In this document: positions 1 through 64,000 of the stretch, piece after piece
Numbering within the stretch: position 1 is the stretch's first letter
Layout of the letters: each line of letters opens with the position of its first letter
Assembly (NCBI RefSeq): GCF_003177035.1
Contig: NZ_CP029488.1
Location: 992,001 to 1,056,000, forward strand
Length of the DNA stretch: 64,000 nt
Direction: 5' to 3'
Source of the DNA: Salinisphaera sp. LB1
Lineage (GTDB): Bacteria > Pseudomonadota > Gammaproteobacteria > Nevskiales > Salinisphaeraceae
Notes under the pieces: generated by a model
Database searches by the model: none
Told to the model about the DNA's origin: nothing
Seen by the model: the letters and a program-made list of their open reading frames with translations, nothing else
Position numbers and translations under genes: made by a program

Positions 1-956
1 ACCCGATCGGCGCGATAGGAGCTGCGCACCAACGGCCCGGAGACCACTTCCATGAAACCGCGCGCCAGGCCCCACTGGCGATATTTCTTGAAGTCGTCCG
101 GCGGGACATAGCGATCGATCGGCAGGTGATTGACCGTCGGGCGCAGGTACTGGCCGAAGGTGACGATGTCGACGCCGATGGCGGCCAGATCGTCCAGTGT
201 TTCGGCGATTTCGGCCTCGGTCTCGCCCAGGCCCAGCATCACGGACGTCTTGGTCAACACATCCGGATTATGCTTTTTCGCATGCGCGAGGACGTCCAGC
301 GTCTGCTGGTAGCCCGCGCGCGCGTCGCGCACGACATGCGTCAGGCGCTTGACCGTCTCCACGTTCTGGGCGAACACCTCCAGCCCTGAATCGACCACGG
401 TCTCGACATGGGCCTGCACCCCGCGGAAATCCGGGGCCAGTGCTTCCACCCGTGTTTCCGGCGTACGGCGCTTGATCGCCTTCACGCAGTCGGCATAGTG
501 CTGGGCCCCGCCGTCGGCCAGATCGTCGCGATCCACCGAGGTGAGCACGATATAGTTCAGGCCCATGATCTCGACCGAGTCGGCACAGTGCTCCGGCTCG
601 TCGGCATCCAGCCAGCCATGCGGATTGCCGGTGTCCACCGCACAGAACTTGCAGGCGCGCGTGCAGGTGTCGCCCATGATCATGATGGTGGCGGTGCCGT
701 GGGTCCAGCATTCGCCAATGTTCGGACACATCGACTCCTCGCACACCGTGGCCAGCTTGTGCTGGCGCACATTGTCCTTGACCTTGGCGTACTCGCCGCC
801 GGAAGGCAGGCGCGCGCGCAACCAGTCCGGCTTGCGCCCGATCGGCACCGCGGCCGCCTTCTTGGAGGCCTTCATGCCGTTCTTGATGGCGCGCGTGCCG
901 TTGGGTTTGCTCACCTTGGTCCCGGTGACCACGGGAATGCCCTTGAACTCGCTCAT
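1..956 (-). CDS. lipA: Lipoyl synthase, 3' end outside window
   Basis: Radical-SAM enzyme that inserts two sulfurs into protein-bound octanoyl chains to form lipoyl groups. The frame starts at ATG (complement 954-956, [10 protein letters not shown]) and runs off the left edge after about 318 codons. It shows the auxiliary-cluster cysteines C72, C77 and C83 ([12 protein letters not shown]), then the radical-SAM triad C98, C102 and C105 (CTRACKFC). The last visible residues ([18 protein letters not shown]) match the conserved LipA C-terminus, so only a few residues are missing. The N-terminal 40 residues are basic and unconserved. It is divergent from the next gene across about 115 bp. The usual partner lipB would lie downstream, outside the window. 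Confidence 0.97.
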
Positions 957-1072
957 ATCCTCGATCCGGTCTGGCGGTTATCGATCGGCCGATCATGATA
1001 ACACCCACCGATTCGAACCATACGCGTGTTGCGTAAGCCGCTGCCGCCGCGCGCCGCTGCTATGATAGCGCG

Positions 1073-2203
1073 TTGATTTCGCCGCCCGCCGACGAGCCCT
1101 CGCCGCCCGTGTCGCGTTCCGATCCTGCGCTTGAAACCACCGTCCCGGCGAGCCGCACCGATCAGCTGATCGCGCGCGTGCTGGACAGCCGTGCCGGGCA
1201 GCTGGCCTATCGGTTCCGGCGCCTGGTGCCCGTGGCGTCGTTCGCGATCGGTCTGGGCAGCTATTTTCTCATCCAGCGCCAGAACGCCCTGGCCCAGTGG
1301 CTGACCGCGCTCATGCTGCTGGGCTGGGTGGCGCTGCTGTTCGAAGGTCTGTTGTGTCGCATTCTCGCCCGCTTCGTCGGCGAGCGTGTGCCGCAGATCC
1401 TGGTGCGCTATGCCGCCCAGGTGCTGCACCAGGAAACGCTGTTCTTCGTCCTGCCGTTTTTCCTGACCACCACCACCTGGCGGTCGGCGCAGTGCGTATT
1501 CACCGGGCTGATCGTCATCGCCGCCGTGGCCTCGACAATCGATCCGCTGTATTACGACGTGATCGCGCGCCGGCGCTGGCTGTTTCTCGGCTACCACGCC
1601 TTCACGCTGTTCGCGGCCATCCTGGCCGGTGGGCCGATCATTCTGTCCCTGACTACGGGCAACTCCATCGCGCTCGCCTCTGCGGTGATGGGGGTCTGTG
1701 CCCTGCCCAGTTTCAACGATGTGTTGCGCGCCCGGCACTGGTCGCGCTGGTTCGTACTCGCCGGCCTGTCGATCGCGCTCGGCGGCGGCGCCTGGATGGC
1801 GCGTTTCTGGATCCCGCCGGCCACGCTCAACGCCAAGCACATGGCCATCACCACCCGGATGGATACCGCCAACCGGCAACCCGGGCCGGACCAACATCAT
1901 TTCACCGTGGCCCAACTGCGGACCAATGGCCTGTATGCCTTCTCGGCGATCAAGGCGCCGCGCGGTCTGCATCAGAAGGTGCTGCATGTGTGGTCGCATG
2001 ACGGCAAAGTAGTGAGCCGGATACCGCTGCATATCCGCGGCGGCACGCGCAACAACGGTTTCCGGACCTGGAGCCACAAGACCTCGCTCGGCCCGAATCC
2101 GGTGGGCTACTGGCGGGTCGCCGTGGTCACCGACGACGGCCAGTTGATCGGCGCGGAACGCTTCACCGTCGATCGCGCCCGCGGCAACGGTCCGGGCGAT
2201 TGA
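1073..2203 (+). CDS. DUF5924/DUF2914 membrane protein
   Basis: 376 aa from a TTG start; no better upstream start was seen. The N-terminal two thirds hold several hydrophobic helices (roughly residues 50-260), resembling DUF5924. The C-terminal about 100 residues (FTVAQLRTNGLYAFSAI through FRTWSHKTSLGPNPVGYWRV and GAERFTV) match the DUF2914 pattern, a small beta-rich domain probably facing the periplasm. Known proteins of this architecture are uncharacterised, so no function is assigned. It stands alone, divergent from lipA and convergent with the acetyl-CoA hydrolase gene. Confidence 0.85.
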   Translation: MISPPADEPSPPVSRSDPALETTVPASRTDQLIARVLDSRAGQLAYRFRRLVPVASFAIGLGSYFLIQRQNALAQWLTALMLLGWVALLFEGLLCRILARFVGERVPQILVRYAAQVLHQETLFFVLPFFLTTTTWRSAQCVFTGLIVIAAVASTIDPLYYDVIARRRWLFLGYHAFTLFAAILAGGPIILSLTTGNSIALASAVMGVCALPSFNDVLRARHWSRWFVLAGLSIALGGGAWMARFWIPPATLNAKHMAITTRMDTANRQPGPDQHHFTVAQLRTNGLYAFSAIKAPRGLHQKVLHVWSHDGKVVSRIPLHIRGGTRNNGFRTWSHKTSLGPNPVGYWRVAVVTDDGQLIGAERFTVDRARGNGPGD

Positions 2204-2224
2204 AGCGCGGGCCCCGGACCGGCC

Positions 2225-4402
2225 TCAGTGGCCGCCGATGGCACCGGATTCGAGCAGCGCCATCGTCACCAGGCGGGCCTGCCAACGCTCACGCCAACGC
2301 GTGGGCCGATCCAGATCCATTCGCTCGAGATAAGGTACGGCCGCCGCATGCGCGCAGCGCAGCCTGGGCGCGTTGCGGGCCACCACGGCCATCAGCCGGG
2401 CCGACGAGGCCGAGCGCAACGAGCGCAGCGCGCCGATCAGCGCCCGCTCGATATCGGTGAAATCACAGCCGTACGGATACTGGGGAAAGCCGCCGTCGCG
2501 GCGATCCGGGGCCAGCCAGTCATGTACGGCCGCCGGCGTGTTGGCCCGGGCCGCCGCCGGGATGCGATAACGCGGCGACAGCTTGCCGGCGGCCACCGCG
2601 GTCGCGCGCAGCTCGTCCTGGAAACGGGCGTCAGCGATCTCGATCAGGGCGATGGCGACGTCTTCGTCGGTCTTGCCGCGCAGGTCGGCCACCCCGTACT
2701 CGGTGGCCACGATGTCGCGCAGGTGGCGCGGGATGGTGTTGTAGCCGTAGCGTGCCACGATGTTGGATTCCAGCCCGTTCGCACCGGACCGGACCGCGCG
2801 TACGCAGACAATTGAGCGCGCGCCCGCCAGTTCGTGCGCCTGGGCCACGAAATTGTATTGCCCGCCCACGCCGGACAGGACCTGCCCCGACTCGAGGCCG
2901 TCGGACGCCACCGCGCCGTCCAGCGAGGCCTTGAGCGCGGTGTTGATAAAGCGTGCATTGGTGCGCTGGGCGCGTTTGATCGCCTCGTTGCCGTATAGAT
3001 GGTTGATCTCGCCGACGCTGGTCATGTGGAAACGCTCGCGCGTGTCCGCGTCGAGATCGCGCAGGCGTTGATAGAAGTCGTTCGGCCCGAGAAAGAAACC
3101 ACCGTGGACCAGCGTCGCCCCGGCGAGATGCGTGCCCAGACAACGCGCCTCGATCTCACTCCGGGCGTCGCGATCAGCCAGGTTCGCCGCGATCGGCGGC
3201 TCATGGTCGCCAGCGGACAGGTGCCCATCCAGCCACACCACCCCGGCATGAAACACACCGATGGACTTCAGATACGCGACATCATCCGCGCTGAGCTGGC
3301 CATCGATCGCGCCGGCCTCCCGCAACGCGGTGAGCGTGCGCGGACCGACGGCCTCGTCGATGGCGCCAGCGTTGAGCAATGTCTGGACGGTCAGGTCGTC
3401 GTAGACCGCGCGCTTGATCACCCCGGCGCGATGCAGCTGCAGATAGGCATCCACCAGCATTTCGGTACAGCCATAGAGCCCGCGCTCGAACACGCCCCGA
3501 CCGGCATGGCGATCGACCAGGACGTGTTCGGCGGCGGTCGCCGGCATGCGCCCGATCAGCCGGCGAAAGCGGGCATTGTCGTTGTGGCGCAGCGCCAGGC
3601 AATAGGCGATGGCATCGGACAGACTGCCGATGCCGATCTGTAGCGTACCGCCGTCTGCCACCAGCGCCGCCACGCGTGCGGCAATGGCGTAATCGGCGTC
3701 GGGCACGGGCGCGGCCGGCGCGCCGAACGGCTTGAAGTCGGCGGCAGGGCCCTCGAACAATGCATCCATCCGGCGGCTGGACACCAGCGCGCTGCGGGTC
3801 ATGGTCGGCAACCGGCGGTTGACCTGGCCGACGATCAGCGGCGCGGTGCCGGCCTCGCGCATGCGCTCGACGACCGGCATCAGATCCAGCGTGACATCGG
3901 TGTTGCACGACAACGAGATTTCGTCATCGCGAATGCCGGGCGCGACCATCTGCATAAGCACGTTCACCCCGGCATCGAGCAGATCGCGCGCCGCGTGGGT
4001 GTAGTTCACCGAGCGATAATGGCGCTGGGCATAAGTATTGCCCAGCATGGCGCCGGGCTGGAAGAAAAACTCCGATACGGTGACGTTGGCCGGCAGCGCG
4101 CCGCGCTTGAGATCGCGCAGATAATCCAGTCCCGGGTAATCGCCGAACACGCGCTCGACGATCGGCCCCATCAACCGGCGCTCAAGATCGCCCGAGGGCT
4201 CGGGCACATCCAGCGAGAGCGCCGTGATGAAGGTCAGATCGAGAGCCGGATCGGCACAGGCGCGTCGATACAGCGCGTTCATGAGCGTCGCGGCCTTGCC
4301 CAGCCCCAACGGCGCACCCACACACAGCCTGCGGCCGACGCGCCCGATCAACCAGTCGACCAGCGCCTCGGCATCGGTGAATCGTTCGGGCTCACGCGCC
4401 AT
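2225..4402 (-). CDS. Acetyl-CoA hydrolase/transferase family protein
   Basis: 725 aa from ATG (MAREPERFTD). A longer in-frame start exists at 4459 but overlaps the upstream gene; the chosen start has an AGGTG-like site 7 bp after the upstream stop. The C-terminal half carries the acetyl-CoA hydrolase/transferase C-terminal domain (VGEINHLYGNEAIKRAQ, SGVGGQYNFVAQAH, VATEYGVADLRGKTDEDVA). Relatives transfer or hydrolyse acyl-CoA with a glutamyl-CoA intermediate. At over 700 aa it is longer than the usual 430-500 aa enzymes, with an N-terminal extension around GAPLGLGKAATLMNALY. The substrate is unknown. It is probably co-transcribed with the lipid kinase upstream. Confidence 0.88.
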   Translation of the reverse strand: MAREPERFTDAEALVDWLIGRVGRRLCVGAPLGLGKAATLMNALYRRACADPALDLTFITALSLDVPEPSGDLERRLMGPIVERVFGDYPGLDYLRDLKRGALPANVTVSEFFFQPGAMLGNTYAQRHYRSVNYTHAARDLLDAGVNVLMQMVAPGIRDDEISLSCNTDVTLDLMPVVERMREAGTAPLIVGQVNRRLPTMTRSALVSSRRMDALFEGPAADFKPFGAPAAPVPDADYAIAARVAALVADGGTLQIGIGSLSDAIAYCLALRHNDNARFRRLIGRMPATAAEHVLVDRHAGRGVFERGLYGCTEMLVDAYLQLHRAGVIKRAVYDDLTVQTLLNAGAIDEAVGPRTLTALREAGAIDGQLSADDVAYLKSIGVFHAGVVWLDGHLSAGDHEPPIAANLADRDARSEIEARCLGTHLAGATLVHGGFFLGPNDFYQRLRDLDADTRERFHMTSVGEINHLYGNEAIKRAQRTNARFINTALKASLDGAVASDGLESGQVLSGVGGQYNFVAQAHELAGARSIVCVRAVRSGANGLESNIVARYGYNTIPRHLRDIVATEYGVADLRGKTDEDVAIALIEIADARFQDELRATAVAAGKLSPRYRIPAAARANTPAAVHDWLAPDRRDGGFPQYPYGCDFTDIERALIGALRSLRSASSARLMAVVARNAPRLRCAHAAAVPYLERMDLDRPTRWRERWQARLVTMALLESGAIGGH

Positions 4403-4409
4403 CGGGCAC

Positions 4410-5330
4410 CTACGTGGCCGAGGCCGGTTTGGCGCGACCGTAGCGATCGATGTACGCACGCGGCACCTTGACGGTCAGCGCCCGTGGCCACACCCGGAAG
4501 GTCGCGGGCGTAGCCGTGAGAATCTCACCGTCGGTGTTGATATCCATCGGCTGCTCGGTGTGAATCTCGAACGCCCTGCTCTCGAACAGCTGCACGCCCT
4601 GCATGGCCTTGTTCGGCCCGCGCACCAGCCACGGCAGCATCCCGATCAGCGACGACAGCGGCTGGGGCTTGAGGCTGTAAAGATCGAGCCGGCCATCGTC
4701 GAGCGCGGCGTCGCAGGATACCGCGAGGCCCCCGCCAAAATAGCGCCCGTTGCCGACGGCAATCTGAATCGACTCGATATGTTCACTGCGTCCCTCGAAA
4801 CGGACTTCGGCCCGAAACGGTTCGGTATCCCGCACTGCGGAGAACACATTGGCGGCGTAGCCGAAAGATCCCAGCCATTTCTTGGCCGTACCGGAGCGAT
4901 ACTCACTGGCCCGTACGGCCAGACCGATACTGGCGACGTTGAGGAAATAGACCTCGTTGCACTGGCCCAGATCGATGCCGTGATCGATGCCGTCGACCAC
5001 GTTGTCGCAGGCCGCGACCAGATCGGTGGGTATCAATAGCGTACGGGCGAAATCGTTGGCGGTGCCGAGTGGCAGCACAGCCATCGGCTTGCCGCATTCC
5101 AGCATCGCCTTCGACGCCAGATTGAGCGTCCCGTCACCGCCGCCGAGCACCACCACATCGACTTCCCCGGCTTGGCGGTGGATGGCGGCCGACACATCGT
5201 CAGGCCGGTCGAAGCGGGCCTCGACGACGTCGACGTCGCGCGCGGCCAGATGTTCGACCGCAGCTCGCGCATTGGCCTTGCCCTGGCGCGATTCGCGGTT
5301 GATGAGCAGTAGAGCGCGCAGGCTGATCAC
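4410..5330 (-). CDS. YegS/DAGK-family lipid kinase
   Basis: About 306 aa from the GTG at 5330; the frame stays open to 5453 (347 aa), but the extra 41 residues look non-conserved, so the start is uncertain. The diacylglycerol-kinase catalytic domain shows LLINRESRQGKA, the nucleotide-binding GGGDGT (residues 63-68) and PLGTANDFAR, followed by the C-terminal beta domain (DDGRLDLYSLKP, DINTDGEI). Family members phosphorylate lipids such as diacylglycerol or phosphatidylglycerol at the inner membrane. The gene ends 7 bp before the acetyl-CoA hydrolase gene. Confidence 0.88.
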   Translation of the reverse strand: MISLRALLLINRESRQGKANARAAVEHLAARDVDVVEARFDRPDDVSAAIHRQAGEVDVVVLGGGDGTLNLASKAMLECGKPMAVLPLGTANDFARTLLIPTDLVAACDNVVDGIDHGIDLGQCNEVYFLNVASIGLAVRASEYRSGTAKKWLGSFGYAANVFSAVRDTEPFRAEVRFEGRSEHIESIQIAVGNGRYFGGGLAVSCDAALDDGRLDLYSLKPQPLSSLIGMLPWLVRGPNKAMQGVQLFESRAFEIHTEQPMDINTDGEILTATPATFRVWPRALTVKVPRAYIDRYGRAKPASAT

Positions 5331-5487
5331 CCTGATCGAAATATGTGCTGCTAGCGTAAGCGGCTGTCGCAGGCAGGGCAATCGAGAATTGCCGCGGCCA
5401 TGGCTGCCCGCAGCCAAGCTTGCTGGCTGGTCTTCACCGACGGTTTGCCCCACGCTGTGATGCGTTCACGCAAACCAAGATCATCGC

Positions 5488-6045
5488 ATGAGTGGATTCA
5501 TTGAACGCATGGTCGGCGCCGCCAGGCTCGAGGTGCCGATCTACGAGGAAGTCGAACATGACAGCGCGGCCACCGGGCAGGCCGCCGGTGTCGTCATCCT
5601 GGCCGCGATCGCGGCCGGCATCGGCGCGCTTGGCCACGCCGGTTTCGGCGGCCTGATCCTGGCGCTGGTGGGGGCGCTGCTGGGCTGGGTGATCTGGGCG
5701 GTGACCGTCTGGTTCGTCGGCACCAAGATGCTGCCGCAGGCCCAAACCGAGGCCGATATCGGCCAACTGTTGCGCACCATGGGCTTCGCTGCCTCGCCCG
5801 GCCTGTTGCGCCTGTTCGAGATCGTGCCGGTCCTCGGCAGCCTGGTCGCGCTGGTGGTTTCGATCTGGATGCTGGTCGCCATGATCGTCGCGGTACGCCA
5901 GGCACTCGACTACGACAACACCTGGCGCGCGATCGGCGTGGTGGTGATTGGCTGGGTCATCCAGCTGCTGATCGCCTGGCTGATCGGCGGCGCGGCCATC
6001 TACGGCATGGGCGGCCCGCCGGCCGGCGGCGGTGGCGCGGTCTGA
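5488..6045 (+). CDS. Yip1-like integral membrane protein
   Basis: 185 aa beginning MSGFIERMVGAARLEVPIYE. Four or five transmembrane helices follow (about 30-50, 52-72, 108-135, 145-170), with a short loop containing TEADIGQLLRTMGFAASPGL, typical of the bacterial YIP1 family. The C-terminus is Gly/Pro-rich. Relatives are uncharacterised inner-membrane proteins. It is a single-gene unit ending just before the hairpin at 6069. Confidence 0.8.
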   Translation: MSGFIERMVGAARLEVPIYEEVEHDSAATGQAAGVVILAAIAAGIGALGHAGFGGLILALVGALLGWVIWAVTVWFVGTKMLPQAQTEADIGQLLRTMGFAASPGLLRLFEIVPVLGSLVALVVSIWMLVAMIVAVRQALDYDNTWRAIGVVVIGWVIQLLIAWLIGGAAIYGMGGPPAGGGGAV

Positions 6046-6068
6046 GCGCAGGCGCGGCGGGCAAAAAA

Positions 6069-6090
6069 ACGCCGGGCGACCGCCCGGCGT
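6069..6090. terminator. Intrinsic terminator between convergent genes
   Basis: A perfect 10-bp inverted repeat (6069-6078 with 6081-6090). An A-run at 6063-6069 becomes a U-run on the minus strand, so it suits the cyd operon best. It may also stop the plus-strand Yip1-like gene. Confidence 0.8.
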
Positions 6091-6163
6091 TCTCCCCCCA
6101 CCCCTTTTTTGGGCCTGCCAAGGTTTTGCCCAACGCCTCGGCAGCCCCTACCCCCTTCTCGTG

Positions 6164-6352
6164 TTACTCGAGCGGCTCGTCCTCATAGCGCGCATCGAGC
6201 ATGACCGTGCCGGCCACGGCAATCAGGATGATCATGACCGTGCCCAGCACCCAGGCCAGGTACCAGGCGCCGCGCTCGCCCAGCACGATGGCCAGGAACA
6301 GGGCGACGAAGGCCACGAGCAACCAGAAAATGAACTGCAATACGGTTTTCAT
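6164..6352 (-). CDS. CydX-like bd-oxidase small subunit with extra TM helix
   Basis: 62 aa, last gene of the cydA-cydB unit, 9 bp after the cydB stop with a clear AGGAG ribosome site. The second half has the CydX hallmark WYLAWVLGT (residues 30-38) followed by a hydrophobic helix and an acidic tail. Ordinary CydX proteins are about 30-50 aa with this motif at the extreme N-terminus and one helix. Here a second helix (residues 4-24, FIFWLLVAFVALFLAIVL) precedes it. The expected role is to stabilise the CydAB haem site in the inner membrane. Whether the added helix is a fused second accessory subunit cannot be told by eye. Confidence 0.8.
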   Translation of the reverse strand: MKTVLQFIFWLLVAFVALFLAIVLGERGAWYLAWVLGTVMIILIAVAGTVMLDARYEDEPLE

Positions 6353-6361
6353 GGTGAACTC

Positions 6362-7495
6362 CTAGTACGCGTGGTCGTCGTTTTCGATCGAGGCGGGTGT
6401 GACCTTGCCGCGCATCACGTAAAACGCCCAGCTGGTGTAGACGAGGATGATCGGCACGAAGATCAGCGTGAACACCAGCATCCAGCCCAGCGTGCCGGCA
6501 CTCGATGACGCATCCCAGACCGTCAGGCTCTGGCTCGGGTTGCTCGACGACGGCATGAGGAACGGGAACATGGCGGCGCCGACGGTGCCGATGGTCGCCG
6601 CCCAGGCGACGGCTCCCGCCCACCAGGCGACGGTCGCCGCGCCGCGGCGCGCAGCAACAACGCCCGCCGCGATCGCGACATAAACCAGCCCCGGGATCGC
6701 CCACAACGCCGGCACGGCGCCGTAGTTATGCAGCCAGGCTCCGGCTTCGCGAACCACCGTCTTGTCCAGCGGCAGCGCCGGACCGGCCGGATCGGCGCCC
6801 GCGGTGATCACATAGCCGTGGATGAATGCGACCCATACGCCGCCGATGGTGAACAGCACCAGCGCGACCGGGCCGCTGACCGTGGCCAGGCGTATCGCGC
6901 GCTCACGGATCACGCCTTCGCCGCGGCCCATGATCATGGTCGATCCCTGATACAGCGCCAGGGCCAGCGACACCAGCCCGCACAGGATCGCGAACGGATT
7001 GAACAGCGTAATGAAGCTGCCGGTGTAGTACGACACCATGTCCCAGGAAAAGTGGAAGGGCACGCCCTCGAGCATGTTGCCCATGGCCGCGCCGAACACG
7101 ATCATTGGCACCGCGCCGGAGATGAACAACGTCCAGTCCCACAGATTGCGCCAGCCCATGCTGGGCATCTTGCTGCGGTATTCGAAGCCGAGCGGCCGCA
7201 CGATCATCGCCCACAGCAACAGCAACATGACCACATACAGGCCGGAAAAGGCGGTGGCATAGATCGTCGGCCAGGCCGCGAACACGGCGCCGCCGCCCAG
7301 GATGAACCACACCTGGTTGCCATCCCAGTGCGGGGCGATCATGTTGATCGCCGCACGCCGCTCGCCGTCGGTGCGCCCGAAATAACGCAGAGCCGCCCCG
7401 ACGCCCATGTCCATGCCCACCATTACGGCCAGGCCGATCAACAGGACGCCGAGCAGCGCCCACCAGATCAGTTTGAGTACGATGTACAACTCCAT
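6362..7495 (-). CDS. cydB: Cytochrome bd ubiquinol oxidase subunit II
   Basis: 377 aa from the ATG that begins 1 bp after the cydA stop (TAA-A-ATG); a longer open frame upstream lies inside cydA and is rejected. The N-terminus MELYIVLKLIWWALLGVLL, the conserved HWDGNQVWFILGGGAVFAAWP segment and about nine transmembrane helices are typical of CydB. With CydA it forms the high-affinity quinol oxidase used under low oxygen. It is followed at once by the CydX-like gene. Confidence 0.97.
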   Translation of the reverse strand: MELYIVLKLIWWALLGVLLIGLAVMVGMDMGVGAALRYFGRTDGERRAAINMIAPHWDGNQVWFILGGGAVFAAWPTIYATAFSGLYVVMLLLLWAMIVRPLGFEYRSKMPSMGWRNLWDWTLFISGAVPMIVFGAAMGNMLEGVPFHFSWDMVSYYTGSFITLFNPFAILCGLVSLALALYQGSTMIMGRGEGVIRERAIRLATVSGPVALVLFTIGGVWVAFIHGYVITAGADPAGPALPLDKTVVREAGAWLHNYGAVPALWAIPGLVYVAIAAGVVAARRGAATVAWWAGAVAWAATIGTVGAAMFPFLMPSSSNPSQSLTVWDASSSAGTLGWMLVFTLIFVPIILVYTSWAFYVMRGKVTPASIENDDHAY

Positions 7496-7496
7496 T

Positions 7497-9083
7497 TTAT
7501 GCCTCGCTCCACTGCGACATGCGGGGTGGGGTGGCCGGCTCACTCTGGCCATGGCCATCGTCGGGGTCGTCCGGTCCAAGCCGGATGTACTTCACCATCA
7601 GGAACATCTCGATCATGATGAAGATCGAATAAAGCAGCACGAAGCCAGTCAGCGAGAAGATCATGTAGCCAACCGAATGGGTCGAGGCCGAGACCCAGGT
7701 CGGCAGCTGCTCGTAGACCGTCCAGGGCTGGCGTCCGAGCTCCGCGACCAGCCAGCCCGCCTCGTTGGCGATGAAGGGCACTGGAATCATCCAGGGTGCG
7801 ACCTTGAGGAACCAGCGCTTGTCGACGATCGTGCCGCGCAGTGAATAATTCACCGCCAGGATCAGGAAGGCCAGCATCAAGAACGCGGCGGCCACCATGA
7901 TCCGGAAGCTCCAGAATACGGGCGCTACCGGCGGGATGGCGTCACGCGCGGCTTTTTCGATCTGGGCGTCAGTGGCATTGGCAACGTCCGGCGCGTAGCG
8001 CTGGACCAACCGGGCATAGCCGAGATCGTCCTTGTGGGCATTGAACTTGGCGCGGGCGGCCGCGTCGTTCGGGTGCTCACGCAGGGTCTTGAGTGCCACC
8101 AGTCCAGGGATGCCGTTGCGAATCCGCTTCGCGGCCTGTTTTTCCAGATCGTCCACGCCGGGGATCGATTGACTGAAGCTGTGCGTCACCAGCGGCGTGA
8201 GCAGATACGGAATCTGCAACTCGAACTCGTTTTTCTGTTCCGCCTGGTTGGGCCAGGCGATCACGTTGAAGCCCGCCGGTGCCGGCGCAGTCTTCCACAG
8301 CCCTTCCATCGCCGCCAGCTTGGTCGGCTGGTCCTCGCCGTTGATGAAGCCGAGCGCATCGCCCAGGCAGATCACCGCGATACTGGCAAAGATGCCGAAC
8401 AAGGCCGCCATCCGGAACGAGCGCTTGGCCAGCTCGACGTGGCGCTTGCGCAGCATGTAGAAGGCACTGATGCCGAGCACGAACATCGCCGCGGTCAGAT
8501 AACCGGCGATGCTGGTATGCACGAACTTGGCCTGGGCGTCCGGGTTGAACACCAGATTGGTGAAGCTGGTCAACTCCATGCGCATGGTGGCGGGGTTGAA
8601 CGTGGACCCCACCGGCGACTGCATGTAGCCGTTGGCGATCAGAATCCACAGCGCCGACAGGTTCGAGCCGAGTGCGACCATATAGGTCACCAGCAGATGC
8701 TTGCCGCGCGACAGCTTGCCCCAGCCGAACAGCATCAACCCGACCATCGTGGACTCGAGGAAGAACGCCATCAGGCCCTCGATGGCCAGCGGCGCGCCGA
8801 AGATATCGCCCACATAGTGCGAATAGGTCGACCAGTTGGTGCCGAACTGGAACTCCATGGTCAGCCCGGTGGCTACGCCGAGCGCGAAGTTGATCGCGAA
8901 CAGCTTGCTCCAGAACTGCGTCATCTGGCGATAGATCGAGCGGCCGGTGATGACATACACCGTCTCGATGGCCGCCAGCAGCATGCTCAGCCCGAGCGTG
9001 AGCGGCACGAATATAAAGTGATAGAGCACGGTGGCAGCAAACTGCCAGCGCGATAGGTCGACAACGGTATCCAGGGAGTGCAT
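7497..9083 (-). CDS. cydA: Cytochrome bd ubiquinol oxidase subunit I
   Basis: 528 aa. The N-terminus has the axial haem ligand H22 (LYHFIFVPLTLG). EFQFGTNWSTY, the GRQPWTVYEQLPT segment and nine or so helices mark CydA. The region from GEDQPTKLAAMEG to PPVAPVFWSF, about 130 residues, is a long Q-loop, so this is the L-type (E. coli bd-I-like) subunit. A GGAGA ribosome site lies 8 bp before ATG. It sits 44 bp downstream of cydC, with an FNR/Anr box 81 bp upstream of its start, so it may have its own promoter as well as read-through from cydDC. Confidence 0.97.
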   Translation of the reverse strand: MHSLDTVVDLSRWQFAATVLYHFIFVPLTLGLSMLLAAIETVYVITGRSIYRQMTQFWSKLFAINFALGVATGLTMEFQFGTNWSTYSHYVGDIFGAPLAIEGLMAFFLESTMVGLMLFGWGKLSRGKHLLVTYMVALGSNLSALWILIANGYMQSPVGSTFNPATMRMELTSFTNLVFNPDAQAKFVHTSIAGYLTAAMFVLGISAFYMLRKRHVELAKRSFRMAALFGIFASIAVICLGDALGFINGEDQPTKLAAMEGLWKTAPAPAGFNVIAWPNQAEQKNEFELQIPYLLTPLVTHSFSQSIPGVDDLEKQAAKRIRNGIPGLVALKTLREHPNDAAARAKFNAHKDDLGYARLVQRYAPDVANATDAQIEKAARDAIPPVAPVFWSFRIMVAAAFLMLAFLILAVNYSLRGTIVDKRWFLKVAPWMIPVPFIANEAGWLVAELGRQPWTVYEQLPTWVSASTHSVGYMIFSLTGFVLLYSIFIMIEMFLMVKYIRLGPDDPDDGHGQSEPATPPRMSQWSEA

Positions 9084-9127
9084 CGGTCACGTCTCCGATC
9101 AAAGCGGCCCGGCCAGACAGCGGCCGT

Positions 9128-10906
9128 TCAGGGCAAGGTTAAAGAGGCGCCGGGGGCAGGTCGTTGATCTGAATCAAGACAGCCCCCGGGGCGGGTTAAA
9201 CGACGATATTCGGCACAGGAATCGGTGAGCTCGGCCGGCGTGCCATCCCCCACGACATGGCCCCGATCGAGCACGATCACGCGCTCGCAGCGGGCCACCC
9301 ATTCCGGCTGATGCGACACCACAATCAGCGTCCGGCCGGACAGGCGAGCCGCCGCCGCGGACCACAGCCGCGCGGCGGTGGCACCGTCCAGCCCTTCGCC
9401 GGGCTCGTCCATGATCACCACCGGGGCGTCGCGCAGCAGCGCGCGGGCGATACCGATACGGCGGATCTGGCCGCCGGACAGGCGCAGCCCCTCCTCGCCG
9501 ACCAGCGTGGCGTAGCCCTCGGGCAACGCCATGATTTCGTCATGAATGGCAGCAGCCTTCGCGGCGGCGATGATCGCGTTTTCGTCGGCGTCCGGGTCGC
9601 CCACGGCGATGTTGTCGGTGACCGTGGCGTGGAACAGGTAGATGCGCTGCGGTACCAGCGCGATCGCGGCCCGCAGATCGGCGCTGCGATATGCCGTCAC
9701 GGGGGCGCCGCCCCAAGTCACTTGACCCCGCTCGGGCACCGTCATTCGGGTCAGCAAATGCACCAGGCTGCTCTTGCCCGCGCCGCTGGCGCCGACGATC
9801 GCGACGCGCTCGCCGGGCGCGATCGAAAGCGACGCATCAGCCAGCGCCCAGGGCGTATCCGGCGTGTGGCGGACAAAGACATGCTCGAACACCAGACGAT
9901 GGTCGACCGGCGCCGGTCGCGGCGTCTCGGGCTCGACGATGGCCGGACGCAGCGCCTCGAAGGCGCGCAGCCGGCGGGTTGCGGCCTGGAGCTGGCCCAG
10001 CGCCTGCCAGGCCGCGGGCATCTGGGTCACGGCCTCGACGCTTGCCAGCACCAGCAGCACGACCGGCGCGAAATCGATCGGCGCCGCCGCGCCGCTACGA
10101 ATCGCCGGCACGATCAGCCCGATCGACGCCAGTACCGCCGCATTGATCAGCACCAGCATGCCGGCCTGGCCGAGCCCGGTCAGGCGCGAAAGACGCGCCT
10201 GGCTGTCCAGATGGGCCTCGGTCAACGCGGCGACCTCGCGTTCACGCGCGGCGAAGGCGTCGAACACCACCAATTCGCCCAGACCTTCGACCATGTCCAC
10301 GAGCTGGGCCTTGAGCCGGGCGGCGATCGCCACCGACTGCGCCCCCGGCGCGCGCCCGGCGCGTGCCACCCACCACGGCAACAGCCCCCCGGCCATCATC
10401 AGCAGCGCCAGGTTGGTCAGGGCCACCGCCACGCTGTACCAGGCCCAGACCGCGACCGCCCCCGCCACGCAGACCACGCCCACGGTCACCGGCAGAATCA
10501 GCTGCAGATAGACCGCGCTCAACGTGTCGATATCGGCCCGCACGCGGGCCAGCAGATCGCCGCTGCGCAGGCCGGACAACTGATGCGCGGACAACGGCTC
10601 GACCTGGCGGTAGAACCACACCCGCAGCCCGGTCAGCAGCTTGAATGTCGCGTCGTGGGTGACCAGCCGTTCCAGATAACGTCCGCCGGTGCGCGCGATC
10701 GCCAGGCCGCGGATGGCCGCGGCCGGCGTGAAGTAATTCATATCGGCGGCGGCCAGCCCGGCCGCCGCCATGCTGGCAATGAACCAGCCGGAAACGGCCA
10801 GCAACGCCATGTTGGAGGCGACCGTGATGATGCCGAGTACGATGCCGAGCGCAAACGCCCCGCGATACGGCCGGGCGAGTTGCAGCCACCAGCGCAGATC
10901 ACTCAT
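9128..10906 (-). CDS. cydC: ABC exporter subunit CydC
   Basis: 592 aa, starting at the ATG that overlaps the last codons of cydD by 8 bp (MSDLRWWLQLARPYRG). Six-helix membrane domain, then an ATPase domain with Walker A GASGAGKSS, signature LSGGQ and Walker B VVIMDEP. CydDC exports glutathione and cysteine (or reductant/haem) to the periplasm and is needed to assemble cytochrome bd. Its final 50 bp contain an Anr box that appears to serve cydA. Confidence 0.95.
   Translation of the reverse strand: MSDLRWWLQLARPYRGAFALGIVLGIITVASNMALLAVSGWFIASMAAAGLAAADMNYFTPAAAIRGLAIARTGGRYLERLVTHDATFKLLTGLRVWFYRQVEPLSAHQLSGLRSGDLLARVRADIDTLSAVYLQLILPVTVGVVCVAGAVAVWAWYSVAVALTNLALLMMAGGLLPWWVARAGRAPGAQSVAIAARLKAQLVDMVEGLGELVVFDAFAAREREVAALTEAHLDSQARLSRLTGLGQAGMLVLINAAVLASIGLIVPAIRSGAAAPIDFAPVVLLVLASVEAVTQMPAAWQALGQLQAATRRLRAFEALRPAIVEPETPRPAPVDHRLVFEHVFVRHTPDTPWALADASLSIAPGERVAIVGASGAGKSSLVHLLTRMTVPERGQVTWGGAPVTAYRSADLRAAIALVPQRIYLFHATVTDNIAVGDPDADENAIIAAAKAAAIHDEIMALPEGYATLVGEEGLRLSGGQIRRIGIARALLRDAPVVIMDEPGEGLDGATAARLWSAAAARLSGRTLIVVSHQPEWVARCERVIVLDRGHVVGDGTPAELTDSCAEYRRLTRPGGCLDSDQRPAPGASLTLP
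9164..9177. promoter_or_regulatory. FNR/Anr box upstream of cydA, inside cydC
   Basis: TTGATCTGAATCAA, a perfect TTGAT-N4-ATCAA match, lying in the 3' end of cydC, 81 bp before the cydA start. On the minus strand a -10-like TAACCT begins 22 bp after the box, the class II activation distance, though the hexamer itself is poor. Confidence 0.7.
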
Positions 10907-12647
10907 GCCGGCCCTCCGCGAGCATCGCGGCATAGCGCCCGCCGGCCGCCACCAGCTCAGCGTGGCAGCCGGTCTCGACCACCCGGCCGGCATCCAGCAC
11001 CACGATGCGATCGGCCTCGCGGACGGTGGCCAGACGATGCGCGATGACCACCAGGCTGCGATCCGCGCCCAACTCGCCGAGCGCCACCGTCAGCGCCTGT
11101 TCATTGGGGGCGTCCAGATGCGCGCTGGCTTCGTCGACTACCACGAAGGGTGCGGCGGCCGCCAGCGCCCGGGCGATCGCCAGCCGCTGGGCTTCGCCGC
11201 CGGACAAGCGCAGCCCGCGTTCGCCGATCGCCGTGTCGAGACCGTCCGGCAGCGCGGCCACGAACGCCCGCGCCTGAGCACGCTCCAATGCCTGCCACAG
11301 GGCATCGTCCGGCACCTCGATCGCGCCGAGCGTGAGATTGTCGCGCACGTTGCCATGGAACAACCGCGGCTGCTGGGGTACCCAGGCACACCAGCGCCGC
11401 CAGTAAGCGGGGGCCAGCGTCGCGCGATCGATGCCATCCAGCGTGACGCGGCCGGTTGTCGGCGCGAGCAGCCCCATGAGCACCAGTGCCAGCGTGCTCT
11501 TGCCCGCTGCGGAGGCGCCGACGATGGCCACCGTCTCGCCCGGCGCGATCGACAGATCCACCGCGGTCAGCGCCTGGGTGCCGTCCGGGTAGGCGTACGA
11601 CACCGCATCGAGCGCGACGGCCGGCGCGCGCCCGGCCACCAGCCCGTCGCAACGGCTGCCCGGGTTCGCATCGGCGGGGGCGTCCAGCAGGGCGACAATG
11701 CCCTCCGCGGCCCCGATCGCTTCCATGCGCGCGTGGTAGACCGTGCCCATGTTGCGCAGCGGCAGATAGAACTCGGGCGCCAGCAGCAGTACCAGGAAAC
11801 CGGAGGTGAAGCCGATATCGCCCCAGAGCAGGCGAAACCCGATCAATACCGCCACCATGGCGATGCTGACCGTGGCCAGGAATTCGAGCACCAGCGACGA
11901 CACGAACGCCAGCCGCAGCACGCGCATCGTGGCCAGGCGGTATTCATCCGACAGCTTTGCGATCAGCCGGGCTTCGCGCGCGCCGAGATTGAATAGCTTG
12001 AGCGTGGTCAGCCCCTGCAACGCGTCCAGGAAATGCCCCGACAACACCCCCATGCGCCGCCACTGGCGCTGGTTGAGCTTTTCGGCGCCGCGCCCGATGA
12101 AGATCATGAATACCGGGATCAGCGGCGCAGTCACCACCAGAATCAGCCCGGATATCCAGTCGATGGGCGCGATCACGGCAAGAATCGCCAATGGCACCAG
12201 CGCAGCCAGCGCGCTCTGCGGCAGGTAGCGGGCGTAGTAGGCTTCCAGTGCCTCGACCCCGTCGCTGAGCGTGTTGACCAGATCGCCGGTCGCCTGGCTG
12301 CGTTGCCAGACGATGCCGCGCCCGGCCAGCCGTGCCACCAGCCGGGCGCGGATTTCGGTCTTGATGGCACGCCCGGCGGCAAAGGCGGTCTGTTGCACCA
12401 GATAGACCAGCCCGGCCCGCACCAGCACGATCGCGGCCAGCCCGGCCAGCAGCCACACCAGCGCGGGCAATGCCGCGCGGTCGAAAATCACCGCATTGGC
12501 CAGATGCGCAAGCACGCTGGCCTGAACGATCAGCAACAGGCCGCCGGCCAGGCCGAGGCCGACGGTAATCGCGACCGGGCGACGGACATGCGCCCGGTTG
12601 GATTTCAACCAGGCAAGCGTGGGCGTGGCAGCGGAATGGCTCATCAT
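10899..12647 (-). CDS. cydD: ABC exporter subunit CydD
   Basis: 582 aa; the start is ATG at 12647 or the adjacent ATG at 12644. N-terminal membrane domain (six helices), then an ATPase domain with Walker A GASAAGKST, signature LSGGE and Walker B FVVVDEASAHLDAP. It forms the heterodimeric thiol exporter with CydC, required for functional bd oxidase. It is the first gene of the cydD-cydC-cydA-cydB-cydX-like run, and its promoter region is shared with the divergent anr gene. Confidence 0.95.
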   Translation of the reverse strand: MMSHSAATPTLAWLKSNRAHVRRPVAITVGLGLAGGLLLIVQASVLAHLANAVIFDRAALPALVWLLAGLAAIVLVRAGLVYLVQQTAFAAGRAIKTEIRARLVARLAGRGIVWQRSQATGDLVNTLSDGVEALEAYYARYLPQSALAALVPLAILAVIAPIDWISGLILVVTAPLIPVFMIFIGRGAEKLNQRQWRRMGVLSGHFLDALQGLTTLKLFNLGAREARLIAKLSDEYRLATMRVLRLAFVSSLVLEFLATVSIAMVAVLIGFRLLWGDIGFTSGFLVLLLAPEFYLPLRNMGTVYHARMEAIGAAEGIVALLDAPADANPGSRCDGLVAGRAPAVALDAVSYAYPDGTQALTAVDLSIAPGETVAIVGASAAGKSTLALVLMGLLAPTTGRVTLDGIDRATLAPAYWRRWCAWVPQQPRLFHGNVRDNLTLGAIEVPDDALWQALERAQARAFVAALPDGLDTAIGERGLRLSGGEAQRLAIARALAAAAPFVVVDEASAHLDAPNEQALTVALGELGADRSLVVIAHRLATVREADRIVVLDAGRVVETGCHAELVAAGGRYAAMLAEGRHE

Positions 12648-12713
12648 GCGGGGCGGCCGAGCCGCCGGTCGAAGCAGACGGCGCTACACTAATCGGTCAC
12701 CCGATCAACATCG

Positions 12714-12727
12714 TTGATCTGGATCAA
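12714..12727. promoter_or_regulatory. FNR/Anr box between cydD and anr
   Basis: TTGATCTGGATCAA, a perfect FNR/Anr palindrome. Toward cydD, a TAGTGT hexamer begins exactly 22 bp after it, the class II position. Toward anr no good -10 sits at that distance, so anr may be autorepressed or use another promoter. A second overlapping inverted repeat, GATCAAC-N3-GTTGATC, covers 12703-12719. Confidence 0.85.
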
Positions 12728-12835
12728 TCATCAATCTGACGCGCACAAAACGATGGTGGGCTGGGTACCTCCGATCCGAACGAATTTTTGGTTACAGTAA
12801 GCGGCTATGCTTTCCACCGTCGACCGGAGCCGTAC

Positions 12836-13579
12836 ATGCCGGCGACATTCCGACATCTTGATAACGTCCAGCAGGCCTGCGGCCGCTGCTCGCTGGCGCA
12901 TTTATGCCTGCCCTACGGGCTGGGCACGGGCGATATCCAGCGCCTGGAAACATTGGTGGATGTCGGCAGGCCGCTGGCCCGCGGCACCGAACTGTTCGCC
13001 CAGGGCGACCGGTTGAGCGCCCTGTACGCGGTGGGCTCGGGAGCCATGAAGACTTCGATGATCGACGCCGAAGGCCTGGAACAGATCATGGGCTTCTACT
13101 ACCCCGGCGATCTGCTCGGCCTGGACGGCATGGGCGATGAAGTCCACCACTGCACGGCGACCGCACTCGAGGACAGCCAGATCTGTCGCATTCCGTTCGA
13201 TCAACTCGATCAACTGGTCGACGAGGTTCCCGGCCTGCGCCGCCAGCTCATGCGCCTGATGAGCCATGCCCTGTCCGATGACGAGCAGCTTCTGCTGACA
13301 CTGGGCCGAAAGAGCAGCGAAGGCCGGATCGCGACCCTGCTGCTGAGCCTGTCGCGGCGGCGGGAGATGCGCGGATTGCCGGCCTCGCCGATCCGCCTAT
13401 CGATGAAGCGCGCCGATCTGGCCAACTTTCTCGGCATGCGTATCGAAACCGTCAGCCGCGTGCTGCGCCGACTGCAGGAATGCCGGATCATCGCGGTGGA
13501 TCGTGCGGATGTTGCGGTTCTCGATTTCGACGCGCTGGAAGCATGGGCCACGCGCGGCGCCTGGGTGGCCGACCAGTAA
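12836..13579 (+). CDS. anr: Oxygen-sensing Fnr/Anr-type transcription regulator
   Basis: 247 aa from ATG (MPATFRHLDN) with GGAG 6 bp upstream; a TTG-initiated frame from 12788 is also open. N-terminal cysteines C15, C18 and C24 (ACGRCSLAHLC) plus C117 (ALEDSQICRIP) are the four ligands of the oxygen-labile [4Fe-4S] cluster. A cNMP-like barrel, dimer helix and Crp-type helix-turn-helix follow. The recognition helix RIETVSRVL keeps the E-x-x-S-R residues that read TTGAT half-sites. Matching boxes occur next to cyd, ompW and both usp genes, supporting an Anr role in low-oxygen control. Confidence 0.95.
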   Translation: MPATFRHLDNVQQACGRCSLAHLCLPYGLGTGDIQRLETLVDVGRPLARGTELFAQGDRLSALYAVGSGAMKTSMIDAEGLEQIMGFYYPGDLLGLDGMGDEVHHCTATALEDSQICRIPFDQLDQLVDEVPGLRRQLMRLMSHALSDDEQLLLTLGRKSSEGRIATLLLSLSRRREMRGLPASPIRLSMKRADLANFLGMRIETVSRVLRRLQECRIIAVDRADVAVLDFDALEAWATRGAWVADQ

Positions 13580-13594
13580 TCCCGACCGGCTCGC

Positions 13595-13636
13595 AGGCGG
13601 CTCCGGATCGTGGCGGTGCCCGATCCGGAGCCGCCT
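13595..13636. terminator. Long hairpin between convergent anr and ompW
   Basis: A perfect 16-bp inverted repeat (13595-13610 with 13621-13636) and a 10-nt loop, placed between two convergent 3' ends. There is no U-run on either side, so it may act as a weak or factor-assisted terminator. Confidence 0.65.
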
Positions 13637-13653
13637 GGGTACCCACTCGCCCT

Positions 13654-14340
13654 TTAAAAGCGATAGCCCACCGCTGCCGTGTACACCCACGGATTGATAT
13701 CGAGGTTCACCTTGGTGTGCCCGCCGCCGGCCGTGTTGACATGCGCATTGCTATCGATGCTTATATAGCGCACGTTGGCATTCACCAGCCAGTGATCGCC
13801 GATCCGGTAATCCAGGCCGACCTGGGCGGCCGGGCCGAACGAATTGCTCAGATCAAGTCCGGTCACCCCCGCTGCGGCCGCCTGACGGTGAACATGTTCG
13901 TCGAAAAACAGCGTGTAATTGACGCCCACGCCGACATAGGGCGACAACGGCGTGCCGGTCTCGAAGTGATAATCGAAGCTCAGCGTGGGCGGCAGGTGCT
14001 TGATGGAGCCGAGATCGGTACCGCCCAACGCGCCGCCCTGTAACTTCACGTCATGCTTGAACGGCCAGGCCGCCAGCAATTCGACGTCGATGTGATCGGT
14101 GATCATGTAGGCCAGCGTCACACTCGGCTTCACGTCGTTGCCGACCGAGACGTGGGTGCCCGCCAGCGCCGACGCCAGTGTGCCGGATTTGCGGTGGGTC
14201 TGTTCGTCGGGGACCACGGCGCTCGCGCCACCGCGCACGATCACGTCGCCCGCGTGCCAGACGGGGGCCGCATTGGCGGCGCTCGCACCCAGCGCGAGCA
14301 CCAATCCCGTACCGGCGCCGATCCATGTATTTCTCTTCAT
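13654..14340 (-). CDS. ompW: OmpW-family outer membrane protein
   Basis: 228 aa. Signal peptide MKRNTWIGAGTGLVLALG ending ANA-AP, then an eight-stranded barrel pattern. Family signatures include HLPPTLSFDYHF, LSPYVGVGVNYTLFF and the terminal aromatic GYRF needed for Bam-dependent assembly. OmpW forms a small hydrophobic channel. The start has a GGGAG site 6 bp upstream. An FNR/Anr box at 14403 with a TAGATT hexamer at the class II distance predicts activation under low oxygen, as reported for ompW in several gammaproteobacteria. Confidence 0.93.
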   Translation of the reverse strand: MKRNTWIGAGTGLVLALGASAANAAPVWHAGDVIVRGGASAVVPDEQTHRKSGTLASALAGTHVSVGNDVKPSVTLAYMITDHIDVELLAAWPFKHDVKLQGGALGGTDLGSIKHLPPTLSFDYHFETGTPLSPYVGVGVNYTLFFDEHVHRQAAAAGVTGLDLSNSFGPAAQVGLDYRIGDHWLVNANVRYISIDSNAHVNTAGGGHTKVNLDINPWVYTAAVGYRF

Positions 14341-14402
14341 GATGTACTCCCTTCGTCTAATGAGTCCAGGAGCGAATCTAGGCCCGTGACCGCCCGGGCG
14401 GG

Positions 14403-14416
14403 TTGATGCAGATCAA
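14403..14416. promoter_or_regulatory. FNR/Anr box upstream of ompW
   Basis: TTGATGCAGATCAA, a perfect palindrome. Read toward ompW (minus strand), a -10-like TAGATT begins exactly 22 bp after the box, giving the -41.5 class II geometry and a transcript start about 25-30 bp before the ompW ATG. Confidence 0.85.
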
Positions 14417-14451
14417 GTCGGCGCCGTCCTGCCTGCACCGCCCGAGGGCGC

Positions 14452-14465
14452 TTGATTCAGGTCAA
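14452..14465. promoter_or_regulatory. FNR/Anr box upstream of uspA1
   Basis: TTGATTCAGGTCAA, one mismatch from consensus. A -10-like CATCAT (14488-14493) begins 22 bp downstream on the plus strand, in class II register, 33 bp before the usp ATG. Confidence 0.75.
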
Positions 14466-14525
14466 TCGTCAGCCGGCGAGCGCATGGCATCATGAGGCCG
14501 ATCAAACCCAACCGAACAGCCCATC

Positions 14526-15395
14526 ATGCGCTACGCCAGCCTTCTCGCCCATGTCCAGGACACGCCCAGCCAGGCCGTGTTTACCGACACTGCCGCGGCT
14601 CTGGCGGCGCGCTGGCAAGCCCATGTCACCGGGCTGCATACCCATGTCCCGACCTACAACAGCTATGTCGCCACCGGCGACTATCCGGTGGCGCCTTCGC
14701 CGACCGTGGTCGCCGAGGACGACGCGGCCGCGCGCGATCGCGATGCAGACCTGGCTCGCACCTTCGCCGAACGCGTCGAGGCACGGCATGTGGCCGACCA
14801 CGACTGGCGCTATCGCACGGCAGACCTGGCCGGGCGCCAGACCGCGGACCTGATCGCCGAGGAAGCACGGACACACGATCTGGTCGTGCTCGGCCGCCCG
14901 GCGCCGTCCGATCGCGACCATACCAGCGCCGACACCGCCGCACTCGTCGCCCAGGCTTCGGCCCGGCCGGTGCTGGTCCTGCCGGCCAGCGATGCACCCT
15001 TTGCCAACCTCGGCCGGCAGGTCGTACTCGCCTGGAATGCGTCGCGCGAGGCACAGCGCGCCATCAGCGGTGCCCTGCCACTGCTGCAGGATGCCGAATC
15101 GGTGACTCTGCTCGTGGTCGACGACAACCATGCCTGGGTGTCACCGCACGGCGAGGAGCCCGGTGCCGATATCGCGCTTTATCTGGCTCGCCACGGCGTA
15201 TCCGTCGACGTCTCGCGGATCAGCTGCCGCGGTCGCTCGGTTGCCGAGGCCTTGTGTGCGCACGTGGATGAACGCGGCGCCGACCTGCTGTGCATGGGAG
15301 CCTACGGCCACTCGCGGCTGCGTGAGTTCTTCCTGGGCGGCACCACCTACGAGATGCTGCGACGCCTGCCCGTACCCACGCTGATCGGTGCCTGA
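14526..15395 (+). CDS. Universal stress protein, tandem UspA domains (1)
   Basis: 289 aa with two UspA-type Rossmann domains (about 1-150 and 160-289). The second domain has VVLAWNASREAQRA and the nucleotide-binding GAYGHSRLREFFLGG motif (G-x2-G-x9-G pattern); the first ends VLVLPAS and lacks the intact loop. Cytoplasmic stress protein of undefined biochemical role. Anr-controlled tandem Usp proteins support anaerobic survival in Pseudomonas, and the box at 14452 suggests the same here. A paralogue lies at 16816-17628. Confidence 0.9.
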   Translation: MRYASLLAHVQDTPSQAVFTDTAAALAARWQAHVTGLHTHVPTYNSYVATGDYPVAPSPTVVAEDDAAARDRDADLARTFAERVEARHVADHDWRYRTADLAGRQTADLIAEEARTHDLVVLGRPAPSDRDHTSADTAALVAQASARPVLVLPASDAPFANLGRQVVLAWNASREAQRAISGALPLLQDAESVTLLVVDDNHAWVSPHGEEPGADIALYLARHGVSVDVSRISCRGRSVAEALCAHVDERGADLLCMGAYGHSRLREFFLGGTTYEMLRRLPVPTLIGA

Positions 15396-15482
15396 AAAAG
15401 CAGGTGGCCCGGGTCCACAGGACCGCGCCACCGCCCTATAATCGAGCCATCGTATCCACGCCGAAAGTCGTATCCCGGGCCT

Positions 15483-16460
15483 ATGGAATACAAGGACTAT
15501 TACAAGATTCTCGGCGTCGAGCGCGACGCCACTGAAGACGACATCAAGCGCGCCTATCGCAAGCTCGCCCGCAAGTATCATCCGGACGTCAGCAGCGAGG
15601 AAGGCGCCGCCGAGAAGTTCCGCGAGGCCAACGAAGCCTACGAGGTGCTCAAGGATCCGGAAAAACGCGCCGCCTACGATCAGCTCGGCCGCGGCGGCGG
15701 CCCGCGCGCGCAGGGCGACGACGGGGCTGGCTTCGAGCCACCGCCGGGCTGGGAATCGAACTTCGATTTTCACGGCGGCGGTTATACCGGCGCCGATGCC
15801 GGCGGTTTCAGCGATTTCTTCGAGTCCCTGTTCGGTCGCGGCGGTTTTAGAGCCGCGGGCGGTCGAGGTCCCGGGGCCTCCGCAGGAGGCGCCATGCGCG
15901 GCCAGGACCAGACCGCTCGCATCGCGCTGGATCTGGAGGACGCGTTTCAGGGTGGCCAGAAAATGTTGTCGCTGCGCGTGCCGGAAGTCGATGCGCATGG
16001 CCGCGTCGTCAACCGCGAACGTACCGTGCGGGTGAACATCCCCAAGGGTGTGCGCGCCGGCCAGCAGCTGCGGCTGAGCGGCCAGGGGATGCCCGGCCTC
16101 GGTGGCGGCGACGCCGGCGATCTGTATCTTGAGATCGAATTCCGCCCCCATCCCCTGTTCCGTCTGGACGACCGCAACCTGATCCTCGAGTTGCCGGTTG
16201 CCCCCTGGGAAGCCGCGCTCGGCGCGACGGTCAAGACCCCGACGCCGGCAGGGCCGGTCGATCTCAAGATTCCGGCCGGGTCGAACGCCGGCCGGCGACT
16301 GCGTCTGAAAGGCCGGGGCATGCCGGGCAAGACGCCGGGCGATCTGATCGCCATCCTCAAGATCGTATTGCCGGAACGCCTCGACGACGAAACCCGTACG
16401 CTCTACGAGCGCCTGGCGCGCGAGAGCGACTTCAATCCCCGCAAGACACTGGGGGTCTGA
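15483..16460 (+). CDS. cbpA: DnaJ-family co-chaperone CbpA
   Basis: 325 aa. J domain at residues 4-70 with the HPD motif (33-35), then a Gly/Phe-rich linker (about 75-140) and the two C-terminal substrate-binding beta domains (VRVNIPKGVRAGQQLRL, LKGRGMPGKTPGDL). The cysteine zinc-finger of DnaJ is absent, which identifies it as CbpA rather than DnaJ. It stimulates DnaK and may bind DNA nonspecifically. The cbpM modulator gene begins 1 bp after its stop. Confidence 0.94.
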   Translation: MEYKDYYKILGVERDATEDDIKRAYRKLARKYHPDVSSEEGAAEKFREANEAYEVLKDPEKRAAYDQLGRGGGPRAQGDDGAGFEPPPGWESNFDFHGGGYTGADAGGFSDFFESLFGRGGFRAAGGRGPGASAGGAMRGQDQTARIALDLEDAFQGGQKMLSLRVPEVDAHGRVVNRERTVRVNIPKGVRAGQQLRLSGQGMPGLGGGDAGDLYLEIEFRPHPLFRLDDRNLILELPVAPWEAALGATVKTPTPAGPVDLKIPAGSNAGRRLRLKGRGMPGKTPGDLIAILKIVLPERLDDETRTLYERLARESDFNPRKTLGV

Positions 16461-16461
16461 T

Positions 16462-16785
16462 ATGCAAGACACGCGCTATACGCTGACCTGCGAGCTCGTC
16501 GATCACGGCGAAACGCTGACCTTCGCCGAGCTCTGCCGGTCCTGCGGCGTCCATGCGGAATGGGTCGCCCTGCTGGTCGAACATGGCGTGCTCGAGCCGG
16601 TGGCGCCGCGCGAACGCCAGTGGCGCTTCGCCATCACGCAACTGCCGCGGGTGCATACTGCACGCCGGCTGGCACAGGATCTCGACCTCAACGCCTCGGG
16701 CATCGCGCTGGCGCTGGAGTTGATCGACGAAATCCGCACGCTGCGCAGCCAGCTGGCCGCACGGGAGACGCTGGACGCGCATTGA
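16462..16785 (+). CDS. cbpM: CbpA modulator CbpM
   Basis: 107 aa, immediately after cbpA. It has a MerR-like N-terminal helix bundle (LTFAELCRSCGVHAEWVALLVEHGVLEP) and a helical C-terminus (LDLNASGIALALELIDEIRTLRSQL). CbpM binds the CbpA J domain and blocks its action on DnaK. Identification rests on length, pattern and gene order. The stop codon lies in the loop of a strong hairpin. Confidence 0.85.
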   Translation: MQDTRYTLTCELVDHGETLTFAELCRSCGVHAEWVALLVEHGVLEPVAPRERQWRFAITQLPRVHTARRLAQDLDLNASGIALALELIDEIRTLRSQLAARETLDAH

Positions 16786-16798
16786 TGCGCGTCCAGCG
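16769..16798. terminator. Hairpin spanning the cbpM stop codon
   Basis: A perfect 12-bp stem (16769-16780 with 16787-16798); the 6-nt loop holds the cbpM TGA. It sits between convergent cbpM and uspA2 ends. No U-run follows, so its terminator function is uncertain. Confidence 0.5.
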
Positions 16799-16815
16799 CG
16801 CCGGGCAGGCCGGGC

Positions 16816-17628
16816 TCAGTGCGCCAGCAACAGCGGTAGCGGGGGCGGCGCGTCGATCACGTCCCGCGTCACCCCGCCCAGCACCAGTTCGCGCAGCCGC
16901 GAGTGGCCATAGACGCCCATGCAGATCAGATCGGCGTTCATCTCGATCGCTTCGGTGAGCAGCGTATCGGCCACACCGACGCTGTCGCTGTCCGCAAGAC
17001 GCACTTCGGCCTCGATGCCGTGCCGCGCCAGATACAACGCGATGTCGGCGCCGGGATTGTCGCCCAGGCGACGATGGGCGGAGCCATCCGGATCGATCAC
17101 CAGCACGCACACCTGTTCGGCGCGCGCCATCAGCGGCAGCGCCGCCGTCGCGGCCCGGGTCGACTCGCGGCTGGCGTTCCAGGCCAACATGATGCGCTGG
17201 CCCAGGCGTCGATCCCGGTCGGCTTCCGGCACCGCGATCACCGGGCGCGAAGACACGATCGCGAGCCGCGCCGCGAGATCGCCGCCGCTCATGACCAGCG
17301 CATCCGCATAACGCGCATGCAGCGCCAGCGTATTCAGTGTTTCCCCCCGCACGAAACGCCATTCGTTGGTTTCCACCCCTTCTGCCCGACAGGCGGCCTC
17401 GAAGGCCTCGCGAGCCGCCAGCGTGGCTTCATCCCGGCCGCTGGCGGCCTCGGGATCGACATCGGCGATATTCGGGTAGGCCAACGGGTAGCGATAATAC
17501 GGCGGCTCGTAGACGTACAACCCGGTCAGATGGGCGTCGAAGCGCGCGGCCAGCGCGGCGGCCTGATTGATCGCGGCGCGATCCAGCGAGACCTCCGTGA
17601 TGGCAATGATCAGACTCTTGTAGCTCAT
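16816..17628 (-). CDS. Universal stress protein, tandem UspA domains (2)
   Basis: 270 aa, two UspA domains (about 1-140 and 145-270). The second domain carries IMLAWNASRESTRA and GVYGHSRLRELVLGG, almost the same as in the usp protein at 14526, so the two are paralogues. The N-terminus MSYKSLIIAITEV is typical of Usp. A near-consensus Anr box lies 85 bp upstream with a -10-like hexamer in class II register. Confidence 0.9.
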   Translation of the reverse strand: MSYKSLIIAITEVSLDRAAINQAAALAARFDAHLTGLYVYEPPYYRYPLAYPNIADVDPEAASGRDEATLAAREAFEAACRAEGVETNEWRFVRGETLNTLALHARYADALVMSGGDLAARLAIVSSRPVIAVPEADRDRRLGQRIMLAWNASRESTRAATAALPLMARAEQVCVLVIDPDGSAHRRLGDNPGADIALYLARHGIEAEVRLADSDSVGVADTLLTEAIEMNADLICMGVYGHSRLRELVLGGVTRDVIDAPPPLPLLLAH

Positions 17629-17712
17629 GGCAGTGTTCCCTGCGTGATCCGGACACGACCCGGCCGAATGCCGGGCATACCGCCAGATTAACGCCGGTCC
17701 GGCGCACAGGAC

Positions 17713-17726
17713 CTGATCTGGATCAA
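17713..17726. promoter_or_regulatory. FNR/Anr-like box upstream of uspA2
   Basis: CTGATCTGGATCAA, one mismatch from consensus. Toward the minus-strand usp gene, TAATCT (complement 17685-17690) begins exactly 22 bp after the box. The box lies 10 bp beyond and upstream of that promoter, just before the dusB stop codon. Confidence 0.65.
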
Positions 17727-18709
17727 CTCACATCGCGCCAGGCCGCGGCAGCCGCCGCGTCGAAGTAACGCTCGAGCAGGCGGATCTGGCGCGCCGCGCC
17801 CGCCGCGGTCATCAGATCCATGTACAGGGCCGGATGCGGCGCGCGGCGCTCGCACAGCCAGCCGATATGCCGGCGGGCCACCCGCACCCCCTGTTGTTCG
17901 CCGTAGAAATCGTGCACCTGTTCGATCAACCCCAGAACGATTTCGGCCTCGTCCGCCAGATCCGGCGCGACCGCCACCTTGCCCGCCATGGCCGCGGCCA
18001 GCTCACGAAACAGCCACGGGCAGCGACCGGCCGCGCGCCCGATCATCAGGCCGTCGGCGCCGGTCGCCGCCAGCACTTTGCGCGCGCGGTCGACCGAATC
18101 CACATCGCCGTTGGCCCAGACCGGAATCGAAACCGAGGCCGCGACCGCCGCGATGGTGTCGTACTCGGCCACCCCGCGATAATGCTGATCCCGGGTTCGC
18201 CCGTGCACGGCCAGCGCGGCAATGCCCGCCGCCTCGGCCCGCTTCGCGATGGCGACCGCGTTGATTCGATCGGCCGAGATGCCGGTGCGCATCTTGAGTG
18301 TGACCGGCACCGGCGAGGCCGCCACCACGGCCTCCAGAATCCGGGCCACATTGTCAGTATCGGCCATGAGCGCCGAGCCGGCCGCCTTGCGACAGACCTT
18401 CTTGGCCGGGCAGCCCATGTTGATGTCGATGATGTCGGCCCCGGCGTCGGCGTTGACACGGGCCGCCGTGGCCAGATCGGTCGCATCACCCCCGGCGATC
18501 TGGATGACCCGGGGCGCGGGCTCGCCCGAGAAATCCAGCCGCAGCCGCGACTTGCGGGTAGCGCGCAGTTCCGTACGAGCCGAAACCATCTCGCCTACCG
18601 TCAGCGACGCGCCGAACCCGCGACACAGGCGCCGGAACACGCGGTCGGTCACCCCGGCCATCGGCGCCAGTGCCAGTGCATTGGGAAAACGATAACCCGC
18701 GATCTCCAT
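17723..18709 (-). CDS. dusB: tRNA-dihydrouridine synthase B
   Basis: 328 aa from ATG (MEIAGYRFPN); an in-frame extension to 18826 is not conserved. FMN-dependent reduction of tRNA D-loop uridine. TIM-barrel features: APMAGVTDRVFR near the N-terminus, catalytic C100 in DINMGCPAKKV, LKMRTGI, AVHGRTRDQ and GRAAGRCPWLF. DINMGCPAKKV points to DusB rather than DusA or DusC. The fis gene that often follows dusB is absent; a usp gene lies downstream instead. Confidence 0.93.
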   Translation of the reverse strand: MEIAGYRFPNALALAPMAGVTDRVFRRLCRGFGASLTVGEMVSARTELRATRKSRLRLDFSGEPAPRVIQIAGGDATDLATAARVNADAGADIIDINMGCPAKKVCRKAAGSALMADTDNVARILEAVVAASPVPVTLKMRTGISADRINAVAIAKRAEAAGIAALAVHGRTRDQHYRGVAEYDTIAAVAASVSIPVWANGDVDSVDRARKVLAATGADGLMIGRAAGRCPWLFRELAAAMAGKVAVAPDLADEAEIVLGLIEQVHDFYGEQQGVRVARRHIGWLCERRAPHPALYMDLMTAAGAARQIRLLERYFDAAAAAAWRDVS

Positions 18710-18898
18710 GGCGCGCAGTGTAGAGCCTGTGGCCGCGACATACGAGATCGCCCGGCGCTCACTGGCGGGGCGCGGCGAACCCGCGCCGGTCGGCGTGAAC
18801 GAGCCGCCGCCAGTTGGCAACGACAACCAGGACGCGACCTCGCTTCAGGATCGATTCAGCGCTGGTCTTGTATTTTCAGCGCGAAACGAGGGTCGACC

Positions 18899-19273
18899 AT
18901 GCGCAATTCGCTCCGCTCCATCCTGTTGACGGCTCTGATCGGTGCCGTGCTCGCCCTGGCCGCCTGCGCCACACGGAACGGCCCGCAAGTAGATCCGATA
19001 TTCAACGCCGTGCCCGGCGGGCGCTATGCCTGCGCCAACGCCCCGGATAATCGCAATGTGCTCGTGCGCAGTCTGACCAGCCCGCTGGGACAGGCAGCGC
19101 TCGGCGGCGCACTCGGCGGGCTGGTCGGCAATCAGTTCGGTAGCGGTAGCGGCCAGGATATCGCCACCGGCGCCGGGGCGGCCGCCGGTGTGGCCGCGGG
19201 CAACTGGAACGCCAACCGCATGGCCGACAATCGTTACCAGCAGTGTCGGCAACGCCAGCAATCGGGATATTGA
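18899..19273 (+). CDS. Glycine-zipper lipoprotein
   Basis: 124 aa. ATG has GAGGG 6 bp upstream. The N-terminus is a lipoprotein signal with lipobox LALAAC. The middle has a glycine-zipper stretch (GQAALGGALGGLVGNQFG, then GAGAAAGVAAGNW) that could pack in the outer membrane, and the tail is basic and Gln-rich. Similar small lipoproteins are common but uncharacterised. Its stop overlaps the next start (TGATG), so it is translationally coupled to the PepSY gene and probably to the two-component genes. Confidence 0.8.
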   Translation: MRNSLRSILLTALIGAVLALAACATRNGPQVDPIFNAVPGGRYACANAPDNRNVLVRSLTSPLGQAALGGALGGLVGNQFGSGSGQDIATGAGAAAGVAAGNWNANRMADNRYQQCRQRQQSGY

Positions 19274-19713
19274 TGCATCGTTCGTCCGCATGCCCGACCC
19301 GGTGCGTCAGCGTGATGCAGCGGTCGATCGGCCCGCGCGAGTTGGCCTATGTGGTGATGTGCGCGCTGGTGCTGCTCGCGTATTCGGCCAACGCGGCGGC
19401 CGATCCGGCGACCCGTTCGACCCCGCAACGCAGCGGCGCCAGCCTGCTGCTGCGAACCGACCCCCATACCCGGGCGGACCACGCCAACGGCCCGCATGGC
19501 GACAACGACCGTCGCCGGCAACAGCGCCAGAACAGCAAGAAACAGCAACGCCCGGCGATCACGCCGGAGCAGGCCGCGCAACGCGCCCGCCACCGCTTCG
19601 GCGGGCGCGTGCTCAACGTGATACTGGAACACGGACCGGGCGGGCCTTACTATCGGGTCAAACTTCTGGAAAATGGCCGGGTTCGCGTGGTGGATATCGA
19701 CGCGCGCCGTTGA
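19273..19713 (+). CDS. PepSY-domain secreted protein
   Basis: 146 aa from the overlapping ATG; a start at 19315 would place the hydrophobic segment ELAYVVMCALVLLAYSANAAA as a standard signal peptide and is a good alternative. After a basic, Gln-rich linker, the C-terminus (PAITPEQAAQRARHRFGG, VLNVILEHG, YYRVKLLENGRVRVVDID) fits a PepSY domain. PepSY genes often precede two-component systems, as here, where the response regulator begins 24 bp downstream. Confidence 0.8.
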   Translation: MHRSSACPTRCVSVMQRSIGPRELAYVVMCALVLLAYSANAAADPATRSTPQRSGASLLLRTDPHTRADHANGPHGDNDRRRQQRQNSKKQQRPAITPEQAAQRARHRFGGRVLNVILEHGPGGPYYRVKLLENGRVRVVDIDARR

Positions 19714-19736
19714 CCCCGGCTGAAAGGTAAGCAGGC

Positions 19737-20444
19737 ATGCGAGCTCTGGTGATCGAAGACGATGTCGAACTGCGCACCCAGGTCTGCGAGCGTCTGCGCT
19801 CGGAAGGCTTCGCGGTCGACGAGACCGGCGAAGGCGAAGAAGGACTGTTCTACGCCAAGGAATATCCGATCGATATCGCGATCATCGATCTCGGCCTGCC
19901 GGGCCCGACCGGGCTCGACATCATCTCGGAAGTGCGCGAAGCCGGGCTGGACTACCCCATTCTGATTCTCACCGCGCGCAGCCGCTGGCAGGACAAGGTC
20001 GAAGGCCTGGAAGCGGGGGCCGACGATTATGTCGTCAAACCGTTCCAGCCGGAAGAGCTGTCGGCCCGGATTCAGGCGCTGGTCCGGCGCTCGCGCGGCT
20101 GGGCCCAGCCGCGGCTGGAATCCGGCGACATCGTGCTCGACACCTCGCGCCAGGAAGTCTTCGTTGGCGAGGAATCGATCGATCTGACCGCCTACGAATA
20201 TCGCGTACTCGAGTATCTGATGCTGCACGCTGGCGAGGTAATCTCCAAGACCGCGCTGACCGAGCACATCTATGAGGAGAACGCCGAGCGCGACTCCAAC
20301 GTGATCGAGGTGTTCGTGCGTCGCCTGCGTGCCAAGCTCGACCCGGACGGCACGCGCAAGCCGATCGAGACCCTGCGTGGCCGCGGCTATCGCCTGGCGC
20401 GCGACGACCGCCCGCGGCCACCCGCCGATAGCGCCGCGCCGTGA
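19737..20444 (+). CDS. OmpR/PhoP-type response regulator
   Basis: 235 aa. Receiver domain with acidic pocket E7-D8-D9, phosphoacceptor D51 (IIDLGLPGPTG), T79 and K101 (VVKPF), then a winged-helix DNA-binding domain (LTAYEYRVLEYLMLHAGEV, DSNVIEVFVRRLRAKL, TLRGRGYRL). Sequence style and pairing with a PhoQ-like kinase suggest PhoP, possibly sensing divalent cations or envelope stress; this is inference. The stop overlaps the kinase start by one base. Confidence 0.9.
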   Translation: MRALVIEDDVELRTQVCERLRSEGFAVDETGEGEEGLFYAKEYPIDIAIIDLGLPGPTGLDIISEVREAGLDYPILILTARSRWQDKVEGLEAGADDYVVKPFQPEELSARIQALVRRSRGWAQPRLESGDIVLDTSRQEVFVGEESIDLTAYEYRVLEYLMLHAGEVISKTALTEHIYEENAERDSNVIEVFVRRLRAKLDPDGTRKPIETLRGRGYRLARDDRPRPPADSAAP

Positions 20445-21790
20445 TGAACTCGCTGCGGGCGCGGCTGCTGGCCGCGACCGCGGTGCTGTTGGTCGCGTTT
20501 ATCGGGCTGACCGGCGTCGCCTTGCAGACCGCGGTTCGCGAGCGCGCGGAGCAGGCCGAGCACGACCGCCTGCAGGGGCTGTCCTATGCCCTGCTCGGCA
20601 GCGCGGACATCACCAACGATGGCCAGTTCAACCTGGCGCCGCGGGTACTGCCGGAGTCCGATCTTTCCCGGCCCGACTCCGGCCTCTACGCCATGGTGCT
20701 CAACAAGAAAAAGCAGATGATCTGGCATTCGCCCTCGTTGCTCGGCAGCATCGACATGCCCGCCCTGCCGGCCGTCGGCCAGTGGCAGCAAATGCGCCTC
20801 AAACGGGACAATGGCAATCAGCTGCTCACCCTGTCGTTCGGCTTTCGCTGGGTGACCGAAGCCGGCAAGGACTATCGCTATACCCTGGTCGTGGCCGAGA
20901 ACACGTCCATCCTTGCCAAACAAATGCAACGTTTTCAGGGCGTGCTGTGGACGCTGTTGTCCGTTTCGGCACTGATTCTGCTGATCGTCGAGTTGCTGAT
21001 CCTGCGCTGGGGGCTGGCACCGCTGCGCCGCCTGGCACGCAATCTCGCCAATCTGGAGTCGGATGACGACCGGCGTCTCGAAGGCCAGTACCCCGACGAG
21101 ATCCAGCCGTTGGTCAGCAACCTGAACACCATGCTGGTCAACGACCAGGCGCGCCTGACCCGCTACCGCAACGCGCTCGGCGACCTGGCACACAGCCTGA
21201 AGACGCCAATGGCCATTCTGCGCGGTATCGCCGAGGACCCGACACTGTCCGGCGAACAACGCAGCGCGCTGAGATCCCAGCTGGCGCGCATGAATGACAT
21301 CCTGGACTATCAACTGCAGAAGGCAGCCGCCGCCGGCAAGCGCAGCCTCACGCGTCGACTCGCGCTCGCCCCCATCGCCGAGCGCCTCGGCCGGGCATTG
21401 ACCAAGGTTTACGCCGAATCCGGCATCCGCTTCGACATCCGAATCCCGCCGACCCTGCGCGTGCCCGTGGATGAGGGCGACATCACGGAACTGTTGGGGA
21501 CGCTGATGGACAACGCGGCCAAATACGGCAAGGATCGAGTGATCGTGGACGCCCGGCGCAGCGATCAGGGCATGCTGTCGCTCTGGGTCGACGACAACGG
21601 TCCCGGCTTCGGCGAATCCCAGCCGCACCGCCTGCTTGAGCGCGGCGTACGCGCCGACCGCACCCGCGAAGGGCAGGGACTCGGTCTGGCGGTGGCCGCC
21701 GAGATCGTGCATTCCTACAACGGCGAGATCGAACTGACCCGAAGCGACCTGGGCGGCGGCCGCGTGCTGGTCACCATCGCGGAAAACTGA
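20444..21790 (+). CDS. PhoQ-like sensor histidine kinase
   Basis: 448 aa from ATG overlapping the regulator stop; GTG at 20441 is an alternative. TM1 (about 8-30), a periplasmic sensor of about 135 residues, TM2 (about 168-188), a short HAMP-like linker, the dimerisation helix with phosphoacceptor H250 (ALGDLAHSLKTPMAIL), and the ATPase domain with N-box LMDNAAKYG, G1 VDDNGPGFG and G2 GQGLGLAV. It phosphorylates the adjacent regulator. The acidic patch typical of enteric PhoQ sensors is not obvious. Confidence 0.9.
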   Translation: MNSLRARLLAATAVLLVAFIGLTGVALQTAVRERAEQAEHDRLQGLSYALLGSADITNDGQFNLAPRVLPESDLSRPDSGLYAMVLNKKKQMIWHSPSLLGSIDMPALPAVGQWQQMRLKRDNGNQLLTLSFGFRWVTEAGKDYRYTLVVAENTSILAKQMQRFQGVLWTLLSVSALILLIVELLILRWGLAPLRRLARNLANLESDDDRRLEGQYPDEIQPLVSNLNTMLVNDQARLTRYRNALGDLAHSLKTPMAILRGIAEDPTLSGEQRSALRSQLARMNDILDYQLQKAAAAGKRSLTRRLALAPIAERLGRALTKVYAESGIRFDIRIPPTLRVPVDEGDITELLGTLMDNAAKYGKDRVIVDARRSDQGMLSLWVDDNGPGFGESQPHRLLERGVRADRTREGQGLGLAVAAEIVHSYNGEIELTRSDLGGGRVLVTIAEN

Positions 21791-21839
21791 TCCGACCCGC
21801 GCCCCATTCTTATCTTGAACGGCATGACAGAGTGATCCG

Positions 21840-22355
21840 ATGAGCAACAACCAAAACGAGACGCCGCTAGACCCCGAATCCATCCCGCCCGAGGCCCTGG
21901 ATCCCGCAACCTATCACCGGGTGGTGGGGCCGGCGCTACAGGCCGCGGCCGAAACCGCCGCCAAGCGCGGGCACAAGTATCTGTTCGACGACATGCCAGC
22001 CATGCTGGCGCTGGTCGATATGGTGACCCGGCTTGCCAACCTGTATCGCGAGCACCATCCCGAAGCCGCCACCGACAAGGCGGATCTGATCGACCGGGCG
22101 GCGACCGCCGCCTGCGTCATGGTGTTCCAGGAAGCCGAGCTGCCAGCGGACGCCATCGGCCAGTGCCTGGCGGCGCTCGAGACCGCCTACAACCAGATCA
22201 ATGAGCAGGCCGTGCTCGATCCCGGCGTGCGCTACGTCGCCATGGCCTGGTCGCATCTGGACGACAACGAGCGCAAGGATGCCCACCACTGCCTGACTCA
22301 GGCCTGCGAACACATGATCGCGGCGATCGAAACCTGGCAAAGCAAGAGCCATTGA
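21840..22355 (+). CDS. Hypothetical protein, helical
   Basis: 171 aa, not recognised. Predicted almost all-helical and acidic, with no signal peptide or membrane segment, so probably cytoplasmic. Noticeable segments are PATYHRVVGPALQAAAETAAKR, AMLALVDMVTRLANLYREHHP and the His/Cys-bearing C-terminus (DAHHCLTQACEHMIAAIETW). It begins 49 bp after the sensor kinase and converges on plsB. Confidence 0.7.
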   Translation: MSNNQNETPLDPESIPPEALDPATYHRVVGPALQAAAETAAKRGHKYLFDDMPAMLALVDMVTRLANLYREHHPEAATDKADLIDRAATAACVMVFQEAELPADAIGQCLAALETAYNQINEQAVLDPGVRYVAMAWSHLDDNERKDAHHCLTQACEHMIAAIETWQSKSH

Positions 22356-22384
22356 TGGGCTGGCTCTGCCGTCCCGGCCATGGC

Positions 22385-24877
22385 TCAGCCTAGGGCCTGC
22401 CCTGGCGCGGCGTCTTCGAGCTGCGGCATGGATGTAAGGTGCGCAATGGTCTGGCGAATGTCCGAGCCAAGCAGACGCAAGGCATGCTCGGCCAGATGCC
22501 GCAGCGATTCGTCGATATACAGCCGGTTGCCTTCCTGACGCAGCAGTCCCGCCTTGACCAACGTCTGCAGATGGTTGCGGAACAGGCGCGCGTCGAAGAA
22601 TTCCGGGCTGTTGCGACCGGTCAACAACGCCATGCGCTCGGCCATGAGCTGGCACTGGCGCTCGAAGCGGCCGCGTTCGACCACGCCGACCTCGAGGTTG
22701 TGGCTGAGCAGCATGGCGGTCATGGCATAGCGTTCCAGCGATTCCCGCATGATGCGCGCCAGACTCATCAGCGCAGCAAAGGCCTGGCTGCCGGCTACCG
22801 GGCGGCGCAGCGCCCCCTTGTCGGTCCGCCACAACAGGCCGCATTCGATCATGCCCTCGACGGCGTCGACCAACGCCGCGCGGCATTCGTCCGCCCGCCA
22901 GCGCAGGAACAGCTCGGAGGCCAGCAGTGGGTAGAGTTCGACGGCGTCGTCGAGCAATGCGTTTTCGTTGCGCTGCTCGAAGTGGGCGAAGAAGTTCGCG
23001 ATCAGCGACGGCAGCGCAAACAGATGCATGACGTTGTTGCGGGTATAGGTCAGCAACACGGCCTGGCGTGAATCCACGGTCAGGATATCGCCCCAGGCGT
23101 GCGGCGCCCGGATCAGCCGCATCAACGGCTCCGCCTCGGCCAGCAGCGCCGCGCCATCCGGCTCGGGCGCACTGGCATCGATGGAATACGGGCAGACATG
23201 CGCCAGCCGAGCCAGCAACGTCATGCTGTGGATCATCTCGTCCTCGGCCACCGACTTCTGCGGCGCGCCGAGCAGGATGAGACAGGCCAGACCGGTGGCG
23301 TTGAGGGTCGCGGTGGCATTGATGCCGCGCATGACCTCGGCGGCCAGCGTATCCGTGAATTCCTGCAGCCACTTGGCGCGCGAATCCGCGCCGAGTTCGG
23401 CCACGCGCTCGCGCCAGTCCGGCTGGTGGGTATCGGCAAATCCGCGCAGCTCGATCGGCGCGCCAAAGGAGACGAACACACGGCCGTATTTACGTTTGAG
23501 CACCCGTGTGGAACCGCGCACGAGATCGCCCATCGTCTCGCCCTTCTTGACGCGCGTGCCGCGCAGTTCGTCGAAGTAGCCCTTGACCTCCATCACCCGG
23601 TCGTAGCCGATATACACCGGAACCACCGATACCGGGGCGTGACCGCTGGTAGCCAGCGCGCTGGCCACCGTCATCTGCAACATGCCGGTCTTGGGCGCGA
23701 GCAGACGACCGGTACGGCTGCGCCCGCCCTCGGGGTAGAACTTCATGGGCTGGCCGCGCGCGACCAGCGTCTCGACATAAGCGCGGAAGACGGCCGCATA
23801 CAGCCGGTCGCCCTTGAAGCTGCGGCGCAGATAGAACGCCCCGCAACGGCGCAGCAGGCCGCCGACCGGCCAGAAGTTCAGGTTCACGCCGGCCGCGATC
23901 TGCGGCAACGCCAGCCCTTCCTGATAGAGGATGTACGACAGCAGCAGATAATCCATATGCGAGCGATGGCTCGGCAGATAGATCACCTCGCGGTTGTCGT
24001 GGGCTGCTTCGCGCAGCCGTGGTAGATGCTTGACGTCAATGCCGTCGTAGATGCGATGCCACAGCCAGGTCAGCACCCGCAACATGAAGCCGATGGCAAT
24101 ATTCGAGTAGTCGGCCGCGATCTCGTCGGCATATTCGCGCGCGCGCACCCGAATCGCGGCCACGTTCTTGCGCTCGCGACGCGCCGTTTCCGTGACTTCG
24201 GCAACCACCTTGGGGCTGGCCATCAAGGTATCGATGAGCTGGGCCCGGCGCGACACCCCCGGGCCCAGCGTGGCCGTCCGCTGGCGCCGGAAATGCACTC
24301 GCAGCACGCGTACCAACTTGCGTACCAGCACGCCGGGCGTGGCCGACTCGTCGATAACGTTGCGGTAATCGATGCGCTGGCCGAAATGCACCAGGGTGTT
24401 ACGGCCGTTGGCGGCCACGATCAGTATCTTGCGCAACCGGCTGGAGCGTTCGGAATCGGCGAACAGGATCCGGAAGATCGAGGTTTCCTGCACCGGATTG
24501 CGGCCCCAGAACACGGACACCGGCACCAGCTGCACATCGAACGAGTGATCGTGCAGACCCCGGGCGACGATGCGTTGCAGCTCCGAGCGCTGGCGCGACC
24601 GCCCCACCGGGACGGCGAGCACCACCGCACGCCGGGCCGTGGGCAACCGGTTGCCGGCCAGATGGGGCCGCGGCATGCCGTGAGCATCGCAGACCGCCTC
24701 CAGCACGAGCCAATCGAGCAGGCTGTTCACCGGCAGCACATAGCAGACCGGCTTGTTGGTATCGAGCGCCAGCTCGTTGAGGTCCGACGGCGATACATGG
24801 GTGCCAACCCATGCGCGTAACGGCCAGCGCACGAGCGGCATGAATATGAGCAGCAGACGCAGAATGAATCGACGCAT
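22385..24877 (-). CDS. plsB: Glycerol-3-phosphate acyltransferase
   Basis: 830 aa inner-membrane enzyme that acylates sn-glycerol-3-phosphate at position 1, the first step of phospholipid synthesis. The acyltransferase blocks are complete: HRSHMD (HX4D, about residue 306), GAFYLRRSF, the glycerol-3-phosphate-binding FYPEGGRSRTG and VSVVPVYIGYDRVME. Length agrees with the E. coli enzyme (about 800 aa). Last gene of a minus-strand lipid cluster, 6 bp after the RIO-like kinase gene. Confidence 0.96.
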   Translation of the reverse strand: MRRFILRLLLIFMPLVRWPLRAWVGTHVSPSDLNELALDTNKPVCYVLPVNSLLDWLVLEAVCDAHGMPRPHLAGNRLPTARRAVVLAVPVGRSRQRSELQRIVARGLHDHSFDVQLVPVSVFWGRNPVQETSIFRILFADSERSSRLRKILIVAANGRNTLVHFGQRIDYRNVIDESATPGVLVRKLVRVLRVHFRRQRTATLGPGVSRRAQLIDTLMASPKVVAEVTETARRERKNVAAIRVRAREYADEIAADYSNIAIGFMLRVLTWLWHRIYDGIDVKHLPRLREAAHDNREVIYLPSHRSHMDYLLLSYILYQEGLALPQIAAGVNLNFWPVGGLLRRCGAFYLRRSFKGDRLYAAVFRAYVETLVARGQPMKFYPEGGRSRTGRLLAPKTGMLQMTVASALATSGHAPVSVVPVYIGYDRVMEVKGYFDELRGTRVKKGETMGDLVRGSTRVLKRKYGRVFVSFGAPIELRGFADTHQPDWRERVAELGADSRAKWLQEFTDTLAAEVMRGINATATLNATGLACLILLGAPQKSVAEDEMIHSMTLLARLAHVCPYSIDASAPEPDGAALLAEAEPLMRLIRAPHAWGDILTVDSRQAVLLTYTRNNVMHLFALPSLIANFFAHFEQRNENALLDDAVELYPLLASELFLRWRADECRAALVDAVEGMIECGLLWRTDKGALRRPVAGSQAFAALMSLARIMRESLERYAMTAMLLSHNLEVGVVERGRFERQCQLMAERMALLTGRNSPEFFDARLFRNHLQTLVKAGLLRQEGNRLYIDESLRHLAEHALRLLGSDIRQTIAHLTSMPQLEDAAPGQALG

Positions 24878-24883
24878 GGACGC

Positions 24884-25549
24884 TCAGCCGCGCGCACCGA
24901 ACAAACGCACGCCGCGGCGAATACGCTGGCCGAGGCGCCGTGCAAAACGCGCGAAGCCAGTGCTCGGATGGCGTCGCGCATAGTCCTCGGCGCTCGCCAG
25001 ATGCGGCGCATGACGCACCCGCAGCTTGGCCAGCGCGCTGCGATCCGCGGCGGCCAACTGGTCGAAGACCCAGTTCCAGGGCCGGTTCCAGGAGCGACCG
25101 CGACGCACGCGCGCCACGAAATCGACCAGATAGGGCCGATCGTCATCATCGACCAGGATATTGCCGCCGCCCCGCAGATCGCCATGCGCCACGCCGCGCT
25201 CGTGCATCGCCGCCACCAGCGCATCCAGCCGCTGGTAGGCCACATCGCGCGGGCGCGCCCGCGACCATGGTGCCGCCGGACAATACTCGACAAGCACGCC
25301 ACGCGCATCGACCCGACGGTATAAACGGGGCACGCCGTCCAGGCCATCCAGCGCCACCAGTGCGCTCGCCTCGCGCCAGAGCAGCACCGGGGCAAGCCAG
25401 CGGTTAAACCAGCCGCGCGCTCGCCCGTAGTCCTTGAACACCGCACGCGCCGCACCGTGCTCGATCAGTGCAACATCGGGCTCGGTCGGACCGCGGGTCT
25501 TGTAGTAGCGCGTCGCGGCCGCATGCAGCTGATCGCGCGTCATCTGCAT
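24884..25549 (-). CDS. RIO/lipopolysaccharide-kinase-like protein
   Basis: About 221 aa from the ATG with an AGGG site 8 bp upstream; a GTG at 25579 would add 10 residues. Small kinase fold: catalytic loop HGDLRGGGNILVDDD and metal-binding LVDF, preceded by ALVALDGLDGVPRLY and LVEYCPA. This matches RIO1/ABC1-like and Kdo/InaA lipopolysaccharide kinases. Lying between plsB and mlaA, it may phosphorylate a lipid or envelope component, but the substrate is unknown. Confidence 0.82.
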   Translation of the reverse strand: MQMTRDQLHAAATRYYKTRGPTEPDVALIEHGAARAVFKDYGRARGWFNRWLAPVLLWREASALVALDGLDGVPRLYRRVDARGVLVEYCPAAPWSRARPRDVAYQRLDALVAAMHERGVAHGDLRGGGNILVDDDDRPYLVDFVARVRRGRSWNRPWNWVFDQLAAADRSALAKLRVRHAPHLASAEDYARRHPSTGFARFARRLGQRIRRGVRLFGARG

Positions 25550-25586
25550 GAGCGCTGCCCTGTCCGCGTCATCGGACACGAATCGA

Positions 25587-26378
25587 CTAGTTGCTCTGGC
25601 CCGAATCGGGTGCGGCGGCCGGAAAATTGCTGGAACCGTTGTCGGAGCGCGTCAGGCGTGCCGGCACGTTGCCGTCGTACACCGCCTTCTGGCGACTCTC
25701 CAGATAATAGCTGCGCACGAAGGCATAGGGATCGAACTGCTGCTTGAGCGTCGACTCAAAGCCCAGCAGGCTGGCGCGCACGTTCAGACCCTCGATCCCG
25801 CGCAGCGCATACGGCACCCAGGGATAGTCGTTGCTGATCACGTTGACCTGGCTCATGTAGTTGATCGGGTTGGTGAACTGATCCCCGAATTTGCCGATCA
25901 GATCACGCCCGTCGGACGGCCCGAGCAGGGGCAGATAGATGTACATGCCCGGGCCCAACCCCCAGTAGCCCAGGGTCTGGCCGAAATCCTCGTCCGGATG
26001 CGGCACATGGAGTTTGCTGGCCACATCGAACAGGCCGCCCAAACCGACCGAGGTGTTGATCATGAAACGGCCGAGCGACTGGTTGAACTTGCCCCATTTC
26101 AACTGCAGCAGGCTGTTGACCATCGTCACCGGCTGGCTGGCATTGTCGAAAAAATTGGTCACACTGGCCTGGACCCGCGCCGGGACGACCTTGTTGTACA
26201 CCTTGGCCGCCGGCCGGACCGCGTACTGATCGGCCTTGTTGTTGAGCTTAAAGTCGAAGCGGTTGACCGGCTCCAACGGGTCCCACGGATCCGAAGGCGG
26301 GCTGTGGACACAGCCCGCCAGGACCAGCACGGATAGAAGACTGACCAGGGCGAAATGGAAACGCGACGTAGTAGGCAT
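25587..26378 (-). CDS. mlaA: Outer-membrane lipoprotein MlaA
   Basis: 263 aa. Lipoprotein signal with lipobox LAGC, followed by DPWDPLEPVNRFDFKLNN, the family opening. SLGRFMINTSVGLGGLFDVA and the FGQTLGYWGLGPGMYIYLPLLGPS block are diagnostic of VacJ/MlaA. It forms the channel that removes mislocalised phospholipids from the outer leaflet and hands them to MlaC. The mlaBCDEF genes are not in this window. Confidence 0.95.
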   Translation of the reverse strand: MPTTSRFHFALVSLLSVLVLAGCVHSPPSDPWDPLEPVNRFDFKLNNKADQYAVRPAAKVYNKVVPARVQASVTNFFDNASQPVTMVNSLLQLKWGKFNQSLGRFMINTSVGLGGLFDVASKLHVPHPDEDFGQTLGYWGLGPGMYIYLPLLGPSDGRDLIGKFGDQFTNPINYMSQVNVISNDYPWVPYALRGIEGLNVRASLLGFESTLKQQFDPYAFVRSYYLESRQKAVYDGNVPARLTRSDNGSSNFPAAAPDSGQSN

Positions 26379-26414
26379 GAAGTTCTCAACCTCGGAACGG
26401 GCGCAGCCCCCGCG

Positions 26415-27482
26415 CTATTTCAGAGCGCGATAGTGGGCAAACAACTCCGACAGCGAATACTGCGGTATGAAGTCATAGGTACGTGAGAACAGGCCACCAT
26501 CGATGATCACCGAATACTTGAAGAAGTCGATCAGGTATTCGGGCGGCGCCAGCCGACCGAGCGTGCGAACCGCGCGTCGAGCGAGTGCCGGAGGAACCGA
26601 TGGCAGGAACAGGCGGCGGCATCCTGCCAGCTGAAGGGCGTCCTGATAGGTCACGTAATCGTCTGGTGCCACATTATATACGCCCGGATGGTTCTGCTCG
26701 AACGCCGCGATCACGGCGGCCGACATGTCGGCGACGTGAATGAACTGCATCAACGGCGAGAACCCGACCAGGCACGGTGCCACCCGCTGGGCGAGCATGC
26801 GGCTGATCTCGTTCTTGATGCCCGGACCGGCGATATTGCAGGGGCGCAGCACCACGATGTTGAGTTCCGGATGCTTGTACAGGTGAATATTGAACAGATT
26901 TTCGAGTTCGACGGCATCCACGATCTCGGGCATGAGATTGGCCGCCCGCATCGGATACTCCTCGTCAATCAGGCTCGGATTGCGCGCATCCGCGCCGTAG
27001 ACGTGGAAGGTCGACAACGCCAGTACCTTCTCCACGCCGTACTTGCGCGCCAGCCGCAACAGACGCGACGTACCCACCACATTGGCCGAATAGCGCCGGC
27101 CGCGGGTCGACTGGGTGAACCGGATACGGCCCAGATGCGCGATACCGACGAAATCGTGCTCGCGAAACACGTCCTCGAACGGACGCTGATTGAAATCCAC
27201 CACATAGTCGACGGTATCGGGGTACTCATCCTGGACTCCGCGGAATTCGACCCCGACCACCTGGTAGCCGTGCTCGGTCAGATCGGCGATCACGTGCTGG
27301 GCCAGCGCGCCGGCCGCCCCCGTGACCATGATCTTGCCGCGATGACCGTGCCCCATGCCGACTTTCGAGGCCCGGGTCTTCGGCGCGCCGACCGGGCCGC
27401 GGCGCGCCGGCGTCTTGCGGGCGCCCCGGCCGGCCGGCCCCGCGGAAGGCTTGTCGCCCTTGTTATCGTCGCTTGCGCTCAT
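26415..27482 (-). CDS. NAD-dependent epimerase/SDR family protein
   Basis: 355 aa. A basic Gly/Ala/Lys-rich N-terminus (about 40 residues) is followed by a Rossmann fold with KIMVTGAAGALAQHVIADL. LALSTFHVYGADARNPSLIDE and a C-terminal substrate region (YVTYQDALQLAG) fit extended SDR epimerases. The catalytic Y-x3-K is not evident at the usual place. It is 3 bp after the acyltransferase gene, so the two are surely co-transcribed, suggesting action on a lipid-linked or sugar-nucleotide substrate. Confidence 0.82.
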   Translation of the reverse strand: MSASDDNKGDKPSAGPAGRGARKTPARRGPVGAPKTRASKVGMGHGHRGKIMVTGAAGALAQHVIADLTEHGYQVVGVEFRGVQDEYPDTVDYVVDFNQRPFEDVFREHDFVGIAHLGRIRFTQSTRGRRYSANVVGTSRLLRLARKYGVEKVLALSTFHVYGADARNPSLIDEEYPMRAANLMPEIVDAVELENLFNIHLYKHPELNIVVLRPCNIAGPGIKNEISRMLAQRVAPCLVGFSPLMQFIHVADMSAAVIAAFEQNHPGVYNVAPDDYVTYQDALQLAGCRRLFLPSVPPALARRAVRTLGRLAPPEYLIDFFKYSVIIDGGLFSRTYDFIPQYSLSELFAHYRALK

Positions 27483-27485
27483 GAT

Positions 27486-28304
27486 CTAGAAAATACTCTT
27501 GCGCTGCGCGATCCCGGCATCGATCAGATCGCGGATGGCGTCCTTGACCTCTTCCACCCGCCACTCCACATCACGTTCGCTGGTGACGTCGTTGGGGAAA
27601 TGCATCGGCGGGCCGAAATTCAGAATCACCCGGGCCGGCAGTGGCACCAGCGGCGAGAGCGGGAAATACGGCATGCCCAGCATCTTCGCCAGCGGCCGGA
27701 TATTGGCCAGCGACGGCATGGTCTCCTCACAGCCGACCACCCCGACCGGCACGATCGGCGTGTTGTACTCCATCGCCAGATGCATGAAACCGTGGCCGAA
27801 GCGCTGCAGCTGATAGCGCAGCCGATAGGGCTTGCCCGAGCCGCGCACGCCTTCGGGAAAGACCGTGATCGCCTCCTCCCGCTCGAGCATCTTGGCGCAG
27901 TTCTTCGCATCGCCGATCACGCCGCCGACCGAGTTCATCCAGTTGCCGAGAAACGGCACGGATGGAAACCAGCGCTCGATCATCGACCGCGGCAGGCGCG
28001 CGCCTTCCCCCTTGTTGGCGACGGCAAACGACACCAGCACCCCGTCCATGGGCAACTGGCCACTGTGGTTGCCGACGATCAGCAGCCGACCGCTGGCGGC
28101 CACGTTCTCCAGACCGTGCGCCTGTACCCGGAAGTAGTTCTCGTACAACCAGCGCACTGCCGTGAACGTGATCTTGGCGGTATCGGGATTCAGCCCCCAG
28201 GGGTCATACCCCAGGCTGCCGATGTTGCCCATCGGCAACCGATCCACGATCGACTCGACCTCGCGCGATACGGTCCGCGGCTTGAGATACTGCCGAATGC
28301 GCAT
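27486..28304 (-). CDS. Lysophospholipid acyltransferase family protein
   Basis: 272 aa. Acyltransferase core with VGNHSGQLPMDG, an H-x6-D arrangement instead of PlsC HX4D, as in the NHSG-x-LP-x-D subgroup, then VFPEGVRGSGK and TPIVPVGVVGCEET. It likely transfers acyl chains to a lysolipid at the inner membrane. First gene of the minus-strand run LPLAT-SDR-mlaA-kinase-plsB, divergent from the parB-like gene. Confidence 0.85.
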   Translation of the reverse strand: MRIRQYLKPRTVSREVESIVDRLPMGNIGSLGYDPWGLNPDTAKITFTAVRWLYENYFRVQAHGLENVAASGRLLIVGNHSGQLPMDGVLVSFAVANKGEGARLPRSMIERWFPSVPFLGNWMNSVGGVIGDAKNCAKMLEREEAITVFPEGVRGSGKPYRLRYQLQRFGHGFMHLAMEYNTPIVPVGVVGCEETMPSLANIRPLAKMLGMPYFPLSPLVPLPARVILNFGPPMHFPNDVTSERDVEWRVEEVKDAIRDLIDAGIAQRKSIF

Positions 28305-28396
28305 ATCACTCCTCGCTCGCGGCTCGGGGTCCGCGAGGCCGCCGGGGTTTACACTGGCTCAGTTGGTTCGAGCTTAGCACGCAGACCCCACCCGTC

Positions 28397-29233
28397 TTGA
28401 CCCCCGATATCGACAAGCCAGCTCCTTGTGCTGAACACCGTATCGCGCGGCTGCCGATCGAATCGATTGCGCGCGATCCACATCAGGCGCGCACCCGCTT
28501 TGACGAGGCCGGCCTGGCCGAACTGGCGGCCTCGATCCGCGAATCGGGGGTGATCCAGCCGATCGTGGTGACCGGCGATGCCGCACACGGTTACCGGCTG
28601 CTGGCCGGCGAGCGGCGCTGGCGCGCGGCGCAGCGCGCCGGCCTGGCCGAACTGCCGGCGATCGTGCGCAACGATCTCGATCCTGAACAGGCCCGCGTGC
28701 TCGGGCTGATCGAGAATCTGCAACGGGAATCGCTCGGCGTAATGGATACCGCCCACGGCTTGGCCCGGCTGGGCGAGATCCACGGCCTGACCCATGACGC
28801 GATCGCCACGCGCATCGGCAAATCACGCGCCTACGTGAGCAATTTCCTGCGCCTGCGCCAGCTCGCCGCACCGGTCCAGGCCCTGCTCGATGAGAACCGG
28901 CTGTCGATCGGGCACGGCAAGATTCTGGCCGGGCTGGATGTGCCGGCCCAGATCCGGCTGGCCCGGCGCGCCGTGGCCGAGCGCGTCAGCGTACGCCGGC
29001 TGGAACACTGGGTACGCGAACAGGGCCAGCCGCGCGCGCCCACCGCCGGCGTCCCGCCCGAGCTGGCGGCCCTGGAGCAGCAGCTGGCAGAGCACGTGGG
29101 CAATGCGGTACACATCCAGTACGACCCGGGCCGGCGTCGGGGCGAACTGCGCATTGCGTTTCACGATCTCGATGAATTCGAAGGGCTGCTCGCCCGGCTG
29201 GGCTTCAACCCGGAACAGGACAACAACGCGTAG
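28397..29233 (+). CDS. ParB/Spo0J-type partition protein without parA
   Basis: 278 aa from a TTG start. It has a ParB N-terminal CTP-binding domain (IRESGVIQPIVV, RLLAGERRWRAAQRAG, LIENLQRESL), a central helix-turn-helix (THDAIATRIGKSRAYVSNFLRLRQL) and a C-terminal dimerisation segment (GRRRGELRIAFHDLDEFEGLL). This is the full chromosomal-ParB layout, yet no parA lies beside it: neighbours are an acyltransferase gene (divergent) and an unknown gene (convergent). No parS-like 16-mer was looked for exhaustively. Confidence 0.9.
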   Translation: MTPDIDKPAPCAEHRIARLPIESIARDPHQARTRFDEAGLAELAASIRESGVIQPIVVTGDAAHGYRLLAGERRWRAAQRAGLAELPAIVRNDLDPEQARVLGLIENLQRESLGVMDTAHGLARLGEIHGLTHDAIATRIGKSRAYVSNFLRLRQLAAPVQALLDENRLSIGHGKILAGLDVPAQIRLARRAVAERVSVRRLEHWVREQGQPRAPTAGVPPELAALEQQLAEHVGNAVHIQYDPGRRRGELRIAFHDLDEFEGLLARLGFNPEQDNNA

Positions 29234-29265
29234 CCCCCCGACCGCGACCGGTGCCGGCGTCCTGC

Positions 29266-29946
29266 CTACTCCGGGTGATCGCCGTCGCCGGCCGGCTCGA
29301 CCACCTCGGCGAGACTGAGGTTCAGACTGAAACGCTCATCCGCGTCGCTGCCATAGTGCCCGTCGCGGTCATGCTGATCGAACTGGACCATGGCCAGCCG
29401 CGCCAGGCCACCACGCGGGCCGCCCGCCGGCCCTGACCAGACCCCCACGCGCGGACCGCCCGGCATGGCCTGGGGCAACCGATCGCCATATACCGCGCGC
29501 AGCGCTTCCGGCATCAAGGCAGCGGCCCCGGCCGCCAGCGGCGCCGTACTGATCTGCATGTCGATCCAGCGCCGCCGGCGCTGTTCGGCGAGCTGCAGAC
29601 GGGCGCCACGGGGCAACCGCGCCACCGCCCGACGCGTCAACGAGGCCGCCGCCTGGCGCGCGTAACGCGTCAATGGATGCGCGTCGGCCGTCGTTTCGTG
29701 CGCCAGCGCGACACGCTCGGCGCCGTGTGCCGGCATGCGAAAACAACTGTCGATATGCCCGCGCACCCGCACCGTCTCGCCCATGCCACGCTGACGGGCG
29801 GACAAGGCCAGCGTGGCGGTGACCCACGCGGGCCCGCCGTAGGGATTGGGCAGAGTCAGACGAAGACTGGCCTCGCGCGGGCCGGATCGATCCGCCGTCG
29901 CCAGGCCGCTCAACCGGGCGGCCCGATGCTTGATCGCTCGCCACAT
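29266..29946 (-). CDS. Hypothetical protein
   Basis: 226 aa from ATG (MWRAIKHRAARLSG) with GGAG 8 bp upstream; starts at 29964 and 30015 are also open. Not recognised. Arg-rich and apparently soluble: one part reads SLRLTLPNPYGGPAWVTATL, and near the C-terminus MVQFDQHDRDGHYGSDADERFSL hints at an acidic loop. No signal peptide. It is divergent from acyP and convergent with the parB-like gene. Confidence 0.6.
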   Translation of the reverse strand: MWRAIKHRAARLSGLATADRSGPREASLRLTLPNPYGGPAWVTATLALSARQRGMGETVRVRGHIDSCFRMPAHGAERVALAHETTADAHPLTRYARQAAASLTRRAVARLPRGARLQLAEQRRRRWIDMQISTAPLAAGAAALMPEALRAVYGDRLPQAMPGGPRVGVWSGPAGGPRGGLARLAMVQFDQHDRDGHYGSDADERFSLNLSLAEVVEPAGDGDHPE

Positions 29947-30002
29947 GCACGCGTCTCCGAACATGTACAATCTCGGCTTTGAGTATACGCCTGCAAGACA
30001 CC

Positions 30003-30275
30003 ATGTCCGAAACACGTTATTTCCGTGTCCGCGGCCGGGTTCAGGGCGTGGGCTTTCGAGCCGCGACCAGCGACACCGCCCGCAAACTGTCTCTCGACGG
30101 CTGGGTGCGAAATCGCGGCGACGGCGATGTGGAGTTGATGGCCCGCGGTGCGCCCGAGAATCTCGACGCGCTGCGCGACTGGCTGCACGAAGGGCCCGGC
30201 ATGGCCCGGGTCGGCGACGTTTCGGAACAGGCCGCCGACGAAACCGATCTGCCGTCGCCGTTCACGGTGGCCTGA
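30003..30275 (+). CDS. acyP: Acylphosphatase
   Basis: 90 aa. Hydrolyses acyl phosphates. The active-site loop RGRVQGVGFR supplies the phosphate-binding arginine, and the catalytic asparagine is in GWVRNRGDGDVEL. Length and alpha/beta sandwich pattern are normal. A longer start at 29979 overlaps the divergent gene and is not preferred. Confidence 0.95.
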   Translation: MSETRYFRVRGRVQGVGFRAATSDTARKLSLDGWVRNRGDGDVELMARGAPENLDALRDWLHEGPGMARVGDVSEQAADETDLPSPFTVA

Positions 30276-30311
30276 CTCGGAGGCACGCCGTTTGTTTCGC
30301 ACCCAAAAAGA

Positions 30312-30343
30312 GGCCCGAATCGGGAGGGCATCCGATTCGGGCC
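30312..30343. terminator. Hairpin after acyP
   Basis: A perfect 12-bp stem (30312-30323 with 30332-30343) with an 8-nt loop, 37 bp after the acyP stop. The A-rich flank (30305-30309) would give a U-run only on the minus strand, so plus-strand termination may be weak. The remaining intergenic DNA to prfC (30344-30620) is AT-richer toward prfC and probably holds its promoter; no convincing -35/-10 pair was found. Confidence 0.5.
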
Positions 30344-30620
30344 AGCCAGTGGGCACCGCCAGGGGGCGGGCGGCACCCTGTAAGCACAGCCGCTCGACTC
30401 GGGTAGGGTGCGGCTGCGCGGGCAGAGTCGGTGAAGGGGGAACACCGTTTCTGCAGTGGCAACGGTATTGCGCCGTCGCCGTTGGAAAGAAATATAGTCA
30501 CCGGCCGCGACGGCGGCTAATTGAAATTCTCTCAAGGCAACATAGAGCTGCACTATACAGCTATTATTTCGAGTCGACTCAGCGACATACGAACGCTCGG
30601 TCGTCCGATCGGAGTGCAAA

Positions 30621-32240
<1,620 letters not shown>

Positions 32241-32330
32241 GAGGCAACCCGCGGCGCAACCCCACGGGTGTAAAGCCACCACATTGCCGACAAATGCACG
32301 CAGGCGGTGGTTGGTCGTTGAAGGGCGCGG

Positions 32331-33557
32331 GTTCGTTGGCATTTCACGTTTTCAGTCCGCCAATGGACGCCAAAGGCGCCAATGGCGGACTGGGTTCGAG
32401 ACCGCTATGGTTTCGAGGCGCCACGTGACCTGTCTCTTCGTTCTTTAAGGCATTTATCCGCAGATCGACACAGATTTACGCAGATGGCGGTTAGTCATTT
32501 GGGGGCACTGGTTCGATCGCGGCGCGAACGGCTGCCTGCGCTTTGTTCTCCGCGGGGCTTGTTCCACTTTGCGCCCATCCGACGCCGTCGCCGGCTCGCG
32601 CCTCGAATCTGCTACGCCGCGAAAGCAAAACCGAATCTGCGTACATCTGCGTTGATCTGCGGACCGTTTTCTTCGCCAAACGAAGCCCGAAAAGCATAAC
32701 GGCGTCGCTCATCCGTCAGGTCGAAATACCAGTCCGCCATTGGCGTAATTCGCGTTCATTTGCGGACTCGATTTTGTGACATCCGTGGCTTCGGGGCGCC
32801 GCATGACTGGCTCGCTTCGTTCCTTAAGGCATTTGTCCGCAGATCAACGCAGATGTACGCAGATAGCGGTTAGTCGTTAGGGACACTAGCGCGATCGCGG
32901 CGCAAATCGCCACTGACGCTTCGTTCCCCAAAAGAGCTTTCGAGTGAGGCGTTCCGGCCGACTCGATCGCTCGTTCGCGCCTCGAATCCGCTACGCCGCG
33001 AAAGCACAACCGCATCTGCGTAATCCGTGAAATCTGCGGATCGTTTTCTTCGACGAACGAAGCCCGAAAAGCACAACGGCGCCGCTCATCCGTCAGGTCG
33101 AAATGCCAGTCCGCCATTGGCGTAATTCGCGTTCATTTGCGGACTCGATTTTGTGACATCCGTGGCTTCGGGGCGCCGCATGACTGGCTCGCTTCGTTCC
33201 TTAAGGCATTTGTCCGCAGATCAACGCAGATGTACGCAGATAGCGGTTAGTCGTTAGGGACACTAGCGCGATCGCGGCGCAAATCGCCACTGACGCTTCG
33301 TTCCCCAAAAGAGCTTTCGAGTGAGGCGTTCCGGCCGACTCGACCGCTCGTTCGCGCCTCGAATCCGCTACACCACGAAAGCACAACCGCATCTGCGTAA
33401 TCTGTGAAATCTGCGGATCGTTTTCTTCGACGAACAAAGCCCGAAAAGCACAACGGCGCCGCTCATCCGTCAGGTCGAAATACCAGTCCGCCATTGGCGT
33501 ACTTCGCGTTCATTTGCGGACCGTTTTCTGCGCCGAACGAAGCCCAAAAAGCACAAC
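32331..33557 (+). repeat. Repeat array A (1227 bp)
   Basis: Fills the space between the prfC 3' end and the ppx stop codon. It consists of a diverged outer unit (32331-32740), two near-identical units with an exact 377-bp period (32741-33117, 33118-33494) and a truncated unit (33495-33557). Each full unit has a triplet of CGCAGAT heptamers (starts 32838, 32848, 32858; again 33215, 33225, 33235) and, about 170 bp on, an inverted triplet of ATCTGCG-type heptamers (33014, 33023, 33032). In the outer unit the triplets begin at 32459, 32469, 32479 and 32635, 32645, 32655. Array B at 48182 is the same element in reverse orientation. Confidence 0.9.
32741..33494 (+). repeat. Tandem 377-bp units of array A
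   Basis: Two copies differing at only a few bases. Each can be read on the minus strand as a 97-codon frame (32824-33117 and 33201-33494); see the rejected list for why these are not called as genes. Confidence 0.9.
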
Positions 33558-33563
33558 GCTAGC
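33558..33563. repeat. IS481 target-site duplication, left copy
   Basis: GCTAGC, identical to 34593-34598, fitting the NCTAGN target of IS481. The transposase stop codon (complement 33559-33561) lies in this flanking copy. Confidence 0.85.
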
Positions 33564-34506
33564 TGTGTAAAGCCACCAGGTTGTTCAGGCCGAGGGTGCT
33601 GATGGGTGTGTGGTAGTCGAGACTGGCATGGGGGCGATGCCAGTTATAGTCATGCAGCCAGTGGGGCAGATGGGCGGCACGCTGATCGGCATTGTCATAG
33701 GCGCGAGCATAGGCCCATTCGTGCAGCGCGGTCTGGATCAGCCGCTCGGCTTTGCCGTTGGTGCGCGGCCGGTAGGGCCGTGTCCTCTTGTGTTTGAGCC
33801 CGAGTCGCCGACAGGCCTTGGCGAAGACAGCCGACTTGTAACAGCCGCCGTTATCGGTCAGCACGCGGTCGAATCGTACGCCCAGGTGCCGGTAATAGCG
33901 CAAAGCGGCTATCAGGGCGCGAACGGCACTCGGTCCCGTTTCATCCGGCCAGATTGTCGCGTGACTGACGCGGCTGTGATCGTCGATGGCCACGTGGACA
34001 TGGTCCCAGCCTGCGCCGCGTGAACGTCCGGCTTGTCGATTGCCGGTCACGCGGTGACCGGGGCGCTCGAAGCGGCCGAGCTTCTTGATATCGAGATGCA
34101 GCAGATCGCCGGGTGCCTCGCGGGTATAGCGCTTGACCGGCGGCGCGGGATCCAGCGCGGACAGTCGGTTCAGGCCGGCTCGCTGAAGCACGCGTGCGAT
34201 CGTGGTCACGGGCACGCCCAGTTCGCGACTGATCGCGCGATAGATACGCCGCTCACGCCGCAAGGCCACGATCCGCTGCCGGGTTGCCTCGGATAGCCGA
34301 TGGGGGCAACGAGCCGGTCGCGAACTGCGTTCATACAAGCCGGACTGACCGTGCTCGCGATATCGGGCCAGCCACTTGTAAGCGGTCCGCGCGCTCACGC
34401 CCATGGCCTGCGCCGCTTCGACCGGGCGCTGACCATGTTGAAGGATTCGACGGACCAACAGGTCTCGACCATGAACGGTCAAACGCGCATTCTTGTGGGT
34501 GTTCAT
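33559..34506 (-). CDS. IS481-family transposase
   Basis: 315 aa from ATG (MNTHKNARLTVHG) with GGAG 8 bp upstream. N-terminal helix-turn-helix (PVEAAQAMGVSARTAYKWLARYREHG), second HTH region, then the DDE core: D in LLHLDIKKLG, D in VLTDNGGCYKS and E in TNGKAERLIQTALHEWAY, with the typical WHDYNWHRPH-type C-terminus. The final serine codon spans the element end, and the TAG stop comes from the duplicated target, so the reading frame closes outside the element. Confidence 0.94.
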   Translation of the reverse strand: MNTHKNARLTVHGRDLLVRRILQHGQRPVEAAQAMGVSARTAYKWLARYREHGQSGLYERSSRPARCPHRLSEATRQRIVALRRERRIYRAISRELGVPVTTIARVLQRAGLNRLSALDPAPPVKRYTREAPGDLLHLDIKKLGRFERPGHRVTGNRQAGRSRGAGWDHVHVAIDDHSRVSHATIWPDETGPSAVRALIAALRYYRHLGVRFDRVLTDNGGCYKSAVFAKACRRLGLKHKRTRPYRPRTNGKAERLIQTALHEWAYARAYDNADQRAAHLPHWLHDYNWHRPHASLDYHTPISTLGLNNLVALHS

Positions 34507-34592
34507 CCGGGTCACTCCTGAAGCTTGAAGGATTCGACACCCATCAGTTTCAGGGCGGTCGGCTCGGATGAACAACCTACTGAAAGATCACA
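33564..34592 (-). mobile_element. IS481-family insertion sequence (1029 bp)
   Basis: Ends are TGTG...CACA with imperfect inverted repeats of about 24 bp sharing TGTG and AGGTTGTTCA. Flanked by a perfect 6-bp GCTAGC duplication. It contains one transposase gene and no passenger gene. It sits exactly at the ppx stop codon, between ppx and array A, and both flanks are intact, so it looks like a simple and relatively recent insertion. Confidence 0.92.
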
Positions 34593-34598
34593 GCTAGC
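34593..34598. repeat. IS481 target-site duplication, right copy
   Basis: GCTAGC, matching 33558-33563. The ppx stop codon TAG (complement 34594-34596) is inside this copy. Confidence 0.85.
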
Positions 34599-36120
34599 GA
34601 CCGCTCGCCGCCTCCGGGATCGTCGTTTCCACGAGATCGAGGGTGAGCCCCGCCTTGGCCAGACGTTCGCTCTCGTGCTCCAGATCGGCCCGGGTGAGCG
34701 GGCGCTCGGCCAGCCAGTCGGCATCGACCGAAACGGTGAGCGTGGCATCGCCGTGCGCGAGCGTCACCGGCGGTCGCGTGGCCGGATTGCGCCCGCGATG
34801 CAGAATCACGGCGATGCGTAGCGCCAGCACGATATCCCGGGTTCGAGCCTGCCAGGCGGACGGCAGCGTATTGATCAGTTCGGTACGCAGGCGTCCGCGG
34901 TGCAGGCGCACGATGGTCGCCAGCAGGTGCTGGTCCATCTGCGAGAAGCCGCGGATATCGGCGTTGTTGAGCAAATACTCGCCGTGCTTGTGATAAGCCC
35001 GATGCGCCACAGCCAGGCCGATTTCGTGCAGCATGGCCGCCCAGCGCAACACCCGGGCCGCCTCCGCCATGCCCTCCGGGAGCTGATCGCCCTGGTGGCC
35101 GGATCGCCAGAGCCGAGCCGCGGTTTCGGCCACGCGCCGGCCGTGATCGCGATCGATGACGAAACGATGCGCAGCATCGTCGACGCCGTCGTCGCGCGAG
35201 TCGTGCGCCGACAGGCGGCCCAGCAGGTCGCTGATCACCCCTTCCCGCAACGCCTTGTCCGAGACCTGCATGGCGGTCACGCCAAGGCTTTCGAATATGC
35301 CGGCAAGCACCGCCAGACCACCGGCGAAGATCGCGCGGCGTTCGCTCGAGACCCCGTCCGGGGCCAGCTTGTCCACGGAGCCCGCCTTGCACAGACGCCG
35401 CGCGAGCTTGGCCAGCGCCTCGCTCGTGATCGTCGCCCCGGGCGCGTCCGCGTCGACCGCGCGCGCGATCGACTTGATGCTGCCGGAGGCCCCCAGCGCC
35501 ACCGACCAGCCCAGTTCGCGGTAATCGTACGCCAGCGGCTCCAGCGCCAGGCGCGCCTCCGTGACCGCCGCCTTCCACTTTGCCTTGTCGACACGCCCGT
35601 CGGCAAAGAAGCGCGTGGTGTGTGTAACCGCCCCGAGCGCCACGCTCTCCGCCCGGCGCACCTGGGCACCACGACCAATCACCAGTTCGGTCGAGCCGCC
35701 GCCGATATCCACCACGAGCCGCTGCGCGTCAACGGCTTCCAGGTCTTCGGCCACCCCGGCATAGATCAGGCGGGCCTCTTCGACCCCGTAGATGATCTCG
35801 ATCGGGTGCCCCAACGCGGCCTCGGCGCGGGCGATGAATTCATCGGCGCCCCGAGCCTGGCGCAGGGTATTGGTCCCGACCACACGCACCCGGGCCTCGT
35901 CCAGCTGGGCCAGCCGCTGGCCGAAGCGGGCCAGACAATCGAGCGCGCGCTGCTGGGTTGCCGCATCGATCCGGCCGTCGGCCGAAAGCCCGCCCGCCAG
36001 TCGTACCGACTCCTTGATGCGATCCAGTACGCGCCTCTGGCCCTGCTCGGCCCGGACGATAAGCATGTGAAAACTGTTGGAACCGAGGTCGACGGCGGCG
36101 ACCGTGACGGGCAGATTCAT
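34594..36120 (-). CDS. ppx: Exopolyphosphatase/pppGpp phosphohydrolase
   Basis: 508 aa. Processively releases phosphate from inorganic polyphosphate and may act on pppGpp. ASKHA-fold ATPase motifs VAAVDLGSNSFHMLIV and LVVDIGGGSTELVIG, catalytic glutamate region IIYGVEEARLIYAG, and a C-terminal HD-like helical domain (AAMLHEIGLAVAHRAYHKHGEY). Length fits Ppx. The ppk kinase partner is not here. The IS481 element lies directly at the stop codon but leaves the coding sequence intact. Confidence 0.95.
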   Translation of the reverse strand: MNLPVTVAAVDLGSNSFHMLIVRAEQGQRRVLDRIKESVRLAGGLSADGRIDAATQQRALDCLARFGQRLAQLDEARVRVVGTNTLRQARGADEFIARAEAALGHPIEIIYGVEEARLIYAGVAEDLEAVDAQRLVVDIGGGSTELVIGRGAQVRRAESVALGAVTHTTRFFADGRVDKAKWKAAVTEARLALEPLAYDYRELGWSVALGASGSIKSIARAVDADAPGATITSEALAKLARRLCKAGSVDKLAPDGVSSERRAIFAGGLAVLAGIFESLGVTAMQVSDKALREGVISDLLGRLSAHDSRDDGVDDAAHRFVIDRDHGRRVAETAARLWRSGHQGDQLPEGMAEAARVLRWAAMLHEIGLAVAHRAYHKHGEYLLNNADIRGFSQMDQHLLATIVRLHRGRLRTELINTLPSAWQARTRDIVLALRIAVILHRGRNPATRPPVTLAHGDATLTVSVDADWLAERPLTRADLEHESERLAKAGLTLDLVETTIPEAASGR

Positions 36121-36232
36121 ACGGCGGGGCTTTTCAAGTCGCAGTTCATGCGACTATCTTAAGCAGCTTGGGCAGGGGTTGCGAGGGCACGGCTTGACGA
36201 GCACGACAACGGACGGCACAAGCCCGACAGCC

Positions 36233-36826
36233 ATGGCGCTGGCCCAACGGGCGGCGACACCGCCCCGCCTGCGCAGCTACCGCCTGCTCATCATCGTCGC
36301 CGTTGCTCTGGCGGCGGGCGGATGCGCCAGCCAGGGGCTGCAGCGGGGCCATTCCGACCTCAGCCGGGCCGGTGGCGGCTCGAAGTATCGCGACAAAAGC
36401 GAAAGCGCCGAATCCGACCTCGGTATGCGCGCCGGCGCGACAGCCAGGCTGGACGCCGCGCTGCATCGGGTCTATGAACGCTGGGCGGGCACGCCGTATC
36501 GTTACGGCGGCCAGAGTCGCAACGGCGTTGATTGTTCGAGCTTCGTGCGCCAGACGGTGGATCGGGTCGAGTCCTACGAACTGCCGCGTACCGCCGTGGC
36601 ACAGGCGCAGGTCGGGATGTCGGTCCCGCGCCGGAACCTCAAGGCCGGGGATCTGGTGTTCTTCAAGACCGGTGCCGTGTCGCATCATGTCGGCATCTAC
36701 CTCGGCCGCGGGCGCTTCATGCATGCCTCGAGCAGCCAGGGCGTGACCATCTCGCGCCTGGACAATGTGTACTGGCGCAATCACTACTGGCAAGCACGGC
36801 GCATTCCCGGCAATCGCCAGATGTGA
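36233..36826 (+). CDS. NlpC/P60 lipoprotein endopeptidase
   Basis: 197 aa from ATG (MALAQRAATP); upstream in-frame starts at 36194 (TTG) and 36077 are possible. Lipobox LAAGGC after a hydrophobic signal, then an NlpC/P60 domain (about 85-190). Catalytic cysteine in GVDCSSFVRQ, histidine in SHHVGIYLG and a further polar residue downstream. Such proteins cleave D-Glu-mDAP links in peptidoglycan (Spr/MepS-like). Divergent from ppx. Confidence 0.9.
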   Translation: MALAQRAATPPRLRSYRLLIIVAVALAAGGCASQGLQRGHSDLSRAGGGSKYRDKSESAESDLGMRAGATARLDAALHRVYERWAGTPYRYGGQSRNGVDCSSFVRQTVDRVESYELPRTAVAQAQVGMSVPRRNLKAGDLVFFKTGAVSHHVGIYLGRGRFMHASSSQGVTISRLDNVYWRNHYWQARRIPGNRQM

Positions 36827-36913
36827 TCGCCGATCGCGGCGACACGCCGCGGCCCGTGTTCGGCACACCCTTCACGATAGCGCGCCCCGCTACCCTGCGG
36901 TAAACCAAAAAAA

Positions 36914-36938
36914 GCCCGCGACGGTTACCGTCGCGGGC
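36914..36938 (-). terminator. Intrinsic terminator of the desaturase gene
   Basis: An 11-bp perfect stem (36914-36924 with 36928-36938), 3-nt loop, then an A-run at 36906-36913 that is a U-run on the minus strand. Confidence 0.85.
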
Positions 36939-36971
36939 CGATGATGACCGACGTCTCGGTTCTTCGAGCCC

Positions 36972-38177
<1,206 letters not shown>

Positions 38178-38326
38178 TGCTTGGCGAGCCTCGTCAGAAA
38201 TCGTCAGTCTTTTAGCCGCAGTGTACAAACGTGCACAGCGTGTCCGTGAGTATGCGGAGGTTGAGAATCGTTTTCAAGAACTCGCCCTCTTATTCGTCCA
38301 TGCCACCGGTGCCGGGCCGCGGATCG

Positions 38327-39163
38327 TCATGTATCCGCGTCGGTTTCCAGGCCCGCGAAATCGAACAGCGCGCCATCGGCCATCTGCGACGGCGCGATTC
38401 GCGTCATCGATCGGAAGATGCGCTCACTGCGCCCCGGGTCCTCGGCCTCCCAGGCCGCCAGCATCGCCTTGACGTTCTGGCGCGCCAGATTCTCCTGCGA
38501 GCCGCACAGATTGCAGGGAATGATCGGGAACTGCCTGAGCCGGGAATATTTCTCGATCTCGGCCTCGGCGCAGTACGCCAGCGGCCGGATCACGACGTTG
38601 TCGCCGTCGTCGGACTTCAGCTTCGGCGGCATGGCCGCCAGGCGCGCACCGTGGAACATGTTCAGGAACATGGTTTCCACGATGTCGTCGCGGTGATGGC
38701 CGAGCGCGATGCGGGTGAAGCCGTTCTCGCGCGCATAGCGATACAGAATGCCGCGGCGCAGACGCGAGCACAGTCCGCACATGGTCGCACCCGGTGCGAT
38801 CTTCTCCGTGACCACCGAGTAGGTGTCGCGCTCGATAATGTCGTAGTCGACGCCAAGCCCGGCCAGGTAATTCGGCAGAATATGCTCGGGAAAACCGGGC
38901 TGTTTCTGATCGAGATTGACCGCCCGCAGGGTGAACGACACCGGGGCGACCTGCTGCAGATGAAGCAGCGTATCCAGCAGGGTATAGCTGTCCTTGCCGC
39001 CGGACAGGCAGACCATGATGCGCTCGCCGTCGCGGATCATGCCGTAATCGACGATCGCCTGGCCGGCCTGGCGACGCAGCCGCTTGGTCAGTTTTTCGGC
39101 CGCATTCGAACCGGGCGTCAGTCCGGTCGGGGCACGGGTATCGAGAACGGGAATATCGCTCAT
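38327..39163 (-). CDS. ttcA: tRNA 2-thiocytidine synthetase TtcA
   Basis: 278 aa. ATP pyrophosphatase-type enzyme that makes s2C32 in tRNA using an Fe-S cluster. PP-loop [13 protein letters not shown], and the cluster/thiol pairs CGLC and CNLC, at the expected distances. [16 protein letters not shown] is a further TtcA signature. A 149-bp gap follows before the desaturase start. Confidence 0.96.
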
Positions 39164-39255
39164 GGCGCGCCGCGCGCTGGAAATGAATCGACGCTCATTG
39201 TACCGGCGCGTCGATCGGCGCCGCTACGCCCGGCCGGCGCGCGCCGGCAACGAAC

Positions 39256-40134
39256 TCAGACACGCGCGACGAGCTGGTCCATCACGCGCCGCGCCTGGGC
39301 CGCATAACCGCCGCCGAACAGACGCGCGTGATTGAGCAGGTGATGCAGTTGATACAACGGCCGCCGGATCTCGCGATAGCCCGGCGATGCCGGCCAGGCG
39401 CCCCAGTAGGCTTCGTAGAAATCGGGGGAGAAGCCCCCGAACAATTCAGTGAGCGCGAGATCGGTCTCGCGATCGCCATAATAGACGGCGGGATCGTAGA
39501 TCACCGGCCGGCCGGCACGGTCGGCCCCGGCGTTGCCGCCCCAGAGGTCGCCGTGCAGCAGCGAGGCCTCGGGTTTATGGCCAGCCAGCAGATCCGGCAG
39601 GACAGCCAGCAGCCGATCACCCGCGCGCGCGAGTTCGGGATAATCCGGCGCGAGCGCGTCGAGCATTACGGCCAGGCGATTCTCGCGCCAGAACTCAGTC
39701 CAGTCGGCATGGCGGGCATTGTGCTGGGTGTTCGGGCCGAGCGTGTTGTCACGCTCCCAGCCGTGGCGCGTGGCCACGATGCCATGCATCTCGGCCAGCC
39801 CTTCGCCAAGCCGCGTCATCGACGCCCGCGTCGGCCGCGCCAGTTCGAGATATTCGAGCACGATGAAGGCGGTATCAGCGCTGGCCGCGACCGCGATCGG
39901 CTCGGGTACCCGCAGCAGCGTGGCCTGTCGCAGCTCCGACAGCCCGGCCGCCTCGGCCTGGAACATGGCGTGCCGGTCGGCCCGGTTGGTCTTGACGAAG
40001 AAACGGCGCTCGCCGTCGGAAACCACATGTGCCTGGTTGATGTCGCCGCCGAGCGCCGTGCGGTGATCGACCACGGTGAACGGGCGCCCGGTGGCCGCGC
40101 CGATCGCGGATTCGATGGCCGCCCAGTCGCTCAT
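39256..40134 (-). CDS. Fructosamine-3-kinase-like protein
   Basis: 292 aa. Protein-kinase-like fold: GGDINQAHVV, FVKTNRADRHAMFQAEAAGL, catalytic LLHGDLWGGNAGA and metal-binding YDPAVYYGDRETDLA. Family enzymes phosphorylate ketosamine adducts on proteins or metabolites so they break down (deglycation). Starts with ATGA overlap at the xni stop, so the two genes are coupled. Confidence 0.92.
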   Translation of the reverse strand: MSDWAAIESAIGAATGRPFTVVDHRTALGGDINQAHVVSDGERRFFVKTNRADRHAMFQAEAAGLSELRQATLLRVPEPIAVAASADTAFIVLEYLELARPTRASMTRLGEGLAEMHGIVATRHGWERDNTLGPNTQHNARHADWTEFWRENRLAVMLDALAPDYPELARAGDRLLAVLPDLLAGHKPEASLLHGDLWGGNAGADRAGRPVIYDPAVYYGDRETDLALTELFGGFSPDFYEAYWGAWPASPGYREIRRPLYQLHHLLNHARLFGGGYAAQARRVMDQLVARV

Positions 40135-41009
40135 ATCGCCTCACTCTCGGCCTCGAGGCCGAGTTGACCGCGCAGCCGCGGGCCCACGCCGTGTTCGTCG
40201 CACAGTTGTTGCAGACGCGCCGTGTCGGGCGCCCGTCGGGCGATGTCGCGCTGCGCGGCATCGAGCGCGATATCGCGCACCACGGTGGCCAGGCGCCGCG
40301 ACAATCGCGCCTGCTCGGCATGGGTCTCGAGCCGGGTCGCCAGCGCTTTCGCACCGCGCAGGTCGGCCGCGCGCACGGCGTCGATATCGGCCAGCAGAGT
40401 GTCGATATCGGCAAAGCGCGACAATAACGCCGCCGCCGTCTTGGCGCCGATGCCGGGCACGCCCGGGATGTTGTCGACCGTGTCGCCGACCAGGGCGAGA
40501 TAATCGGGGATCGCGGCCGGCGCCACGCCGAAACGCGCGCGAATCGCAGCCGCGTCGTAGCGGGTTTCGCGGGCGTAGTCCCAGAGGATGTCGCCCGAGC
40601 CCAGAATCTGGGCCAGATCCTTGTCCGAGGTCACCATCGTGACCGGTTCGTCGGCCGCGGCGGCCAGCGTAGCGATCAGATCGTCCGCTTCATACCGGGG
40701 GCTGGACAGGGTTGCCACGCCGAGCGCCTCGGTGATCGCCCGGCAGACGCCGATCTGATTCACCAGGTCCGCCGGCGGCTGTTCGCGGTTGGCCTTGTAA
40801 TCGGCGAAGAACTCGTTGCGAAACGAATGGGTCAGCGATTCGTCGAATGCGGCCGCGACGTATGTCTCGTCAGTGGTCGCGAGCAAGGCAGTCAGAAACC
40901 CGACATAGCCATGCACGGCGTTCAGCGGGCGGCCATCGGCGCCGGTGATAGAGTCCGGCAGCGCATGAAACGCCCGGAAGATATAGACACTGGCGTCGAT
41001 CAGCAGCAT
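40131..41009 (-). CDS. xni: 5'-3' exonuclease/flap endonuclease (Xni-like)
   Basis: 292 aa. Resembles the N-terminal nuclease domain of DNA polymerase I, standing alone. Metal-binding acidic residues in LLIDASVYIFR, YEADDLIATLA and TSDKDLAQIL, then the helix-hairpin-helix GVPGIGAKTAAALL. Starts at ATG, 68 bp from the divergent secreted-protein gene. Unlike E. coli Xni it keeps the YEADD/TSDKD metal site, so it may be a closer functional match to the PolA nuclease. Confidence 0.9.
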   Translation of the reverse strand: MLLIDASVYIFRAFHALPDSITGADGRPLNAVHGYVGFLTALLATTDETYVAAAFDESLTHSFRNEFFADYKANREQPPADLVNQIGVCRAITEALGVATLSSPRYEADDLIATLAAAADEPVTMVTSDKDLAQILGSGDILWDYARETRYDAAAIRARFGVAPAAIPDYLALVGDTVDNIPGVPGIGAKTAAALLSRFADIDTLLADIDAVRAADLRGAKALATRLETHAEQARLSRRLATVVRDIALDAAQRDIARRAPDTARLQQLCDEHGVGPRLRGQLGLEAESEAI

Positions 41010-41077
41010 GTGGGTAGTGTACTGACCGACGCCCGGCCTGCGCCATGCGCTACCGGCATCCCATTCGGAGACGCTCT

Positions 41078-41848
41078 ATGATTCGCATGATATGGCGCGC
41101 GCTCGCCGTGGCTGCCCTGATCGGCCTCACCGGCATGGCAAGCGCCGTTCAGGCCGATACCACCCTGACCTACGTGGGCGCCAGCGGCCAGTACAAGGTC
41201 TATATCACGCCCGATGCCGTGCGCATCGACGGCGACGGCAGCGGCTGGCAGCTGTACAAACGCGGCGACCCGGCGATCATCTCGGTGTCGCCGAAGGATC
41301 AGACCTATACCCGGCTCGACAAGAACACGGCCGGCGAAATTCGCCACCAGATGAATGCGTTGCGCGCCCGAATCGACCATCGCCTGCAACAGCTGCCCCC
41401 GGATCAACGCCGGGCCGCCCGCGCGGCCATGGCCGAAAAAATTCCCGGACTGAACGGCAAACCGCAGTCCATCGGACTGGATCATACCGGGGCCACCGAC
41501 AAGGTGGATGGCATTGCCTGCCAAGTCATCCAGGTCGTTCGCGGCGGCCGGCCGGCGCACAAGATGTGCGTGGCCAGCGCCGAGGCGCTGGGGCTGTCCA
41601 GCGATAGCTTCCATACCGTGAAATCGATGTTCGCCTTGTTGCGCGACATGCTCGCCGGCACCGGCCTGGAAGGCATCGGCCTGCCATACCGTAATCTTTC
41701 GGGCATGCCGATTCGCTTCCACGACAGCCTGTCCGGTGAACAGCGCACCCTCACCGCGTTGAACCACAAACCCATTGCCGACAGCCGTTTCGAGATTCCC
41801 GGCAACTATGTCGAGAAGAAACCCGAGGCCCCGTCCGCCAGTCGTTAA
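41078..41848 (+). CDS. Secreted protein, possibly DUF4412-like
   Basis: 256 aa from ATG with GGAG 8 bp upstream. Signal peptide (MIRMIWRALAVAALIGLTG, cleavage after VQA). The rest is soluble: YVGASGQYKVYITPDAVRID, GDPAIISVSPKDQTYTRLDK, a basic helical segment, and two cysteines (DGIACQVIQ and HKMCVAS) that could form a disulfide. The pattern of reading out a printed value then a threshold-like region is reminiscent of DUF4412 proteins. Function unknown. Confidence 0.7.
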   Translation: MIRMIWRALAVAALIGLTGMASAVQADTTLTYVGASGQYKVYITPDAVRIDGDGSGWQLYKRGDPAIISVSPKDQTYTRLDKNTAGEIRHQMNALRARIDHRLQQLPPDQRRAARAAMAEKIPGLNGKPQSIGLDHTGATDKVDGIACQVIQVVRGGRPAHKMCVASAEALGLSSDSFHTVKSMFALLRDMLAGTGLEGIGLPYRNLSGMPIRFHDSLSGEQRTLTALNHKPIADSRFEIPGNYVEKKPEAPSASR

Positions 41849-41931
41849 AGCCACAGCGCGAACAACAACTGGCCTGGAATATCAATTCCCATTCGAAATA
41901 AATGAAAAGCATATTCTTATACCCTCGCTAT

Positions 41932-41976
41932 CTAACCGAAACTATGGTTAGACTTTAGGCACCGGTGAGTCACCGG
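41932..41976. promoter_or_regulatory. Two inverted repeats in the pnt leader
   Basis: CTAACC-N8-GGTTAG (41932-41951) and, 10 bp on, CCGGTG-N3-CACCGG (41962-41976), about 75-120 bp before pntAA. They could be operator sites or leader RNA hairpins. The preceding 41880-41930 is AT-rich and likely contains the promoter. Confidence 0.45.
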
Positions 41977-42051
41977 CCAGGGAGATACGGCCGCCCGCCG
42001 GCCGACATATAACAACACCATCGACGACTCGAACACGGGCCGAACAAGAAT

Positions 42052-43251
42052 ATGACCGTATCGATTGCTGTAGCGAAGGAGACGGCAGCGGGCGAGAAGC
42101 GCGTTGCCATGGTGCCCAAGATCGCCGCGAAGCTCACCAAGCTCGACGTGGCGCTCACCGTCGCCAAGGGCGCTGGCGAGGGCAGCCGCATTCCCGACGA
42201 ATCCTACGACGAGCGCGTGACGCTGTCGGGGCGGGCCGACGAGATCTACGCCGCCGATGTGGTGCTCGCGGTCAATGCGCCTGAAGTCAAACAAATCAAC
42301 AAAATGAAGAAGGGGTCGGTGCTGATCAGCTTCGTCCAGGGGCACAACAACCCCGATGTGGTCGAGGCGCTGCAGAACAACGGCATCACCTGCTTTGCCA
42401 TGGAACTGGTCCCGCGCATCAGCCGGGCCCAGTCGATGGATGCGCTGTCTTCCCAGGCCAATGCCGCCGGCTACAAGGCGGCATTGATTGCCGCCAATGC
42501 GCTGGAACGCTTCCTGCCCATGCTGACCACGGCCGCCGGCACCATCCGGCCGGCCAAGGTACTGGTCATCGGCGCGGGCGTGGCCGGCCTGCAGGCCATC
42601 GCCACCGCCGGGCGCCTCGGCGCCAAGGTCTACGGCTACGATGTGCGCACCGACACCAAGGAACAGGTGGAATCGCTGGGCGCCGAGTTCCTGGTGGCCA
42701 AGGGGATCAAGGCCGAGGCCGACGGCGGCTATGCGCGCGAACTGACCGACGAGGAAAAAGCCCAGCAGCAACAGATGCTGGTCGACAACATGGCCGATGC
42801 CGACGCCGTGATCACCACGGCCGCCGTGCCCGGCAAGCCGGCGCCCAAGATCGTGTCCAAGGCCATGGTCGAGGCCATGAAGCCCGGCGCAGTGCTGGTC
42901 GATCTGGCGGCAGCCGGCGGCGGCAACTGCGAGCTGACCAAGCCCGACGAGATCGTTACCCATGGCGCGGTCACCATCCACGGCCCGTCCAACGTACCGT
43001 CCCTGCTGGCCGAGCACGCCAGCGAAATGTATGCCCAGAACGTATTCAACTTCCTGCAGCTGATCGTGGTCGAGGACGAAGGCCAGGACGACGCCAAGCC
43101 GGGCGAAAAGAAACACAAGCTCGCCTTCGACTGGGAGGACGAGATCCTGGCCAAGTCGGTGCTGACCCGCGACGGCGAACTGGTCAACGAAACGGTCAAG
43201 GCCGCGCTCGACGCCGCCGTTCAAGCGCGCAACGCTGAACAGAACACTTAG
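42052..43251 (+). CDS. pntAA: NAD(P) transhydrogenase subunit alpha 1
   Basis: 399 aa. NAD(H)-binding domain I: RVAMVPKIAAKL, SFVQGHNNPDVVEAL, RISRAQSMDALSSQANAAGY and the Rossmann loop VLVIGAGVAGLQAIATA. Soluble, no membrane helix; the membrane part is split off as the next gene. Proton-translocating transfer of hydride from NADH to NADP+ supplies NADPH. First gene of pntAA-pntAB-pntB. Confidence 0.97.
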   Translation: MTVSIAVAKETAAGEKRVAMVPKIAAKLTKLDVALTVAKGAGEGSRIPDESYDERVTLSGRADEIYAADVVLAVNAPEVKQINKMKKGSVLISFVQGHNNPDVVEALQNNGITCFAMELVPRISRAQSMDALSSQANAAGYKAALIAANALERFLPMLTTAAGTIRPAKVLVIGAGVAGLQAIATAGRLGAKVYGYDVRTDTKEQVESLGAEFLVAKGIKAEADGGYARELTDEEKAQQQQMLVDNMADADAVITTAAVPGKPAPKIVSKAMVEAMKPGAVLVDLAAAGGGNCELTKPDEIVTHGAVTIHGPSNVPSLLAEHASEMYAQNVFNFLQLIVVEDEGQDDAKPGEKKHKLAFDWEDEILAKSVLTRDGELVNETVKAALDAAVQARNAEQNT

Positions 43252-43281
43252 ATTCGAGAAAGCATTCGGGGAGAGACGATC

Positions 43282-43566
43282 ATGATTACGGGTTTTGTAG
43301 CGCTGTATATCTTCATGCTGGCCGCCTTCACCGGCTACGAGATCATCGGCCGTGTACCCAGTATCCTGCACACGCCGCTGATGTCGGGCTCGAACTTCGT
43401 TCACGGCATTGTGCTGGTCGGCGCGATGGTCGCGCTCGGCAACGCCGACGGTTTCTGGGAGACCCTGATCGGCTTCGTGGGCACGATGCTGGCCGCGGGC
43501 AACGCGGTGGGCGGTTATGTCGTGACCGAGCGCATGCTCGAAATGTTCAAGTCCTCCAAGGACTGA
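43282..43566 (+). CDS. pntAB: NAD(P) transhydrogenase subunit alpha 2
   Basis: 94 aa, three transmembrane helices. ITGFVALYIFMLAAFTGYEIIGRVPSILHTPLMSG is the family signature. Membrane domain IIa of the split transhydrogenase. 30 bp after pntAA and 34 bp before pntB; AAAGGGG precedes pntB. Confidence 0.97.
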   Translation: MITGFVALYIFMLAAFTGYEIIGRVPSILHTPLMSGSNFVHGIVLVGAMVALGNADGFWETLIGFVGTMLAAGNAVGGYVVTERMLEMFKSSKD

Positions 43567-43600
43567 TCCAAGAACAACCACGATAATAAAGGGGTCACCT

Positions 43601-44998
43601 ATGGGTTTCTGGGGCTTTCTGGTCAACGCGAGTTATTTCGTCGCCGCGGTGCTGTTCATCTACGGCCTGAAGCAGATGGGCTCGCCGCGCACCGCGCGCA
43701 ACGGCATCAAGGTCGCCGGCGCCGGCATGCTGGTAGCGACGATCTTCACCTTCTTCCATCCGGCCATTCACGCGAGCGCCTGGCACTACATCCTGATGAT
43801 CGTGGCCATCGCCATCGGCGGGTCCGCGGCCTGGATCTCGGGCAAACGCGTGCAGATGACGGCCATGCCGCAAATGGTCGCGCTGTACAACGGCATGGGC
43901 GGCGGCGCGGCCGCGGCCATCGCGCTGGTAGAGATGTACTCGCACGAGGCGTTCTCGGCCGGTTTCGGGCTGATCATCATGGCCGTTGTGGGCGCGCTGA
44001 TCGGCGGCGTGTCGTTCGCCGGCTCGCTGATCGCCTGGGCCAAGCTGGAAGGCAAGCTGACCCGCGCGTTCCGCATCCCGGGCCAACAGATTGCGACGCT
44101 GGCGCTGGCCGTGCTGATCGTGATCTTCGGCTGGGCGATCGTGGCGTCCGATTTCTCGGCGCCGGTGCTGGTCACGGTGTTCTTCTTCATGAGTCTGGCC
44201 TTCGGCGTGTTGCTGACGATCCCGATCGGCGGCGCCGACATGCCGGTCGTGATCTCGATGTACAACGCCTTCACCGGTCTGGCGGTGGCCTTCGAAGGCT
44301 ATGTCATCGACAACACGGCGATGATCATCGCCGGCATGGTGGTGGGCGCGGCCGGTTCGCTGCTGACCTATCTCATGGCCAAGGGCATGAACCGCTCGCT
44401 GACCAACGTGCTGTTCGCCGGCTTCGGCGTGGATGAGGGCAGTCAGGCCGAAGACCCCGAGGGCGAAATGAAGTCGGTCGAGGCCTTCGACGCCTCGGCG
44501 TCCATGGCCTATGCCGATTCCCTGATCATCGTGCCGGGCTACGGTCTCGCCGTGGCGCAGGCCCAGCACAAGCTCTGGGAGTTCGTTCAGGCGCTGCAGA
44601 AGGAGCACGGCGTGGACGTGAAGTTCGCCATCCATCCGGTGGCGGGCCGCATGCCCGGGCACATGAACGTGCTGCTGGCCGAAGCGGGCGTGCCCTACGA
44701 CCTGATCTACGACCTGGAAGAAATCAATCCCGAGTTCGGCGCGGCCGATGCCGCGCTCGTGATCGGCGCCAACGACGTGGTCAACCCGGCCGCCAAGGAG
44801 GACAAGGGCAGCCCCATCTACGGCATGCCGATCCTCAACGTCGATGCCGCGCGCGAGGTCTACGTGATCAAGCGCGGCAAGGGCACGGGCTTTTCCGGCG
44901 TGACCAACCATCTGTTCTTTGGCGAAAACACGCGCATGGTATTCGGCGACGCCAAGCAGGTTTGTGCCGACCTGACCAGCGGGCTCAAGCAGATCTAG
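43601..44998 (+). CDS. pntB: NAD(P) transhydrogenase subunit beta
   Basis: 465 aa. N-terminal eight or nine helices (domain IIb), then the NADP(H)-binding domain III: IVPGYGLAVAQAQHKLWEF, HPVAGRMPGHMNVLLAEAGVPY, IGANDVVNPAAKEDKGSPIYGMP and VIKRGKGTGFSGVTN. Completes the proton-pumping enzyme. An intrinsic terminator follows 30 bp after the stop. Confidence 0.97.
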   Translation: MGFWGFLVNASYFVAAVLFIYGLKQMGSPRTARNGIKVAGAGMLVATIFTFFHPAIHASAWHYILMIVAIAIGGSAAWISGKRVQMTAMPQMVALYNGMGGGAAAAIALVEMYSHEAFSAGFGLIIMAVVGALIGGVSFAGSLIAWAKLEGKLTRAFRIPGQQIATLALAVLIVIFGWAIVASDFSAPVLVTVFFFMSLAFGVLLTIPIGGADMPVVISMYNAFTGLAVAFEGYVIDNTAMIIAGMVVGAAGSLLTYLMAKGMNRSLTNVLFAGFGVDEGSQAEDPEGEMKSVEAFDASASMAYADSLIIVPGYGLAVAQAQHKLWEFVQALQKEHGVDVKFAIHPVAGRMPGHMNVLLAEAGVPYDLIYDLEEINPEFGAADAALVIGANDVVNPAAKEDKGSPIYGMPILNVDAAREVYVIKRGKGTGFSGVTNHLFFGENTRMVFGDAKQVCADLTSGLKQI

Positions 44999-45027
44999 TC
45001 GCGCTCCGGCCGTCGAATCGTGCTCGC

Positions 45028-45053
45028 AAGCCGCCCATCCGGGCGGCTTTTTT
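45028..45053 (+). terminator. Intrinsic terminator of the pnt operon
   Basis: A 9-bp perfect stem (45028-45036 with 45041-45049), 4-nt loop, followed by a six-T run (45048-45053). Confidence 0.92.
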
Positions 45054-45099
45054 CATGTCCCGATGCAGCCATCGACGATCGGCCGTATCCTCGACGGTC

Positions 45100-45693
45100 A
45101 TGCATGAGCTCGCCCCACTCATCGCCCGCCTGCAGCGCCATCGCGCACGGCGCAATCCGTTGCGTCGGCGACTCAAGCGCGCCGCGGTGGCCGCACTGCT
45201 GCGCGATTCGCGCCAGGGCGCCGAAGTCCTGGTGGTCGAACGCGCGCATCGCCCGGGCGATCCCTGGTCCGGCGACATGGCCCTGCCCGGCGGGCGCATC
45301 GAGGCCGTCGACGAGGCCAGCGCGTCGCGCGCGGCCTGTCGCGAAACCGCCGAGGAAATTGGCGTGGCAATCGATCGATCACTCGGCATTGGCCGGCTCT
45401 GCGACCAGCTCACACTCGATCATCGTCGGCGCCGACCGATGGTGATATCGCCGTTCGTTTATCGCTGGCCGCGCGATGCGACGATCACGACGAACGCCGA
45501 AATCGCCGACTGGACCTGGGTACCGCTGGCCTGGCTCGACGAGCCCGCGAATCGGGGGCGGTTCACCTGGCGCGTTCGCGGCGTGCCCAAGTCGATGCCC
45601 TGCTACGACTGCGGCGATGGTCGCCGGATCTGGGGCCTGACCCTGCTCATGCTCGACGAGCTGCGCCGCGCCGGCCCCGGGGGGCGCGGATGA
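45100..45693 (+). CDS. Nudix hydrolase, CoA pyrophosphatase type
   Basis: 197 aa from ATG (MHELAPLIARLQ). Nudix box GGRIEAVDEASASRAACRETAEEIGV with catalytic REXXEE, preceded by RAHRPGDPWSGDMALPGG, the CoA-specific motif found in NudL/PCD1-like enzymes. Cleaves CoA to 3',5'-ADP and phosphopantetheine. A longer frame to 44962 runs into pntB and is not used. Confidence 0.88.
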   Translation: MHELAPLIARLQRHRARRNPLRRRLKRAAVAALLRDSRQGAEVLVVERAHRPGDPWSGDMALPGGRIEAVDEASASRAACRETAEEIGVAIDRSLGIGRLCDQLTLDHRRRRPMVISPFVYRWPRDATITTNAEIADWTWVPLAWLDEPANRGRFTWRVRGVPKSMPCYDCGDGRRIWGLTLLMLDELRRAGPGGRG

Positions 45694-45974
45694 CGGCATC
45701 CAAACTGCCCGGCCGCGTCACATCCTGTATCGCCGCATCAGGCGCTGCGGTCGCGAATACAGCATCGAATACACAACCAATTGTGCACAAATCCACAGTG
45801 TTGCCTTCTTGTCGCAAACCCACGCGCCGCGCATAAGCCGCGCAAAATACGACCGCAAGCATCTGATTAAAATATATATTTATTAACACTTTCATGACGG
45901 CGGCAATATTAGCTTGTTCCTATGAATGAACCGTCCCGATTTCATCCACGTACTTATCCACAGGCGCTAGAGCG
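45694..45974. other. DnaA-box and AT-rich intergenic region before priA
   Basis: 281 bp with no convincing gene. It contains a perfect DnaA box TTATCCACA (45954-45962), a 7/9 match 12 bp upstream (45942-45950), further 7/9 matches at 45781-45789 and 45789-45797, and a 10-bp palindrome TTGTGCACAA (45781-45790). A stretch with no G or C covers 45866-45886, unusual for this GC-rich DNA. An 82-codon minus-strand frame (45647-45895) is probably chance. Could be a DnaA-regulated priA promoter or an origin-like element. Confidence 0.6.
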
Positions 45975-48176
45975 TTGAGCGAGCAGGCTTCCCCCGTTGT
46001 TCGAGTCGCCGTCCCCGTGCCGCTTTACGGCACTTTCGACTACCTTATCGCGCCGGATGCGGCGGTATCGGTGGGCGCGCGTGTCCAGGTTCGCTTCGGG
46101 CGCCGACCGCTGGTGGGCGTGATCGTGGCCGTCGATGTGGCAAGCCAGGTCGCGGTGGACAAGCTCAAACCCGTGTTGCGGGTGCTGGACGACACCCCCT
46201 TGTTCGACGACGCGCTGCTCAAGCTGCTGCGCTGGACCGCCCGTTATTATCACCATCCGCTCGGCGATACGCTGGCCACTGCGTTGCCGGCGGCCCTGCG
46301 GCGGACCCGGAGCGCTGCCGACAGCGATAGTACCCGCAATCGCGGCTGGCAGGCCGTGGCCGAGCCACCGGCCGATGCCGAGACCACACTCCCCCGCGCG
46401 CCGCGCCAGCGAGAGCTGCTCGCTGTCATTCGCGCGGCCGATAACGCCGTGGCCCACAGCACATTGCTGGCCCGCTTTCCCGGCGCCGGGCGGCCATTGC
46501 AGGCGCTGGCCGAGCGCGGCCTGATCGAGGCCATCGAGCTGCCGGGCGGGCTGGAGACCGGCAGCGCCGGCGCCCCGCCGCCGCTGACCGCCGACCAACA
46601 GGCGGTCGTGGATCGGCTGCGCGAGGCCAATGGCTTTGCGCCGGCGTTGATCGAAGGCGTGACCGGTTCCGGCAAGACCGAGATCTATTTCCAGCGCATG
46701 GCCGACACCCTGGCTGCGGGCCGCCAGGCCCTGTTTCTGGCGCCGGAGATCGGCCTCACGCCGCAGCTCATCGATCGCCTGCGCGCGCGCTTTGCGGCGG
46801 CGATCGGCGTGCTGCATTCCCAGCGCAGCGACGGCGAACGGGCCGATGTCTGGCGCGCGGCGGCGGCCGGCGAGGCCGACATCGTGATCGGCACGCGCTC
46901 GGCCGTGTTCACGCCCATGCCGCGGCTCGGCCTGATCATCGTCGACGAAGAGCACGACGGCTCCTACAAGCAGGGCGACGGGCTGCGCTACCACGCCCGC
47001 GATGTGGCCTTGAAGCGCGCCCAGGACGCCGCTATTCCCGTTCTGCTGGGCAGTGCCACGCCCGCGCTGGAAACCCTGCACAACGCCCGCGCCGGGCGCT
47101 TCGATCATCTCCGGCTGGCCCGGCGCGCCACCGGTGCGGCCCTGCCGGCGATCCGGCTGATCGACATCCGCTCGCGCCCGCTCGACGGCGGCCTGTCCGA
47201 CCCGCTGATCAACCGCATCCGGCCGCATCTGGAGGCCGGCAATCAGGTGATGATCTTCATCAACCGGCGCGGCTTCGCCCCAGCCCTGCTCTGCCACGAC
47301 TGCGGCTGGAGCGCGCCCTGTCATCGCTGCGATGCGCCGATGACTATCCATGGCGCGATGAGCCGGCTGATCTGTCACCACTGCGGCAGTGCCGAAAATG
47401 CGCCGACCACCTGCCCATCGTGCGGCAGCGAAACGCTAGTCGCACTCGGCGCCGGCACCCAGCGCGTAGCGGGCGCGCTGCGCAGTCATTTCCCCGACGT
47501 TTCCATCGCCCGCTTCGACCGCGACAGCATGAGCCGCCGCGGCCGGCTCGAAGCCCAGCTCGCCGATGTCGCCAGCGGCAAGACGCAACTGCTGGTCGGC
47601 ACCCAGATGCTGGCCAAGGGCCACGATTTCGCGCGCCTGACCTGTGTCGGCGTACTGGATGTCGACGGCGGCCTGTTCTCGGCCGATTTCCGCGCCACCG
47701 AGCATATGGCCCAGGTCGTCACCCAGGTTGCCGGCCGTGCCGGCCGTGCCGACCGGCCGGGGGAAGTCTGGCTGCAGACGCGCAACCCCGAACACCCGAT
47801 GCTGGTACGCCTGCTGGGCGGCGGCTATCCGGGCTTCGCCGAGGCCGCGCTGGCCGAGCGCGAGGCCACCGCACTGCCGCCCTACGGTCATCTCGCCCTG
47901 CTGCGCGCCGAAGCGCACGAGCAACAATATCCCCACGCCTTTCTGGCGGCGGCCGCTGAAACGGTCCCCATGGGGGGCGAGCTGGCCTGCTGGGGGCCGG
48001 TGCCGGCCCCCATGGCCCGGCGTGCCGGCCGCTATCGCGCGCATCTGCTGCTGCACGCGGCGCGTCGGGCCCTGCTGCATCCCGTTCTCGACCGCTGGCA
48101 GAGCCAGCTCGCCGAGCTGCCGGCCGCCCGGCGCGTGCGCTGGTCGATCGATGTCGATCCGCAGGATCTGTTGTAG
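45975..48176 (+). CDS. priA: Primosomal helicase PriA
   Basis: 733 aa from a TTG start 13 bp after the DnaA box. N-terminal DNA-binding domain (VRVAVPVPLYGTFDYLI), then a superfamily 2 helicase: Walker A GVTGSGKTEIYF, Walker B LIIVDEEHDGSYK and LLGSATPALETL. Eight cysteines (CHDCGWSAPCHRC, CHHCG, CPSCG) bind two zinc ions. It reloads the replisome at stalled forks. Its stop is 5 bp before array B. Confidence 0.96.
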   Translation: MSEQASPVVRVAVPVPLYGTFDYLIAPDAAVSVGARVQVRFGRRPLVGVIVAVDVASQVAVDKLKPVLRVLDDTPLFDDALLKLLRWTARYYHHPLGDTLATALPAALRRTRSAADSDSTRNRGWQAVAEPPADAETTLPRAPRQRELLAVIRAADNAVAHSTLLARFPGAGRPLQALAERGLIEAIELPGGLETGSAGAPPPLTADQQAVVDRLREANGFAPALIEGVTGSGKTEIYFQRMADTLAAGRQALFLAPEIGLTPQLIDRLRARFAAAIGVLHSQRSDGERADVWRAAAAGEADIVIGTRSAVFTPMPRLGLIIVDEEHDGSYKQGDGLRYHARDVALKRAQDAAIPVLLGSATPALETLHNARAGRFDHLRLARRATGAALPAIRLIDIRSRPLDGGLSDPLINRIRPHLEAGNQVMIFINRRGFAPALLCHDCGWSAPCHRCDAPMTIHGAMSRLICHHCGSAENAPTTCPSCGSETLVALGAGTQRVAGALRSHFPDVSIARFDRDSMSRRGRLEAQLADVASGKTQLLVGTQMLAKGHDFARLTCVGVLDVDGGLFSADFRATEHMAQVVTQVAGRAGRADRPGEVWLQTRNPEHPMLVRLLGGGYPGFAEAALAEREATALPPYGHLALLRAEAHEQQYPHAFLAAAAETVPMGGELACWGPVPAPMARRAGRYRAHLLLHAARRALLHPVLDRWQSQLAELPAARRVRWSIDVDPQDLL

Positions 48177-48181
48177 CCGAC

Positions 48182-49398
48182 GTTGTGCCTTTTGTGTTTC
48201 GGTCATCGCAGAAGACCGTCCGCAAATGAACGCGAAATACGCCAATAGCGGACTGGCATTTCGACCTGATGGATGAGCGGCGCCGTCGTGCTTTTCGGGC
48301 TTCGTTCGGCGAAGGAAATGATCCGCAGATTTCACAGATTACGCAGATGCGGTTGGGCTTTCGCGGCATAGCCGATTCGAGGCGCGAACCGGCGACGGAG
48401 TCGGCCAGCACGCCGAACTCGAAGGCTATCGTTGGGAACAAAGCACAGGCAGCCGTTCGCGCCCAGATCGAGCTAGCGTCCCTCACGACTAACCGCCATC
48501 TGCGTGAATCTGTGTCGATCTGCGGATAAACGCCTTAAGGAACGACGACAAAGGTCACGGGGAGCCCGAAACCAGGTCGGTCGCGAACCGGTCCGCAAAT
48601 GAACGCGAAATACGCCAATGACGGACTGGCATTTCGACCTGACGGATGAGCGGCGCCGTTGTGCTTTTCGGGCTTCGTTCGTCGAAGAAAATGATCCGCA
48701 GATTTCGCAGATTACGCAGATGCGGTTGTACTTTCGCGGCATAGCAGATTCGAGGCGCGAACCGGCGACGGAGTCGGCCAGCACGCCGAACTCGAAGGCT
48801 ATCGTTGGGAACAAAGCACAGGCAGCCGTTCGCGCCCAGATCGAGCTAGCGTCCCTCACGACTAACCGCCATCTGCGTGAATCGGTGTCGATCTGCGGAT
48901 AAACGCCTTAAGGAACGACGACAAAGGTCACGGGGAGCCCGAAACCAGGTCGGTCGCGAACCGGTCCGCAAATGAACGCGAAATACGCCAATAGCGGACT
49001 GGCATTTCGACCTGACGGATGAGCGGCGTCGTTGTGCTTTTCGGGCTTCGTTCGGCGAAGAAAATGATCCGCAGATTTCACAGATTACGCAGATTCGGTT
49101 GTACTTTCGCGACGTAGCGGATTCGAGGCGCTAAAAGGCGACTGAGTTGAACAAAGCTTGCAACTCGAATAACTGGTTTGGGGGCGAAGCGCGCACAGCC
49201 GTTTGCGCCACGATCGAACCAATGCTCCCAAATGACGAATCGCCATCTGCGTGCATCTGTGTTGATCTGCGGACAAATGCCTTAAGGAACGAAGAGACAG
49301 GTCAAGCGGCGCCCCGAAACCAAGGAGGCCGAGAACCCAATCCGCCATTTGCGCTTTTGCGTTGATTTGCGGACTGAAAACGTGAAATGCCAACGAAC
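48182..49398 (-). repeat. Repeat array B (1217 bp), inverted relative to A
   Basis: Begins 5 bp after the priA stop. Units start at 48221, 48594 and 48967 (exact 373-bp period), with the last, diverged unit running to 49398. Heptamer triplets again face each other, e.g. 48324, 48333, 48342 (9-bp steps) and 48498, 48508, 48518 (10-bp steps). Its outer end (49369-49398) is a perfect 30-bp reverse complement of 32331-32360, and its inner end matches array A's inner end (GCACAAC type). So the two arrays share both termini. Confidence 0.9.
48221..48966 (-). repeat. Tandem 373-bp units of array B
   Basis: Two near-identical copies. The plus-strand frame 48618-48902 (94 codons) corresponds to the 97-codon minus-strand frames of array A, showing the same element in opposite orientation. 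Confidence 0.88.
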
Positions 49399-49537
49399 CA
49401 GCGGCGACCGGCGCGACCCGGGCCTGAGCCGCGTGCCGAGACTGCGATCCAGTTTACTCGGGGCTGAAACATGGCCCGCGCCACTGGGCGGCGTTAGACT
49501 GCACGGTTTTCACCCGACCCTCTGCGTTGTTCTCGCC

Positions 49538-51205
49538 GTGAAAGCACTAGTCCAAGATCTGCTCGTCGACGCCGCCACCCGCGCCTGGCCCGATATCGAC
49601 ATCCCGGCGGATCCCCACGTCGAGCGCACACGCGACGCCGCGCACGGCGATTTCGCCTCCAACCTGGCCATGCAACTGACCAAGGCCGCACGCCGCAATC
49701 CGCGCGAGATCGCCCAGGCAATCGTGGATCAGCTCAGCGGCGACGAACGCATCGCCAGGGTCGAGATCGCCGGTCCCGGCTTCATCAACTTCTTCCTGGC
49801 GCCGGCGGCTTTCCGATCGGTGATCGACGATGTGCTGGCGGCCGGCGAAGCCTATGGCCGCTCGGATGAAGGCCAGGGCCGTAAGGTGCTGATCGAGTTC
49901 GTCTCGGCCAACCCGACCGGGCCGCTGCACGTCGGCCACGGCCGCCAGGCCGCGATCGGCGACTGCCTGGCCCGACTCTACGAGGCGATCGGCTGGGACG
50001 TCACCCGCGAGTTCTACTACAACGACGCCGGCAACCAGATCGAGATGCTGGCGAAATCGGTCGCCGCACGCTGCGCCGGGCTCACCCCCGAGGACGCCGA
50101 CTGGCCGGAAGGCGGATATCGCGGCGAGTATCTTTCGGATCTGGCGAGCGCCTATCTCGAGGGCGCCACCGTGGTCGCCGACGATCGCGAGGTCACCGGC
50201 GCGGCCGACCCGAACGACATGCAGGCCATTCGCGAATTCGCGGTGGCCTATCTGCGCCGCGAACAGGACGAGGACCTGCGCGCCTTCGGCGTGGTATTCG
50301 ACAACTACGCGCTGGAGTCGGCCCTGTATGCCGACGGCCGGGTCGAACAGACCGTCGCTGCGCTGGTCGCGGCCGGGCACACCTACGAGGCCGATGGCGC
50401 GCTGTGGCTCAAGACCACCGACTACGGCGACGACAAGGATCGCGTCATGCGCAAGGCCGAGGGTGGTTACACCTACTTCGTGCCGGATGTCGCCTATCAC
50501 CGCGCCAAGTGGGAGCGCGGCTTCACCCACGCCATCAACGTCCAGGGCGCCGACCACCACGGCACCATCGCTCGTGTTCGCGCCGGGCTGCAGGCGTTGG
50601 ATGTCGGCATTCCGGAAGGCTGGCCGGCGTACGTGCTGCACCAGATGGTCACCGTCATGCGCGGTGGCGAGGAAGTGAAACTGTCCAAGCGTGCCGGTTC
50701 CTACGTCACGGTGCGCGATCTCATCGACGAGGTCGGCCGCGACGCGACGCGTTATTTCCTGGTCGCGCGCAAGTCGGACTCGCATCTGACCTTCGATATC
50801 GACCTGGCCCGCAGCCAGTCGGAGGACAACCCGGTCTACTACATCCAGTACGCCCACGCGCGCATCGCCAGCGTGTTTCGTCAGCTCGACGAACAGGGCC
50901 TGGCGTATGATCGCGATTCGGCGGAGATGGCACGCCTGGATTCGGAACACGAGCAACGCCTGATCACGGCCTTGTCACGCTTCCCGGAAGTGGTCGCCGC
51001 CGCGGCCGCGGATTCGGCCGTGCAAAGCGTGGCGCATTATCTGCGCGATACCGCCGACGCATTTCACAGCTACTACAATGCGCAGAAATTCGTTATCGAT
51101 GATGAGCCGTTACGCAACGCCCGTCTGACCCTGATCTCGGCCGCGCGTCAGGTGCTGGCGAACGGTCTCGCATTGATGGGTGTATCGGCGCCGGACCGGA
51201 TGTAA
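49538..51205 (+). CDS. argS: Arginyl-tRNA synthetase
   Basis: 555 aa from a GTG ([10 protein letters not shown]). The open frame extends upstream into array B but has no conserved residues there. Class I synthetase: N-terminal tRNA-D-loop domain, HIGH-like [21 protein letters not shown]-like [11 protein letters not shown] and a C-terminal anticodon-binding domain with DALR-type features ([11 protein letters not shown]). The SPOR gene follows 32 bp downstream. The array ends about 140 bp before its start, so the promoter lies in 49399-49537. Confidence 0.96.
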
Positions 51206-51237
51206 CGCAGTCTGCTTCGATCGAGAAGGTGTGGTAA

Positions 51238-52080
51238 ATGGCCCGCGACTACTCTTCGCGCCGTAACAATCCGCCGGACAAAAACGGCAAGCGCAAGTCC
51301 GCCAAGCGGCCGACACCCGCCGCGCGCCCGGTGCGCTCGAAGCCGAAGACCCCGCCGCGTAAAAAGGGCGGCAGTGGCGGCGGCGCAGCGAGCCGTGGCG
51401 CTGGCGCTCCGGGCTGTATCTGGCTTTTGTGCGCTCTGTTACTCGGGGTGGCGGGCGTATCGGTCTATTACATCGCCAGCCGCCCGGCCGGCCACGGCCC
51501 GGAAAGCGTGAACGTCAAGCTCCCCGTCAATCAGTCCGGCGCGAGTTCGGGCAACAACGCCCCAAGCGCGGGCGGGACTTCGAGTCACGGCGCGGACAAG
51601 ACCGAGGCCGCGTCCCCGGAGCAAAAGAAGAACCACCCGCGGTTCTCGTTCTACAAGATGCTGCCGAACTACAAGGTGGAAGTGCCGGCCGGACAGCAAG
51701 CCCAGCAACCGATCACCGACAACAAAGAGCCGCACGAAGTCGAGCCGTCCGCCAATACGCCGGCGCCCAGCGCGCCGAGCCATGCCGCCGATCACTCGAA
51801 CGACACCGCGCACGCGTCGACGCCGTCGAAGTCGGACACGGCGGGCCCGGGCTACGTCATCCAGGCCGGCGCCTTCTCCACCGAGAAAGACGCGGATCAC
51901 CGCAAGGCCCAGCTCGCCCTGCTCGGCGTGACCGCCGATATCGTCGATGTCCGGACCTCGTCGGGCAAAACGGTCTACCGGGTGCAGAGCAACACGCTCG
52001 AATCCAGCAATACCGCGCACTCGCTCGCCCAGCGGCTGCAATCGCACGGCATTGAAACCATGGTGCGGCACACGCACTGA
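51238..52080 (+). CDS. SPOR-domain cell-division/peptidoglycan protein
   Basis: 280 aa. Basic N-terminus (about 55 residues), one membrane helix (about 59-80), a low-complexity Ser/Ala/Pro periplasmic linker, and a C-terminal SPOR domain (GYVIQAGAFSTEKDADHRKAQLALL and YRVQSNTLESSNTAHSLAQRL). SPOR domains bind denuded septal glycan. Position after argS and this layout resemble FtsN, but only weakly, so it is left unnamed. Confidence 0.88.
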   Translation: MARDYSSRRNNPPDKNGKRKSAKRPTPAARPVRSKPKTPPRKKGGSGGGAASRGAGAPGCIWLLCALLLGVAGVSVYYIASRPAGHGPESVNVKLPVNQSGASSGNNAPSAGGTSSHGADKTEAASPEQKKNHPRFSFYKMLPNYKVEVPAGQQAQQPITDNKEPHEVEPSANTPAPSAPSHAADHSNDTAHASTPSKSDTAGPGYVIQAGAFSTEKDADHRKAQLALLGVTADIVDVRTSSGKTVYRVQSNTLESSNTAHSLAQRLQSHGIETMVRHTH

Positions 52081-52085
52081 TCCGC

Positions 52086-53240
52086 TCAGGATGAGCCGAC
52101 GAAGCGGGCCACGAGCCGATTCCAGTCGCTGCCGGCCAGCGTCGCCAGAATCGCCCGGTCGATCGGCTCACGCAGCGGGCTGCCCTGGGGCAGCGCGAAG
52201 GCATAGTCCTGACGCTCGAAGGTCGTGGCGAGCACCTGCAGCCGGTCCGGAAATACCTTACGGATACGGTATTTGAGCAACGGCGCGTCGTAGACTACGG
52301 CATCGACGCGATCATCGGCCAGCGCGGTCAGCGCCGCGTCCAGCGAATGCGTGGCACGAAAGCCGATACCGCGATCGGCGAGCGCGGCGGCGGCCGCGGA
52401 GCCGCTCACCGTCGCCACCCGGGCGTGGGCCAGATCGCTGACGCCCTGGATCCCGGTCGAGAGCCTGTCCACGGTCAGCGACGTGGCGATGGCGGCAGTG
52501 AAGCTGGAAATGATGATGATCGCCGCGAACATCCAGACCAGACCCACCAGGCGCCCGCCCAATGTGCGCGGCGACTTGTCGCCGTAGCCGACCGTGGTCA
52601 TGGTCACCGCGGCCCACCAGAATCCGCTGCCCAGGCCCCTGAGCACGCCGCCGCCGAATTCCTCGCGGTTGTGACGGTGCTCGAAGGCCCAGACAACCAC
52701 ACCCACAAGCAACAACACGCCGGCCAGCGCCGCCAGCGCGGTGAAAAACGGCCAGGAGAACAGGTGCCGAATGGTCAGCCAGAGACTGCTGCCCTGCGAC
52801 GCCGGCAGGGCGATCGCCAGACCGGTGGCATAGAACGGATAGGTGAAGTCCACCCGGGCCTCGCGCGGCTCGGTGACCGTAAGCGCGGCGACCGATACAT
52901 CGAGACTGCCGTTTTCCAGCCCGGTGAACAGGCCCGGCAAATCGCGCTCGACATAATGGGTTTTCAGGCCCAGTTTCGCCGCCACCCGCTGCCACAGCGC
53001 AATCGACAGGCCGGTATAGCCGTTGGCGCCGTCGCGCATGACGAATGGCGGCGTGAGCTTGGTCCCCACAGTCAGTGTCTTGCCGCGCTCAGCGGGCGGC
53101 AGCGCGCCGGCGATACTCGCGTCGTCGGGCGCCATGCCGGCCGGCGCCGGGCCCTGCGCCGATGCCGCCGCCGGGCACAGCCCCGCCAGCAGACACAGCA
53201 CCATCGCTGCCGCGCGTGCAGCGCTCCCCCGATACTGCAT
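52086..53240 (-). CDS. Ionotropic glutamate-receptor-like channel (GluR0 type)
   Basis: 384 aa from ATG with AGGGGG upstream; the TTG at 53258 is rejected. Signal peptide, then a split periplasmic ligand-binding domain: lobe S1 (about 50-145, FTGLENGSLDVSVAALTVTE), helix (162-185), a pore with the potassium selectivity filter TTVGYGD (215-221), helix (230-255) ending SSFTAAIATSLT, and lobe S2 (about 260-384). This matches prokaryotic GluR0-like glutamate-gated K+ channels. The ligand is unknown. Divergent from uvrD and convergent with the SPOR gene. Confidence 0.9.
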   Translation of the reverse strand: MQYRGSAARAAAMVLCLLAGLCPAAASAQGPAPAGMAPDDASIAGALPPAERGKTLTVGTKLTPPFVMRDGANGYTGLSIALWQRVAAKLGLKTHYVERDLPGLFTGLENGSLDVSVAALTVTEPREARVDFTYPFYATGLAIALPASQGSSLWLTIRHLFSWPFFTALAALAGVLLLVGVVVWAFEHRHNREEFGGGVLRGLGSGFWWAAVTMTTVGYGDKSPRTLGGRLVGLVWMFAAIIIISSFTAAIATSLTVDRLSTGIQGVSDLAHARVATVSGSAAAAALADRGIGFRATHSLDAALTALADDRVDAVVYDAPLLKYRIRKVFPDRLQVLATTFERQDYAFALPQGSPLREPIDRAILATLAGSDWNRLVARFVGSS

Positions 53241-53315
53241 CGATCCCCCTGACCCCAAAAATTCGATCGATGCGCGAGTATAGCGCGGGTTACCGCGATT
53301 ATCGGCGAGCAGGAA

Positions 53316-55487
53316 TCAGATCGGATCGAGCTTGGCGTAACCGGCGATCAGCCATTTACTGCCGGCGCCATCGAAGTTGACCTGGACCCGGGCCCGCGCG
53401 CCGTCGCCCTCGAAGGCCAGTACGGTGCCCTCGCCAAATTTCTTGTGCATGACACGCTGGCCGAGCCCGAGCCCAGCGGATTTGCCTTCGTTGCGGCCGA
53501 TCGGGCCGGGCCGGAACACCGGCTGGGAGATGCCGGCCTGGGGGCGGGTTTCGCGCAGATAATCGGACGGGATCTCGCGCAGAAAGCGTGACGGCGCGGC
53601 CAGATTCTCCTGGCCGTGCAGCCGGCGTACTTCGGCGTGCGAGAGATTGAGCTTTTCCATTGCCCGGGTCATGCCGACATAAGCCAGCCGGCGCTCTTCC
53701 TCCAGGCCATTGTCGTCCGCGACCGAGCGCTGGTGCGGAAACAGTCCTTCTTCCATGCCGACCATGAACACCAGCGGGAATTCCAGCCCCTTGGCGGCAT
53801 GCAGCGTCATCAGCTGGACCGAATCATCCCACTCGCCGGCCTGGGCCTCGCCGGCTTCCAGCGAGGCATAGGCCAGGAACTGGGTGATCTCGTCCATGGT
53901 CTCGTCGTCGTCCGCGGTATACGCACGGGCGGCGGAAACCAGTTCGTCGAGGTTGTCCTTGCGGGCCTCGGCCTTTTCGTCGTTGCCCTTGCCGTGATGA
54001 CCCTTGAGATCGGTAACCGCGATGACGTGCTCGGTGGCCTCGTGCAATGCCATGCCCTCGGCGCTGGCATCGAGTTCGTCGATGAGCCGGATGAAGTTCA
54101 GTACGGCGTTGGCGGCGCGCGCCGGCAGGCCCTGTTTGTTATCGGGGTCCGCCAGTTCGTAGGCCGCCTGCCAGAGATTCATGGCGCCGGCCCGGGCGTG
54201 GGTGCGGATCTTGTCGACCGTGGTGTTGCCGATGCCGCGGGTGGGCGTGTTCACCACCCGTTCGAAGGCGGCATCGTCGGAGCGCGACTGCATCAGCCGC
54301 AGATAGGCCAGCGCGTCCTTGATCTCGGCGCGCTCGAAGAACTTCTGGCCGCCGTAGATGCGATACGGGATCTCGGCGGCGATCAGGCGCTCTTCCAGCA
54401 CCCGCGACTGGGCGTTGGAGCGATACAGGATCGCCACATCCGAACGCGCCCCGCCGTCGGCGATCCAGTTCTGGATGCGGGTGACGACGTGCTGGGCCTC
54501 GTCGTATTCGTTGAAAGCGGCATAGACATCGATCGGCTCACCGTCGGCGCCGGCAGTCCACAGCTCCTTGCCGAGCCGCGACAGATTGTGCCCGATCAGC
54601 CCGTTGGCCGCCGCCAGGATGGTGCCGGTCGAGCGATAATTCTGCTCGAGGCGCACGGTCCGGGTGCCGGCGAAGTCGTTCTCGAAACTGAGAATATTGT
54701 CGACCCGCGCACCGCGCCAGGAATAAATCGACTGATCGTCGTCGCCGACGATGAAGACCTTGCCGTGGGGGCCGGCGAGCAGCCGGATCCAGGCGTACTG
54801 CAGCGCGTTGGTATCCTGGAACTCGTCGACCAGCAGATGCGAAAAACGGCGACGATAGTGGGCCAGCAGGTCGGCGTTGTCGCGGCAGGTCTCGTAGGCA
54901 CGTAGCAACAACTCGGGGAAATCCACCAGCCCGGCCGCCTCGCGCGCGTTCTCGTAGGCGGTATAGACCCGGATCATCTGGGATCGGGCGTAATCCCCGG
55001 TATCGGCCAGGTCTCGCGGGCGCTCGGCGTCTTCCTTGCAGCTGTTGATGAAGCCGGCCATCTGGCGCGGCGGCCAGCGCTGTTCGTCGATCTCCAGACC
55101 GCGCATGGCGCGCTTGACCAGGCGCAGCTGATCGTCCGAATCGATGATCTGGAACGTCTGCGGCAGCTTCGCTTCCTTGTAGTGCAGGCGCAGCAGCCGA
55201 TGCGCGATACCGTGGAACGTGCCCACCCACATGGCGCGGGCCGGCACGCGCAGCATCGGCTCGAGGCGTGCGCGCATCTCGCCGGCGGCCTTGTTGGTGA
55301 AGGTCACCGCCAGGATCGACTGCGGCGAGACCCCTTCCACACCGATCAGCCAGGCAATGCGGTGGATGAGCACACGCGTCTTGCCGGAGCCGGCGCCGGC
55401 CAGCACGCGCATGTGCGCCGGCGGCGCGCCGACCGCTTCGCGCTGGGCATCATTGAGACCGTCGAGGATTGCGGATACATCGTCCAT
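53316..55487 (-). CDS. uvrD: DNA helicase II
   Basis: 723 aa from ATG (MDDVSAILDGLND). SF1 helicase: Walker A LAGAGSGKTRVL, motif Ia VTFTNKAAGEMRAR, motif II LLVDEFQDTNALQY, motif III VGDDDQSIYSWRGA, motif IV LEQNYRST and motif VI VGMTRAMEKLNLSHA. The C-terminus GQRVMHKKFGEGTVL is the UvrD tudor-like tail. Nucleotide-excision and mismatch repair. No LexA box was found in the upstream 70 bp. Confidence 0.96.
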   Translation of the reverse strand: MDDVSAILDGLNDAQREAVGAPPAHMRVLAGAGSGKTRVLIHRIAWLIGVEGVSPQSILAVTFTNKAAGEMRARLEPMLRVPARAMWVGTFHGIAHRLLRLHYKEAKLPQTFQIIDSDDQLRLVKRAMRGLEIDEQRWPPRQMAGFINSCKEDAERPRDLADTGDYARSQMIRVYTAYENAREAAGLVDFPELLLRAYETCRDNADLLAHYRRRFSHLLVDEFQDTNALQYAWIRLLAGPHGKVFIVGDDDQSIYSWRGARVDNILSFENDFAGTRTVRLEQNYRSTGTILAAANGLIGHNLSRLGKELWTAGADGEPIDVYAAFNEYDEAQHVVTRIQNWIADGGARSDVAILYRSNAQSRVLEERLIAAEIPYRIYGGQKFFERAEIKDALAYLRLMQSRSDDAAFERVVNTPTRGIGNTTVDKIRTHARAGAMNLWQAAYELADPDNKQGLPARAANAVLNFIRLIDELDASAEGMALHEATEHVIAVTDLKGHHGKGNDEKAEARKDNLDELVSAARAYTADDDETMDEITQFLAYASLEAGEAQAGEWDDSVQLMTLHAAKGLEFPLVFMVGMEEGLFPHQRSVADDNGLEEERRLAYVGMTRAMEKLNLSHAEVRRLHGQENLAAPSRFLREIPSDYLRETRPQAGISQPVFRPGPIGRNEGKSAGLGLGQRVMHKKFGEGTVLAFEGDGARARVQVNFDGAGSKWLIAGYAKLDPI

Positions 55488-55571
55488 GCGCGGATTGTAA
55501 CCAAAGGAGGACACCGGCAGTTCAGCAGACGCTGGTAATCTTTCACGATCGAGTCATTCAACCCCGACGCC

Positions 55572-56381
55572 ATGACCCGTCCGATGCACCGCATGCTGGT
55601 GATCGTCCTGTTTACGGCCGTGCTTGCCGGCTGCACCACTTCGCCGACCGGGCGCAGCCAGCTCAAACTTTTCGGCGCCCAGAAAATGGCGGCCATGGGC
55701 GACCAGAGCTATGCCGAGCTCAAGCAGAAGACGCCGATCGACCACAACGCCGCCGATAATCGCTTCGTCGATTGCGTGGCCCGTGCCATCACGTCGGTGC
55801 CCGGCGTCGACAAGGCCACGAATGGGCCGTGGCATGTCACGGTGTTCAAGTCGAAGCAGATCAACGCCTTCGCCCTGCCCGGCGGCAACATCGGCGTCTA
55901 CTCCGGGCTGTTGCCGGTCACCCGGAACGGTGCCCAGCTCGCCGCCGTGATCGGCCACGAAGTCGGCCACGTTCTGGCCGGCCACCCCAACGAACGGATG
56001 TCGGAACAATATGCCACGCAAGGCGGCCTGTCCGTGCTGTCCGCCGCACTTGGCGGGGCCTCCAGCGCGAGCAACCAGGCCCTCATGTCCGCACTCGGCG
56101 TCGGCGCCCAGGTCGGCATTCTGTTGCCATTTTCGCGCGCCCAGGAAAGCGAGGCCGATCTCATCGGGCTGGAACTCATGGCCCGGGCCGGCTTCGATCC
56201 TCGCCAGTCGGTCAAGCTGTGGCAGAACATGACGGCCGCGTCGCATGGCCAGCAGCCCAATCAGTTTCTTTCGACCCACCCATCGAACGACAACCGGATC
56301 CAGGCGCTGGAAGCGCACATGAACAAGGCGATGCAACTCTATCATCAGGCCAACCATCATCCGCACTGCCCGCATCCCTGA
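55572..56381 (+). CDS. M48-family lipoprotein metalloprotease
   Basis: 269 aa. Lipobox LAGC, then an M48 domain: zinc site HEVGHVLAGH and the third ligand in AQESEADLIGLELMARAG. FALPGGNIGVYSGLL is also typical. Similar to YggG/LoiP and BepA-like outer-membrane proteases, but lacks the TPR tail of BepA. Divergent from uvrD; a hairpin follows. Confidence 0.92.
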   Translation: MTRPMHRMLVIVLFTAVLAGCTTSPTGRSQLKLFGAQKMAAMGDQSYAELKQKTPIDHNAADNRFVDCVARAITSVPGVDKATNGPWHVTVFKSKQINAFALPGGNIGVYSGLLPVTRNGAQLAAVIGHEVGHVLAGHPNERMSEQYATQGGLSVLSAALGGASSASNQALMSALGVGAQVGILLPFSRAQESEADLIGLELMARAGFDPRQSVKLWQNMTAASHGQQPNQFLSTHPSNDNRIQALEAHMNKAMQLYHQANHHPHCPHP

Positions 56382-56433
56382 CGCCCCTATTGCCACCAGC
56401 CGTGGCGGCGTGCGGCCCGGCACCGGGCGCTTC

Positions 56434-56455
56434 AGAGCCTATTCCAATAGGCTCT
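56434..56455 (+). terminator. Hairpin after the M48 gene
   Basis: A perfect 10-bp stem (56434-56443 with 56446-56455), 2-nt loop, followed by TACTC rather than a U-run. Probable 3' end of the protease transcript, or part of the RRM leader. Confidence 0.5.
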
Positions 56456-56543
56456 TACTCAAAACGGGTATTGCGGTGGGCTACAAAAGCGGTAGACTTC
56501 GATCAAGGTGGCTTCGTGCCACATTCCGTTGGTCTTAGTTTTG

Positions 56544-56583
56544 GTGTCATTGACGAGTCCGGACGGTTTTAAAGTAATGACAC
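56544..56583 (+). promoter_or_regulatory. Inverted repeat in the RRM gene leader
   Basis: GTGTCATT (56544-56551) and AATGACAC (56576-56583) can pair across a 24-nt loop that itself contains the palindrome TCCGGA. The distal arm ends 26 bp before the ATG. This is a candidate cold-responsive or autoregulatory leader structure. The leader is over 150 nt if transcription starts soon after the hairpin at 56455. Confidence 0.45.
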
Positions 56584-56609
56584 ACGTTTGTTAGCTAGGA
56601 TCAGTCCAG

Positions 56610-56882
56610 ATGAATATTTACGTCGGCAACCTGTCGTGGAACACCACGGACGACGACCTGCGCACCGCCTTCGAGGCGTTCGGAGAAGTGTCTTCCGCGA
56701 AGGTCATCATGGATCGCGAGACCGGGCGTTCGCGCGGTTTCGGATTCGTAGAAATGTCCGATGACAACGCGGCCCGCCAGGCCATCGAAGGCATGAACGA
56801 CAAGGACCTGCAGGGTCGTTCACTGCGTGTCAACGAAGCCCGTCCGCGTGATGATCGCCCCCGCGGCCCGCGTCGCTTCTAA
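56610..56882 (+). CDS. RRM-domain RNA-binding protein
   Basis: 90 aa, a single RNA-recognition motif. RNP2 IYVGNL near the N-terminus and RNP1 RGFGFVEM, followed by an Arg/Pro-rich tail (RPRDDRPRGPRRF). Such small RRM proteins are often cold-induced and bind structured RNA. It has its own terminator. ATG is preceded by AGGATCAG. Confidence 0.93.
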   Translation: MNIYVGNLSWNTTDDDLRTAFEAFGEVSSAKVIMDRETGRSRGFGFVEMSDDNAARQAIEGMNDKDLQGRSLRVNEARPRDDRPRGPRRF

Positions 56883-56938
56883 AACAAAACCGCTGATCGT
56901 AGCGGGTCGGTCGCAGGCCGGCCCGCGCGTGTGCATCG

Positions 56939-56969
56939 AGCCGGTCGTGTTCGCATGGCCGGCTTTTTT
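56939..56969 (+). terminator. Intrinsic terminator of the RRM gene
   Basis: Stem AGCCGGTCGTG/CATGGCCGGCT with UUCG loop and G-U pairs, followed by a T-run (56965-56969). Confidence 0.9.
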
Positions 56970-56994
56970 CGTGTCGCGCTGATGGTGCAGGTGT

Positions 56995-58239
56995 TCAATC
57001 GCCGCCAGCGGTGAACACCGAGGCCGGGAAACGCAGCGTCGTATAAGGCAGATGCACGCGACGCATCACGACCAGCGCGAACAGCAGCGGGTTCACGTCG
57101 TAGATGGCGTGCAAGGGCGCGACCTCGGCGCGGGTGATGAAGCCGGCGCCGGCCAGTGCGTCCAGATCGATCGCATCCGCCCGCGCAATCGCGGGATAAC
57201 CGCTGCCGTAGCGTAGATGGCCGAAAAACTGGGGATGCTGAAGCAACGGTTCCAGTTCGGTGTTCGGCCGATTCCCGGTTAACAGGCCGGCCAGGCTTAT
57301 CGTCAGCGCCGGCTTGGACTTGGCCTGGCCGTGGCGGCGCAAAAGACCGAACAGGGCCGGCATCAGCTGCTGGCCATCGCCGCCAGTCGCCCCGCCCAGG
57401 CGCAGCCTTACGGCGACGCCGGCCGCGAGCGCCGGCTCGACCGCTGCCGGCGCCACCCAGGCCGGATCGTGATCGGGGCGGCGCAGCTGGCCCACGGCCA
57501 CATCGAGACGCATGTGATGCGCCGCCATCACCTTGTAGACCGCCTTTGCCGCCTTGCCATCCAGGTTGATCCGCTGCGCGACCGGCCACCAGCGCACGTC
57601 CTTGACCCCGGCCTTGGCCCAGCGTTTGATCGCGGCCAGTGCATCCGGCTGACGCGGGTGAATCGACACCTCGGTCACGAGCGCCTTCGGCGCACGCTTG
57701 GCAAGCCAGGCGACATAACGATTCGACACCATCGGCTCGGACTGATCGTCCAGCGGCGCGCCCTGCTTGTCGAACACGCCGGCCCGGCCGGTGATCTCGG
57801 CGCGATACGGCTTCGGCATGGCGCGTATCTGGCGCAGCAGGCGCGAGATGTAGTCGGCGTCGGCAGTATCGTCGCTGACGATGCCGGCGGCGCGATCGCG
57901 CAGCATCCGCGATAACCACACGCTGATCCCTGGCATGCCGTGGCCGCTTTCCTGGCTGTCGTTGGCAAAATCCGGCCCGGACAGTTGCCCGCGCGACACG
58001 ATCCCGACGCCATGATCCACCACCGCGTGACCGTCGGTGCCGGCAAACGCCTGCTTGATCAGCTTCTGCGAGGCGGCCGGCAGCACCCAGGCCGCATCCT
58101 CCGGGGCATGGGTCCAGCCCGCGCCATGCCGGGCCATCCAGTGCGGCCACCACAACACGACCAGCAATGCCAGGGCGAGCACCGCGGTCAGAAAGCCCCA
58201 GGCCAACGTCGTTCGCCGCCGGGCAATGAACCGTCGCAT
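56995..58239 (-). CDS. Membrane-anchored amidohydrolase-like protein
   Basis: 414 aa from ATG; GTG at 58245 adds two residues. One N-terminal helix (about 14-34) anchors a large domain probably outside the cytoplasm. The pattern DGHAVVDHGVGIVS early, then ALVTEVSIHP and DVRWWPVAQRINLDG, resembles amidohydrolase-type TIM barrels, but the metal ligands are not certain. Located 3 bp (GTG) or 9 bp (ATG) after an oppF-like ATPase gene, so they are probably co-expressed. Confidence 0.55.
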   Translation of the reverse strand: MRRFIARRRTTLAWGFLTAVLALALLVVLWWPHWMARHGAGWTHAPEDAAWVLPAASQKLIKQAFAGTDGHAVVDHGVGIVSRGQLSGPDFANDSQESGHGMPGISVWLSRMLRDRAAGIVSDDTADADYISRLLRQIRAMPKPYRAEITGRAGVFDKQGAPLDDQSEPMVSNRYVAWLAKRAPKALVTEVSIHPRQPDALAAIKRWAKAGVKDVRWWPVAQRINLDGKAAKAVYKVMAAHHMRLDVAVGQLRRPDHDPAWVAPAAVEPALAAGVAVRLRLGGATGGDGQQLMPALFGLLRRHGQAKSKPALTISLAGLLTGNRPNTELEPLLQHPQFFGHLRYGSGYPAIARADAIDLDALAGAGFITRAEVAPLHAIYDVNPLLFALVVMRRVHLPYTTLRFPASVFTAGGD

Positions 58240-58248
58240 ACGCACGCC

Positions 58249-59250
58249 TCAGGCGGCCGCGGCCTGGTCGATCGACTCGGCGTGATGACAGGCCACCACG
58301 CCGCCGCGCAACGGACGCGCCTGCGGCACCTCGCGGGCGCAATCGGCCTGCGCCCAGGGGCAGCGCGTCCGAAACACGCAGCCCGAGGGCGGATCGGCCG
58401 GCGACGGCAGATCCCCCGGCAGGCGAATGCGCCGACGCGCGCGCTCGGCTTCCAGATCGGGGCGCGGCACGGCCGACAGCAGCGCCTTGGTATAGGGATG
58501 CCGCGGCGCATCGAACAATTGATCTGCCGGCGCCTGTTCCATCAGCCGGCCGAGATACATCACGCGCACGTCGTGGCTGATCTGGCGCACCACGGCCAGA
58601 TCGTGGGCAATGAACAGCATGGCGACGCCGGTCTCGCGCTGGAGTGCCATGAGCAACTCGACGATACGCGCCTGGATGGAAACATCGAGCGCGGATACCG
58701 GTTCGTCGCAGATCAGCACCCTGGGCTCGACCACCAACGCCCGGGCGATACCGATGCGCTGACACTGCCCGCCGGAGAACTCGTGCGGATAGCGGTTCAG
58801 GTGGGCCCGGGTGAGCCCCACGCGATCGAGCATCTCGGCCACACGCTGGCGACGCTCGGCGCGCGATAGCGCCGGATGCAGATGGCGCAGCGGCTCGGCC
58901 ACGATCTGGCCGACCGTCATACGCGGGTCGAGGCTGGCGAGCGGATCCTGGAAGATCATCTGCACCTCGCGGCGCAGCGCCTGCCAATCGCGATTCGAGC
59001 CGGCCGTGATATCGCGCTCGCCCAGATGCAGCGTGCCGGCGGTGATCGGCGCCAGCCCGGTAAGCGCCCGGGCCAGGGTCGACTTGCCGCAGCCGGACTC
59101 ACCCACCAATCCGAGCGTGTGCCCGGCCCGCAGCTCGAGGCTCGCCCCGTCGACGGCGCGCAGTACCGGGGCGCTCTGCCAGGGCCAGTCCGCACGCAGC
59201 GGAAAATGGACCTTGATATCGTGAGCGGAAAGAACCGGTTGGCTGGGCAT
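58249..59250 (-). CDS. Oligopeptide ABC transporter ATPase (OppF/DppF type)
   Basis: 333 aa from ATG (MPSQPVLSAHD); 59280 is an alternative. Walker A GESGCGKST, Q-loop FQDPLASLDP, signature FSGGQ and Walker B LICDEPVSALD, plus the C-terminal cysteine-rich CVFRTRCPWAQADC block (cysteines as in peptide transporter ATPases, possibly an Fe-S site). It is the natural partner of OppD at 61988, but cls and an EEP gene lie between them. Confidence 0.9.
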   Translation of the reverse strand: MPSQPVLSAHDIKVHFPLRADWPWQSAPVLRAVDGASLELRAGHTLGLVGESGCGKSTLARALTGLAPITAGTLHLGERDITAGSNRDWQALRREVQMIFQDPLASLDPRMTVGQIVAEPLRHLHPALSRAERRQRVAEMLDRVGLTRAHLNRYPHEFSGGQCQRIGIARALVVEPRVLICDEPVSALDVSIQARIVELLMALQRETGVAMLFIAHDLAVVRQISHDVRVMYLGRLMEQAPADQLFDAPRHPYTKALLSAVPRPDLEAERARRRIRLPGDLPSPADPPSGCVFRTRCPWAQADCAREVPQARPLRGGVVACHHAESIDQAAAA

Positions 59251-59442
59251 GGGGCGGAACTCGCGAAGAACGGCAGACATCGAATGGTACGCTGGAACGG
59301 CATACGCGCCCACCCGGATGCGGCCCTGAACAGCGCGAACGGAACATTGCTTGCGTACCGCTATCGGCAGGCCACCATACAAGAACCGGGCCAGACAGTC
59401 GCTTCCACGATCAGCGAAGCGTGACGATCAACAAGGTAAGGC

Positions 59443-60243
59443 ATGAACCGCGCGGCACCGACGGATCTCTCCGTATTGAGCTTCAACATGCAGGTCGGCG
59501 TCGGCACCAAGCGCTATCGCGAATACGTCACGCGCGGCTGGCGGCACGTACTGCCGAGCCAGGGCGTGCGCGACAACCTCGCACGCATCGCCGATCTGCT
59601 GGGCGATCACGACATCATCGGGCTGCAGGAGATCGATGCCGGCAGCCGCCGCAGCCGCTACGAGAACCAGATCCAGGCTCTGGCCGAGCAGGCTGGCTTC
59701 GCCTATTGGCGGGTCCAGGTCAATCGCGATCTGGGCCGGGTGGCCCAGCACGGGCTGGGATTGATCAGCCGGTATCAACCGTTTTCGGTCACCGAGCACA
59801 AGCTGCCGGGCCGCCTGCCGGGGCGCGGCGCGCTGGTGGCGCGCTTCGGCTCGCCGGAGCACGCCCTGACCGTGGTGGTCACCCATCTGTCGCTGGGCGC
59901 GGGCAGCCGGAGCCAGCAACTGGCGGCCATCTGCGACATGGTGGCCGAGGACACGCACGTCATCGTCATGGGCGACACCAATTGCAGCGCGCACGATCTA
60001 CTGGCCGACCCCGCGCTGGCCGCCAGCGGGCTGTGCGTCTACGACCGGCCGCTGCCCACCTTTCCAAGCTGGCGCCCCCGGCGCGGAATCGACCATGTGC
60101 TCACGTCGGCGTCGCTGCCAGTGCAACGGGCCGGGGTGATCGACACCCTGCTCTCCGATCACCGCCCGGTCGAGATGTGCATCAGTCTGCCGCGCGATCT
60201 CGGCCGGGCCCTGGCGGGCGCGGATTCGGCCGCTGCGGGCTGA
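59443..60243 (+). CDS. Endonuclease/exonuclease/phosphatase-family hydrolase
   Basis: 266 aa. EEP metal-dependent fold: VLSFNMQVG, GLQEIDAG (Mg ligand E), MGDTNCSA (D and N) and TLLSDHRPVEM (D and H). In E. coli a related gene (ybhP) neighbours the cardiolipin synthase clsB, and here it lies beside cls, although convergent. Substrate unknown, possibly a phosphodiester. A longer frame from 59421 is in another frame and is rejected. Confidence 0.88.
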   Translation: MNRAAPTDLSVLSFNMQVGVGTKRYREYVTRGWRHVLPSQGVRDNLARIADLLGDHDIIGLQEIDAGSRRSRYENQIQALAEQAGFAYWRVQVNRDLGRVAQHGLGLISRYQPFSVTEHKLPGRLPGRGALVARFGSPEHALTVVVTHLSLGAGSRSQQLAAICDMVAEDTHVIVMGDTNCSAHDLLADPALAASGLCVYDRPLPTFPSWRPRRGIDHVLTSASLPVQRAGVIDTLLSDHRPVEMCISLPRDLGRALAGADSAAAG

Positions 60244-60290
60244 AAAGCCCATGGCCACAGGCGCCGGCGCACGGCAGCCGGCCACGGGCG

Positions 60291-61739
60291 CTATAGATAC
60301 GGCGAAAACAACCAGAAGAACGAATCGCGCAGGCGCGTAGGCAAACGCCGGGCCGTGGCGTCCTTGTGCGTATAGACTTTGCTGCGCTCGATGGTGGCGG
60401 TCACATGCGCGGCCAGCGTGGCGATGGTTTCGACGTGGAACAGCTCGACGGCCAGCTCGAAATTCAATCGCAGACTGCGCGGGTCGATGTTCGGCGAACC
60501 GATCAGCGCATAATCGTGGTCGATGATGAACAACTTGGTATGCGCGAACGGCGGCGGCTGGAAGTACACATGGACCCCGCGCGCCACCAGCTCGCCCAGA
60601 TCGTGATGCGCCGCCCAGGCCACCGGCGGCAGGTTGTTGCGCTCCGGCAGCACGATCGAGACCTCGACACCGCGCAGCGCCGCGGCCTGCAACACGCCCA
60701 CCAGGGCCGAGCCCGGAAGAAAATAAGGGGTGACGATCAACACCCGCTCATAGGCGCTGGACACCGCGGTCACGAGCAACGTGCTCAACCGTTCGATATC
60801 GTGGGTGGGCCCGTTCTCGATCGTGCGACAGGCGGCATGCCCCATCGCCGGCAGCACGCGCTGGCTGACTGCGCTCTGCTGGCCGGTGGCGAACGCCCAG
60901 TCGGACAAAAACACCGCCTCGATCTGGCGCACAATGGGGCCGGAGAGCCGGAAATGCATGTCGGCCACGCCGCCGACGCTGGAGACGAAATGCCGGTCCC
61001 CGATATTCATGCCGCCGGTGAACGCGATACCGCCGTCGGTGACCAGGATCTTGCGATGATTGCGCAGATTCAGGCGCAGCGCTGGCGGCCACAGCCGTGG
61101 CGGCAGGAAACGGGCGACCGTAATCCCCTCGGCTTCGAGCTCGCCAACCGGACGCTTGCCCGGCCATGCATACCATTCGCCCACGCCGTCGATCAGCACG
61201 CGCACGTCCACGCCGCGGTCGACGGCGCGTGACAGCGTCTTGATGAATCGCTGCCCGACGCGGTTCGTCTCGAAGATATAGGTGGTCAGATAGACGAAAT
61301 CCGTGGCCGCCTCGATCGCCTCGATCATCGGCGGATAGGCCTTGTCGCCATTGTTGAGCACATCCGCCCGATTGCCGCCGACCACCGGCCACGCGGACAA
61401 GCGATCGCCAGCAGCCGCCAGGCCCAACCGCCGATGCCCGATGAAACTGCGGTAATCGCGCAGCACCGCATTCGCGCCCGGCCGGCGCGCGCCCAGCCCG
61501 TGGCGCGACGCGCGATCCAGCCGCTGGGCACGAATGCGCACGCGATTGACGCCGAACATGTAATACAACAAAGGGCCGAGCGGCGGAAACAGCAGTGAGA
61601 TGCCGATCCAGCCGAAGGCGCTGCTCGGTGTTTCGCGGGTCAGCAAGGCATGCGCGGCAGCGGTCACGGCGCTGCCGACGACGATCGCGATCGGCAGCCA
61701 GAATTCGATGCCGGCCAGCACCGCCTCGGCCGTGATCAT
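60291..61739 (-). CDS. cls: Cardiolipin synthase
   Basis: 482 aa. Two N-terminal helices, then two phospholipase-D HKD motifs: NHRKILVTDGGIAFTGGMNIG and HTKLFIIDHDYALIGSPNIDPRS. It joins two phosphatidylglycerols (or PE plus PG) to make cardiolipin at the inner membrane. Distance to oppD is about 248 bp, so it probably has its own promoter. Confidence 0.94.
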   Translation of the reverse strand: MITAEAVLAGIEFWLPIAIVVGSAVTAAAHALLTRETPSSAFGWIGISLLFPPLGPLLYYMFGVNRVRIRAQRLDRASRHGLGARRPGANAVLRDYRSFIGHRRLGLAAAGDRLSAWPVVGGNRADVLNNGDKAYPPMIEAIEAATDFVYLTTYIFETNRVGQRFIKTLSRAVDRGVDVRVLIDGVGEWYAWPGKRPVGELEAEGITVARFLPPRLWPPALRLNLRNHRKILVTDGGIAFTGGMNIGDRHFVSSVGGVADMHFRLSGPIVRQIEAVFLSDWAFATGQQSAVSQRVLPAMGHAACRTIENGPTHDIERLSTLLVTAVSSAYERVLIVTPYFLPGSALVGVLQAAALRGVEVSIVLPERNNLPPVAWAAHHDLGELVARGVHVYFQPPPFAHTKLFIIDHDYALIGSPNIDPRSLRLNFELAVELFHVETIATLAAHVTATIERSKVYTHKDATARRLPTRLRDSFFWLFSPYL

Positions 61740-61987
61740 CGCGGCCGGCCCCGTGATCGGCCGGATTCCCGCGCACCTGTCGACTGCCGGCTGGTCATTC
61801 CCGTCACCCGTATTCCCAACGATCCCCGCCCTCGATCACGGCGGCCGGCGTCGATCTTAGGGCCTGAATGAAAAACATGCACTCACGGCGCGCGATACAT
61901 CGGGGCCATCGAGGATGACCAACGCGCGCCGCCGGGGGCGAAATGCCCGCAAGCCACGGCAACGAGCGCGCAGAACGAAACCGGAAT

Positions 61988-62791
<804 letters not shown>

Positions 62792-62797
62792 GAGCCC

Positions 62798-63685
62798 CTA
62801 CCGATCGTTCGGATCGAGGGCGTCACGCAGCCCGTCGCCGATGAAGTTGAAGCAGAACAGCGTCACCGCCAGAAAGATCGACGGAATGATCAGAAGCCAC
62901 GGCGCCACCCCCATTTCGCCGGTGCCGTCGTTGATCAGCGCGCCCCAGGAGGTCATCGGCTCCTGCACGCCGAGACCGAGATAGCTCAGGAACGATTCGA
63001 ACAGCATCACCTGTGGGATCGTGAGGGTGACGTAGACGATGATCAGCCCTAACAGATTCGGCACCACGTGACGCGCGATGATGGCACCGCCGCCGGCCCC
63101 GGCCATCCGCGCCGCCTCGACATAAGGCTGCTGCTTGATGGTCAGCGTCTGGCCACGGACAATCCGCGCCATGTCCAGCCAGCTCACCGCGCCGATCGCG
63201 ATGAACATCAGAAACAGGTTCTGGCCAAAGTAGACGACCAGCAGTATAACGAAGAAGAAGAACGGCAGCGCATAGAGCACGTCCACCGTGCGCATCAGAA
63301 AGCCGTCCACCCGGCCACCGACGTAGCCGGCCGTGGCACCATAGATCACGCCGATGATCAGGCTCACGAAGGCGGTGACCACGCCCACCATCAGCGATAT
63401 CCGGCCGCCGACCATGGTCCGCACGAACAGATCGCGGCCGACGCTGTCGGTGCCGAAGATATGGCCATGCGCCAGCGTGGGCGCGGTCCAGATGGAATTG
63501 TAATCCTGGCTGAAATAATTGTTGGGCGTCAGCCAGGGCGCGACGATCACCATCAGCACAATGAGGCCAAGCACAATGAGCGAGCCCATGGCGGCCTTGT
63601 TGGCCCGTAGTCGGCGTATGGCATCACGGCCCAAACTATTGCCGCCGGCGGCCTTTTCCAGCGTGCTCCGCTTGCGGGTGAACAT
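62798..63685 (-). CDS. oppC: Oligopeptide ABC transporter permease OppC
   Basis: 295 aa. Five or six helices; DPP-type permease signature VEAARMAGAGGGAIIARHVVPN and N-terminal ANKAAMGSLIVLGLIVLMV. LFGTDSVGRDLF-type motif (IFGTDSVGRDLFVRT) is typical. Its start overlaps the oppB stop (TGATG), so translation is coupled. Confidence 0.95.
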   Translation of the reverse strand: MFTRKRSTLEKAAGGNSLGRDAIRRLRANKAAMGSLIVLGLIVLMVIVAPWLTPNNYFSQDYNSIWTAPTLAHGHIFGTDSVGRDLFVRTMVGGRISLMVGVVTAFVSLIIGVIYGATAGYVGGRVDGFLMRTVDVLYALPFFFFVILLVVYFGQNLFLMFIAIGAVSWLDMARIVRGQTLTIKQQPYVEAARMAGAGGGAIIARHVVPNLLGLIIVYVTLTIPQVMLFESFLSYLGLGVQEPMTSWGALINDGTGEMGVAPWLLIIPSIFLAVTLFCFNFIGDGLRDALDPNDR

Positions 63686-64000
63686 CAGTAGGCCACCCGC
63701 GGATCGAGCCAGCCGTAGAGAATATCCACAAGCAAATTAAAAAAGATGATGATGATGCCGTAGAAGAGTGTGATGCCGAGCACGAGGGTGTAGTCGCGGT
63801 TGAGCGCGCCGTTGACGAAGAACCGGCCCAGCCCCGGAATGCCGAACACCTGCTCGATGACCACCGAGCCCGTCAGGATCGCCGCGGTCGCCGGCCCGAG
63901 GAACGACACCACCGGCAGAATCGCCGCCGGCAACACGTGAATGAAGAAGATGCGATAGGACGACAGCCCCTTCGCCCGCGCAGTGCGCACGTAGTTCGAA
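63685..64000 (-). CDS. oppB: Oligopeptide ABC transporter permease OppB, partial
   Basis: Only the C-terminal part is in the window; the frame runs past the right edge. The last visible residues upstream are NYVRTARAKGL, the EAA-type contact motif with the ATPases, followed by IEQVFGIPGLGRFFVNGAL and DPRVAY, characteristic of OppB/DppB. With OppC it forms the channel. The periplasmic binding protein gene is probably further right. Confidence 0.94.
   Translation of the reverse strand, partial: SNYVRTARAKGLSSYRIFFIHVLPAAILPVVSFLGPATAAILTGSVVIEQVFGIPGLGRFFVNGALNRDYTLVLGITLFYGIIIIFFNLLVDILYGWLDPRVAY

What the first reader, a model, noticed from the sequence alone, without database searches (positions are those of the whole stretch)
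32331..49398. Two facing 1.2-kb repeat arrays bracket about 14.6 kb
Arrays A (32331-33557) and B (48182-49398) are the same element in opposite orientation. They have the same plan: diverged outer unit, two near-identical tandem units and a truncated inner end. They share a perfect 30-bp outer end and a related inner end. Each abuts a stop codon (ppx before the IS landed, priA). Long inverted repeats allow homologous inversion of the segment carrying ppx, desaturase, ttcA, xni, pnt and priA. The matching plan suggests duplication or gene conversion rather than chance growth.
Basis: seen in the sequence. Interest (0 to 1): 0.75.

Follow-up and report, generated by a model that had tools for sequence, protein, structure and literature searches.

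The report
Repeat arrays built from nuclease-cassette ends
The two facing repeat blocks are stacks of short non-coding units whose ends match the ends of tiny one-gene nuclease cassettes found elsewhere in the same genome and in many other bacteria, hinting at a little-described kind of selfish DNA.

Summary
In detail: two ~1.2-kb arrays, 82% identical, face each other and share an exact 31-bp outer stretch. No inversion shows in the 10 of 14 genus genomes with prfC and priA on one contig, though only two of them carry arrays. Array duplication or conversion is not supported: tandem doublets are 98% identical within arrays, 80-82% between them, and B's doublet is 96% identical to a solitary copy 315 kb away.

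The arrays are mosaics of a 205-bp non-coding module (Q...Q') and a palindrome (P), with ends made of three copies of a 7-bp word. The same genome has two GxxExxY (PD-(D/E)XK) genes, one with P-type and one with Q-type inverted ends. Such ends flank GxxExxY genes widely: 36 of 48 loci from other Pseudomonadota beat every shuffle. Cassettes lie behind stop codons (49 of 57; random 5%), as the arrays do.

Best reading: non-autonomous, tandem-doubled relatives of GxxExxY cassettes. Mobility is inferred, not shown.

The parts
32331..33557 (+). Array A, three Q...Q' modules separated by P palindromes, between prfC and ppx
48182..49398 (-). Array B, same plan in opposite orientation, between priA and argS
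32330..32360 (+). Outer stretch identical to B's (31 bp)
   Evidence: a 22/24 match also in the third array
49369..49399 (-). Outer stretch identical to A's (31 bp)
32457..32663 (+). Module A1 (diverged outer unit)
32836..33040 (+). Module A2
   Evidence: 98.0% to A3
33213..33417 (+). Module A3
49068..49273 (-). Module B1 (diverged outer unit)
48695..48899 (-). Module B2
   Evidence: 97.6% to B3, 96% to the solitary copy in L117
48322..48526 (-). Module B3
33109..33144 (.). P palindrome (one of four in A: 32355, 32732, 33109, 33486), matching the ends of the carA/carB GxxExxY cassette
48591..48626 (.). P palindrome (one of three found in B: 48218, 48591, 48964)
33564..34592 (-). IS481-family insertion between array A and ppx, GCTAGC on both sides
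   Evidence: sequence read; transposase

Best explanation
Arrays A and B are mosaics of non-coding inverted-repeat modules whose ends are the end-sequences of GxxExxY cassettes. A GxxExxY cassette is ~460 bp: one PD-(D/E)XK nuclease-family gene between inverted ends, each end three copies of a 7-bp word (C-R-C-R-R-A-K type) every 9-10 bp. This genome has two: one between carA and carB with the P word (CGCRAAT), one between the two metH reading frames with the Q word (CGCAGAT). P and Q are the motifs of arrays A and B. Shown: structure, shared words, position behind stop codons, presence/absence between species, separate tandem doubling. Inferred: the nuclease recognises its own word, cuts at or beside it, and so lets both the cassette and gene-less modules be copied to sites just behind stop codons; direct P repeats then allow tandem doubling by unequal exchange.
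For: P matches the carAB cassette ends (19-24; shuffles at most 14) and not the metH ends (7); 9-bp-spaced Q arms match the metH ends (17-21; shuffles at most 11) and not carAB (7-8). All 15 GxxExxY genes in the genus lie at three sites; inverted word ends on both sides by eye in 12 of 15, 11 of 13 testable by score. Outside the genus 36 of 48 beat every shuffle and 41 of 48 the 99% level; random windows 1 of 123. In 118 Q-word loci of 13 named phyla, all 5 GxxExxY genes lie within 50 bp of the word. Of the 27 with an inward partner, 22 are 70-281 bp, and the four of 434-467 bp all hold GxxExxY. Word covaries with protein: r 0.26, 0 of 2000 permutations. 49 of 57 cassettes start within 25 bp of a same-strand stop, random 119 of 2280. 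carA-carB gap 448-456 bp with cassette (5 genomes), 93-103 without (4). The arms' 2-3-nt linkers agree no better within a pair (0.62) than between loci (0.61) while words agree at 0.90, so the words rather than the stem seem kept.
Against: No movement was observed and no target-site duplication seen; the host spacer is replaced rather than split. The arrays hold no trace of a GxxExxY gene. The 10-bp-spaced Q arms of A match carAB and metH ends equally (13-15). G002 has 20 exact Q doublets but no PF13366 match; G009 has two genes and no exact Q doublet. In 340 kb of G065, which has three GxxExxY genes, word doublets are hardly above control (11 vs 7). Of 104 Q loci with room, 78 showed no inward partner with this detector. 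Twelve of 48 outside loci did not beat every shuffle; pairing the upstream flank of one locus with the downstream flank of another reaches 19.0 at its 95% point against a true median of 19.75, since words are shared. Co-inheritance alone could give the word-protein correlation. Of 8 plasmid genes 4 had ends.
Confidence: 0.5

Rival explanations
1. REP/BIME-type elements mobilised by a RAYT (Y1 transposase).
For: Inverted doublets, alternate orientation and tandem clusters are as described for BIMEs and REPINs (passages). RAYT-family genes (PF01797) occur in 14 of 14 genus genomes.
Against: None of 8 stretches around RAYT-family genes (L154 of G006, L155-L161 of G000) has a P or Q motif. RAYT genes occur in genomes with and without Q. 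REP-like GTAGGTCGG sequences are a separate repeat here, nested in the modules.
Confidence: 0.08
2. RNA-level elements: modules kept as transcript hairpins (terminator, RNase III stem, or IVS-like excision).
For: Modules fold far better than shuffles (z -4.75 for A2 sense, -7.42 for B3 + strand). Cassettes sit inside operons and resemble the 428-nt Coxiella 23S rRNA IVS with its 28-bp terminal stem (passages).
Against: Linkers between words do not co-vary across arms (0.62 vs 0.61) and word spacing differs between arms in 24 of 49 pairs. No Rfam match at gathering threshold. Stems follow from inverted word ends anyway.
Confidence: 0.2
3. Ordinary MITEs of an unidentified insertion sequence; GxxExxY is a passenger caught between two copies.
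For: No transposition activity of GxxExxY is known from the passages and listings seen; dispersal in this genome far exceeds its two genes.
Against: The inverted-end plan holds around GxxExxY with 15 different words over many genomes, with the word tracking the protein. A passenger would not need that.
Confidence: 0.15
4. One reading: a duplicated long inverted repeat that inverts the 14.6-kb segment.
For: Inverted arms of 84-92% complementarity.
Against: No inversion in 10 of 10 testable genomes (only two with arrays); units assort against array duplication.
Confidence: 0.05

Closest known systems
RAYT genes with REP/BIME/REPIN elements (PMC2817692, PMC3116915; passages)
   Same: A single-copy-type gene between two inverted short elements; gene-less doublets and tandem mosaics of the same elements elsewhere in the genome; element and protein change together.
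   Different: Protein is PD-(D/E)XK (GxxExxY), not a Y1 transposase; ends are three spaced copies of a word rather than one imperfect palindrome; RAYT loci here carry none of these motifs.
23S rRNA intervening sequence with S23p/IVP four-helix-bundle gene (PMC4990558; passages)
   Same: Similar size (428 nt against ~460 bp) and plan: one short reading frame between inverted repeats of ~28-30 bp.
   Different: Protein-coding intergenic sites instead of rRNA helix 45; another protein family. IVP genes outside rRNA carry 7-bp-period inverted ends in 21 of 29 cases tested.
MITEs
   Same: Short, non-coding, inverted ends, multicopy.
   Different: No target duplication or cognate transposase shown.
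GxxExxY protein family TIGR04256 / PF13366
   Same: The cassette genes are members by curated score.
   Different: In the held library I found no description of its inverted word ends.

Membership tests
REP/BIME/REPIN (RAYT system) | Motif flanks RAYT genes | tested here: not met
   0 of 8 RAYT-family stretches hold P or Q
REP/BIME/REPIN (RAYT system) | Inverted doublets in tandem mosaics | tested here: met
REP/BIME/REPIN (RAYT system) | GTAG-type foot beside a palindrome (many listed REPs) | tested here: not met
   Conserved core is TCCGCAGAT(NNA)CGCAGAT..., no GTAG
MITE | Short non-coding element with terminal inverted repeats in several copies | tested here: met
   44 units in fetched stretches of G000 and G006
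MITE | Target-site duplication | tested here: inconclusive
   Empty sites compared only for the cassettes; host spacer replaced
MITE | Moved in trans by a cognate transposase | not testable with these tools
   needs an experiment
23S rRNA IVS | Lies in rRNA and carries an S23p gene | tested here: not met
   Arrays lie between protein genes; PF05635 has 0 matches in G000
GxxExxY (TIGR04256) | Score above curated cut-off | tested here: met
   Three genus genes 139-141 bits, cut-off 35; arrays themselves encode none
GxxExxY cassette with inverted word ends (proposed here) | Array ends carry the word of a cassette in the same genome | tested here: met
   P and 9-bp-spaced Q specific; 10-bp-spaced Q of A not specific
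Invertible segment | Both orientations among relatives | tested here: not met
   One orientation in 10 of 10 testable genomes, two with arrays

The most novel reading that the evidence does not exclude
GxxExxY cassettes are a separate class of bacterial mobile element: a minimal Holliday-resolvase/Cas4-like nuclease paired with ends of three identical 7-bp words, in which the word can be swapped as the protein changes, targeting the position just behind stop codons. Gene-less modules parasitise it, and 23S rRNA IVS/IVP genes are a parallel class with 7-bp-period ends.
Probability: 0.35. Interest if true: 0.88.

Novelty: new variant of a known kind. Interest (0 to 1): 0.7.

Why it matters
Tri-word repeats of this sort are scattered through bacterial genomes and usually go unexplained; the exact 29-bp Q pattern alone was found in 13 named phyla in a capped scan. 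Tying them to a common nuclease family without assigned function makes both testable: the words predict the binding site of each protein. It would also give a second, unrelated counterpart to the RAYT/REPIN system and a possible origin for 23S rRNA intervening sequences.

Tried and rejected

Limits of the counts: the 30 loci were the best-scoring ones (2 of 30 dropped for short flanks); the 20 were picked by me for variety. The 57 cassettes were kept for end score of 13 or more and include 11 orthologues from the genus. In one search the word search itself imposes a C-R-C-N-V-A pattern; 52 of 78 genes gave four or more copies, and for L297 it returned CGCGAAG where the eye reads CGCAAAG. L269 has the same ends as L301 and may be the same species. 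In one search the script failed to place 5 of 14 carAB and 2 of 13 metH sites; G001 (420 bp) and G004 (192 bp) metH gaps hold decayed-looking Q ends.

Full report
OBSERVATION. Arrays A and B are real and at the stated places. They are collinear copies in opposite orientation. Each contains P, a ~36-bp palindrome (GTCCGCAAATGAACGCGAATTACGCCAATGGCGGAC in A), and Q...Q', a ~205-bp module that starts TCCGCAGATCAACGCAGATGTACGCAGAT and ends with the inverted counterpart. The outer 31 bp are identical. A 22/24 match to the 24-bp outer end also lies in a third array at 3741.7 kb, but there inside the array beside a REP-like sequence.

WHERE IT IS. The window is G000:C1:992001-1056000 of a 4.14-Mb genome. 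Named loci place its genus as Salinisphaera (G013's 170,943-bp contig 12 has the length of S. japonica YTM-1 NZ_AYKG01000012). The doublet TCCGCAGATNNACGCAGAT occurs 38 times in G000, 35 in G003, 26 in G013, 20 in G002, 18 in G006, 4 in G010 and 0-1 in the other eight; the reversed control gives 0 in all 14. The long module was seen in G000 (14 units at 7 places) and G006 (30 units) among the stretches fetched.

HOW THE ARRAYS GREW. A2/A3 are 98.0% and B2/B3 97.6% identical; A against B doublets are 80-82%; A1/B1 are 73%. B2 and B3 are 96% identical to one solitary unit in L117, 315 kb away. So B's unit was copied between distant sites more recently than it shared an ancestor with A's, and the doublings in A and B are separate. 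The third G000 array has the same plan (99% doublet, 52% outer unit). In G006 the prfC/ppx site holds two units, 80% alike, and the priA side also starts with a module before the contig ends. In G006 the ppx stop codon TGA lies inside P (read). Other genomes have short spacers at prfC/ppx or other genes at priA/argS.

NO INVERSION SEEN. prfC and priA keep strand and order in 10 of 14 genomes where both are on one contig; the rest have them on separate contigs or lack a prfC match. Only G000 and G006 carry arrays, so this says little about inversion within the strain.

THE LINK. PF13366 finds 15 GxxExxY genes in 9 of 14 genus genomes, confirmed as TIGR04256 for three of them. They lie at three sites: carA|carB (5), between the two metH frames (9, two of them contig-end pieces of one genome) and one in G008 (carAB and metH names). 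The carAB cassettes end in CGCRAAT words, the metH ones in CGCAGAT/CACAGAT words, the G008 one in CGCAAAG words. In G000 the first is the P word and the second the Q word. By local alignment P scores 19-24 against carAB ends and 7 against metH ends; the 9-bp-spaced Q arms score 17-21 against metH ends and 7-8 against carAB; the 10-bp-spaced arms of A score 13-15 against both, and that of B 13 against metH and 8-10 against carAB (shuffles at most 14). In G005 and G007 the metH-site gene has lost its upstream end and its ExK lysine reads R.

GENERALITY. In 28 GxxExxY loci from a Pseudomonadota-wide search, 24 have inverted flanks scoring above all 600 shuffles and 26 above the 99% level; in a second set of 20, 12 above all 1000 and 15 above 99%. 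Random windows from the same loci: 1 of 123 above all shuffles. Fifteen words were read from 52 genes, all of C-R-C-R-R-A-(T/G/A) form, with high agreement within an element (most above 0.85). Inward Q pairs fall into 70-281 bp without the gene (22) and 434-467 bp with it (4), plus one of 640 bp. Cassettes have a median length of 460 bp and begin within 25 bp of a same-strand stop codon in 49 of 57 cases, against 5.2% of random positions.

MECHANISM. Shown: ends, words, sites, species differences. Inferred: word recognition by the nuclease and movement. That words, not pairing, are kept is suggested by 49 inward pairs in G000 and G006: linkers agree 0.62 within pairs and 0.61 between loci, and 24 of 49 pairs differ in word spacing between arms; words at 0.90 leave little room to vary, so this is not decisive. 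The modules do fold strongly as RNA. The fold is PD-(D/E)XK, nearest SSO0001 with Hjc resolvases and restriction enzymes behind it. A resolvase-like enzyme acting on extruded inverted ends is attractive but untested.

AGAINST. G002 has Q without a GxxExxY match, G009 genes without exact Q. G065 shows no dispersal. No target duplication, no observed movement. The host spacer is replaced at carAB and metH, which could equally follow transfer of a whole operon segment.

KNOWN KINDS. The arrangement works like RAYT/REPIN/BIME (passages of PMC2817692 and PMC3116915) and like the rRNA IVS (passages of PMC4990558), but fails the membership features tested. Searches of the held library found no account of these ends; that is a statement about this library only.

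Noticed in passing
L378-L407 (unnamed Pseudomonadota genomes): 23S_rRNA_IVP four-helix-bundle genes (PF05635) outside rRNA are also flanked by inverted tandem repeats, of 7-bp period (e.g. GTAGGCA), in 21 of 29 tested loci above all 600 shuffles.
   Followed up: partly
window 33564-34592: IS481-family element between array A and ppx, GCTAGC on both sides.
   Followed up: partly
window 32269-32281: A solitary copy of the IS481 end TGTAAAGCCACCA between prfC and array A, apparently a remnant of another insertion.
   Followed up: no
L115 (G000:C1:3741.9-3743 kb); L143 (G006:C53): REP-like GTAGGTCGG...CCGACCTAC sequences are nested inside modules; in G006 C53 such an insert seems duplicated together with the unit.
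   Followed up: no
window 49418-49500: Between array B and argS a stretch resembles the 3' end of a methyltransferase-like gene that G006 has upstream of argS, so a deletion next to the array is likely (by eye; gene name recalled).
   Followed up: no
L303, L324: Methionine synthase is split into two reading frames (profile 5-354 and 354 onward) with the GxxExxY cassette between them; genomes without a cassette are also split, with a 119-121 bp gap.
   Followed up: partly
L370 (Sphingomonas parapaucimobilis plasmid): GxxExxY gene wedged between fabD and fabG with 33- and 2-bp gaps, all on one strand.
   Followed up: no
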